Shown here: piece after piece, positions 1 to 64,000 of the stretch
Numbering within the stretch: the first letter of the stretch is position 1
Layout: every line of letters starts with the position of its first letter
DNA from: Muricea muricata
Lineage: Eukaryota; Cnidaria; Anthozoa; Malacalcyonacea; Plexauridae
Length of the DNA: 64,000 bases
Direction: 5' to 3'
Assembly (NCBI GenBank): GCA_963855995.1
Contig: OY979717.1
Span: 6,877,428-6,941,427, forward strand
Position numbers and translations under genes: made by a program
The notes under the pieces: generated by a model
Database searches by the model: none
Seen by the model: only the letters and a program-made list of their open reading frames with translations
What the model was told of the DNA's origin: nothing

Positions 1-260
1 ATCAAATTTTTTGTTGAATATTTCATGGTTCACCACTCCAGCCAGAATAATCTCGCGGCTCATGCATACTACAGAAGTTTAGCTCCAGAAATAAAATGCT
101 TAAGGTTGCTTCACACTGGGGATCCTCAAAAGCTCTAAATTACCCATCAATGTTCATAACTGGACGAAAAATGAAACAGCAACAGAGTCTAGCACAGCGT
201 ACGAAAAATCAACAGCCACTCCCTTGGTTTCTTAATATTAATCACATGCATGTGAATAAA

Positions 261-491
261 GGCTGCTTTCCAGTTATCCGTTTTTCACACGTACGTACAC
301 GCACGTAAATGTTTAAACTCGTCTAAGTAGTTTGTATTTAACAAATAGAATCACTAAAACATGCTAACTCGTAGGGAATGCTGAATTCTTTCTATGTAAA
401 CAATTGTTCATTTAAAATGTAGTATTGAAATGGATTTAGAGTTTTACGTGCGAGTACGCACGTGTGAAAAACGCGTAACTGGAAAACAGCC
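261..491. repeat. MITE with about 50-bp imperfect TIRs
   Basis: The ends are inverted copies: GGCTGCTTTCCAGTTATCCG at the left and its near-complement ending CCAGTTAC...AACAGCC at the right, about 50 bp each with a few mismatches. It has no coding capacity. I see no convincing target duplication, although the flanks are AT-rich. Confidence 0.55.
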
Positions 492-1082
492 TTAACAAAT
501 TCAGATATTTTTAACGTTACTCCGATCCGGCAACTAGAAAAGAAGCGAGTAGCAAGAAAAGGAAAGACGTACTCTTGTGTGTTTCATGTACAATGAAGTG
601 TTGCCGGTGCGCTCTTTCATCTATCAATATAATGATCACTTGCATATAAATTATGCACTTTTGAAACTCTTAGGCCTAAAACTTAATATGTCAGAAACTG
701 CACTTATAATTGGTTTCACAATTAATATTGTAGCTATATTGACATTGACAGGTTGCTAATAGTAAGTTTAAGGTTTTTGAACAATGCAAACCAGCATTAT
801 GTATACCTATCTCGGTTGTAGCTACTATGCATAACCTAGCCATCGAGCAGGTCGATTTAATAATAACTATACCACACAAAAAGTTGAAAAGAATAGATGG
901 TTTGACATTGCAATTACATTACGATGGTTTGACATTATGATTACGATTGGAGTGTTGATTCTACTTTAACTAAAATAATTAGATTACTTGCTCTCGATTT
1001 CTATGAATTCACAGTTGATTCGAGCTTCGCCATCATCAAGTATCTCCTCATAGAAATCTCGAGCTCGTATTCCAATTGTTAA
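492..1082. other. Non-coding stretch downstream of the coiled-coil gene
   Basis: I see no gene here. A 27-codon open frame on the minus strand around 1000-1075 reads like protein but has no usable acceptor in phase with the upstream exon. It could still be an alternative last exon of the coiled-coil gene. Confidence 0.3.
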
Positions 1083-4000
1083 TTAGAATAAGTACCTGTA
1101 CATATATACATGATTGTGCGTCTTTGATGCGCGGCGTAATGGGAGACGATAAATTAATGTCCCTTTTAAAGTGACCTACATAAGTGGGGACTTGCTATAT
1201 TACAATATTCTAACAAGGAAACTAGTATCAGTACCTCTCACATATCCTTGTATCCAATTTTGCCTTTTGATTTTCATCTTTTGCATCTGGGATACAATCT
1301 TTAATCTTATTTAGTTCACTTCTGATTTCATTTTTAAACTACATAATGGAAAAAACATCTTGAAATCTATTATGCGCGGACTACTCGTATCGCGGAAGCT
1401 GGACTCAATATGGCCCGTGACTGAGTAATAGGCCCAAACTGACTAAAAGGTAATTACTTCGTTTAGATTGGTTCCACCATCTGCTTCATGTTCAAAATTT
1501 TCTACTCTTTGTGCAAGTTGGGAAAGACGTTCTGTAAACATATTGAATGTTCAACAAGAAATGCCAAAATATCTTTTAAACCAATACGTATTTTGAATGA
1601 CAGAAAAGACCCAGCTTCAATTACTGTACCTTTAACTCGTTGCATCTCGTTCTGTTGATTACTTAGTTCTGTCTCCATTGTCGCTACATTAGACTTGAGG
1701 AGATCAAACTCCTGTAAAAATAATGAATTTTCACTCTTTTATATACTCGGAAAATATTATACACTTCAGAGTGTGCCTCAGAAAAAAAAAGCACGAAAAT
1801 TTAAATAGGATCATTCTTTATAAAGATTCTAAAGTCAAATATTATTCTAGTATTTTGTTGTTTTGACTACCATTGCTGTTCATTTGAAGAACATTCATCA
1901 GTGACGCATCACAGAAATCTTGCCTTAACTCGACATTATCATAATGCAGCAGCCATGATGTGATTGCGCAAAATGTTTAATCCTTATTCGACATGTGCAC
2001 CATTCTCAGTAGTGGACTGAACACAAACCATGTTAGTATAAAAAGATATAGCTGCATTTTAAGTGTGACCTTCCCTCAAAATTGAATTTTTGACACGAAG
2101 AGTTTATGCAAATGCATTTAAATTGCTCGCTTTGGGATTCGTTCAGTCTGTATATTATAGCAAATTGGTGTATGTATGCATGCATGTCTACGGTAGATAC
2201 ATATACATGATAACGCGTTGACTTTATGTCTTCATGAATGATGCATGCAAGTGCAAATATCCGCAATAAATCCACTGGTTCACATCGCCCAAAAAACGCT
2301 CGTGTGAACTGACTTTCATGGACTATTTGCGGATCAGTGGTGATTGAACAAACAATCTTCATTGGAAATCGAATAAACTTCTTTATTGGAAAGAAATTTA
2401 AGGACTTGGTACAAAGTAGGATAAATTTTCATGCTTTGATAGATATCTATGCTATAGGCTAAGATCACTCCGCCCTCTACACAACTTACGGTTTCGTATA
2501 CATGTAATATTTTTTACTTTTTAACGTAAATCATTTTGACATGCCTACTAATGCTCAACAATTAAAACAATATAGACTGAAAAACAAAATGTATTATTTT
2601 ATTTTTTGCATTACTTCAGTTTTGCTTTGTGTTTATGCATTCAGTTTGCCTTTGTCTGAGCAATGTGTGCCTCAAAGGTTGAGAGAAAAAATCCACCAGA
2701 AAAAAATACAAGATTGGATAATATAGCATATACCGGTACTAAGTACTGTACTTGTCAAGTTCAATTTTTCTTGCTTCTTTTCCTTTTTATTTAAATTCAA
2801 TTTGATAAAGTTAATAAAGGGGAATACCTGACTTTGTCGTTCAACTTTTTCACACAAGCTATGCAGTAATGCAGCTGATGAAGTGCCATGTGATTGATGC
2901 AAAGTAAAAAAGGAATCGTCTGAACCATTTGCTCTATTTGAATGTAATGAGGTAGCTTGGTTACTTCTTGCATGTGGGGTGCTTTGAAATGGAGGTGGAG
3001 GTAATACTACGAAAAAATTGAAAGAAAATAATTTTAAAATTTGTAAAGTGAATGAAAGCAAAACTCTATGCCCTCCCTAAAGCAAGACTTATATGTGACC
3101 TCTAACATGGAGTACAAACTTTGCTCGTCAAATTAGCTGAGAACAAGAATAACAAATATTTCAATTACCGTACCCATCAAATTAGCTGAGAATGAAAAAT
3201 GTGGGTTACATACAGTAGGAGGGATTAAACAAACAAGTGCTTTAATTGTTAAAATTCAAAATCTCTTCTACTTAAAGTCCATAATGAGCAACTGTCTTGT
3301 TCATTTGTAAATTAAAACAACACAATAAAAGTTTACTTTTAATTCACTTGTTTTTGTTACAAGCAGAAAATACGCACAGAACAGACTTGACATGTGGAAT
3401 GTCTTTTAAAATTAAGAATTGAAGAGTTTAATTTGGTATATATGTATTAGATGTGTAATTAGGTCAAATCACCATCTGTTATACAAGATGTAGTTAAAGA
3501 CTAATTAAATTTATGTACATTAAGACCTTGTCTTTTTGTAAATTTAAAGCAATTAGAGCAGCCAAATTCATATTAATTATATGTCACATTTAATTTGAAT
3601 TTAAAGTGTCTATTTTTATAAACATCTTTCAACAGGCTTGTACCTGAAGAAAAGTTGCTGTTTTTTATAGCCGGTGTTCTGGAGATGTCAAAGCTATGAA
3701 GTCGTTTCTAAATGAAAAAAAAACACAAACCAAGATGTTTGTTAGTGTTTGTTAGTGATGTTTACAAAATATGATATCATAACAACAGCAATAAATGCAA
3801 TAACTTATTCATCACATACAGTACTTGTGCCTTTATCAGTGAGAGTTATGCAAGGGCGAAAATCAGATTTTATTTTCTAATTATATGTCATTTGATTTGA
3901 TTTCCGAATGAATGCAAAAACATTCATTGTAAAAAACAAGTTAAACAGCTAGAACTTTGCAACAGATATAGATATATATAATATGTTTCTATACAAGTTC

Positions 4001-6998
4001 TCTGGATTAAATAATTACTTTTATTGAGCTTTCGACTCGGTTCTTCGAGCCTTCATCAGAATAATCTATTTACAGGGAATTGAAGTCTTCGCGCTTTTGT
4101 TTCTTTTGTTGTGTTCGACGTGAACCTCTGATTGGTTCTTTGGTTGATTGCAGTGTTTGATTGGTTGTTGCTGGATGCGTTGTCATGGTTGGACAATCGT
4201 GGATTACAGGAGTGGAGTCATTGATGGCAGGGAGTTGTCGGAGGTATTTGTTTTTATCAGAAGAGTGTTTGAGTTGAAGGAAGGCTGGAGGAATGTCAAT
4301 GTGTCTGTTTACAGTGTTATTATCTATACTATACCATGCCTCTTTAATTAAACTCCCATGCATGCTTTGTTTTTGCTAAAATTCATGTTTCGGTCCAGTT
4401 AAATGTGTGTTCTAAATGTGTGTCCGTTGCCATGCATATGTGAGGCAGGAAGTGATAGTAGGTCATATCTGTTGATCGCGTTTTTGTGTTCTGTTAGTCG
4501 GGTTTCAATCTTCTTAGAGGTTTGTCCAATGTTGTGTTGTTCACAGTTTTTACAAGGAATTGAGTAAATTGCGTTTCTTTTTTTAATGGTCGTTGTTTTG
4601 TCTTTGTGTTTAGAGAAGTACGTTCTAAGTTTTTGTGTTGGTTTGTGAGCTATGCCAATGTTAAAAGGTCGGAGTAGTCATGCTGTCTTTTCCGAAGTGC
4701 CATTTATGTATGGTAAAGAAACTCTAACTCGGGTTTCAGTTATTGGTTTGTTTTGTTCGTCCAATGCACAGGTAGTCGGTTTGTTGTTGTATCTGCTTAA
4801 TATTTTGTTGATAAAATGTATCGGATAGTTGTTTTTAATAAAAGTTGAGTAAAGATAGTTGCGTTCCTCTGTCTTCGTTTGTTCGGTGTTGCAATGTGTG
4901 TTGATGCGGTTAAATAGTGTTTTGATGCAACTGATTTTGTGTTGGGTAGGATGGTTGCTGTTGTAATTTAATATTTGATCGGTGTGTGTTTTCTTTCAAT
5001 AAACTTGTGTTTGTATTGTACCGTCATCAGTTCTTGTTAGGAAGACATCAAGGAAAGCAAGTTGGTTGTTTTGTTCTTCTTCCTTGGTGAATTTGATGTT
5101 GTTTGTAGTGTTGTTGATTGTTGGTAAAATGTCTTCGGTTTTGTCTTCCTTGACGGTTGCGAGAACATTGTCTATGTATAATCTGTCCCATTAGTCTTAA
5201 TGTCAGTTTTATTAGTCCCGGATCTCTTTTGCAGATCTTGCATACCTGCTTCAGCAAGAAAACTGGACAGAGGAGAACCCATTGGTGTGCCAGAGATTTG
5301 TCTGTAATAATTGTTTTGAAATGAAAATCCGGTATGTAACCAAAGGTCAAGGAGGCCAAGTATGTCGTCTTTGTGCAAAGATGTTCTAGTTTGCCATGAG
5401 CAATCATTTGTACATAAGTAGCTCATTTGTGATTCGTTTAGCTGTACCGGTATCTAAAGAGGCACATGCATGTATTTAAGGAGGCTTGTATGTAAAGAGG
5501 CATGTATTTAGAGGCATGTATTTAGAGGCATGTATTTAAGAGGCATGGTATAGTATAGATAATAACACTGTAAACAGACACATTGACATTCCTCCAGCCT
5601 TCCTTCAACTCAAACACTCTTCTGATAAAAACAAATACCTCCGACAACTCCCTGCCATCAATGACTCTGCTCCTGTAATCCAAGATTGTCCAACATGACA
5701 ACGCATCCAGCAACAACCAATCAAATGCTGCGATCAACCAAAGAACCAATCAGACACTCACGTCGAATACAACAACAGAAACAAAAGCACGAAGACTTAA
5801 ATTCCCTGTAAATAGATTATTATGATGAAAGCTCGAAGAACCGAGTCGAAAGCTCAATAAAAGTAATTATTTAATCCAGAGAACTTGTATACAATCATAA
5901 TATGCCTGGATTATAAATCTTCAAATATATATATACATATATGTGATATTGTGGTGTTGTCAGGTCGTGAGTTCGATTCTCACCGCTGTTAAAGTCTTTT
6001 CCACTTTCCTGGTTGAGACGCATTCACTTGAGAGCATTTTTTCACTTCATTTAAAACATTTATTCACGACAAATTTGTTTTGTATATGACAAGCTGAGCT
6101 TGCCACACTCATGAGTGGTTATTAGTCACGGATGCCACTCATGAGTGTGGCAAGTGATAAATGAAGTGATTCAAGTTTCTTGGTTATATTCGCTCGATTC
6201 TATTCTCTCTCTCTCTCTCTATATATATGTATACAGGGTGTATCAAAACGAAGTTTACAGTTGGAAAAATTCTGCTAGTGCATTTGATGTTTTAATAAAA
6301 TATAAAATTCTGAGTAGTTTTATTAGCTCCTTTGGAAACATCTACGAAAATATTTTTTACAAAACTAAATTTTTGTCTTAAAGTGGCAAACTTTCCAGTC
6401 TGTCATACGTAGCACCAGATTGGTTCATAAAGTGTGCAGGGGAGATTTAAGAAATTTAATAGAGAGTGTATAGAAGACACCAAAACTGGGTAGGGGATAC
6501 CTCTCCCGCACATTGCAAACTTTTTACTCTGGGCATAGCAGATGTATTTGGGGGAGGGGGGAGGACATTTTATCAGCATGATGCTGCATTCCAAGAACAA
6601 AAGTTCATAGATCTCCACCGTGGAGTTGTATCAGTTCTACTCTTGGTACTGGCATACTAATTCTAAGATGTTGGTGTAACTGGATCATGGCACCCTGCAT
6701 GATTGTCCTACATTAGTGCACCAGCCACTAGCTAGACAGTGTGTCTGTGTTTGAGTCTTGCCATAAATAATATAGTTAAATAGCGATTGCATGACATGCA
6801 CCCTGGGACTACTCGTTATATACTACAGTTCTGTTTATATTTAAAGCAAACAAACTGTGAAGCCTGAACACAGTCATGGTCACAAAACACAATAACCTTA
6901 AATTCAATAAACCATGGTATTAAAATCCTTACTTTAGCTTCGTCTATTTTGGCGGTACTCTCTTTCACCATGGTCGAAAACTTGTCTTCCCAGCTCAT
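1083..6998 (-). CDS. Coiled-coil protein, 7 exons (about 193 aa)
   Basis: Spliced model on the minus strand: exons 6998-6933, 3707-3644, 3006-2828, 1711-1630, 1531-1458, 1338-1235 and a tentative last exon 1095-1083. All internal junctions have GT donors and AG acceptors, and the phases agree across every join. The start MSWEDKFSTMVKESTAKIDEAK is a 22-aa first exon. It is followed by a Ser/Pro-rich linker containing PPPPF, then about 90 residues rich in Glu, Lys, Leu and Gln with heptad-like spacing (EFDLLKSNVATMETELSNQQ and the next two exons), which should form a coiled coil. No catalytic motif is visible. I do not recognise the family; a cytoskeletal or centrosomal adaptor would fit but is a guess. 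The donor of the 1531-1458 exon (GTAATT) is non-ideal and was chosen because it keeps the frame. The last exon adds only three residues, so the true 3' end may lie elsewhere. Intron 1 (3.2 kb) holds a Penelope-like element. Confidence 0.6.
4028..4059 (-). ncRNA. Hammerhead-ribozyme-like motif in the Penelope terminal copy
   Basis: On the minus strand the sequence reads CTGATGA, then a stem-loop whose arms GGCTCG and CGAGTC pair with one G-U, then GAAA. This is the conserved hammerhead core order (CUGAUGA, stem II, GAAA). Hammerhead motifs are known in terminal repeats of Penelope-like elements. Stem III and the cleavage nucleotide were not resolved, so activity is not claimed. Confidence 0.5.
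5820..5853 (+). ncRNA. Decayed second hammerhead-like motif of the same element
   Basis: This is the inverted counterpart of the motif at 4028-4059. Stem II and GAAA are retained, but the first core base is changed (ATGATGA instead of CTGATGA), which should abolish a standard hammerhead core. Confidence 0.4.
5955..5990 (+). repeat. tRNA-derived fragment (possible SINE remnant)
   Basis: The stretch GTCGTGAGTTCGATTCTCAC forms a T-arm-like hairpin and includes a B-box-like GAGTTCGATTC. There is no matching D-arm or acceptor stem upstream, so it looks like the 3' part of a tRNA-derived repeat and not a tRNA gene. Confidence 0.35.
6093..6152. repeat. Short palindrome (20-bp arms)
   Basis: CTTGCCACACTCATGAGTGG is followed about 20 bp later by its reverse complement. 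It is a hairpin-forming sequence of unknown origin, possibly a tiny foldback repeat. Confidence 0.6.
6234..6330 (+). repeat. Solitary mariner-type end, copy 1
   Basis: Starts after TA with CAGGGTGTATCAAAACGAAG. It resembles the start of a second copy at 8051 (CAGGGTGTCCCAAAAAAGCG). CAGGGTG directly after TA is typical of mariner-type termini. I found no matching right end. Confidence 0.35.
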
Positions 6999-6999
6999 G

Positions 7000-8050
7000 T
7001 TGCTTTATTAGCATAAACAGGTTCTAACTTTATTTCATCAACAAATAATATACAGCTTCCTTTTTATACACATTTATGCTCTAATTTTGAATTGGAAAAA
7101 CTTTTATAAATATTGCGCCCGCGTACTTGATAAACCGCTGAGAGTTGGTTTAGCAAACACTTCATGCCATGCTGCTATTTTGGATAGGCCTCAAAGATAT
7201 TTGGTGAACAACTACAATCCTGGCAAAAATTATGTGGACAGTAAGCTTTATAAGCTATTGCAGAGCTACTTTCTCTTAACTCGCGCAGCCCTCCGCTCCC
7301 CCCTTCAATATTTTAAGTATTAAAATGTCATTTGACAACAACTACACTCAGTTATCATCATGGTCAACATTGGATAGGGGGGAGTGGGGGGAAACCCAAT
7401 GATTTTCAGTTAATTTAGAAGAAGACGCGTTCAAATTTTAATGCGCGCGCGCTGTCCACAATAATTTTTCCCAGGATTGTAGAATGGAGCCGTTAATAGT
7501 TTCTGGTAGTGAAAACTCCTAGTACCACAGAAAACTTTTCTAATAAATGTAAAGGTGCACACACACTACACCCAGTGCACACACCACCGGACGGTGACAC
7601 GACTGTAACACATCGAGGTTCCAGAAAGGACGCGATGCAAACCTGATGCGTTATCGCGAGGCACATCACGTTGCCGAGTTGCGTCCGGTGTGTGTGAGAT
7701 CGTAGTGGAAATACCAGTGCTTTATTTCATATTTCTTCGCAGCATAACGTTCTCTAGCATCCTCACATCTAGGACATTTTTTGTGTCGACAGAGAATGAG
7801 CGATCATATATCATATTCCTATAGGTTCGTAAAATTCCCTTTGCCCCCCCCCTTCCCTCCCCCCCAATTCAAAGTTGTGGGGATAATACCTTTGCTACGG
7901 ACATACGGCTTTTGAATTGTGTCAACATTAGAGCGGGGGAGGTGGGTTCATGATAAAAATTGTGAATATTCTAATCAGAATAGACCAGGTAGCTTGGCTT
8001 CAAAATTTCAATGAGTGTCTCAAGACGTTTTGTCCAAGATTGTAGCTATA
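7000..8050. other. Non-coding stretch with one TA-flanked MITE
   Basis: No gene is seen. It holds the MITE at 7215-7479 and a region of imperfect inverted repetition (about 7573-7705, CACACACCACCGGACG near its left end and a partial complement at the right) that may be another small repeat. Confidence 0.4.
7215..7479. mobile_element. Mariner-type MITE, 265 bp, TSD TA
   Basis: The left end CAATCCTGGCAAAAATTATG and the right end, whose complement is CAATCCTGGGAAAAATTATT, are inverted copies of about 28 bp. Each is bordered by TA (7213-7214, 7480-7481). TA duplication and the CA start fit the Tc1/mariner group. It has no coding capacity. Confidence 0.65.
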
Positions 8051-8110
8051 CAGGGTGTCCCAAAAAAGCGAAGTTCTGCATTCAAATTTAAATTTCAAAA
8101 AGAGCAATAG
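8051..8110 (+). repeat. Solitary mariner-type end, copy 2
   Basis: CAGGGTGTCCCAAAAAAGCG directly follows TA. It is in the same orientation as the copy at 6234, so the two are not the ends of one element. Confidence 0.35.
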
Positions 8111-11100
8111 GCAGTAAAACTATTGTTTATTTCTGTTTACAAGTCTATACATTCATCTTTCTTTGGATAGGTTGTCTATGAAATTTGAGCGATGATATTA
8201 TGGCAGGGTTTTAATTCCATCACATGTTCACAATCTGTATTGTAAGAGCCTATCTGGATGTCATATCTGGCAGCTGAACATTTATCTCATTTTTATACTT
8301 TTTCGTGGCTTGTTGATCTTTTGTAGCAAAAATTGTATTCGGGGCAGCGTGGAGTAAGTTTCGTCTTTGAAACAGCCTAAAAGAAAGTGCCAATCACTCA
8401 TGCATTGAGTCATAACATGCGGTGAATGCATTTAATTCCAATCAGATCCATGTTATTTTATTTCAGTCAAGGTCATTTCTTTTAACTTCAGAAAAACATT
8501 CATATTCTTTACTGATATTTTGATTAGTTCCGTTAATTAGCATAAAATCATTTTCAACAAGGAGAATTATTGTTGCCTGTGGAATATTAAGTGCACTGAT
8601 TAGTCAGTCTCAAACGTGGTACTAACGTATGTGCTTTTCGGAGCACTATGCATCTCAAAATGACCTCTTGCGCTAATATCGTTCCGCTGGTTTTATTACT
8701 TGCTTACGTAGTGATACCTTGTTCGAAAAGCAAATGAACGAACAAAACAATAGTCACTCAGTCATAAGATCACATTTATAGCACGTTTTTACATAAGCAT
8801 ACAGAAAAACTAATTTTAAATTTGATGCGAAGCGTATCGAAATTTTTCGTTCATGAAAGTATTATTATCTTAAGTTTGACTTGAAAGCGGATTTAGATGC
8901 AACTGAACAAGGTTTATCTGAACAAGGTTAATTCATTATAGTCCATTTCTGTTACAAGTTGCGCCAATTGTGTTGCGCAAATTATAATCGTAAATGAAAT
9001 TTATTATTATTTGATAGGCTCAATGCCAAGCGAAATGATCATTTAGTATCATGCATGCCACAGTCCCTTTAATAGAACTTATATTTTGTTATATACATTT
9101 CAGCTGCCTGATCAATCACCTGTCGTTTCTGTGATATCAGCATTCAATGAAACTAGTACTAAGCTGTAGCCACTCCTAGAGTGGTTAGCGAAAAAGCCTA
9201 ACAAGGGAAATGACGTATCTATATGGATACAGCGAACATCAGGTTTCGACTCTAGGCTAACACTAAGAAAAATAGTAAAGTCACTAGCGAACTGACTTAT
9301 TTCGAGGTCTCGATCGAATTATGTCATATAACCGATGTTTAACATTGCCTTATTTTATATATATTGCGACACATACAATGACAATGCCCTTTATTTTTCA
9401 CATATTTGTGCCAAGTGCTCCAGTTAGCTAAGTATGCTAACAAAACATAAGAAAAGTTGATTGGCAGTCAGCTTTGTATATTAGATAAAACACGTCACGA
9501 TTCATTTCTCTGTTTTAGCTAGGCCAGTTCTTTCCAGGTAGAGTAATTGAGAGATTTATTTTCTGATGACACATGTTTGTGTATATCATTCGCACGACCG
9601 CTAAAAATACAATTTTCAGTTAAAAACATGAAAATAAAAGGATTTATCATTTTTATTTATACGTTGACAGGCCACCATGCGTGGTGTCAAACATACCACT
9701 TGATCGATATTTCCGTCCGTTTTATGTAAAAATCGAAGCATCTATCACTATCATAATGAGATTATCTTATTAACGAAGAAACCCCTTGATATTTGTCCGT
9801 GTATATGTGAGTATATCGTATAAGATATACAAATAAATAATGTCAGGAAAAGCAGATTAATCTATTACCATTCAAGATCATATCAAGATCTACGAGGGGG
9901 CGAAATATTAATATAAACACAGATTGATATCTTTATATCATTCTCTAGTTTATTCTGGCAAATAGTTTATTTAATAATTGGGGTCCTGCTATTACAGCTC
10001 GGCTAATCGGCCATCCATTTTAAAAGGATAAAGTTAAATAATTCGATACAAAAACAAATTTAAATTAATCCATACAAATAATAAACAGAAAACGTGGCAA
10101 CATAAAGGAAAAAAAATGATCAAAAATTTATCATCTATTGTTCATGAATGAAGCTTCGAACATATAGGGTTAATATGGACACTATCATAAATAAATGATA
10201 AAATAATATTTTACACGAAATGGGCTATACGTTGGGCACTTATTTCTCTGTGTGTTTGTCAAGGGTACACAATTCTCATTTCTTATGCATTCGTGAAATA
10301 ATAAAGGATTATTGACCGAGTGTGAGGTCTGTACCGTGAAATATCGGACTGAGGTTTGTTAGTAAACAAACATACCCGCAGTCATTTTCAGAGTTAGTGA
10401 GACATTTTGTATTTAAAAGACCTCGATCGTGGTTTCGTTATTAGACTACAAAAAAGTTGAACATGACAAAACTTTATTTTTTACACATAAAGTTTTCAAA
10501 CATATCAGTGAAACATTATTTTCATTAATACATTGCAAGCAGTAAAAAGTGCGATTAAGGGAAAAAGCCTAGTCCGAATACGGGTTTTACGGACCGTACG
10601 TCGACCATTCAAAATGCAGGATTCTTCAAAGCCATATAATAATCACGCGTTTTACGTCTGTCGACTGAATGAATTTTAGCAACTCCGATTCACTCGAAGG
10701 ATGACAAAAGGTGTCTGATTAGGAGAAGATCCAATAATGATGAATAAATATTCGTCATTGGATAAAAAATCTCATCAACAATTACTGCGGACAAACCTGA
10801 ATATATTAAATAATCATACAACTTTGTTACTCTCCGCTTAACTACAGAAACTATTTTTTTGATGTGGTTACTTTGCCAATGAACTGGTCATTACGTTCAA
10901 TTTCCTCGCCATTGGCTCTTGTGTAGAATCCGGCCCAAAGGGTCTTTTATGTTGTAAATTATACAAAAACCGGCTGGCGTTGCTATATGTGCGTATAAAA
11001 CTATGGTAGTTGCTTTAGCCTTAGCCTCAATCCAGCTTGCTTCGATGGTTTGTGAGCACGTGCTCACATGCCGTCGATTGTTTCGATGGTTTGTGAGCAC

Positions 11101-12480
11101 AAATATATGAGCATACGTGCCCCTGAATTATCGAGCTTGACAGGCCACTGTTGAGGCATGTACATTCAATTTACGATTGTGATTCATAAACATAACCTGC
11201 ATATAAAAGTAAGTTCAGGAGCAGCAGGGCAATAGCCAATAATCGAAATAAGCGGATCCTACCAAAAAAATATATTTGCTGGATCAATTCTAATGTAACA
11301 CAATTCATGTAATAAAATTTTTAAACACAACACGCAAAAGGTTAATTAGCTTGCTTTACTACAGCATATAACTATATTATAGTTCAGTTAATAAGACGAT
11401 ATAGATGATCAGTATATTTAAAGACCAGCCCACAATCACGCGTGCACACATCCTCACATCGTTTGAATGAGGTCCTTCGTTTGGGTGGTCTCGCTATCAG
11501 GCGTGGTACAAATTCGGAAGTTCTTAAATAAATTGACCTTCTGACTTTGTTGACAAAGTAAAGAAAACAAAAGTATAATCTGATGAAATCTGCTTTGTTG
11601 TGCTACAATCGTTAATCTATTTCAAGAGGAAATCTGAGATCACAAATTAGAATTTAGCAAAACAGAGTCAGAGGTTGAAGCAATAAAAGTCTTAGCAGGA
11701 TTTAAAATTAATCCAGAGCTTGTGCTCAAAACTCTCTTCTTGCATGTAAACATTGTTCAAATAGGTGCTCGGGCTTCACAGCTCAGTGTTATCAGGCAAG
11801 GCGAAAGTTGTCATCAATGAAATAAATCAGAAACTAATTGCCTAATTGTCATAGTTAATTCGTCACAATGTATTGTAATTAGCAGTTGATTAACAAAATT
11901 AGAATAAGCAGTTAAGTTTATTTTTTCAATACTCCTGTCATCATATGATATTCTATGAGCGTCATATGTTGAATTTCAAGCGCGTACGATAATAATTATT
12001 GAGGACTATTTTGAACATGTATCTTGCTCTATGCACGCACCTCTCAGGTCTAACCTTTTTCAATAGCCATCCAGTCACGATAAAATCATGGTAATTTTTA
12101 ATTGTAAAACTAAGTTACTTCGCCAGGAGTTTTTAAGGCGGTTGAACGGCTGAACTGCGCGAGCGATTTTGGGACGATACGGGAGACTTGCTTCCCCGTA
12201 GGAAATTATAAAAACTGGAATTTCCTGCGATTGGGCCTCGATGGTTTAACCTTACAACCCAGGGCGCCTTGCTCGGAAACTGACGATCAGGCTTCATCTG
12301 CGACATAAGTTGGGGGCATGCCCTTCTGCCACTCTGCCCTCTGTGGTCCCTAGTTTTATCTGTTGATACAAAGGCAATTAATTTCATCGACAAGTCAACA
12401 AAATTGAACTTGATGTATTCGTAACGTTGTTTGCATCGTATCGCTTGCACTGCGACGCTTTCAAAACCGATGAAAAAACT
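8111..12480. other. Non-coding, no gene seen
   Basis: AT-rich sequence with only short random-looking open frames on either strand. A short near-duplicate of TTCGATGGTTTGTGAGCAC occurs twice around 11040-11100. No RNA gene or clear mobile element was recognised. Confidence 0.4.
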
Positions 12481-12627
12481 AGTAGCGAAGCCAGCTCGAT
12501 ATTTGTTCATGCAAATGCAAATTTGCCTATTTTCATAGACCGTATATAAGGATTCATTTCTAAGGAAATGAATAATGATAATGGCATTTGCATAGCATGG
12601 CCAAATTGTCGGGCTGGCTTCGCTACT
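12481..12627. mobile_element. MITE, 147 bp, candidate 8-9 bp TSD
   Basis: The left arm AGTAGCGAAGCCAGCTCGAT continues to ATGCAAATGC. The right arm is its imperfect complement, so about 40 bp per arm pair. The flanks GAAAAAACT and GAAAAAAAT agree at 8 of 9 positions, consistent with a duplicated target. A 207-codon minus-strand open frame (12133-12756) runs through this MITE and is not taken as a gene. Confidence 0.6.
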
Positions 12628-14270
12628 GAAAAAAATTCCTACTAGGAAGGAGTCACTCAATATAAATTTACATTGCCGCTCATAAAGTAACTGAACTAAC
12701 AAGCGAGTGCAGTGATTATATTTCTTAATAGTGATTCGTATTTCCTTATCATGCAAAATTTTAGGCTGAATAGTCTAAGAAAACATATGATTTGCATAAT
12801 TTTGGCCAACAAGTGATAAACTAACTATCAAAAATGAATCAAATTTAGAAATTATAAATGTTATCAGAGTTTAAAAGTCAATGAACGCCAGAAAATATAA
12901 GGTCAATGTCAACGAAAACATATTTTTATGCCAAACATAACATTCAATAACTACTGCACGATCCTAAATATTTCAGATCGTTTTGAATTCTAATGCGAAT
13001 AACTCTCAAGCGATTGCGCAGTTCACAGTGTTTATCACCAAAAACAACAACTATATATAATAACAATCGGAAACGTAACAGTGAAAATCTAGCCTTTCTT
13101 CTTAGTTTCAAGATAGACATATTTTTGATGAAAATAAAATAATAAATCTTCACTTTAACAACTGTTGTTTAATAAGTGCACGAATGCCCAGCGTTTCGGT
13201 TGTTATTATACATTCATTATAAGAGTCCCACTAAGTTATATTTCCCTAATTTCTCACTGAATTCTTCGACTCATGTGGTCATCTTATTTGCATAAACTGA
13301 CATTGCAAAACCTTAATTGGCATAGTTTCACAGTATTTTATTTGTTATTATCTTTTACAACTATTTATATTTCCATTACCATAGCATTGTTATGTATACT
13401 GACAGTGTGGTAAATGTTTATATAAACAGTAGTAGGCTGTCCTTGGTTCTATACATTACCAGGGAGTTAGAATAACTAAGTCAACCTATAAGAAGTCCTC
13501 AAGCTATAGGGGACTAAGGTGTTGCAGTTATGACATAGTTGGTATAAGTAAATCAAATTTTGAAAATATCATGTTTGTTGTTTTAGCATTTTTGCTTTTA
13601 TGATCGATACTTAACTATCTTATATGGCATCTCACAAGCAAGAAAGTTTACATTCAAAATTTTAAAGAGGCTAATTTTATGCGTTACGTGCTTGATGCAA
13701 TTGCGCACGCACGAGGTCACGCTGAATCAAATGAAAGTCGTCATTAGGACATTTTCTTCACAAAACTGCAGTTAGAAGCAATTAAATGACGATTTTATTT
13801 TGGTGCTGTTATCCCAAACAAGCATGAATGTTGACAGTTATACCCTACAAACATCATGGAACTGTGTTGATCTCGCCTTATTCTGAAAAATATACTTTTG
13901 CATGTTCACCTCAGGTTATCCAGTTTTGTACATATCTAGTCTAGAGTTTAAGTTTTCTGTTTTGGTTATTTTTATGCATGCAGTGATTACTATAACTCGA
14001 TGGTCGCGCGACCCAATTAGAACGTTGCTATTTCTGATCGTTAATGAGATATTTCACAATAAAGCCTTTTGACATTCCCTCAATTCCTATCTCCAAAGCG
14101 TTGAGTGTTTTCAAATAAATGTCACAAGTCTGATGATCGTATCCTCAACTTCAGATTGTCTCTGCCGAGTGAAAGGTGCTTGCTCAAATGCACCGTGACA
14201 AGCATTGCAGCGCTGCGCGCCTTAAGTAGTAATCATCAGAAACTAAAAGTGTCGAGCTATATATATATAT
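12628..14270. other. Non-coding, no gene seen
   Basis: Only short open frames with low-complexity or random composition. Nothing recognisable. Confidence 0.4.
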
Positions 14271-14279
14271 GTAAATATA

Positions 14280-14283
<4 letters not shown>

Positions 14284-14372
<89 letters not shown>
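14284..14372. repeat. (TA)n microsatellite
   Basis: An almost uninterrupted TA dinucleotide run of about 90 bp. It produces artificial Tyr-Ile open frames on both strands. Confidence 0.95.
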
Positions 14373-14375
<3 letters not shown>

Positions 14376-14456
14376 AAAGATATGTTACGAAAAGTAGCAT
14401 ATATATGACTGGAACTAAAAGAGCGCTCAATACCGGAGAAAGTAGAGCGTAAAACA

Positions 14457-14832
14457 CAAGGAACAGACAAGTTTTTGCTGCTGTCGCTACCCTGGGTTTC
14501 ACGCACTAGGCGATCATCAGGCGACTGACAGATAAGTTTAATTTATTCATTGTATAGGACACTGGAAATGTATCAGGTATTATGTTACGTTACATGACTA
14601 TTGGTTATATGTTTACATAAAGTGAAAAGCGAACAACCTCCTGAATAAACGTTCAGAACTTTTCACTTTATGTAAACATATAACCAATAGTCATGTAACG
14701 TAACATAATACCTGATACATTTCCAGTGTCCTATACAATGAATAAATTAAACTTATCTGTCAGTCGCCTGATGATCGCCTAGTGCGTGAAACCCAGGGTA
14801 GCAACAGCAGCAAAAACTTGTCTGTTCCTTGT
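14457..14832. mobile_element. Palindromic Penelope-type terminal-repeat remnant
   Basis: Two nearly identical arms of about 180 bp in inverted orientation (14457-14637 and 14652-14832) around a short centre. Each arm carries a hammerhead-like core, CTGATGA, a short C-G-C/G-C-G stem, then GAAAC (minus strand 14494-14520; plus strand 14768-14794). No RT or GIY-YIG coding sequence remains between the arms. By analogy with the element at 3991-5893 this looks like the paired terminal copies of a Penelope-like element that lost its interior. TA repeats border both sides. Confidence 0.55.
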
Positions 14833-14849
14833 ATATATATATATATACA

Positions 14850-17800
14850 ATTCAATTCAATTCAATTTATTATATAAATTCGCACCATGTAAGGTGAATT
14901 ACATTGTATATTACAAGAATGACTATAAATTAAATATGTTTAAAAACTACAAGAACTTCAATATTACGAGTTAGTTAAAATTCTGAAGCACTTAAATAAT
15001 TCCGGTTATAAACCTCCGTCATAGTTTGCGTACAGCTTTTACAAAAAGTATAAACTATGAGCGCGCAAGGGATGATGGATTATTATTTATTTAGGCCCTG
15101 TCATAAGTTTTCTATGTTCGATTCCTTGATGCTATTTCACAAAAATAATTCCGAGCTTAGAGGTGAAAACAAGCAATAACCCATCACCCCTTACGCCCTC
15201 ATAGTATACAGTTTACGCTTTTGAAAGGACAACCTCTATTGAAGTAGTAGAATAGATCAATGAGACGATACGATGGTAGTTGGCCTTCTAAATCACTATA
15301 TCATCAAACCAATAGGTAGATAATTGTCATATTCAATGACATAATGAGAGATTAAATTTTCGTGATGATTTAAGTTTTTCTAGACACGTACCTAAACAAT
15401 GGCCATGCAAAATTTGTCGTTTTTTTCAACTTGACTTTACAATATAATTGATACAAATATTATTTATGCGTTCAAATAAGGACACATAATAGCAGGAATA
15501 ACTTTAATAAATGGTCGCACAGTTTTCTTGATATCATAGCAAGATCTCGTGTCATGACTTGATTACAAACTTAGCAGGTTTCTGACCAACAACTGACAAT
15601 GCAAATGAAAAGCAATTCACGGCTCTCAGCATTCTAACGTAAATAGATCGTAATATTTTCAAGGTTATATTGCAACATGCGGTAGCCTGCAGGGAGGTTG
15701 AAATGTGGAAGAAAGTGAGATTAATCGTTAATCGACACTTCTCTTGCTATTGATAATTATTCGTAAAAAAAATTCTGCAGTCATGCAGCCTTGCATGATG
15801 TAGCTAGTATATTATAGTAACGCATGATTTATGACATTAAAGTTATCAAGCTAAAATGGTTCGGGTTCATGCCGAAAATAACATCAGTCGACTCTTTATA
15901 TACTTTATTTTTTTAACATGCATGGTGAAAAGAGCATTAATTCAAAACAGTGAATCGAATGTCATATGTTGTCATTGCCACCGTGCTGGACCAGCATAAT
16001 AATCATATAGACGACGCGAGAACCGTTGACCGAGCCAACAACTACGATATTTCAACAGTAGTAATATATCTATACTAATATAACATAGTAAGTTATACCA
16101 GCGACATGGTCCGCACGTGACTTATACACATAGAAAAATGAACTGTAGGCTTGCAAAGGTCCAAAAATCTTCAAGCAATTTATTGCACTACAATCATATG
16201 GCCGACATTACTTGATCTACGCAGCATTTTTTCAGTGTTTCCATTCTTCGTCTGAAGTGAAAGCCCGGAATCATGCATATTTAAACAGCTAAGTATACCT
16301 GTTCGCAGGCTACTCAACCCAATGAACTCGATCATAGCATATTTATGTTCAGTAACGGTTAAATAAACTATTGAGTGAAACCGTCGTCTTAATGTTCAAC
16401 CGGTGATATTTTTTAATTTACCAGGGATACAATTATACATGTTCCTAGATGTAACTATAAGTACTCAAGTGTGAATTAAGGGATAATCTTCATTTATCAT
16501 TTACTGGCTGAAAAGACTTGAAAAGACTATGTACTGTACAAAGGCCCATGATGACGCACGCACGCTATTCAAAATAACTTCACGTAAAAAAGTCTAATGC
16601 AAGTTCACTTTTTCCTGTGTCCTCATTTTAGATATCTACTGATAAAAATTATTTCAAATCACAGCCACCCACTGTGTAATATTTCGAAAGAAACCACGTA
16701 ATGACCAAGTTTCTAATCTTTTAAAACCATACCGATTTTTTATAGCATCCACAATGTGCGATTATGAAGCTCGATTATTTATGCTCGATTTTCTTTGCTT
16801 CAAACTAAAAGTCTAAAAACAAATATTTTGCAAGCTTGTGTTGGCTCATCTCGCTTCGGGCGAGTTTTTCATTTTTTCTACGAATAGCCAAAGTTTTGTT
16901 TATTTAATATCATTGGCGCAAAGTCACAGAAACATGAGATACTTTGCGGTGCGTTTCTAGTGCATCTTATACCTAAATGTTATTCATAATCACTGCCTCT
17001 GGCTTTCTATGTGACGCACTTTACCGTAATTTTGTGCATGAGTTGCTATACAAGTAGCAATTATCATCTCCTGAACGGCGGCAAATTAATTGCGACCAAT
17101 GTTTTCTTTCCAAAACGTATCTAATTTTAAAACATGGAGGGAAGTGATGTGCGTGATGCTAAAGGTTTCTTGTAAATTCACCAAATACGACCATGGCTGG
17201 CTGTTTGCGTCCGATTTAATGTACTTTAATATGTAAGTATTTTTGTGGAATTCTCGGCTTGAAAAAAGACCAATAGCGCGGTTGTTATTAAATGCCATTC
17301 TTAATAACAGCATCTTAATCAAATCCTAAGAGTGTCAGTAACGAGTTTTTGTTAATGACTGGGCGGAGTTGCTATTCTTTCTTGAATCACTTAGCAGGAC
17401 CAAGGAGATGGAGTTAGATATATGTTCTCCTGTGGCCCCCATTTCCGATGTCCTGCTAAGCTTAGATAGTTTACGTTTCATCACCGGGAGTGTAGTGTGA
17501 ATAAATCTCTCTCAAAATTAGCACATCATTATTTTAAACATTAAATCACCACATGATTTGAATACGAAGGAGGCCATTTCGCTTTGTTATAGCAGATATA
17601 CTCATTAGACATTACTGAAAATCATGTAGAAAATATCCGCTCAACATGTTAATAAAGTTGCAAGAACGCTAACATATGTTACAAATCAAGACTACCGGTT
17701 CATAAAATGCACTGATAATCGATTAAAGAATGCGTAATATGCTAAATGTGTTCGTTTTTAATATCAAAAACAACAATACCTGCTCACCGTACAAATTGAT

Positions 17801-19005
17801 AAAATCCCACGCTGAGGCAGGTATATTTTCTTGGCAACTGTTACGACATCCTTGTGCTCTCAGGTAATAACATTTCCACAAAGGAAAATCCAAAATAAAC
17901 GCAAGAGAGCAAAATTTGTCATTACACAACAAAATCTACTTTCCTTCTCGTTATTTTGACTCGAAAGAATAACAACTTAAAACTTTAAGCTCGGACGAAC
18001 AAGGCTCTGAAAAAACAGGGTATTTCGCCTTCCGAAAACAATCAAAGCTGAAATGAAAGCAATACCCCCATTCATTTGGCTAGTTTTCCAAACATACATA
18101 GATCACACAAATATTATGGTTAACCTGCTGGGTCATATTTTCTCTTATTTACCTTCGCTGTTAAGACCATTGCGGGTGGTTGGATATGAAAGGAAACACA
18201 TGATGTGTTTATGCGTCAAATGCGCATAAAGAAAACAGCCAAAACATTTATAGTCTATGCTGATAAAAATTAACAATGATAGAAATACCGAGCGTATAAA
18301 TGGATTTTTCTGCCTTTCAATAACATCAAATACAAGAAGAATCGAAGGAGACTTCGCAATCACACGAAAAGGTAAGTCATCTGTTTAACTCATCAATATT
18401 AAGAAGCAACCCCTATTCATTGCTGTTGCATTAATCAAGTGCATAAAGTATTACATCAAGATTCCCTGCAGTTATACTCCAATCGCCCATGCCGCATTTT
18501 ATCTCACGTTTAACTGTGCAAGTTTTGTGATGTTCTCCAGCAAATGTTAAAAAAATGTCGTATATCGCATGGAATGTGTAAGCAATGTAACCACAAGCAT
18601 GGCAATAACTCCTAAAAGCGTAGGATAGCTTCCTATGGGACAATAGCCAGGAAATCAAGACACATTTGGTGCACAAGTCCTAAGAATAACAAGAGAAAGC
18701 TAATCCGATCAGTTGTAATCTAAAATAAATGATTTAGTGTTGTTTATAAACTGTCTGTTCAACGTAGGAACATAAAGCAGTGCCTGGGTGGGAAGCGATG
18801 AGTTTTGCTGGAGAGAAACGTTGATCTTCACGGGAGGTTAGTTAATATATTTCCCTTGTTACCTCGACATTCAAATCATTGTTTGCATACTGTCAAATAG
18901 ACAACTTCTCCAAACTCATCCGTCGTACTTCATTTTACTTTACAGTTTACAAACTCATCTGAAAAAGATCTAAAAGCATTTAGAAGGGGAAAGAAAAGAC
19001 ACAAA
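14850..19005. other. Non-coding, upstream region of the forkhead gene
   Basis: No gene seen. Short inverted repeats occur at about 15045-15215 (TATAAACTATGAGCGCGCAA and a partial complement) and 17390-17460 (CTTAGCAGGAC with its complement). Upstream of the forkhead start, a donor-like GGAG/GTTAGT near 18836 and an acceptor-like TTTACAG ending at 18945 suggest a short 5'-UTR intron; this is an inference. Confidence 0.4.
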
Positions 19006-19905
19006 ATGTACAAAACATACAAAAGGTTGGAAAATTATCAGGTTGAAGGAAGTTTTGAACCTGCAAAATGTTCAAACGAAGTAAAGAGTGTAGAAAAAGA
19101 AGCGAATTCTTCAAGAAACATGGTGCAGTCTATTCCATCTGTTCATATCTTAGATTACGAAGAAGAAGAAGAGCTACATGATATTTCAAGACATCCAGCG
19201 TATCATTCAAATGAACTTGATGACGAGGACGATCCAAATGAAGAAATAACAGACAGCGAGACGTTGCTAGACAATCGTTCTCAAAGAAAATTAGTGAAAC
19301 CTCCATATTCCTACATTGCTCTCATCACTATGGCCATTGCTCAGTCTTCACAAAAAAAACTCACACTAAGCGAGATCTGCGAATACATCATGAACAGGTT
19401 TCCTTATTACAAAGAGAAATATCCACAATGGCAAAATTCAATCCGTCATAATCTGTCCTTAAATGATTGCTTTGTAAAGATTCCTCGAGAACCTGGGCAA
19501 CCAGGTAAGGGAAATTATTGGACACTTGATCCAGCAAGTGAAGGCATGTTTGACAATGGCAGTTTTCTTCGAAGGAGAAAAAGATTCAAACGACCGAAAA
19601 CAATCACGTTCAATTATTCACCATACAGTCGTGTTCCATCGAGTATACCCAGCTATCCAACTCATGCCATGATGATGTCCCCTCATGGCTACCATTTACC
19701 TGCATTGTCATATTCCTACCGTTCCTTTTTAACCAACTATACGAACAGTATTCCATACAGAAGCGTAATGCCGCTGAAACGAACCAATTCTTCATGTACA
19801 TGTACATATTGTGATGCATGCCCTTCAACAAGACAACCCACATCTGCATCCCAACCGCTAAAATTTTCAATCGAGAGCATCATTGGACAAAGCAAGGTTG
19901 CTTGA
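19006..19905 (+). CDS. FoxD: Forkhead transcription factor, FoxD type
   Basis: Intronless 299-aa protein. An acidic N-terminus ([15 protein letters not shown]) precedes a complete forkhead DNA-binding domain at about residues 97-196. It contains [17 protein letters not shown], the recognition-helix sequence [17 protein letters not shown] and the wing sequence [11 protein letters not shown], ending with the basic RRRKRFKR. The IPREPG...[11 protein letters not shown]...[16 protein letters not shown] pattern is what I know from FoxD proteins. A C-terminal FSIESIIGQ (about 287-295) matches the eh1-like Groucho-binding motif that FoxD proteins usually carry, which suggests a repressor. It acts in the nucleus, and FoxD genes are known regulators of embryonic patterning. 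The start is the first Met of the open frame, with AAA before it. Paralogue identity within the FoxC/D/E/L1 group is inferred from memory of the domain; a tree would settle it. Confidence 0.88.
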
Positions 19906-22588
19906 AGTTCAAATAGGAAACCATATGTGGTATGAGAACTCCCACATTATCTAGCGACTTGGTGGGAACTGACACGCTAAACCTCAAAAGATATAAACCA
20001 GATTATATATATAAAGCATTTTATTCAGAATTGACAATGGATACATGAACTTTATGCATGGTAGATGTTCGCTAATCAGAGTTTTCTTTTGCTAAAATTC
20101 AATTTGAATAGCCTCAAAGAATGATTACAATGCCTACAAAATAAAATTCTATAGGTTTCTGTATGAAGCCAGTTTAATTTCGACCAAGTGTAGATGTTCA
20201 CTGTCCAGTGCATGCTAGGCATCAAATGGAATGTAAAGTTGTAAAGTTCTGACAGTGACTCGAAGTATTTGCACGAACAAAAAATGTTAAGTGGTTTTCT
20301 GTGGAGATCAATCCGATTTATCCAATTTGCACCATTTATAGGTGACTTTGTACATTTCAACTCAATGATATCACATACAAAAACTGATGCCTTCGTATAT
20401 GGTTGATACTCTTGATTTTAGTAGAAGATCTGATTGAATAGCAAATATGGCGCACATTGAACAGAACAACCGCAAGTTAATTGTCGTGGAATTGCTTCGT
20501 TACTGTAAGAAAGTTCTCCTGATAAACGACAGAATTGAAAGCTTGCTTTTGTCTGTGAGCTCAAAGTTAGAACTAATAACTAACAATATAAATTGGAAAA
20601 ATTGAAAGACCAAAAAAAATGATGGAAATTTTCGTGTAAAGAAATTTTAGAATTGCACAGGAAAAATTTCTTCAGTGGAAATAGCCCTATAAGGCATGGG
20701 GAAAAACAGTTTTTGTATATATGTATCATATATGTGTGTATACACAGAGTATACGTATCAGTATTTCATTAATCAAATGCTATAAAAATCAAAACTATAT
20801 GCTATATAATAGTAGCTAGGAATTTGACAATGTGTCGATTTAGATCAAGATTAAAAACTCAACACCAAGTCCACCGCACGAACTACATCTAGCACTTCAG
20901 TATTCTTAAAATGCACAGTCTAAGTACATTAGTTGTAATATATATGTCTTAATTTATTTTGATTAAATATAGATTGTGGATTGCATTGTATATACTGTAA
21001 TTATAATAAAATATGTGAACAAATCAAAATGTCGAATGCACCTTTTGGCGGAAAATATTTGTGTTATAGGGCCATGTCTCATTCTCTTTAAATTTTGGTA
21101 AGCGGTTTACTTAAGTTCATGGTGTTGTCGAGGGCTCGACATCGAGATTTAACGAGGCATGCCCCAAGTACTAATATTTGAGAGGCACAAACATCTTAGT
21201 TGGGTGAATATTTTTTGGCCATTACGTACTGGAGCTTGATAGCTGTCTTTGAATTTGACATACACTTGTATACTACAAGAAGGAATTAATAAAAAGTAAA
21301 AATTATACAATGGATACGATAGATATACATCAATCAGATAGAATTTCGTTTAGTTGGCGTGTACACACATAGCTGCTCAAATTCCTTCACATTTCAGAAA
21401 CAAAAAAATCGAAAAAGGTTACAATAACCGCCAGAAAGCACATCACATGCAGATACAGAATTATATACGCATCCGTATCGTAGCAGTAAAACTTCCGACA
21501 TATAGAAGATCCTCTTCATGGACTATATCTGGATGAGACAAATCTTCTTAATTTTTAGTTTAAAACTTTGAAAAGAGCATGCGTACATTCAGGAACTGAA
21601 GGAATGCTTATTTATCATGTCACTGGATCTACCTCCTGACGATAACTGACCGTATGAAACCATAGTTGGCGTGTCATGTTTTTGTTGAAAATATTCACTG
21701 AAAGCTCTGTTGGTCGTTTCGCGCAGTCTAGAAAAGAAAACACACAACATTCAACAGCTTCATAATGATCTGACGTTAACAAAGTGATCAGCCTTAAAGA
21801 AAGTCGAAACCGCGGCTTACATTCCTTTTGATTATACTGAATATATAGAACAGTGGTACGGTATTTTCTAAACATTTCCATTTATATTGCTTAAATGTAT
21901 CCTGCAGTATATATATTGAATTATTTGTAAATTCTGTAAGATGTTAAAACTTTATTCACTGATGTGTGTCGTCCCCATGCAACTTAGCCTCATAGTTCAG
22001 TCGGTAAAGTATCGTTCAAGACTGAAAGCGAAGGTCGTCGCGGTATAATTCGGTTCCTAGCCGTGTCCAAGTAGAATTCAGCTTAGTCCGATTAAATAAA
22101 GAAGCTACATTATATAGTGAAGAAATTTTGGGGTTTTGGCTATTCATAGACATAGATGTATGCATCTCAATAATTTCATTTTAGCTTTTCAGATCTTCAC
22201 AAGGCCGGCGAGAGGAGGGAGGGGGGCAGGGGGGGGGAAGCAAAATACCTGGGGCCCGAACTGGTTTGAGGGCACTGAAATTTTGATAAAACATCTGGTC
22301 ATTGCGCTGCTGTCAAGAGGGTTGGGGGCCCGTAATGCGTAATCACTTGCTTGTCCTGGGGCCTGACCACGGCTCTCGCCGGCCTTGCATCTTCATCTTC
22401 TGGATCATAATCAGATGCCATTAATTGAAAGTGATTATTAACAATCGCGTGGCGATCAAGCTATAATTAGTAGGAGAGTACATGCATGGTATAACTTGAA
22501 GCTGTTCATATGCGATATAGGACAGCCCGGTTTGATCAGTCTAATTTTTGTCCCCACTGCAGTTTTCTGTAATGAAGGGACTCTTTTA
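19906..22588. other. Non-coding, no gene seen
   Basis: The 3' side of the forkhead gene and intergenic sequence. A weak tRNA-like stretch occurs around 21988-22060, with an A-box-like TAGTTCAGTCGG but no good B box; it is probably a decayed tRNA-derived repeat. G-rich runs are at about 22215-22240. Confidence 0.4.
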
Positions 22589-22834
22589 AGGGACTGTCAG
22601 AGAGTAACTGGGGAGGGGAGGGGTGGGGAAACACAATAACTTTTTAAAGGTCAAGAAAAAATGGGCTGCTTGAAGGGGAGGGTCGTTCAAACTTATGTTT
22701 GTTGTTGGTACACGGTATATGTAAAACAGATATTAAAGAAATAGAGCTGTATTTGGTTTAACCCTCCCTTTTAGGCGCTTTAAATGACCTTTCCATGTTT
22801 CCACTCCTCCCGTGTTAATTTCTGACAAGTCCCT
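22589..22834. mobile_element. MITE (AGGGACTGTCAGA family), short copy
   Basis: The ends are inverted copies (left AGGGACTGTCAGAGAGTAAC, right complement AGGGACTTGTCAGAAATTAA). Internal sequence such as GGTACACGGTATATGTAAAA is shared with the larger copy at 40686-41078, so they are one family. Confidence 0.6.
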
Positions 22835-24524
22835 ATGTCTTTTACATTTATTTTAGTCTACTGCATTAGAACGTTGGAGAATGCTGTAATGCATAGAAGA
22901 AATTCGTTAGACCGGGTTTATAACCGGGTTAGAAAGACCATGTCAAGTCCGTACTTGACCCGTATTTTGATTGAATTAAAACGAAGCTTTGTATTGTTTT
23001 TATGCTATTAATTAATTCAATTAAAATTCAAACGGTCGAATCTCAACTTGTTTTTGTCATGAGCAGAAAATATGCGCAGAACGGGCTTGCATGGTCTTCC
23101 AACAATTGTTGTGCCAGGTATAGCGCAAACGACCTAACGCACGGCCTGATCGATGACCTGCATATTCAAAATACAGAATCAACGTATATTATTATTAAAT
23201 ATTACGAATTTTTCGTTGCTGTCTGCAGTGTCAGATTAATGAATATCTAGTTTTTCGTCTGAGTACGGTTCTGAAATGCATACTCTTAACTTAACTAACA
23301 AAGCTCCAAGACATTTTAACCAGAAAAGATGATAAGTATGGGGAAATTTGTACAGATTTATGGGTTAACTTATCTGCTCCTTCTCGCGGAAAAAGTACAT
23401 TTCCTGCCTGAGTGCATGGGCTTTAAGTCGGGCTCACTAGAAAAAAAATAAACTTGAGCACATAACTATTCTGGTTAAGGTTTCCTTCCATCATTACAAA
23501 GGTGTGTAATATAATTTGGCTTAGATATAAATAATATCAAGTCAAGATAAGCATAATATAAACTATTACTACTCTGATAAATAGCAACATAGGAATGATG
23601 CAATGCCCCAGGCACAGTTAAGCTTATATTCCTGTTTATATTTCCTAAAAAGCCTTGATAGCAATAATTATCTGTGTTATGCAATGTTTTTATGTAATAT
23701 TTCTTGCTAGCCCTGTAATGGTTTGGAAAACTAGGTTAATACTTACAGAATGATTCGAAATAAGACAGAAAAAAACAGACAGTTGCTAAAACTAATCTAT
23801 TGACATTGGTAAGGATTAAGGTATTGAAACGTTATCAATATGAAATAAAAATATTTTGCGTGCCGAAAATAATACGGAAAACCTGAAAATGGAATGATTC
23901 AATAATATTATTAAAAAGGCAAAATTCAAAATCCGAGTAGATAATCATCTCCTGAATCCGGCTTCACCATCTATACTTCCTGTACACTGACAGCTAAATG
24001 TTTGACCGCCAAAAAAGATTAATTTCAAGCATATCGTGTAATTCAAGTATAACAGTCAGCTGTAGCATTGTCTTAGTGTTGTTGTCTTATTGTTAACGAC
24101 GTATATTAAAATATAAGTGCAAAGATATGTTCCATCTTGTGCTTTGGACAAAGCATCAAGGGTATTTTCGTGACCCATCGATTAGCGTTTCTTGCGTATC
24201 GCAATTCTAATTTAAGAAATACAATTCCGTGAATTGTGCGATTAAAAGTGCGTTACGTGAATCGCGAAGTCCTGAAAACCTGGCTAGGGCATCTTAATCT
24301 GACCAATATTTTTCTATTATTTATACATTTTTAGGTCAAAATATCAAAGCATTTGCTTTCCGCTTCACCTGAATCATTTCCCCAGTCTTTTCTAACATGC
24401 AGTTGTCATGTTGTCTTGGTGTTTCGTGAATCTAAAAAAGGACCTTTGCGATTCCCTGCAAGAACCCCGTTCCCCCTAGACTAGGATGTCTACTACAAAT
24501 ACTGAAAAGAAACGGCAAAACTGC
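22835..24524. other. Non-coding, no gene seen
   Basis: Short open frames only; nothing recognisable. Confidence 0.4.
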
Positions 24525-25031
24525 CAACCTCGTTCCCAGGGCATTTCCCTTGCTAAGGGAAATAGCCCTTGGATCGGCCGGTCATGTGATCCCAAAATGC
24601 CCAGATTTTGTAGCTGATATTAAACTGACAGCAATTATCATTAAGCTTAATAGTTTTCAAAGTGGCAGCCTTACGTGGAGTGAATAAGTTAAATGTTACA
24701 CCGACATACGGTAGTTTCAGATTGTATTAAATATGGCCATATTTCCATCCTTAAATGTAAAGCCACTTCAGAAAGTACTTATACTACATTGTGAATGGAA
24801 TGACGTGATGGAGTTTTACTAACATAATTTGAGAAGTTATACCATGTTATACCTACCAAGAGAGCTAATATTGCTCTAGTTGTTTATTCACTTAACTCTA
24901 TTATTGAAGACCAATTAGCAGTTTCGAACAGTAAAGGTATTTCAGCCAATATACTTGTCAGAAGAAGTATAGATGAATAAATTCCAGAAACCAATCACAA
25001 CCAAGAACGTGCCGGCCGATCCCAGGGCTAT
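24525..25031. mobile_element. Non-autonomous relative of the 31.4-kb RecQ element, right end truncated
   Basis: The left end CAACCTCGTTCCCAGGGC is followed by a hairpin (stem GGGCATTTCCC pairing with GGGAAATAGCCC) and then GGATCGGCCGGTCATGTG. This is the same layout as the 57-bp TIR at 31434. The right end (about 25005-25031) retains only the inner TIR portion, complement of CCGGCCGATCCCAGGGCTAT, and breaks off inside the hairpin. It has no coding sequence. Confidence 0.6.
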
Positions 25032-25614
25032 ATATTTGTACTGTATTGTATTCAGTTTTGCGTTGTGTCTGATTCTTTTATTTTATTTGATTTGTGTTGC
25101 TTTGTATTAGTTTTACAATGAGAAGCACCTTGCATGGGGGGGGGGGGGGTAAACATCTCCAGCCACCTGCACCTCCTCTTCTGCCTCTCGTACCGCTTTT
25201 TCTGCATGAAGAATCTACAGCCTTCCGGCACTTTTTTTCTACTAACTTGGCTATGTTGTTATGTTAAGCCGTCCTATCTTATTTGCTCATAACGGATCTA
25301 ACTCGAATGCTATGTGTAGACATTACAAAGGAATTAATTGTCTCCAGTTAAAATAGTGAATAGTATATATATCAATATTCTTTGGTTCTGATTTTTGATA
25401 CTTGATTGAAAAGGGAGTAAAATGTCATTAAAAAAAATTAATGCCGCTCATTCTTCTCCCGTCTCCTGCCCTTGCATGACTCCCGCATCACGCTTCGTCT
25501 CCTCTCGCTCCCCGCCCACCTCCCGCTCTTATTCTCCCGCCCCTCCCCCGTCCCCTCTCACTTGCACGAGACTTACGTGTTTATTGAATTAAAAATAAAA
25601 TTTGTATATTATAG
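25032..25614. other. Non-coding, C-rich simple sequence
   Basis: Contains a 14-bp G run (near 25137) and a pyrimidine-rich tract at 25440-25565 (repeats of the CTCCCGC type). No gene. Confidence 0.5.
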
Positions 25615-26775
25615 TCACTCTTGTTCGATGTTTTCAATCAATGATTCCAGTGTAAACATTTGCATTTTATCTCTGGTATTTGTTGCCCGTCCTTGTTGTA
25701 AAACGGGGCATGAATTTCTTTTCACAACTGGAACAACTCTATTCACTTCTAGCTTAGGTATAATGGATCCTCTTGAATTCAATTTGCCCTGCTCTTGTCT
25801 GCTTGTCCATGAATTTTGACTTCTTTCAGTGTCTGGATTCTTAGTTTTGCACATCCTGTTTACAGTTATTGGTAATTGAGCTGCCTTTGAAATTGAAAGT
25901 CGTTTCTTACCACGTACTGGGGCGACAAGACATGTCCCTAAATCTCCTATAGAAAATTCTGAATAACGATTATTTTCATTGTCATAGCATGTTGCGATAT
26001 CTGCAAAATCTCTTTCCTCTACCTTGGGTGGTGGGATTGCAGGTTGGCGAAATGATGAGCTCAGTTCATCATAATATAGACTGAAGATTCTATAAATGTC
26101 ACTCTTATTTCCTACTGACTGTGGACGCTTGGAAACCACTTTTGGTAAAAACTGTGATGTTTCTTGGGTATTTCTGCTAAAAATGGCGCTGAAAGATCGT
26201 TCAATAGGTTCTGACAAAGATTCCCACTCCACGGCATTAAGTCGTTTTATCCTGTCCCGTGCATCTATTGATGCCCCACCGACCTTGGTAAGTAGTTCGC
26301 AAAGAAAATAACTCCGCGATTTACTGGCGAGAATCAAAGGAGTTTCACCATTCTTATTGGCCACATCCACACTCAATCTGTATCTAGTAAGAAATTTTAT
26401 CAATCTGCTTACAATGTTTTCGTTGCTTGATATCACGGCTAAAGAAAGAGCCGTGTTACCTTGATCATCTTGCGCATTTATGTCATATTCTTCCCAGTTA
26501 TTTACAAAAATCTCTACAAGTCTCTCTCGTCCTCTCAAGCATGCCCAATGAAGCGCATTCCTTCCATTGACGTCTTTCAAGTCAGGTCTTGCACCAGCGA
26601 GTAGAAAACGTTTACACAATCGTGTGGCGACAGTTTCTCTTTCAAGAAATGTTAATTCAATTAAAGGTGTACGGAGTTGGTCAGGCTCTCTTTCATTAAG
26701 ATCCCAGCCTAACTGTAAGGCTAGTTGAATCTTTTGGCATCTACTTTGCCTGATTGCATCGATAAGCAATGGCAT
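25615..26775 (-). CDS. Ankyrin-repeat protein, intronless (386 aa)
   Basis: A single open frame of 386 residues starting MPLLIDAIRQSRCQKIQLAL. Residues about 5-190 are a run of ankyrin-type helices: TPLIELTFLERETVATRL, then GRNALHWACLRGRERLVEIF and GNTALSLAVISSNENIVSRL with classic G-x-T/N-A-L...A consensus, then GETPLILASKSRSYFLCELL. The remaining half is Ser/Pro/Arg-rich and probably disordered, ending in MFTLESLIENIEQE. The layout (N-terminal ankyrin block, long basic and serine-rich tail) resembles vertebrate ANKRD34 proteins, but I would not assign orthology. Ankyrin repeats act as protein-binding scaffolds; no partner can be named. Open frames on the opposite strand are shadows. A frame this long, with clear ankyrin consensus in three consecutive repeats, makes coding likely. 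Confidence 0.8.
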   Translation of the reverse strand: MPLLIDAIRQSRCQKIQLALQLGWDLNEREPDQLRTPLIELTFLERETVATRLCKRFLLAGARPDLKDVNGRNALHWACLRGRERLVEIFVNNWEEYDINAQDDQGNTALSLAVISSNENIVSRLIKFLTRYRLSVDVANKNGETPLILASKSRSYFLCELLTKVGGASIDARDRIKRLNAVEWESLSEPIERSFSAIFSRNTQETSQFLPKVVSKRPQSVGNKSDIYRIFSLYYDELSSSFRQPAIPPPKVEERDFADIATCYDNENNRYSEFSIGDLGTCLVAPVRGKKRLSISKAAQLPITVNRMCKTKNPDTERSQNSWTSRQEQGKLNSRGSIIPKLEVNRVVPVVKRNSCPVLQQGRATNTRDKMQMFTLESLIENIEQE

Positions 26776-29070
26776 TACATTGATAAGTAAATTTGTATCG
26801 TATCTGAAGAGATCAATCTATAAAGACGTAAAGATCGCCTATATATCAGTTGCAAATGCTGACTGTAGTGTATTCTTTGGCAAATCATGATATTGCATCT
26901 GGCTCTACGAAAGAAATGTTAGCGAAAAAAGACTGGACTCTGAGATGAACTCGCTGTCAATGGGGACAATTAATGGAGTGCAATGACGGACTCCATCGGG
27001 CTAAAGAACAAGTCTGTCTGATAAGTTTATCTATAAAAATTTTTTTTCCTGGTTGACAGTTGTCCATGTAAGACTAAAATTACAAGTTGGCCATAAAGAA
27101 TATATATTCAAAATTGTTGGTATGGATTGGTCCACAATAAAAACTTGGTACCCACTAGCTAACTTACTTTATAAATTGACAAATGTAGTTGGGACAACTG
27201 TACATGTGGAACTCGGATTTTTCCTTCGCAATGCACTCCATGTTTCGTTGTATGCCTCTATCAATTAATTATTTTATAAGCCTGGTGTCTTTTCATTGGT
27301 TTACATTGGGCATTACGCAAAGAAGTGTAATATCCAGCACCTGCCTTAGGTAAAGAAAGTTAGCATAATCATATGAAAGTAGTTTTATCCATGCATTATT
27401 GATATACTCATTCATAAAAATTTTCAGCATCAATTCATCACTGATCTGAATTGAAGATAGGCAACAACTAAATTCAGTGTTTTTCAATTGTCTTCTGCCA
27501 AATGATAAATGTTCATGCTGTCAGAAATGCATTGGAATAACTTGATGTCAAAATAGAATTTTAATTAAACTTAAAACTTATGAATGACAAACAATATTGT
27601 AGTATCCTGATTAAAAAGTTTATAAATGAGTTCTTACAGACAGCTGCCAAAATTACAAATTAAACGGTTATGACTTGGTCATGATACAGTCTTTCTACTG
27701 TTTCGTCTGAAATCCTTGTACATAAGACACAATATCAAATAACATAGTCATTTGTATTAAGAGATTTGTATCTATATATCGTTTAAAACATTTCTGAACA
27801 AGAATGAAAGCTCATTAAGAATTCATTTTTTAATACTAAAACACAATGCAGATTTTCAGAAAATTATGCCATGCAACTCGAAGGGTATAGACTATAGATT
27901 ATACACTGTTAAAGCTTTTGCGGACTTTCAAATTATCTAACAGTACTTTCAAATATTTATTTCCAATATTAATATATAATATTCATGTTACATTACTGGA
28001 TGATTGTCCGCGACAATAAAGATGTCAAATCACTCAAATGGAGAAATGCGTAACTTCCCTGCACGATATTAACCTCACTCTATTTCGCGACAGACACTCA
28101 CGGCTAGAAATGAATTTAACGGCAGACGAAGGGAAAACATAAACAGGAGTTCATATTCTATGAGTTGTAGTCCTACCACAATTAATGGTTAGCGATTGAC
28201 GTCAAAAATAAAGTTCGAAAGTGGCTTGAATGACTGAGCATTTTATCTAAAAATCTATTCCAGGTACCAGAGGCACCTCACACAACACACAAACCTCAGA
28301 TACCTAGATAGGGTCCTAAACATATTATTCAGCAAATAGATAATATTTTGCCGTTGTCTGTTATCAGTTTAATATAATAAAAATTTGCAAAATTTGCCTA
28401 GATAAGTTTTATAAGGCGAAAATTGCCCTCAGGGTTAAGGTTAACCCGATGTTCTGAACGCAAATCATGATAGAAATTCATCATCAGTTCTACAGTGAAA
28501 TTTTTTACTGAAGTCTGTTTTCGACTTCAACCGTATTGTAGCGAAACGTAACGTATCTCATTGTTTTGTGAACACTCAGACGTTCATGATACAAAACAAA
28601 AATTTTCATCCATTATTGGGAAAATAATATTTGGTATATTAAACCGCAGTACCCAGACTCGAACTTTTTTCCCATGGGGACATGATTCGAGTCGATCCCG
28701 GCATTGTGAATCAAGCAACAAAGTTTCTGCCCGATGCCCCTTCAGGCTTCATGCCTCATGCCAACTTTTATAGAACAGTGAAATGGCATCTCTTTTGATA
28801 GAGTATAAGTCGTTAGTCCCAGGAAGCACCGGGACCATTGTATAGAGCTAGAGGAGCGTCCAGGTGATCATGAATCAAGATATAGAATGCGTGCCCTTTC
28901 TATTTTCTGGTAAACAAGTGACGCCACTTAAAATTTAAAATAGCCGATTTATAAGGCAAAATTAAACTCGCCCCATTGTATTTCGGTTTATCGACCGCTC
29001 CTCGGACAAATCCAACGTGGCGGATTTATAAGGGCAATGTTTTTGTTCAATTTGTGTGTCATGCTAGGAG
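26776..29070. other. Non-coding, no gene seen
   Basis: Only short frames. At 28850-28960 there is a sequence (ATATAGAATGCGTGCCC and beyond) related to the end of element B, so a fragment of that family probably lies just outside the large transposon nest. Confidence 0.4.
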
Positions 29071-29185
29071 CCTGGGATCATAGAGATTATAAATAACACT
29101 AGAGGGGACATCGAGGGTAAAATTTGGGAGCGCGGCGATTGGGGGCAAATTCAAGTCCCGGATGTTAACTCATTCACGATGTCCC

Positions 29186-29456
29186 CATTGATCTGAATAA
29201 TACTGGATCACGCATACATAATAAAATTTTGAAGTCATCGCCGCCATCTTGGTACTCCAGGTCCAGTGTTCTTTGCGGGTGTAAGAGTAATCTTTTAAGC
29301 AGCGTTTTCAATTTCCGTAAATTTCCTTAAAATAAGGACGTTTATTTATCTATTGAAAATGCTGATTGTCCGCCATCTTGGTACTCCAAATTCGTCATTT
29401 CTGCTGGCTTCACTTGAGGCATATGTATGCGTGATCCAGTATTATTCAGATCAATG
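29186..29456. mobile_element. MITE, 271 bp, in the left arm of element A
   Basis: Perfect 34-bp TIRs starting CATTGATCTGAATAATACTG, flanked by exact 8-bp repeats GATGTCCC (29178-29185, 29457-29464). A second internal repeat, CGCCATCTTGGTACTCCA-like, appears twice. Non-coding. Confidence 0.88.
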
Positions 29457-29485
29457 GATGTCCCAGGCAAAAAAGTCGTTTTAGA

Positions 29486-30317
29486 CATAGAGATTACAAA
29501 TGAATAGAGGGGGCATCGTAGGATAAACTCAGTCAAACGAAAGGGACAAATTGAAGCTTGCTAATGGGGGCCAAATTTAAGACCCGGATGTGATTCCCGG
29601 ATGTATGCTTGGGCGCCTATTGGCTGGGTATCGACTTTTCACAACAAGAGATCGAGAAAGCTCGAGAAAAACTTTTTTCCGATTTTTTCGCACTCAAAGT
29701 TTTTTATGTAAAACAAAGGCGAAAATGTTAAAGATTAGTGCAGGATTGCCTTGAACGTTTTGAATTTTGTGTTTTGAATACAGGGTAAAGTTGGGTATGT
29801 TTAATATTGAGTATTTGTGAGCGAAAATGCAATTTTTGGATTCGAAACATCAGATGAACACACTAGAAAAGTCCTTAAAGTTTAAATACATCGCAGTATT
29901 GTGGTTGTACACCTTGTTGCACCTCTAAAACAATTTTGATAACTGTTTGAAGGCAAATAAGTTCAATTTGTATCCAGATGTGGGATAATTTGGCAGATAT
30001 TTTACAAAACCTCGCTGCAAAAAGCCGGTCAAAAACTGGTTGCTATGCGTTGCTAAGGAGAACCTAAGGTTGAAAAACTTCAATATTTACACAAAAATTT
30101 GGCTGTCTGCACCTAAAATTACAAAAACTAGAAAGCTAAAAACATGTTTTCCTAGTATAGTCAGTATCTGTGGGCATCATGGTCATAAAACAAGCAAAAA
30201 TTGACTGTGTTTTCAGTATACCTCCGGGACTTAAATTCCGGGGCCCCCATTAGATTTGTTCAATTTGTCCCGCGATTCGTCCCGCGATGCCGCCTCTATT
30301 CTTTTATAATCTCTATG
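29486..30317. mobile_element. Element D: 832-bp relative of element A inserted in A
   Basis: The TIRs CATAGAGATTACAAATGAAT and complement CATAGAGATTATAAAAGAAT are of the same type as the ends of A. The flanks are GTTTTAGA (29478-29485) and ATTTTAGA (30318-30325), 7 of 8 matching. Across D the sequence of A is continuous (GTCGTTTTAGACGAG). Non-coding; a deletion derivative of the A family. Confidence 0.8.
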
Positions 30318-31768
30318 ATTTTAGACGAGTTTTTCTACTTTTTGACATGTTTTTCCTCGTAAAAATATTGGAAATAACATTCCAGATTGTCTAAAATAAT
30401 AAAAACAATTGAAAAAGTATTATTTTGCCCACGGCAAAACCAGCAAAACGACCTAAACAACAATGAGGAAAAAATTCATACAGATTTCTGCTGTTGCTAA
30501 GGTCACAGAGTACTATCATAGAAATAATAGATATAGAATGCGTGCTTGGTAACCTAGCCTGTGCCTAAAATTTAAAATAATTTGCCCTTATAAATCCGCC
30601 ATATTGAATTTGGCCAGGAGTTAAACGTCAGAGTCTGTAAAACAAAGCAGTTCCTGATAAAAAATTGTTTTTTGTCGAATTTACAGTTTAATTACAGTTC
30701 TATTGAAACAATGAAATAAAGACAGTGACACACTGATGGTAAATAATAGTTGTGTATTATAAAATACAAAGTTTTAGTTTTGCGTAAACATAATTTACTT
30801 TGAAAATGCTTTGCATGCATATAACTAAACATTTCGTTAAAAAAGTGACCAAATTGTCGCTTTTTTCATTGACTTTTGAAGCTAAATCGGAAGACATTAA
30901 GATAACAGAAGTTATGTAAACTACAATATTTAACAGTGCACGAACAAGGTGATTGTTTGTAAATATCGATTGTTTAAAATTCTCAAAAACTGCCTTTCAA
31001 AACTAAGGTCAGCAAGGAACTCCGACTAAAACAGCAAAGGTACCATTTGAGCTTTCAGAATAGTGTTGAACATTACATAATTATGTGTATTTTCAAACGC
31101 TAAAAGTCTAAAACATACCTGTGAGTTTTTATCATTTTTTTAGTCTTGTCACAGCAAACTTGAAAACTCCGCAAACAATTTCTTGTATTTTCTGCTCTTA
31201 TCATTTGCATTATCGCACTCTCCTGTTTCTTTGTGCCATCTTTTACGTAAAAAGTCTCAAAAAATCTGTTTTCCTTTATTCTAAACGTTTTATAAACCTT
31301 TTTTCCATTCAAAGTCTCGAATTTATGTCTTTTTTGTTAACTCTGGTTGACAAAAACAAATCGCACTCCTTGCGACCGCGCGAAATTCTCTCTTGCAGGA
31401 GTCTGGAACTAGTCAAATGCCCTTATAAATCCGCAACCTCGTACCCAGGGTCTTTCTTTGGGAAAGACCCTGGTATCGGCTGGTCACGTGTCTCCCAGAA
31501 TCTGGGAGATAACAAAAGAATCAAACTAGGGCAGGGTAGCTGAGTAGTTGCATTAGTATGCAAGGCTAATACCTGGCAAGTTTTTACGCTGGGAGTGAAA
31601 CTTTCTGTTCTGCTAGGGGTAGGAGTGAGAAATACATGCGATTTGAGATCAAATATCAAACATGGAAATTTGATACAGGAAAAACTATGAAAGGCCATTG
31701 CAAAGCATATCAAATTACATATCCAGACATGTGCTATTGTGCTTTGGTCTCAAAGTTCATTTATCCGG

Positions 31769-34700
31769 ATGACTTCCAAGGAAACCCCGAAAAAAGTGTA
31801 TCGATCTCCAAGTTCTTCAATAGATTCGTCTGCTTGCCGACTTTGCAGAGCTGTTGGGGACACAAGTCACCGCAAGAATATATTTAAGCCTTCAAATCGA
31901 GTTTTACTCAAGACTGCCGAACAAATTTGCGGGCATTCTATCGTTTACGAGGCGAATTTGCCCCATCTGATTTGTAGACCATGCGAGCGCAGACTTAATA
32001 ATACTAGGGATTTTCAAAAGGTAATTTTGGAAACCGAGCAGTCATTTCATCAAAGTCAGGCCCGGTTCAAGCGCTGTATCGAAGTTTCACCGTCAATTTC
32101 CCAGCCGCCAAGATCTCGCCTCTCTACATCTCCAGCGCGTTCAGCGAGGCGTTTACCAAGAATATCGTTGTCGTTCGATTCTTGTCAAGAACCTAGACAG
32201 AATATCGAAGTGAGTGCTGCCTATTTGTCAGTTTAATATAAAGTAATGTATATTAAATTGTGATTTGATTTGTAAAGCAATATTTACAAGTTTTAATTAA
32301 AATGAACTGTTATTTATCGAGATATACGTACGAGTTCGCGCAAACAATGCTAAGTTGTTCACATATAAATTTGCATGCAAGAATATGTAAATTTTCTCAC
32401 AGTCAAAATGTCCACACATGTAAACGAAGTGAAAATGTTATACTTGTCCGCGACAAAGCTGAGCGGCCAAAGCCAGGTGTTCAAGGCCAGGTGTTCAAGG
32501 CCAGGTTAATTGTTATATATAGAAAGCAATCAACAAGAGCTAAATAATTTGAGTTTTCAACTTAGGCTTTTTAGCCTTGACCAGGACTCAAGGGCATTTT
32601 TAACTCCTTACCAGAAATTAGTAAAATTACCTCATACAAGAACCTAAAATTAATCAAAAGACCATTGCTTTATATGTTGTATTTATATCTGCCTTAGAAT
32701 GTAAATCCTAAGCAAGATGATCAGAGTTCCAAATCACAACTCAGCATACTGCTCGAAGAAGCCAACAAAGAGTTGGTGAATGTTTGCAGAAGAGACGAAC
32801 CATCTGTATTAAGAGATAGAACCTATGGTGGTTTATCCCAGGAGACGTGGATGAGTGAAATTGTAAATGAGCTGTCAACTAAATGCCCCACTGTTTCAAA
32901 AATACTTTCAAGTTTGTTCGATTGCTCCATGATAAACCCTGAAAAGAAGCTGCCACCAATTTGCTTGATTTATAGCATAATCATGTTTATGAGATGTCAT
33001 GAACTGAGCAGGGTACAAAGAATTAATACTGTTCTCTTGACTGAAGGAAAAGCATCAAGTAATGTAAGTAAAAAATCAAGTAGTACAAAAGATTAAAATA
33101 TTAAATCATTGATAAAACTATAAAAGTGATAGAATAATCTGGCAACAGGTACAGTATCTATTACCAAAAAATTTCACCATGGAAGACCTTTGTAATGAAG
33201 ATTAGTTTCATGTTATCTGATACCAGATTTCTTCACTTGTTTAAATTCTCTTGTCACATGGAGCACCAGACCCCTAGAAACTAATTGGTGAAAGGGCACA
33301 TAGTGATAACAATGTCTTAACATAATGTTGACGTCTATGTTGTAGAGTAATTTTCCAGTATCTCTTTAATCCTTATTTATCTCATTTAAGTTCTTGTCAA
33401 TATTAAGCCAAATGAATTAATGTAATTTCAGCTTTTAATCAAACTTTTAACTGTTAGCTGAATAACTTTCAAATTATATTTCAATTAAATTGATCCTTTG
33501 ATTAAACACAACTAAATTAAAACATCCTTCCTACCATAATTTTTGCACCTCAGCACAGTATAAGGAATAAACAGCAGGACAACTCAGCATTGCGACAAGT
33601 CCCCTATTTTTATGCAATTTACTGGCCAGAATAATGGCGGAACAGCCAGTTCAGCGCTTCATATAAACATGCGTAATGACATGGGCGAGGACACAAAGTT
33701 CAAACATTCCATACCCGAGTTACCCTTCTGTTTATTTCTATCCTGTGCACCTCAGTTTGAAATTCATGTTATAGCTTTGGCTTTTTATTTAAGAGAAGAC
33801 AACCAATTCAACTTTATAATTGTGCTACCACAAGGTACTGTACGATATATTCAAAAAGTGATTAATACTTTCCTTATTTATAGTTGTTTGAGCGACTAAA
33901 CAAGTATGGGTTCTGTCTGAGCATGTCTAAAAAGTATGTAGTCCTCGATGACATTGGCAAACACTTTTTGGATCATGCTGTAGAATTGGCGAAGTCTGGA
34001 AGGAAGTTTGTCTTTGTTGTCGACAACATAGATTGGATGGAAAAGGTGCATGATATGCGAGAAGTTCACCAAAACAAGAGTGTGCATGCAGTTGCAACTA
34101 GCATGGTGTTCACCAGAGTTTCAAGTGACCATCTACCAGATGATGGCCCTCAGAAAGATATACGGACTTGTAACTTTCGTGAACTTGTCACCATAAAAGA
34201 TGAAGAATTGAAAGAGATTCAAAATCGGTACAAGATATTAGTTGCAAGAATCCTAGTTGAGAAGTTTCCAAAGTTTAAACATCTTAAGACCTATCTATCT
34301 AAAGAACTTCCCCTTCCTCATGTCAATTCTGAGACAGCATCTTGTAAATCAGAGGTTATCACCATGCCAGTATTGATGAAGGACGAGAAGAAATACAGTG
34401 ATTGTGTCGATGTGTTAGACCAGTTAGAAGAATGGACTCACCTCATATATAAGGCAAGCGGTATGTGCAAAGATCAGCCAGACCAACCCCCTACTTTCCC
34501 ACCACTGGTAGAAGTTCCAACACAGCCAGATCAACCTAGATCCCATATCCCACCTAAAACAGCAAATTTTGATCCACTTCAAGGAGTGAAGATTCCTTGT
34601 TTTGGTGATGAATTAACGAGAGTAAGATTTGCTGGTGCACGTGATCTTCGTTCTGGTTGCCATACAGCAAAGCAGCGTCTTGACCACATATATCCATATC

Positions 34701-36254
34701 GTATTGTTGGATGGCATACAAAGAGGAGTTTTCTGAAGGTACATATAAGCTTAAAATTTTCATCGGTTAGCATAGCCAGTAGAATGGTGGAAGTGCCAAT
34801 ACAGTAATTGATTTTTTCCTATCTGATTTAGACTGTTTTCTTATGATATACTGTTGTAAGTTGAAAATGTCAGCTAGTTATTCTGGAATACAATTTATGA
34901 TTGGCACTTAACCCATTGAGAGGCTATGCACTCAACTTTCTTACTTAATGTTGTCTAATGCCATGCCACTATCGCTTGTTACTATGGTATTACATTAGCT
35001 TGTTACTATGGTATTTCATGTTTTCAATGGATAGATATTTAAACTACCTTCACATTGTTTAGAAGTCTCCAATGGATGAGTTAAAGACAATGTAAAATCT
35101 GTAATGTAAACAAATGCTTTGTTTACATTTCAAATTTTGAAAATATACTTAATATCTAATACTACTGAGTGCATTATCGTGAAGTTAATTAGCAAATTGC
35201 AATTTCTTTATTTCTTTATAGTCAGTCTTTAAAAGGCTGTACAAAAATTCTGGAAGAGAAAATGGTACATTACGATACTTCCGAGAGCTGCTCAACAGAA
35301 GAAATGTGACAGTTGATGTCAAGCACTACGAAGACTGCGAGCAGCTCTTCATGAGTGTTGGTCACTCTTACCTAATTGAAGCTCTGCTTGAGTTTTTTAA
35401 GATGGAAGATGTCAGCAAGTCGCCAAAAGAAAATTGTCGTTTTCTTTTCATTGATGGAAATGATGAAGAAAAAAAAGCCCAAATACTAGCAGTTTTGGAC
35501 AAGTTTGTCTCACAATACATCTGTTCTACATCAGAGGGAGACAGCATGGAATCATCAGATGATGACACCACAGATGGTGTCTTCAACTATGCCCTGAACC
35601 TCCTGAAGTCCTATTTCATCCTTCTGGATTGCAAGGATGCTGTAGCATCTGGAAATGGGGAGCAAACAGATGTTATTTTACTTCTCATCTGTTTCTGGAT
35701 TTAATTCGTATGCTATTGAGATGCTTATCTCTATAGTGCAGAATGAAGTGTTGCTCTCACCCAAGGAAGCACATCAATGCAAGTGGGCAGCATTGGCTAA
35801 TTGGAGAGGAGGAAAGGACAAAAACATTGAGATTGACTTACTCCAAGAAAATCGAAATGCTGATCTCAAAGGACTTATTCGTTTGATGGGTGCCAATAAG
35901 ACGGAGAAGGCAATTGGAAGAATGAGCAAGGCAGCTGGTGGTGTTCGTAAGATTGTGGATGCTTTTGAAGAACAAGCAGTAATCAAATCCAAGTCATCAG
36001 CCCACTCTCATAGATCTTCTTCTCAAGATGAAAAGAAAATTTCAAGCGACCTGCACAAGTTGAAGCCCTTCACTCCTGTGATTGGACGATCCCACAATTC
36101 ATTTGTAGGAATTGCATGTGATCCATTGGAGAATTTAAATGAGGAATTGTTTTCTGAATGGCTTGAAAGGCATCAAAATAACATTTCTTTGCACTTTCCA
36201 ACACTTGATGACATGCCTGGAAGTGAACCTGTTGAGGGTGACAATGTGTTGTGA
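31769..36254 (+). pseudogene. DUF6589-like transposase, 5-part spliced gene with one frameshift
   Basis: Exons 31769-32209, 32698-33063, 33884-34738 and 35222 onward, with consensus GT/AG borders and all joins in phase 0. Exon 1 encodes a ZAD-like zinc finger (C23-x2-C26...C69-x2-C72; residues RLC...ICRPC). Exon 3 holds FVFVVDNIDW (Asp about 316) and GDELTRVRFAGARDLRSGC (Asp about 511), the latter a hallmark I associate with DUF6589 proteins. The last part has GANKTEKAIGRMSKAAGG, also typical. Near 35668 the reading frame must skip one base: the frame ending SGNGEQTDVILLL runs into a stop at 35704, while the homologous continuation LFYFSSVSGFNSYAIEML lies in another frame. No intron explains this. 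The copy is therefore probably inactive, or the base is an assembly error. About 900 residues in total. The start at 31769 was chosen over an upstream in-frame Met because of its position in the GGATGA context; the choice is not firm. Confidence 0.75.
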
Positions 36255-36271
36255 CAATATTTTAGCAACTT

Positions 36272-36404
36272 AAGCCTAGTTTCCATATGGTCGTGAACGT
36301 GTCGCGACTGTGTCGCAAGTGTTGTCGAGATAGACTCTGACTCTATCTCGACAACACTTGCGACACAGTCGCGACACCTTCACGACCATATGGAAACTAG
36401 GCTT
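36272..36404. repeat. Foldback hairpin, about 60-bp arms
   Basis: AAGCCTAGTTTCCATATGGT through to its complement at 36404. The arms agree except for about one base (GAACGTG against GAAGGTG). It begins 18 bp after the transposase stop, in the gap between the two convergent genes. TTAA-like bases at both ends suggest a small foldback MITE; it may alternatively be a shared terminator-like structure. Confidence 0.8.
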
Positions 36405-37411
36405 TAATATCTTCATGTTACACATGCAACCTGCAAAACAAATCTACTGCTAAGATATATTTATTGGTAAAGAATGTTTGATTAGATATGTCCAAAATAT
36501 AATTACATTGCTAGTTGTAAGAAAAATTGCATTATGTAACATGGTCTGTGGTATTTCATGAGATTTAACTGACCACTCAATTGACATTTAAAAGAGCACT
36601 AAATTTGCACAATGTACCTACTTGTATATTCATGTCAATCCATGTCGTGGCTGTTTTCTCAATCTTACTACTCACCACATAATGTTTATTATATTTTCAC
36701 CCATGGCTTGTTTCCATGTTTAATAAAGCTTTTGCAGTCTGTTAGGTATGCTATTTGAAAAATACTTTGAATATCTTTGCCATTTAAAGCAAAGCCCTTG
36801 TTGGAAAGTAAAAACCAGGGCCTTTGCTCAAAACATCAAAGATACTCCGACTTGTATTTTTCAGGTAGAAGAACACCTAACCACCACAGAAGCTTTAGTA
36901 CTCTCTACCTACACAGGTACACACAGACCAGGCTTAATACACACTTTATTACTGTTCCCTAGTAGTTACCATTTGGCACTGATTAAAGAAATACTATAAA
37001 TGTATGAATTAGAAATTAATAGCGTAGTACATCTAATTAAATTATAGAAATTATGTTTTGGATAATAATGATGATAATGTTTTTGGTACATCAAAATGTT
37101 CATGCTAATAAATGTTTGACCACTTTGACATTTTAGAAATGCATGTGAACAAACAGGTTAACATGCAATATGTTTATCATCAATGAAGATTTGCTACAAA
37201 CATGCCATGCCCTGAAACTCTGTTGCTCAAGCTTTAATATCCTAGTTTTATTTCTGAGCATTTAACCTCTTTAAATGTGTGTAGCATATCTATTATCACT
37301 TAATAGACTTGAAAGCAAAGAGTGGCATATTTACACTCTTTACCACCAATACATGACAGCCCAATATAAAGTTTACATGCAATTATTCTATTTTAAAGTT
37401 CTGTTCAAAAG
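36405..37411. other. Spacer between the convergent transposon genes
   Basis: No coding sequence is recognised. AATAAA-like signals occur near 36721-36726 (TTTAATAAAGC), a plausible polyadenylation signal for the transposase gene. Confidence 0.4.
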
Positions 37412-39168
37412 TCATGTTACATGGTGGGTGCAACTTTGGCAATCACAATTTAACTGACAAACACCACAGCAAAGGTGTTTAGGATTAGCTACCTTGATAT
37501 GTTTTTGGTCAGTATCTAGTGAAGTCAGCAATATACTTCTAAGGCACTCAAACTGGCTTCGACAAAATGTCCTGACTGCTTCTTGCATACCCATTTTGTT
37601 TTTTGCAATGTCACGGTTATTGTAGTGCAACACTGCCGTTGCTGGTTGTCCATCCCTTCCAGCTCTGCCAGTTTCCTGAAAGTATGCCTGGATGGTATAT
37701 GGTGGAGTGATATGAACAACACTCCGGATGCCTTTAATATCAACCCCCATTCCCAGGGCTACTGTGGCAAATACAACCCTTATAGTACTTTTTGAAGAGC
37801 ACAGCTGTTTCAGGATTTCATCTTTCATTTCTTGTGTTTGGGGTGAATGGAACTGAGCAAATAGCCTGTTCTCAGGTGCTGGCATTGATCCTGCTGGGAA
37901 GTATTGACTGCTCCCCAAAACTGACTCAAATATCTTGTAAGCAAACCCACACCATTTTAAAGGAATGTAGATAATTGTTAATGGATAGTTTGCCTGTTCC
38001 TTCAATAAATCTTGAGCAATGGGAGAAAGAATTCTGACAATGGACTCGACATCTGGTTCACCTCGAAAATGTTTTGTATACATAATATTTGTTCGGTCTG
38101 GATTGCCAACAACTTCTGCACATGTCTTTAAACCCAATGACTTTTTTACAGATTCTCTGTCATCTTTACTTGCTGTGGCAGTCATGGCTACTACTGGAAC
38201 ACTCAAAAATGTTGCACACAAAACTGCCAAGTTGCCATAGTCTACTCTGAACTCTTTTCCCCTGAAATATTACAGTAAAATTGACGTATTTTAGTTTTGC
38301 ACTTTTTAAATACACAAGTAGCACAACACTATTGTTTCTGGATGGTTAGGCACTGAACAAAGTTCCAATAAAACCAAACAAACCAAAAATACAAATGGCA
38401 ATAAATTATTGTCTTCTAATAAGATTTTATGGTAAAAATTGATATACTTATATACAAATACGACTATTCAAAGGTAAGCCAGGGAATTAATCGAATTTTT
38501 ACTAAATATGGTAATTGTCTGGAAAGTGGAAATATATAGTATCATTAAACTTACCACTCTAAAATACAATGGGCTTCGTCTACAACAATCGCACAGACGT
38601 TCTCCTGGTAAGGTTTACTCTGCATCAGCTTCCTCCCATAAGCACATGACACAAGCGCTTCAGGGTGTGCGAACACAATGTTATAGTGTCCGATTTCAAG
38701 CTTGGCTTTGTCGCTAAGATGAAAGTCACAGACAACAGCTTCTAATTCTGGGTCGTTTTCCTCTTCCTCGACTTCTGACGACCTTACGTCGAGAACAGTT
38801 GCCCGAATTCCACTTGAATCTAACCGTGAGATCTGGTTTGTCATCAGCGCGTTTAAAGGTGATACAACCACGATAATTGATGATATGTTCACCTGTTCTT
38901 TCCTTTTCGGAACACCATGCTTCTTCGCATACAACAGGGCAGGAAGCAAGTAAAAAATCAGCGATTTACCGTATCCAGTAGGTAGGACGACCAGAATATC
39001 CAAATTTAGAAAAATCTGTTCTAGACAAATTACCTGCTTAGGCTTTAAAACAACATCACAATACAAGCTATTTAATATTGCGAACTCCAAGCACGAAAGG
39101 AATTGCCAGCACTTCGAGTTTTTCAACATTGCGACTGACGGAAAACCTGCGAGCGGGCCGAATGACAT
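37412..39168 (-). CDS. RecQ-family DNA helicase carried by the 7.84-kb transposon, 2 exons (487 aa)
   Basis: Exons 39168-38555 and 38261-37412 join inside a Trp codon to give DEAHCILEWGKEFRVDYGNL, the usual RecQ sequence after motif II. Visible motifs in order: a Q/motif-0 region (LKPKQ, about 41-45), motif I PTGYGKS (63-69), motif II DEAH (197-200), motif III MTATAS (231-236), motif V ATVALGMGVDIKG (about 370-382), motif VI QETGRAGRDGQ (400-410), and a Cys cluster (FCRSQFEC, LCCGVCQLNCDC) like the RecQ zinc-binding module. No HRDC or RQC winged helix is evident, so it is a minimal form. The frame is intact. It starts 48 bp inside the right TIR, so it must use a promoter at or near the TIR. 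Expected activity is ATP-driven 3'-5' unwinding; a role in transposition or in repair of excision gaps is inferred. Confidence 0.88.
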
Positions 39169-39406
39169 AAATGTAAATTCACCCGCCCCCGCACGGGAGA
39201 AGAATTTTCATGCTATCACGTGACCAGCCGATACCAGGGTCTTTCCCAAAGAAAGACCCTGGGTACGAGGTTGATAAATCCGCCATTTTGTGGCGACAAG
39301 TTTTTCACAGAGAAAAGATAGGAGTACGCATTCTATATCAATTATTTCTATGAGTACTATACAGAGGGCTCACTCGACGAAAAAAGCGTAACGCGGATTG
39401 GTAGTT

Positions 39407-39559
39407 GTCAGGGGGGTGAATACCTCGATGCACTTGCTGGGAATTTAATCCCAGCAAGTGCATAGAGGCATTCACCCCCCTGACAGGGGGGTGAATGCCT
39501 CGATGCACTTGCTGGGAATTTTATCCCAGCAAGTGCATAGAGGCATTCACCCCCCTGAC
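39407..39559. repeat. Two tandem perfect palindromes of about 76 bp
   Basis: Each unit runs GTCAGGGGGGTGAAT...CACTTGCTGGGA, a short TTTAA/TTTTA centre, and back through the full complement. Units lie at about 39407-39484 and 39481-39559, sharing CCCCCCTGACAGGGGGG at the join. It lies in the interior of element A. Confidence 0.88.
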
Positions 39560-40685
39560 AATCTCAAAATGGCTCTGATATACAAGGAGTCCAAATTGAC
39601 AAAATAAAAACCAACTAAAAATACTTCTGTTGTCTGCATAAAATAATGCTCGCACATAATCAAATTTGGCTACTCCAAATGCCACTGTCCTACCAGAAAA
39701 CGAGTCAACGGATACAGTTTTCGAAAGTTATTTAATATTTTCTTTTGGTGCCATCGTTCAAGGAGTTGAGATGCAGACAAAGCCGTGGCTTCAAGTTCAA
39801 GCGTTTTCTGTGAACATGCCATTTTTTATGCCACAAAATTATACTTTGAGCATGTCATTTCGCGTTGGATGCCAAAACCAAAAGACAGCAATCCGATAGA
39901 GAAAAAGAAATCTTATAAATATTGGGAAAACGGTCAAGGGAAGGATTAACTATTTCAAATCATTCAAGACCTTTTTTAGATTATAAAGAACTTTCAGTTG
40001 GGCAAGTGAAAATGACTTCATATTTACGTGGTTCTAGTGACAAGAACTGGACATGAGAACTAAAGGAAAGATAGCATAACATATAGAGTTGGATAGCAAT
40101 GTAGATATTCATTTTATTAATATATTAATGTATAGTTTTGGCATGAAAACATCAGCTTCTTTTGCTGGGATTTATGTATAGTAAATCCTTCCTACTTTTA
40201 TTGGCAATTGAATTAACCAAGGGGGCAAATGTAGGTTAGACAGCCAAAAATGCACAAGTTGAAGCAAGTTATAAGACTTTCACAGGGAAATTTATTTTGC
40301 AAGAACCATGAATGGAAGTTGATATGGGAAATATACAATTTCCCATGTCAAACTCACACATGGGAAAGTTGCACAAATCTCATTAAAAAAGTGATATTTA
40401 CCATTTATTTACAATATATCCAAACCTCAACCCCCTGTGCTGTTGTGCACCAGTCATGCTTGTTTCATTTTAAACACTTAAAATATTACAATTAGCCTGT
40501 TGAATACATAGCATAACCCAGGCAACCAATCATGCTAATACTCAAATACGCCTGAGCCTGAGGAGTGTAACATTCTGCCTGTTACATGAAACAAATTTGT
40601 CGTGAATTAAAATGTAGATGTAGTATTTAATGGTTTGTTCTTATAGCCTATTTGTTAAAAATACTTTATAAGATAGAAAGATCTT

Positions 40686-41078
40686 AGGGACATGGTAGAG
40701 ATTTTAACAAGGGGAAGGGTAGAAAACATGAAGAGGGTCATTTCAAGACCCTAGAAATGAGAGGGTCATTTCAAGACCCTAGAAATGGGAGGGTCAAGAT
40801 AAAATGAGCTGCTTAAAGGGGAGGGTCATTCTCGTTTATGCTTAAGGGGTGGTAGCTGTTGGTACACAGTATACTTAAAACAGATATTAATGGTGCTATA
40901 TATTTGGTTCAACTACCAATTTAGGGTCTTTTCTTTTAAGACCCTAAATTGGTAGTTGAACCAAATATATAGCACCATTAAAAAAAGTAACATAACTTTA
41001 TCATAACTTTTTTAAAAAAGTTATGATGCTACCCATGTTTCTACCCCTCCCTCCCCTTTTAATTTCTGACCTGTCCCT
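40686..41078. mobile_element. MITE (AGGGACA family), long copy with internal hairpin
   Basis: The ends are inverted copies (AGGGACATGGTAGAGATTTT and complement AGGGACAGGTCAGAAATTAA). It shares internal blocks with 22589-22834. Extra features here are a direct duplication of GAGGGTCATTTCAAGACCCT, a 44-bp-arm hairpin at 40887-40981 and a 28-bp palindrome near 40996-41024. Confidence 0.65.
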
Positions 41079-41751
41079 TATAAAAGAAATTGCTTCAATA
41101 AAGGAAATACCACAATAAAGAGAATAATCATTAGGACCACATGGCAGTGAAACATATCCTTCATGTTGTAATTATACAGTTCATATTGTAACAGTTGACA
41201 CATGTTAATTATACACTAGAATGGCTACAGACACCAGACTGAGGTGTCAATGTTACCTTGCAAGGCAAATCCTGAACTGGAGATCATTGATCTGGATTAG
41301 CCCCAATATCATGAATGATTTAGCTGATTTAATTTTTTTCAACTTCAACAAAAAAGCTTACAAGTCGGTTATCGTGCATAAAATATACCTTTATTATATA
41401 CTTCAACAAGGTGTCATAAATCCCATCATCTGGTACTAATTCTACTTAATCTGGTAGTCATTGGGCATCTGTTCTGGATATTTCAGGGGATTATCTTCCT
41501 TTAAATGCTATTCCATCAATTCAAGTATATCATATTTCACTGGCACATATAATTGTTGTCTTCATGATAATGAAAAACATTGAAGTCTACCAGACTTTCA
41601 TAGGAACAAAGCTTTGTGTTCTAACATCCTCACACATCTTGACATGGTAAGCCTGGAACTGTCACTAAAACAAAGTGTTTCCAATGGCATATACTCAATA
41701 TAGATAAAGTTGCTGATTATTCAAAGCACACATATGGTTCCAAAGTTCCGT

Positions 41752-41924
41752 TCAGAAGAGAACAATGGGTGTGATTGTGGAGCCAGGAGCCTCGTCAACA
41801 TCAGAAAAATTTCCACATCCTTTAAGCTGACAGCGTTCAGCCAAAGATTTTGTGAGGTTTTTAAATTTTCGTTTCCGTGCTAGTTCCTTAAAGTACAAGG
41901 CAGAACGACAGTTTGGATTTCCCA
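41752..41924 (-). CDS. Possible terminal exon inside element A
   Basis: On the minus strand an acceptor-like TTTGAG at 41925 opens a 57-codon frame containing ALYFKELARKRKFKNLTKSL and CQLKGCGNFSDVDEAPGS, ending TPIVLF and a stop at 41752. The composition looks protein-like. It needs a preceding exon ending in phase 1. The ATGGCGGCGATG near 42150 upstream does not give that phase cleanly. Family unknown; it may be the last piece of element A's own gene. Confidence 0.3.
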
Positions 41925-42704
41925 CTCAAATGATATATAGCAGCCTGGTCGCAACTAGCTGCTAGCAAACTTTAAAGAACAAGGCTTGCATAAAATCGCT
42001 ATAAAAACATTTCCCATGGCTTGCAATTTGGACATAGATGTAAAATATATTACTTTCGAGTTTTTCAAAAAATAATATGTACTGTGCACGCATCTTTGCT
42101 TTATCTTTGTTAAGATCTTTCTATACCGCCGTCTTTCCGCTCCTAAACATCGCCGCCATGTTGAATTTTTCAGGGGGGTCACGACCTCTTGCTAGCAAAA
42201 GGCCGTTACGCAAAAATCATAGGAAAAGTGATGAAGTGAGCCCTCTGTATAGTACTCTGTGCTAAGGTGGTTGCTAAGGAAGCATCAGCTCAGCCAATAA
42301 GCGCCAGGCCCTGCATCCGGGACTTCAATTTGTCCCTCAAAAAACGCGTTCCCTTTTGTTTTCAGTGAAATCTGTGGTGAAAAACCGAAGGGTACTTTAC
42401 ACTTTATGCACCTATCAATGTTAGCCGGCAGGGGGGGGAGGCCGGGAAAACCAGGGGATTTGATTGAAAATTTTAATTTCTTGTCAAATATCCGACCCAG
42501 GGAACTTCTTTCATAGTCAAATATGATCAAATTCCCGCTATTGGAAGAAAGGTGATGACCAAAAGATTACAGCACGACGTAGAAAACACAAATTTTAATT
42601 TCAACTTTATTCCAGATGCTGAGCATTCATATTAAATTACACAGAAACTTCAATATAAAACTTGACAAAAATCTTGTGAGTATCATAACAGTGATCCTTT
42701 AAAA

Positions 42705-45700
42705 CTACCAATTGCATTCTAAGCACATCCACATCTCTGGTAAACATCCCTCAATTAATCCTACGCAATCAACATGATGCCAACGCAGGCAGCTATCACA
42801 CTGTATCCAAGAAACTGTGCATTGTTCATTGTCTAAAACTGGATCTCGCAGGTGACAAATCATACAAAGTTCATTGTTCTTATCGCCTTCATCCACTGTT
42901 TGTTGCAAGTCACGATTCCCTTGGACCTGTATGTTTTGTGTTTGCTCTTTTTCCTCAGCCTTTCGCTTTCTTGTTTCTGCTGCTTTCTTAGCTCCTCTTT
43001 TCCGGTTTTGATGAATTTGGTGGAGATGCTCGAACCAAAACTTGACTTCTTCTGGAGTAAGAAGCACCTTTCTCGCTATTTGATGTATAATTTCTTCACT
43101 GGGTACAGACTTTGATTCTTGGTAGACTGTAAGAATCACATCTGATGGTGGGGAAGGATTTCCAACTACACCATTGGAATTATAATGTTCAATAAGCTTG
43201 TCAGGCTTCATGAAGTGCCCTGCACAAAGGCCTTTACATTCTTCACACTGTCCTCCGTAAGGTCTGAGTGGATCGGGTGTGGGTATGGGTACAAACTTCA
43301 AATTTGGCCCACTTGAATACCAGCAACGTTGTGGATCACTTCGCTCTCTTTGACACACGGGATGAATGCAATTTGGTTGATAGCAACAAAGAAGGTAGAA
43401 TAAATACTTTGAAGGAAACAATGGATTGCACAGGTGCCTTTGACGTAATTGCCATACTCTTTCAAACTTTTGGTACATTTCTGCGTGATTTGCTTTCAGT
43501 TCCTCCTTTTGTTTCTTCTTGCCTTTGAGAAAAATATTTAACAATTTACTTTCTTGTCTCTCAGTAGCACTCTCGGCTCCTTTGTACATATGTATTTTTG
43601 TTGATGCACAAGGAGCACCATCAACTCTGGAGATATAAACAGCAATTGCCGCTTCTAAGTTCTTATGCAACAAGCTTTGGTCAATCTGACCGGACTCAGA
43701 ACGGCACGAGCCATGCAGCGTTGATGGAATGAAAACGTTAGCATGTGCTAACGCCAGACACCCATTCTGCAGTTCAACACGGTTAAGGTAACTTCCACCA
43801 CTGCTCCGAGATGTCACCATGAGAGCTCTAGTACCTTTCTCAAGGTGTCTCAAAGTCCACCAGTACTGTATTTCTTGGTGAGCTGGACCCTCATCGAAGC
43901 TTCCATCGACCCTTATACATTCAACGTCTTTCATATCAGCATTGATTGGATTAGTGAATGCCGGCTTGATAGTAGCTTGTTGCTCCAGGAATCTGAGATC
44001 AGCCATGTGCTGTGGAGGGCCTTTTTCGTGAAGTCCTGCAGCCTTCACAACGCCCGCACATATTTCACCAGTTGTTGCTGTTGCTGGGAAGTTGTACGAA
44101 GTTGTTTGCAAGGTTGAAGGATAGTTGTTGACGTAATCTGTCCGCGTCGTTAAGGCTTCTTTTCCTGATACACATAGTGACGCATGGAGTTTGTGAGTGC
44201 TCATAGTATCAAGCCGGAATCCGGCTTGATCATCCCTTCCAATATTTGCAATGTTGGTACCATCAGTGTACTGGATTTTATTTAGTCCAGAATATAATGC
44301 TGAACTCCAGTGACTATCCGGGTTAAAACGAAGGTTGAATCCTTTCCTTGCCCGTCTATGCACAACTTTAGCGATTCCCTTATAGCGACCAGCAGAACGC
44401 CTTCTCTTATTCCTTGCAATGCACATCTGTACTACACTTCCATATGCAAAATTGCGATTGTACTTTTTCTCTAAAAATGCTTTGATGCGTTTGAAAGTTG
44501 CCTTTTTTTGAACTTTTCTGTTGCCGTCAAAGGTAACAACGCCAGTCCGCCGCCAGGCATCAGCACCTGCACCGCACTGGGAAACATACTCTTCTATTGC
44601 TTCACCAATTCCGGGACATTCTTGAATTATTTTGCCAACTCGTTTACTGCGTCGTCTTTTAAGGAATCTTTTTTCCATTATTTTTCTTTTTGCCTCTCTG
44701 GTTGCCTTCCTTTTTAAGGACGCTCTCTTCTTTTGAATAAGTAGTCTGCCATTATTGTCAAAAACATTTGATACCCCGTTCTTCCACACTTCTGCATCAC
44801 TTGAATCTGAGTCCGAGACTATCATTCCATCTTGAAGATCTGCTTCTTTTTGCGAACTCTTATTGACAAGAACGAAAGCTTGTCTGGATTGTTGAAGAAG
44901 CATGTTATCTTCTTTACGCAAGCCCGGCACGCTGGGAAGTTGCTCACTAATGGTCAAAAGCGACTGTTCGATTGTTTCTTTGGGTAGCAATGGGAATTTT
45001 TTACTTATGGCCTCCTCGAGTGCAAACCAGTTAAACTTGGTAAGTTTTAAAACATCTAATATATCTTCAGATTTTACTTCTGTAATATCTGGCTGCTCGT
45101 CCTGATGAGACGTATCATCTCTGGTACACACCATATCATTCTCAACACCAGCATAATGTTCCTTGCGCTGTTCGGATAACTGACTATCATCATCCTCTTC
45201 ACTGTCAGACGTGTCGTCGTTGCTCATAGTGTCTTCCAAGCCAAAAGATTCCAAGAGTGCCCTATCCTTCAGATGTGCAATATTCATTATTGAATCCTTA
45301 AGTTCACATGCTTCTTTGTATGCTGATTCTACTGCTTCAACCCTTCTATTCATATTATGAAAACCGAACACTTTTTGTGCTTTTCCAGCAGACATTCCAG
45401 CCGATTTCACAACTGCATACTTTATACGCTCTTTTTCCGCTTCACTTTCAGCAAGGGTGAGCAAATTTTTCATTTCCTCCTTAGTAACAAAGGATGCGCG
45501 ATTTCCAGCCGTCTTTCCTATAACCTCATTCAAAAGTGACTGAAACACAGCATAGTTAGTACCCGTCTGTTTTTCTACCAAATATATGCAGTAAGTTCCT
45601 GCAGTCTTACTACCAATCCCAACTGCAGCAAAAGGCATTTGCAGCAATTTTCTTTTGGCATGATATGATGTATAAGTAACACCTGGGCTGCACATTTCGA

Positions 45701-45944
45701 ATGCACGTTTTAATGTAATGTACCCTTCCTGCTTTACATGCTTGGCAACGCTTAGTTGTAAACTACAGTCTTGGCAAGTCTTTGCATGATGTGCTTTGCA
45801 AAATAGAGAACGAGCTTCAATATACTGTGCCAAACTTAATCCCTCAAATTTTGAAACGTAAACATCATCTCTGATCTGTTCATAATTGGACAAGTTCATG
45901 CTTTTCTGGTGTTTATAAATCTCTAGGACGTTTTTCCCTTTCAT
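42705..45944 (-). CDS. Putative DDE transposase with homeodomain-like helix and PHD finger (1079 aa)
   Basis: Uninterrupted 1079-codon frame. An N-terminal Cys/His patch (C49...C57, C60) is followed by acidic stretches (239-255) and a strongly basic segment (405-435, likely nuclear targeting). The probable RNase-H-like core has Asp561 in QYTDGTN, Asp680 in ECIRVDGSFDEGP and Glu724 in SYLNRVELQNG. Forty-three residues lie between the last two, in the expected strand-helix-strand-helix order. Residues about 950-990 (IARKVLLTPEEVKFWFEHL, then a basic run) resemble homeodomain helices 2-3. Residues 1027-1077 form a C4HC3 PHD-type finger (CMIC...CDSCLRWHHVDC...CLEC). The frame stays open further upstream, to an acceptor-like TATAG near 45998, so a 5' exon may exist; the Met used is the first in the track. 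Assignment as the element's transposase is an inference from the DDE pattern and its position between TIRs. Confidence 0.75.
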   Translation of the reverse strand: MKGKNVLEIYKHQKSMNLSNYEQIRDDVYVSKFEGLSLAQYIEARSLFCKAHHAKTCQDCSLQLSVAKHVKQEGYITLKRAFEMCSPGVTYTSYHAKRKLLQMPFAAVGIGSKTAGTYCIYLVEKQTGTNYAVFQSLLNEVIGKTAGNRASFVTKEEMKNLLTLAESEAEKERIKYAVVKSAGMSAGKAQKVFGFHNMNRRVEAVESAYKEACELKDSIMNIAHLKDRALLESFGLEDTMSNDDTSDSEEDDDSQLSEQRKEHYAGVENDMVCTRDDTSHQDEQPDITEVKSEDILDVLKLTKFNWFALEEAISKKFPLLPKETIEQSLLTISEQLPSVPGLRKEDNMLLQQSRQAFVLVNKSSQKEADLQDGMIVSDSDSSDAEVWKNGVSNVFDNNGRLLIQKKRASLKRKATREAKRKIMEKRFLKRRRSKRVGKIIQECPGIGEAIEEYVSQCGAGADAWRRTGVVTFDGNRKVQKKATFKRIKAFLEKKYNRNFAYGSVVQMCIARNKRRRSAGRYKGIAKVVHRRARKGFNLRFNPDSHWSSALYSGLNKIQYTDGTNIANIGRDDQAGFRLDTMSTHKLHASLCVSGKEALTTRTDYVNNYPSTLQTTSYNFPATATTGEICAGVVKAAGLHEKGPPQHMADLRFLEQQATIKPAFTNPINADMKDVECIRVDGSFDEGPAHQEIQYWWTLRHLEKGTRALMVTSRSSGGSYLNRVELQNGCLALAHANVFIPSTLHGSCRSESGQIDQSLLHKNLEAAIAVYISRVDGAPCASTKIHMYKGAESATERQESKLLNIFLKGKKKQKEELKANHAEMYQKFERVWQLRQRHLCNPLFPSKYLFYLLCCYQPNCIHPVCQRERSDPQRCWYSSGPNLKFVPIPTPDPLRPYGGQCEECKGLCAGHFMKPDKLIEHYNSNGVVGNPSPPSDVILTVYQESKSVPSEEIIHQIARKVLLTPEEVKFWFEHLHQIHQNRKRGAKKAAETRKRKAEEKEQTQNIQVQGNRDLQQTVDEGDKNNELCMICHLRDPVLDNEQCTVSWIQCDSCLRWHHVDCVGLIEGCLPEMWMCLECNW

Positions 45945-46512
45945 ATCATGAAAGGGAGAAACCGAAAATCCTGCTTCTCTATGTCTCCAATTTGAGTTTC
46001 TATATATAAATAAAAATAAAATTTACCATGTTACTATAAATTACCAACAGAATTTGAACAGCTAAATAGAATCTGCATCTGCACTTACAATAAAACCAAA
46101 CAACACAATTAAAAATTTGGCAATAAATCATAACAATCTTCCATTTGATTTAAATGGATTGTTGAACAATAATAATAGATTGCACAGAACTATTTAGTGC
46201 ACTCTTGCCCCAATTGCCTCGATTTCATGTGGTTATTTCCTCATATTTTGCAAGTTCAAGGATATATTTGTGACTGGGCTCAGTATCAAAGGAAAACATA
46301 TTTGCACACGAAACATGGAGACACAACCTTCACACGTACTGCCATGCTAAAATAGACAAACATAGAAACGAGACCAATGGGACAAAAGTGCTATAGATTA
46401 ATTGGCAAAGTAAACAAAACTTGTAAAAATATACAGCAAACGTTTGTGTTAAATGTACCACACCAATTGTTAAAACAAGTTTGTATACTCATTACAGCTA
46501 TTTTCACAGTGT

Positions 46513-48521
46513 TTAGTGTGCAGTAGATATTTCTGTATCACCTGAAGAATTATCTGAGCTATCACTGTCCAAGTTGACACATTCCTTGTTGCTCAACTCT
46601 TCATTATCCTTGCCCATTCTTTGGAAAGCAGCTTTCAAACCACCACTTTTCATAGGCTTAGCTTGAGGACTTGCAAGGGATGTGGATGTTTTATTCTTGT
46701 GATACCACACTGATTTGGACTCTTTTTTCTGTAAGACTGCTAGCTGCTTTGAGTAGTCATTCTTTTCTTTAAATAATTTCCTGATCTTGTCAGAAATTTC
46801 AGCACACTGACTGTAGTTATTAACAGTTTTAGCTCTGCCTAGCTCTAACTCTCGCATTTTAATGTTGTCTTCTGCCATGGAAATTAACTGTGACAAGTTT
46901 TGTATCTCTTTCTGTCGTTCACCAGACATCAGCTTTGCTCTTTTGGGGCGATTGCCGTCATCTTCACTGCTGGCACTGCTCGATGATTCAGATCTGGAGT
47001 ATCCTTTTTTGTACTTATATGAACCTTCTGACCTGACCTTTTCAACAGCTTTTTGGAGAAGAGTTCCTAAAAGACAATATAAAAATAAAGAATGAGTCAG
47101 ACAAATAAACTTTATAAACAAGAAAAGAAGTATTGTTTTTAGATTTAGCTTTTTAGATTGTAAACAGCTCAAAAAATCCCAATATTGAATTTGATTTTGA
47201 AACTCGATCTCGCTATCTCACCTATATTTACACTCATTAAAGGAAAGTTTTTTGCAAACAGTACCTCTTTGGGTCAAGAGTGTTGGGTCATCCTTTGCTA
47301 GTTCTGCTGCAGCAGTGTTTACTGCCTCTTCATATGGTTTTAAAGGTCTTTTCATATCTTTGTTGAATATTCTGGCACTTTTTGCAAAATCATTATCTAG
47401 CTTTACAGGTTCCTCTGAATCCTTATAATAAATAAACATAATTTCAAGATATTAGCTAACTTGAGCATTTCATTGAATATGTGAAAATAGACTACAATCA
47501 TTAGTAGAATAATTTCAGCAACACAAAAAACTAGTTTTGTTTGTTGGCTCAAGCAGAATTTGAACAATACAACTACTTACAGTTAATGTTGGTCCAATGG
47601 TAAGTGATCCTCCTTCAAGAACAAGTGTTTTTTGGCCACCTGAAGGCTTAGGCTTCTGTTTAATGAATATTTCAGGATCTGAAAATATATAGTATTATGA
47701 CTAGATGGACTTTAAATATGTTAATTGTCAGTATAAACACATTCAATATAAGTATAAACAATAAACATATGGCAACGATTAAAATCAGTCTCAACATGCA
47801 TGTTGCTATGTTGTCAAAGGTTGTGGTTTGATTGTGATTCTATGAGTTATCTTGTTATCCAACTCCCCATTCCAGACATTCCACCCATATCCTACTCCTG
47901 ACAGAAATATGAATATATCCTAGACCTGCCCCTGCAGCCCTGCCTACATTCTATTATAAGGTTATTTGACAAAAGGAAGTTGTATTTTTGCTTCATTAAA
48001 AACATATCATTCATTTGCATACCAAGAATTGTATATATCCAAATGCTACTTTTATTAATACCTTTTATAGTGGTTGTATCTTTGTCACTTGTGACAACAT
48101 GGTAGATTCTATTTCCCCAACCATGTTTTGGTGGTAAGAATTTCTCGCCAGTCATCCTGATGCCTCTTGAGCGATTATTATCAGCGTTTTCATTCGGCCA
48201 GTAGAGTAGTCCAGTAGCTGTCGACCATTGAGATTTTAGAGTACTAAACAACAGTGATTGATCGTCTTCAAGCTCCATTTCCACCTCCTTCCCTTGGTGA
48301 CAAATGACAACACATTCTTCTGGTTCCACATCTTGACAAATAAATGTTAACATTATATTTAAATATTTTTACTTTGAGAAAAGTAGAATACAAGACCAAA
48401 CAAGTTTAGTTTAATTTGTGATGAATATTTATTAACAAAAAGCCATTTAATATATTTAAATATTAATATATTTAAATCAATGACACAATCAACACTTACC
48501 GCGTTCTGCATTGCCCGCCAT
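46513..48521 (-). CDS. Transposon-borne protein with TDP-43 N-terminal-like domain and coiled coil, 5 exons (366 aa)
   Basis: Exons 48521-48500, 48331-48062, 47678-47581, 47421-47265 and 47066-46513, all with GT/AG borders and agreeing phases. Start MAGNAER, with ATGGCGG context, 265 bp inside the right TIR. Residues about 13-90 match the pattern of the TDP-43 N-terminal domain: EDD-x3-L-x-STL-x2-Q (29-42), GLLY (48-51), RGIR (63-66), P-x3-GWGN-x2-Y-x-V (75-86). In TDP-43 this ubiquitin/DIX-like fold drives head-to-tail oligomerisation. There are no RRM domains. The rest is a Ser/Asp/Glu-rich linker with PKRAK (possible nuclear signal), a coiled-coil or UVR-like helix pair (about 225-290, MAEDNIKMRELELGRAKT and onward) and an acidic Ser tail. 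It may be the element's assembly or DNA-architecture protein; this role is inferred. Confidence 0.8.
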
Positions 48522-49350
48522 TTTGAAGAACTGATATAAACACGTGTTGGTATAAACAAAATTAACCCCAGATGTACCATTGATGTTCCTGTGATCCAAC
48601 TGTGTCCCTGCTGCTTTATATATGCGAAACAACAAAATGGCCTCCAATTTTTTTCAAATTTGTCAAACGCCCCTGCCCCGGGACTGTTTTGATGGTCAAA
48701 TTCCCCATTCATGGGATATACTTTCTCGTCAAATCCCGCCCCCTTGCCCGGCCTCCCCCCCCTGCCGGCTAACATTGATAGGTGCATTACCGTACCCAAA
48801 TAACGTCAGTGTGCGATGGCGTGATCAGTTTCTCGTTCTTTTATAATATGTTTTGATGGCGTATGTATTTCGTAATTCCTAGAGTACTGACTACGGTACG
48901 ATAAAGTGTAAAATTTCCAAACAGAAAAAGATTTCGACTGTTGTTATTACGATGCCTCCTCTAGTGTTATTTATAATGTCTATGCCTGGGATTGCCTGGG
49001 TGGGTGGCTGTTGCTATGGGTAGTTCGTGCATGCCCAAGCGCGTGGAAAGTTCGCGTAATTCGAGATTTTTTCGCGATACATTCGATGATTTACATACTT
49101 TTTGAAAGTAATAATACTTAATTAATTTAGCAAACATTAATTTCACGCTATTCTGTCAACTAAGAGTGCTACGTGTTTCTCATGGATTGATTGATAGAGT
49201 TTTTTGACTGTCCGTGAATGAATTTATGAATGTCTGCGATTAAAATACCGGTGGTCACCGGTCACGCGCGAAGTTAAGAAACGTGTCTTGAGTTGACGTG
49301 GCAATATACAAATTATGTTCATTCATAGAACACAATCATGACATGGTAAA

Positions 49351-54785
<5,435 letters not shown>

Positions 54786-55888
54786 TATGTTGTACTAATA
54801 GCATGATGCTATATTATCAAATTACTAACTAAAAATATAGAGGAAAAGATTATGTGGTTTTCTATATGGCAAGGAATTTTCTAATTGTTGTACTGTTGTA
54901 CACTTACGAAACTTAATATTTGGTGCATGTAATTCTAGAGCATTTACTTTATTTGATAATTCTTGAGGTTTTTCATAGAAAGGAAAAACAAATAATATGA
55001 TCATTCATCTTCGCCTGTTACGTTCTTGCCACGAGAACATAAAATCCATATTTCCGCGGCATTGTGAAATCTTCTGCTATTATATGGATTTATCTACAGT
55101 CATGACACAAAAAAGGACATTTAGCTATGTTAGAATCTTCCATTAAATAAAATATTCTAGAACACAGAAATGTCTGCAAAATAAGTCTGCAAAAATGGAA
55201 ACGGAAACGGTACAAATTACGACGGAAATATCGACGAAATAATTTTATAATGCACGCGATTTTGCCATGTTGAATTCATAAAAAAGAATACTAGAGTTTG
55301 TTAGCCTGACTTGATCGTTTAGCTTTGTTTTTAAATAAAATATAGTCAGTACTTGAATGGAGTTTAAAACAATTTGAATTTTTCTGTGCGCACAAGCATG
55401 CTGGTGAAAAGCAGCCTTAGCAAGTCCTGCACAGTCATGACCTTTATTCATAAGCTAACTGCTAAACCAACTGGCTTAAATTCTGATATAAGATTTGAAG
55501 ATTCTTAAATTCTAATACGAAGATTTAGTATCATTACTTCTTGTTTGTTATTAACTTTAGTTTGATGAATGCAAACAGCTTTGCAGCTTTTATTCTCATT
55601 AACAAATCGTCTGCGAAATGACATCACCAAAATTTTCGTTGTTTCCGTTGATTACGTCGTTGATTACGTCGTTTCCACCATTTCGGTTCCGTTTTTCACA
55701 AAGTTAAAGATCCAAAAAGTCCTATTTAGAAAAGACTCCCCCGGTAAGTTTTTTGAGACGATAAAACATTTGTTTTTGTGTTTTATTTTGCATGGCGTTT
55801 CCTATTTTTTCAGCCCTGCGTATATTTCGATCAAACATAATTATAGCATTTCATGTTCTAAACGCTTATTGATTGTGAGCCGTGTTCA
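54786..55888. other. Non-coding, 3' side of the transporter gene
   Basis: No gene seen. Candidate polyadenylation-type AT-rich sequence follows the stop. Upstream, inside the last intron, a C run of 18 lies at about 54391-54408. Confidence 0.4.
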
Positions 55889-56425
55889 TATTTATCATTT
55901 ATATACCCGGAGCGAGGGGGATTCAGTGAAATATTTCCTGAAGTGAAATATCACTGAATCCCCCGAGCGGAGGGTCTATAAATGATATATTATACCGAAA
56001 ATCAAAAACTTCCGTAAGAATAAACTTTTAAGTTTTTCAAGTTGAACATACCTTCGTGAATATGATGCTCTAAAATACAAAATAGTCAGTTCTTTGTTTA
56101 TTTTTATAACGAAAAGTACAGAAAATTCCTTTTAATTTTTTAAATATTTGTGTTTTCAACGTCCTTGTCCTCCAAAATATTTTATAATTCTTCGTGAAGT
56201 TAATCAAACTTTTCGCACATTCCGCCATTTTTGTTTACGAAAACTTGCCAATCTGTGCTTGCGTGTACAAGCGTTGTTATGACAGCGTGAGATATTTACT
56301 GAATCTCACTTTAAAAGTGAGATTCAGTGGTATCTCACTTTAAAAGTGAGATTCAGTGAGAAATCACCTCATCACGTGGTAGCAATACGATATTTTGATT
56401 GGACAATTTGAATTTGAGGTATAAC
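55889..56425. repeat. Hairpin-rich repeat family E, copy 1
   Basis: Begins with a long hairpin (TTTATATACCCGGAGCGAGG ... CCGAGCGGAGGGTCTATAAA), followed by about 300 bp shared with 61939-62678. It ends with two adjacent hairpins, each ACTGAATCTCAC / GTGAGATTCAGT around TTTAAAA. Ends in GAGGTATA. Non-coding. Confidence 0.75.
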
Positions 56426-56495
56426 ATAAGCTTATGTCAACCCGGAAAATTTCCCGTCACTCTTCTGTTGAAGTAATTTTATATTTTTTGTCCTA

Positions 56496-58093
56496 CAGTG
56501 CGACCCATGGTATTAGTTTTATAAGATATTTATGCCGTACGTATTCAAAATGAGCAGTGCTATTTATTAAAACTTACGAACATCAAAACAATGTTGTGAG
56601 AAGATAGATCCTGGTGATGTTGATATTTGATGTTAGTCACATGACTAAAAAATATGGTGTTGTTCCATATTTGAGGTGGACCGCGCTATTAGTTTCAAAG
56701 TATGATCAGACTATAAGACGTCGTTTTTAACTTAATTGGAAGAGGAAACGACATTCTTTAACCAAAAACAGGATAGGTAACAACAAGAGAAATTTTTAGT
56801 TAGAAAATAAACAAACTTGGTGTCATGCTTGAAGGATTTTTCAAAGAATACGTGGAACGGAAGAAAAGTGAGATTCTGGATTTATTAAATGGATAAGAAT
56901 GGGAGGTATTAGAGGTTTGACGGAACACTGGTCGTAAATTATCATGATCAACGTCTGTCGACATTTTGAGAAAGTTTGCTTTGCCATATATCTTCAAAAT
57001 TGGCAATGATGGATTCCTGGTAAGCAATAATAATTCTAAAAGTACCTCCACTGGTGTCGTGGAATAAACGTTCGGAACTGAATTGAGGCCAAAAATGCTT
57101 AAAAGCACAACGAAAGTTTGTCTCTTTGACAGGCAGACGAAATCAGCATGATAAAGCTTGGAAAATGCATGCATGGGTTAGATTATTGATATTTAATTAA
57201 TAATCGGAGTTATTGACTCCTATTATAATTAATAATAGGAGTCAATAAAAAAGTGGTAAAGTTCCGCTGGTAACAGCGGAAATAGGGATCAGAGGTCTCT
57301 TTTGCACATTTAGGCACATATGAAGACATGTTGGTCGCTAATAATACGGATCTAAATAATCGTTCTACCACTTCTTTGGCAGGTACCTAAAGCCATTCAG
57401 CAGAAGTTCCTTTTCCCCGCATGCATTAGGGCATTATCATGTTGATCTCGAATTGTCTGTCAAAACATGAAAATTCCGTTGTGCTTTCATGCACTTTTCG
57501 CTTAATCCAGTTTCAAACGTTTCTTCCATGGCAGTAGTTAAGGTCTATTTTTGGAATCATTATTGCTTACCAGGAATCCATCATTGCTAGTTTTGAAGAT
57601 ATATGGCAAACCAAACTTTCTCAAAATATTGACAGACGTTGATCATGATAATTTACGAACAGTTCTCCTTCAAACGCCTAATACCTCCCATTCTTATCCA
57701 TTTAAGAAGTCCAGAATCCCTCTTTTCCTCCGTTCCACGTATTCTTTGAAAAATCCTCAAACTGTGACAACAAGTTCGTTTATTTTGTTAACTAAAACAT
57801 TATCTTGTTGTTACCAATGCTGTTTTTGGTTGAAGAATGTCCTTTGCACTTCTAATTAAGTTAAAAACGACGTCCTGTCGTGTTATCATATTGTTGAAAC
57901 TAATAGCGTGGTCCACCTCAAATATGGAACAAAGCCGTATTTTTTCAGTCGTGTGACAAGCATCAAATATCAACATCGCGAGGATCTTCTCACAACATTG
58001 TTTTGATGTTTGTAAGTTTTAATGAATAGCACTGCTCATTTTGAATACGTACGGCATAAATATCATATAAAACTAATACCATGGGTCGCACTG
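56496..58093. mobile_element. TA-flanked long-arm foldback element
   Basis: The ends CAGTGCGACCCATGGTATTA and complement, bordered by TA at both sides (56494-56495, 58094-58095), extend into arms of about 600-700 bp that are inverted, imperfect copies of each other. The centre carries a small hairpin (TTATTGACTCCTATTATAAT). Matching open frames on the two arms (LLLTRNPSLPILKIYGKANF and LLLTRNPSLLVLKIYGKPNF) are mirror images of the same sequence. Mariner-type ends are inferred from TA and CAGTGCG; no transposase is recognised. Confidence 0.7.
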
Positions 58094-58323
58094 TATATTA
58101 AAAAAATTTCTACATTTTTCCGTACTGATATACAATTGCATCAACACTCGTGGAAATTGGAAAAACTTGAAATTTTTTGAAGATTTTGAGAGCATATTTT
58201 CTCGTTTTTCTAATTATGTTTATTATATAATTGATATAACTATATCAACAAGGCCTAGGTAACTGTTTTATATTTCTTACGTCTAAATGGTAGTAGCTCA
58301 ACATAAGCAAACAATAGAGATAC

Positions 58324-60540
58324 CAGGGGCGGATCTAGAATTTTTCCTCAGTAGTTTCCAATTTTTTTATTGTAACATTAGGGTCCCCCCCCTGGAGGAC
58401 ATTTCCTAACCCCCACTAAAAACAAAAAAGTATTCATTGAAACAACAATACTTTAATTGAAGATAAATCTATACCTTCGTTAACAACATTTGTCAGACAA
58501 GACCATGCAAATATGATGTATTTAATATGTGTCTCTATATACCAAAAAGATAAATCAGTACAAAATTCATTCCTGTTGAACTACTGTAGTGTTGGAGTAA
58601 ATTTGCGATAGATTTGTGTGTTAGATCACTGAATAAGTACAGCTGATTTATATAAAAAAATTTCAAACTTGCCCCTTATTCGATGGAGATTGTTGACAAA
58701 TGTTACCAGCATTATAAGAACTGTATAGACTTATCTCTAATGGTTTTTGCAACATCCACCTCAATACCACAGCCAGCCAAAAGATGAGTAAAGTCAGTAA
58801 ACTTCATTGCAGTTACAAAAATACTGATTAACAGTATGAACTACATAAAGTTATACCTGACATCTCAGTCTGTTTCTTTTAAAAATCATTAATAACAGCA
58901 ACAGCAAGTAATCTTAGAGATGATAAAATGAATAATAAATACATGAAAAATAAACACCATAATAATTAAAGATAATTAAACTTTATTATGAGTAAAATAA
59001 AGATTATGTATTTAGCTGCATATGGTGTAAAATGTATACCTGATATTTTCCTGGTAGACAGCTAAGGATCAACAATGCGAAGGGATGCACATAACAACAG
59101 AGAGTCCATGAGAACAAATGTCAGCAAATAAAGGGAAGCAAATGCATGTGTAGCAAATTGATACCGGCTGTACTGTTCACTGTCAGTTTAAGCATTAAAA
59201 AATCCAGACAGTTCATAACTCACAAGTACTCTAGAAACAGTAGTGAATTCGTCACCAAAGCAATGTATCTAATCTTTCAAGATATTTGCCATCCTCATTC
59301 TTCTGGGCTGTAGGTTGGAATAAATCAATGAGTTCATTGAGATCCAGCTTAATCTCTGAATGAGTGTTCCATGAGTGCTAATCCATTTAGTCTACCATGG
59401 CTCATTGTGTTCCTCAAATAGCTTTTTAGGTTTCGAAGAGTTGAAATAGATCTTTCACAATCACAACTTGAGGATTCATCCTCGAATAGTTGCCAATACT
59501 TGTATCTTTGTCAATGAATTTTATTAAGGCACTACTTAGTCTGTCAGGATACTTCTTCTTTTGCTTTCTTTTCATTCCACAATCTCTCCCACAGGATTAA
59601 TTCTGCTTCTAAGCCAGCTATGTTTGGTATGTCTTGATTGTAGCTCTCACAAAATTCTCTTACATTATTTTTCCAATCCTAGGGTTGTCCAAGCAAAATT
59701 GATGGAATTATTGACAATCCTTTATAGCAAATATGTACTTGAGCTTGAAATCTGATGCCAAGTTGTTGAATTTGCATGGTCCAAGAACACTCTTGTCAAA
59801 TTTATATTGTAATACTGCTCTGGTGCTGCAGCTGGAGCACTGGTTCGACGAATTTATCTGTGAAGTATCATTGGCATGGTTGGATCAATTTGAATACTCC
59901 CCGCTAATTCAACTGCTTCTGTGTATAGTGAATGATGCGCGCAAAATGATCGTAACTCCAATGTATTAGAAAGAGCACTAGTATTCTTCTCAGTATAAAT
60001 ATTTCGAATGTATCGATCACAATTATTGAAATCACACTTATTATAACTAGCGTGTGCTAGCGTTGTTTCAAGAGAGTGTAGTAACAAAACAGAGGTCACA
60101 GGGTTGTAGGCTTGGGTATTTATACTTTTCTCGGTAGTTTCCTCAGTAGTTTCCGACCAATCAGGCCTCGAGGCTCAGTAGTTTCCAAATGAACCTTGCT
60201 GACGCAGTAGTTTCCAAAGCAAATTTTGCTGACGCAGTAGTTTCCAATCGCCATATATGGAAACCTCAGTAGTTTCCTAATAGTTTCCTTATAAACGCGA
60301 GTGTTTCCCACTGGTTCCCAGTTTCCCAGCAGGAAAATGCGATGAAAAGCAGCGAAATTTGCGCGAAATTTTTAAAAAATCGTTCAAAAAATGGCCAGAA
60401 ATACGATATTTGAGAAGAATATTTTGTATTATATTTATTTTGGTGAAGATTCTTAAACTGACAGAGGTGATTAAAATTTCTTGTCGAAAAATTCTCAGTA
60501 GTTTCCGGAAACTACGGAAACTACCCTAGATCCGCCCCTG
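58324..60540 (-). mobile_element. Decayed hAT transposon with 5-bp TSD
   Basis: TIRs CAGGGGCGGATCTAG and complement, flanked by GATAC on both sides (58319-58323, 60541-60545). On the minus strand about 59365-59480 encodes a hAT C-terminal dimerisation segment (CERSISTLRNLKSYLRNTMS, then GRLNGLALM) ending at a stop. Upstream coding is broken. The motif CAGTAGTTTCC recurs many times near the right end (60130-60510) and once near the left, resembling subterminal transposase-binding repeats. A group of hAT elements with 5-bp duplications (hAT5) is known and would fit. Confidence 0.8.
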
Positions 60541-60846
60541 GATACAACAGCAAAATGACGAACGATGCAAAATTGACCCAAGCATCTATGCACAGACAAC
60601 AATCTTTACACGGAAGCCAGGCAGTATAATAATTCTCGTGTGTCGTCAGATGCTACTATTTTAATTTCTTTGAGTTAATCAAAATTAAGATAGCTAGAGT
60701 ATTATGATTGATATTTAAATATAACATATGCATGCAATGTTAATATCAGTAATACAATGCAACCCTATTTTTAGCTTGCGTATGTTGATCATGTCAGTTG
60801 AAAGAGTGCACTTTGATTGTTATAATCAGCAAGCTTTGGTAAAACG

Positions 60847-61827
60847 TTGTTCAATTGTTCACTTGTGAAAAATATAATGGATGGAACAAACGCAACTGGT
60901 CATGAGCACCTTCCATCAACAGGATCTTTCATTGCAATCATTTGCTTTTCCTGTGTATGCATAATTGTTGGCATCTTGGGAAATGCCGGAGTAGTAGTTT
61001 ATAACGTCTCCATGAATCACTCGAAAACGCCAACAACATATTTCGTTATAAATCTAGCAATTTCTGATATCTTAGTCTGTTTGACATTTTTTCCTCCTTG
61101 GATATTCGAGTATATATCGATACTGACTAATGGTCATGATAGTGGTCATGAAACTATTTGTAAAATTGGTGTGACTGCTTCATTTACGAGCATTTCGCTC
61201 TCTATTGCAAACCTTTTAGCCATTCACATAGACAGATTAATATACATAGCAAAACCGCTGAAATATCCTTGGATAGTGACTTGGAAAAGAACCTACATAT
61301 TCTCAATACTAATATGGTTTGTAACAATCGTGAATGCAAGTGTTGTTTATTTCAATGCAAAAGGAATATCTGGCCATGGACAAAGTATTTTTTGTACACT
61401 GGTAAATCAATCTTTGGAAACGTTCCTAGCAATCTTTAACATTTATTTGCCATTTATTGGGGTTTTCTTCTTAAATTATAAAATCTATAAGGTAGCAAAG
61501 TCCCAGAGGAGGAAAATAAGAGGAGAAAACTGCGCAGTAGGGACTCAAAATGGCGTGGAAAGCAGAAAACATTTACAAGAGATGAAAACGATAAAAACAT
61601 TTACCATTGTACTTGGTGTGTTGATTGCCTTTATTATTCCTTTTTTAATAATTACCATTATACGACGGTATATTTGTAAAGGATTTTGTGTTCCCAGCAC
61701 TGTGGTAATGTTTTTTTCAGTACTTGTAGTTTTAAATTCTGTAATGAATCCAATAATATACAGTGCACGAAATAAAGGATACAGGATTGTATATCGACAA
61801 TTGTTTGCTAAGATATGTGGAAGATAA
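60847..61827 (+). CDS. Class A (rhodopsin-like) G-protein-coupled receptor, intronless (326 aa)
   Basis: Seven hydrophobic segments at about 30-52, 63-87, 103-127, 147-166, 190-212, 250-272 and 284-306. Family landmarks: GNAGVVVYN in TM1, NLAISDILVCL in TM2, Cys103 before TM3 and a Cys in loop 2 (SIFCTL), DRLIYI in place of DRY at the end of TM3, and NSVMNPIIYSARN (NPxxY) in TM7. TM6 has AFIIP in place of the usual CWxP. The N-terminus has a NAT glycosylation site. A second Met at 60877 (MDGTNATG), with better context, may be the true start. It is an intronless plasma-membrane receptor of the kind expanded in cnidarians and other invertebrates; the ligand cannot be told. The start lies 306 bp from the hAT end. 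Confidence 0.85.
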   Translation: MFNCSLVKNIMDGTNATGHEHLPSTGSFIAIICFSCVCIIVGILGNAGVVVYNVSMNHSKTPTTYFVINLAISDILVCLTFFPPWIFEYISILTNGHDSGHETICKIGVTASFTSISLSIANLLAIHIDRLIYIAKPLKYPWIVTWKRTYIFSILIWFVTIVNASVVYFNAKGISGHGQSIFCTLVNQSLETFLAIFNIYLPFIGVFFLNYKIYKVAKSQRRKIRGENCAVGTQNGVESRKHLQEMKTIKTFTIVLGVLIAFIIPFLIITIIRRYICKGFCVPSTVVMFFSVLVVLNSVMNPIIYSARNKGYRIVYRQLFAKICGR

Positions 61828-61938
61828 AACGAATGTATATAGCTAGTGAAATGAATGTACAAGCTGGACTAAATACCGTTTATAGCATTTTAACCAAAGG
61901 TATACTTACTGGTTCGTACTTTAAAAAACAAAAATGTA

Positions 61939-62678
61939 TATTTATCACTTATATACCCGGAGCGAGGGGGATTCAGTGAAATATTTCCTGAAGTGATGAT
62001 ATTTCCCGAGGGCTTTAGCCCGAGGGAAATATCATCACTGAAGGAAATATTTCATTGAATCCCCCGAGCGGAGGGTCTATAAATGATATATTATACCGAA
62101 AATCAAAAACTTCCGTAAGAATAAACTTTTAAGTTCTTTAAGTTGAACATACCTTCGTGAATACGATGCTCTAAAATACAAAATAACCAGTTTTTTGTTT
62201 ATTTTGGAAATTTTACACTTTACCGTACCGTAGTCAGTACTCTAGGAATTACGAAATACATACGCCATCAAAACATATTATAAAAGAACGAGAAACTGAT
62301 CACGCCATCGCACACTGACGTTATTTGGGTACGGTAAAGTGTAAAGTACCCTTTATTTTTATAACGAAAAGTACAGAAAATTCCTTTTAATTTTTTAAAT
62401 ATTTGTGTTTTCAACGTCTTTGTCCTCCAAAATACTTTATAATTCTTCGTGAAGTTCATCAAACTTTTCGCACATTCCGCCATTTTTGTTTACGAAAACT
62501 TGCCAATCTGTGCTTGCGTGTACAAGCGTTGCCATGACAGCGTGCGATATTTACTGTATCTCACTTTAAAAGTGAGATACAGTGGTATCTCACTTTAAAA
62601 GTGAGATACAGTGAGAAATCACCTCATCACGTGGTAGAAATACGATATTTTGATTGGACAATTTGAATTTGAGGTATA
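61939..62678. repeat. Hairpin-rich repeat family E, copy 2, with MITE insertion
   Basis: Same repeat as 55889-56425, but the first hairpin is longer (an added GATGATATTTCCCGAGGGCT and complement), and the paired hairpins near 62550-62612 read ACTGTATCTCAC / GTGAGATACAGT. Interrupted by the MITE at 62206-62351. Confidence 0.75.
62206..62351. mobile_element. Intact MITE, 146 bp, TSD TTTATTTT
   Basis: TIRs GGAAATTTTACACTTTACCG and complement GGGTACTTTACACTTTACCG. Exact 8-bp duplication TTTATTTT (62198-62205, 62352-62359). Repeat copy 1 at about 56094 supplies the unoccupied target (TGTTTATTTTTATAACG). It is the same family as the MITE split at 42390-48918. Confidence 0.9.
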
Positions 62679-64000
62679 GTATATGCACTAATCACGATAA
62701 GGTCATGCACTCACGGCATGAAAAACAATAAGCTAGTATTAAAATAAAAAGCATTGAAGCAATGAACAAATTATATCGACTTAAAGCTATTCTGGATCGT
62801 CGTCTAGACTCTAGAGATCTCATAGTACTCCTTTGTCTATGTCTTTGAAATTCAATAGCAAAATCCAGCTATCATCAGTAAGTGCTTTCTATTTATTTCT
62901 TATATTCACGAGGACAGACACTGCATGGCGGTATACTAAGCTTAAACAGGAGACAGTCATTGTACGGTAACATAGAACTGCGTGCATACTTTTTAATTTA
63001 ACAAGACATGAAAAGTAAGTTGTTGAATGCCTAAAAATTGCGTTGATCAGTTCAACCTTATTCAACATCATGATCACACAGCTTGCATAATTCTTATTAA
63101 AAACGTTGAAGTGCATGCTAGACATTTAATTGACATATGCCGTCACACCTATTTAATTTAAATGAAATATACACTTTTATTATGGTGTAATTAAAACTGC
63201 GGATTAACCTTTTTGAATCATACAAGTCATATGCAAATGTATGAATTTTTATTAAAATTTCCTAGAACTGACAGCACATATTTTTTTTGTTTTTGTTATT
63301 CTGGTGCGTGCAACATCAAAAAATAAAATACTCTTGGTGTCAATGACTGTAGATATTGCAGCATCGGTTCACAAGATCTTTTCTAATTGAACAAAGGTTC
63401 TGCCGTTATTAAAATTTAAAGGCTTTGTTTGTCGGCAAAACAAAATTGAAATGAGCCTATGAAAAAAAAAACGAGCAGGTGATACATAACTCAGTGGGGG
63501 GGGGGGGGGAGAGAACTTTGGCTTCAGCTTTTCTTAAAGGCCAGCCTGAGAGCAAATAGACATTCTTTAAATAAAACTCAACATCCAGCCAAATGCTTTA
63601 CTCAAGCAGTCAAACCAGATCGAAGTCATTTTATTAATTCACATCCTGTTTAGTGGTTTGTTTCAAGTTGTTTTCCAGATGTCATGCATGAGCTCTTTTT
63701 GTGGTCAACTGCAATAGCTAGAATAGATCTATACTTGCATTTCTCGCCAATAAATTCCCAATTGTTGATTGGGTTATTACAATTCCATGACACGCGTAAT
63801 ACACGCTCGAAATAGAAAGAACCAATCAAATTCATCGTTCTTTTAAGGTGGAATCATGGAAATATAATCGTTCATTGATCCCAGTCAATTTCTTGGTCAA
63901 ATTTGTGATAAGACTGAAAGGTGTATTCGTGTGCGAAACATAGTAACTCGTATTTCAAATGATCTTGGTAAAGTTTAAATTGTTAAAGGATTTATGTTGT
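62679..64000. other. Non-coding, no gene seen
   Basis: Short frames only. A G run of about 13 lies near 63497. Nothing else recognised up to the window end. Confidence 0.4.

Follow-up and report, generated by a model that had tools for sequence, protein, structure and literature searches.

The window analysed here, a 64,000-nucleotide stretch of Muricea muricata contig OY979717.1, contains a 6.4-kb DNA transposon at 42407..48786 with two genes on the minus strand (Table 1). One is an open transposase frame of 1079 amino acids, and the other is a partner gene whose five exons join as a frame of 366 amino acids, with GT..AG at all four introns. The original prediction had proposed both genes, along with perfect 40-bp terminal inverted repeats (TIRs) and a TTA duplication, and each of these was borne out: the inverted arms (42406-42449 and 48744-48787) are 98% identical over 44 nt, their outer 40 bp, starting TGCACC, are identical, and TTA flanks the element on both sides. 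The transposase frame stays open up to 46022, and an extra upstream exon is possible.

Table 1. Features of the two-gene element, in positions of the window.
Feature	Position	Strand	Basis
Target site duplication TTA, left	42404..42406	.	Flank reading
Left TIR, 40 bp perfect	42407..42446	+	Inverted-repeat search
Transposase gene, 1079 aa from first ATG + stop	42705..45944	-	ORF
PHD finger	42714..42836	-	Pfam below cut-off + structural matches
Homeodomain-like helical part	43029..43127	-	Pfam below cut-off + structural matches
RNase-H-like DDE core, residues about 540-735 (D571/D572, D680, E724)	43740..44327	-	Predicted fold, alignment, structural matches
Partner gene exon 5: NCD2-like end, helical hairpin, tail, stop	46513..47066	-	Spliced frame, profile
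Helical hairpin, about residues 230-306	46696..46926	-	Placed from model of relative P0080
NAB NCD2-like part, residues 154-207, across intron 4	46993..47352	-	Pfam 24.3 bits (cut-off 25), core profile
Partner gene exon 4, NCD2-like part begins	47265..47421	-	Spliced frame, profile
Partner gene exon 3	47581..47678	-	Spliced frame
Partner gene exon 2, contains head domain	48062..48331	-	Spliced frame
TDP-43 N-terminal domain, residues 20-87	48093..48296	-	Pfam, solved structures, alignment
Partner gene exon 1 (ATG)	48500..48521	-	Spliced frame
Right TIR, 40 bp perfect	48747..48786	-	Inverted-repeat search
Target site duplication TTA, right	48787..48789	.	Flank reading

Copies of the element and its transposase

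The genome searched comprises 453 Mb on 74 contigs. Within it, a 17-mer of the TIR has 59 exact occurrences against 0 for the reversed control, and the TIR is thus not a product of chance. Duplications of 3 bp, either TTA or TAA (TWA), were present in all seven copies with both ends read, namely the window, L009, L010, L011, L012, L046/L020 and L061/L021. The element is best explained as a two-gene cut-and-paste transposon of the DDE type, with TWA duplications of 3 bp.

Searching with the window TIR recovered four further copies with both ends, plus one lone end. Copy L009 is 99.92% identical to the window element over its whole length, L010 is about 94% identical and broken, L011 has the same TIRs around a transposase 48% identical to that of the window, and L012 is a 1-kb internal-deletion derivative. 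The best 43 of 324 candidates from a transposase search gave 54 pieces, which manual merging reduced to 42 loci; L013 brings the number of transposase loci to 43, and a second transposase query gave at least seven more. One diverged family has ten nearly identical-looking copies, nine of which differ from the reference by 0-2 bases over 4.3 kb. The tenth has 239 differences in an ungapped count, probably reflecting a shift, and its next 1.5 kb differs by at most 1 base. The nearest named proteins come from the soft coral Dendronephthya gigantea, where LOC114531845 is 80% identical over 90% of the transposase and LOC114531847 is 67% identical over 86% of the partner, the two probably being neighbours on one scaffold. 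No relatives were confirmed in IMG/VR or in bacterial and archaeal contigs.

The large protein had been read as a DDE enzyme with the catalytic triad D561, D680 and E724, a homeodomain-like helix and a PHD finger. The presence of an RNase-H-like core is supported by the predicted fold, the structural matches and the conservation of D571, D572, D680 and E724 in 45 of 45 aligned transposase sequences; in the predicted arrangement, D571/D572 would lie at the end of beta-1, D680 after beta-4 and E724 in the helix after beta-5. The last two members of the proposed triad therefore hold, with D571/D572 as the first acid. D561 is ruled out in that role by its replacement with N or T in 4 of the 45 aligned sequences, and by the end of beta-1 falling at residues 571/572 of the predicted fold. 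Both the PHD finger (19.9 against a Pfam cut-off of 27) and the homeodomain-like part (17.6 against 22.9) score below threshold, yet both are present among the structural matches of the large protein; fold matching thereby recovers the PHD finger and makes the homeodomain-like helix likely. The aligned range of the homeodomain structural match also extends outside the part given in Table 1. The fold-match lists name no close transposase family, an absence that carries no weight.

The partner core and its heads

The small protein had been predicted to have a TDP-43 N-terminal-like domain, of the TDP-43/DIX fold, and no RNA-recognition motifs (RRMs). This agrees with its head matching TDP-43_N (PF18694) at 62.6 bits (cut-off 27.1; E 3.3e-17), with the TDP-43 N-terminal domain (NTD) being the closest solved structure (E 2.8e-5), and with no RRM being matched at E<=1 in Pfam. 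TDP-43 residues E17, E21, R52 and R55 correspond to E25, E29, R63 and R66 of the window head, all four being kept. The same E/E/R/R set is found in 5 of the 9 other non-host aligned rows, while one row has K at 55 and three are partial or changed.

Behind the variable head lies a constant core, made up of a relative of the NAB NCD2 domain and a helical hairpin. The window protein falls just short of the NCD2 (PF04905) cut-off of 25 with 24.3 bits, its relative P0105 passes with 31.8 bits, and a profile built on 13 partner cores of various copies and relatives reaches E 3.6e-8 against the NCD2 structure of NAB1. The model of the Dendronephthya partner, P0080 (mean pLDDT 65.2, pTM 0.30), has NCD2-like helices (blocks 141-200 at pLDDT 84-96) followed by long helices at 233-266 and 270-309 (blocks 231-300 at pLDDT 82-97, 301-310 at 63), which in this model are taken as an antiparallel hairpin. 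With tblastn, the core was found to adjoin 24 of 30 transposase loci, each searched with 1.5 kb of flank, where the 30 include the window itself and 10 of the 24 belong to one nearly identical family; it was recognised by eye at one further locus, L040. Copies of the element thus do not consistently lack one of the two genes. A TDP-43 domain beside a DDE/PHD protein, as originally predicted, is what the window holds, but the pairing is not specific to TDP-43, the fixed partner of the transposase being the NCD2-like core with its hairpin.

Four types of head were found upstream of transposase loci: TDP-43_N, CIDE-N, a SAM-like helical head and a ubiquitin-like head. A head lies upstream, on the same strand and within 12 kb, at 32 of the 43 transposase loci (from the best 43 of 324 candidates), with TDP-43_N at 5, CIDE-N at 9, SAM-like at 3 and ubiquitin-like at 15; none of the 43 has two types, and at 11 no type was assigned. 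Two of the seven second-query loci likewise have an upstream head (C39 with TDP-43_N; C1:46.6 Mb with ubiquitin-like), giving 34 of 50 by hand. The whole genome, searched at E 10 for TDP-43_N and at E 1 for each of CIDE-N, SAM-like and ubiquitin-like, holds 91 head hits (13, 51, 6 and 21, respectively). Upstream of transposase loci, where one random head hit would land with a chance of 0.0006, the hits number 5, 16, 3 and 15 in the same order. The other 52 of the 91 fall outside this placement; among them are what look like host genes and decayed copies, L048 for instance, where a transposase end is retained. Pfam identifies CIDE-N in the partner gene of other copies, at E 8.7e-14 and, across a pair of joined exons, at E 3.9e-16; a Montipora gene model that shares the core has it too, at E 1.6e-14. 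At two of the nine CIDE-N loci (L022 and x2) the hits are below the Pfam cut-off.

When all 91 head hits were compared with all 59 TIR hits, 14 heads had an exact TIR on their own strand no more than 3 kb upstream, and in every case the distance was 443-619 bp. These are 6 of the 13 TDP-43_N hits, 6 of the 51 CIDE-N hits (four loci), 2 of the 6 SAM-like hits and none of the 21 ubiquitin-like hits. The shared distance indicates that TDP-43_N, CIDE-N and SAM-like heads occupy the same place in this TIR family. One SAM-like locus lies between the TIR copies at C1:42898229 and 42906064, and another beside a single TIR copy.

The SAM-like head is the one carried by P0080, which differs from the window partner in having an all-helical head, with five predicted helices at residues 9-71 and a model confidence that is middling to low (pLDDT blocks 46-82 from residue 11 onward). 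It has no Pfam or PDB sequence match, and its identity as a SAM domain is unproven, the label being descriptive. Its PPR matches are repeat-inflated, and the fold-match list of P0080 is filled by the helical hairpin rather than by the head. The ubiquitin-like head is the commonest class by loci, although 10 of its 15 loci are one family; it is carried by the ten-copy family and relatives. Its alignment contains basic (consensus GERRK) and acidic (FDNDWxEWVDL) stretches. There was no meaningful match in Pfam, the best being E 0.0032 for one of six sequences to an unrelated family. An identity with PB1 or ubiquitin is likewise unproven and the label descriptive, as the polyubiquitin E-values are repeat-driven and single units reach only about E 0.6 to 0.7.

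The history of the heads was followed on a FastTree tree built from a transposase core of 362 residues; its 19 tips all carry a head label, those with no known head having been dropped. Parsimony requires five head changes on this tree, whereas 2000 shuffles of the labels required 10.9 on average and never fewer than 6; heads are thus inherited within lineages, yet have been replaced repeatedly. Two cases of replacement are clear: the window (TDP-43) groups with Dendronephthya (SAM-like, as read from the neighbouring gene model) with support of 1.00, and L020/L023 (TDP-43) group with L017-L019 (CIDE-N) with support of 0.955; two other nodes are weakly supported (0.02 and 0.16). The window head is 59% identical to the head of L048; between these two, dN is 0.30 and synonymous sites have reached saturation, so the head has been under constraint. 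Other head pairs have dN/dS of 0.22-0.73, on few changes.

Possible function of the partner

The TDP-43 NTD forms head-to-tail chains, and either E17A/E21A or R52A/R55A abolishes its oligomers (PMC5491494), where the domain is also compared with DIX, PB1 and SAM domains. E17R, Y4R and S48E disrupt its assembly as well (PMC5830921), and CIDE domains form charged head-to-tail helical filaments (PMC8647176). The reading we favour, at a probability of roughly 60%, makes the partner a transposase co-factor that polymerises and whose head can be replaced. The homeodomain-like part of the transposase would probably bind DNA, and its PHD finger probably recognise the tails of histone H3. The most likely binding target of the partner core is the transposase or the element ends, while the head, here a TDP-43-type NTD, would polymerise the partner into short, reversible head-to-tail chains. 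Such chains could raise local concentration and avidity, keeping the two ends or the transposase together. Lineages have exchanged the head for a CIDE-N, SAM-like or ubiquitin-like domain, and on this reading the head is replaceable because self-assembly alone would be needed from it. We infer that the partner polymerises, contacts the transposase and is needed for transposition, and that the SAM-like and ubiquitin-like heads polymerise too.

A polymerising scaffold for the transposase or its DNA had been suggested from the TDP-43 resemblance. That suggestion gains strength because CIDE-N, another head-to-tail polymer domain, takes the TDP-43 slot, and loses its restriction to TDP-43. Two different polymer domains in one slot are the strongest hint at function, which the SAM-like and ubiquitin-like heads could weaken.

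The heads may alternatively be directed at the host, as captured decoys that co-assemble with TDP-43 and with the CAD/ICAD nuclease pair and so disarm silencing or DNA damage responses. The best TDP-43_N and CIDE-N matches in the genome (C5:16030294 and C3:28501091) lie away from listed transposase loci and are taken as host genes, the charged contact residues that are kept would permit co-polymerisation with host TDP-43, and the L046 and L049 heads, about equally near the presumed host domain (39-42%) and the window head (42-43%), fit repeated capture. However, the window head is only 34% identical to the presumed host TDP-43 head, and no host pathway obviously unites the SAM-like and ubiquitin-like heads, leaving a decoy unlikely.

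It is also improbable that the partner acts outside the transpososome as a NAB-like co-regulator of chromatin or transcription at element or host promoters. The match of the core profile to the NAB1 structure and the NCD2 score of P0105 speak for such a role, as does the N-terminal SAM_NCD1 domain of NAB proteins, which oligomerises. Yet the similarity takes in only the latter part of NCD2, not one of the 8 SAM_NCD1 hits is found upstream of the listed transposase loci, and a regulator of this kind would have no need to stay with one transposase family. That host exons were acquired by chance, as a second gene without a role, is very doubtful: transposons do capture host exons and some copies are degraded, but a related core is in open frame beside transposases down to about 40% identity, a second copy of the window element exists at 99.9% identity, synonymous sites are saturated at a dN of 0.30 between the window and L048 heads, and three head types are equally far from the element end.

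Known systems and significance

PIF/Harbinger elements have a TWA duplication, a DDE transposase and a Myb-like second protein. The element shares the 3-bp TWA duplications and the two-gene plan of a DDE transposase with a second protein. It differs in that its transposase has no Pfam transposase family match at E<=1, with a very distant link possible, in that its TIR starts TGCACC, and in that its partner has no Myb domain at E<=1 in Pfam, matching TDP-43_N and, below cut-off, NCD2, ahead of the hairpin. RAG1-RAG2 and ProtoRAG combine a DDE recombinase, a PHD finger and a second protein with a 5-bp target duplication. Both systems pair a DDE enzyme with a PHD finger and a further protein, but here the PHD finger is inside the transposase, the duplication is 3 bp and the partner domains are unrelated. 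The transposases of Tc1/mariner, IS21 IstA, TnsB and retroviral integrases are 6-12% identical to that of the element, which has the extra PHD and homeodomain-like parts; Tc1/mariner duplicates TA, unlike the TWA seen here. Kolobok duplicates TTAA, whereas the element duplicates TTA or TAA. The C/DxxH motif found between the second D and last E in hAT, P, MuDR, Kolobok and Dada (PMC9587614) is absent from residues 680-724 of the window protein.

The comparison with superfamilies, a list of which is given in PMC5753468, covered PIF/Harbinger, Tc1/mariner, hAT, P, MuDR, Kolobok and Dada. A further reading holds that these animal DNA transposons form a new lineage at superfamily level and that the second gene is a transposition scaffold with an interchangeable polymerisation head. 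TDP-43 NTD, CIDE-N, SAM-like and PB1/ubiquitin-like domains would stand in for one another, and co-resident families would each form private filaments that do not mix; this is tentative, at somewhat below even odds. No published description of the element was found in the open-licence literature, a body that does not cover Repbase reports.

The partner proteins also differ from the hosts in which their domains are known. With TDP-43 the window protein shares the Pfam family of the NTD and the charged polymer residues, but it has no RNA-recognition motifs and joins the head to an NCD2-like core in a transposon. The CIDE-N proteins (DFF40/DFF45, CIDE and DREP) share the Pfam domain that stands in the exchanged head position, whereas P0107, the one full-length gene model scanned, has no nuclease part and is a mobile-element component. 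NAB1/NAB2 corepressors have the NCD2-like core in common with the element, which has only part of NCD2, another head, and is mobile. PMC7642931 counts CIDE-N among the domains enriched in Hydra, with no transposon link drawn there.

Two-gene DDE transposons are already known; the new principle would be a partner protein in which different domains serve interchangeably as the self-assembly head. Such a partner would carry the TDP-43 NTD and CIDE-N beyond the hosts they are known from, and would offer an origin or a relative for NAB co-regulators. The head swaps, which include two chain-building modules, suggest that self-assembly is part of how the element moves. Exchanging heads would then be a direct way to test what higher-order protein polymers do in eukaryotic transposition. 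If the reading of a new lineage with private filaments is true, these families would amount to a natural experiment in which open-ended head-to-tail polymerisation, rather than any one fold, is what is required, and NAB corepressors would be linked to such elements.

Copies and derivatives of the transposon

The ten copies of one diverged family of the window element's transposase, in which the exchangeable N-terminal domain (head) of the partner protein is ubiquitin-like, look nearly identical, and judging from their sequences this family has probably been active recently. A 1-kb derivative retains the two ends and the TTA duplication, with a piece of the head exon as all that remains between them, and is a MITE-like deletion form. 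One copy with a TDP-43 head spans 15.4 kb from TIR to TIR, perhaps through insertion of other elements.

Transposon copies (C1–C3, contigs of the Muricea muricata genome) and other frames in the window, the latter judged by eye
Feature	Location	Strand
Ten-copy family (L026-L035)	C1:15692085, C1:95790418, C3:40908323 and seven others	
Derivative L012	C2:37536760-37537779	
Long TDP-43-head copy	C1:36914641-36930047	
Forkhead-like, intact open frame	window 18901-19905	+
Two frames resembling RecQ-type helicase	window 37412-39207	-
Seven-helix receptor-like, single-exon frame	window 60826-61827	+

CIDE-N heads and gene counts

The genome gave 51 CIDE-N matches. Of these, 16 precede a transposase locus on the list, while most of the others are unplaced. 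CIDE-N is enriched in Hydra, according to PMC7642931, and transposons with CIDE-N heads may inflate the CIDE-N counts of cnidarian gene sets, this enrichment being one example.
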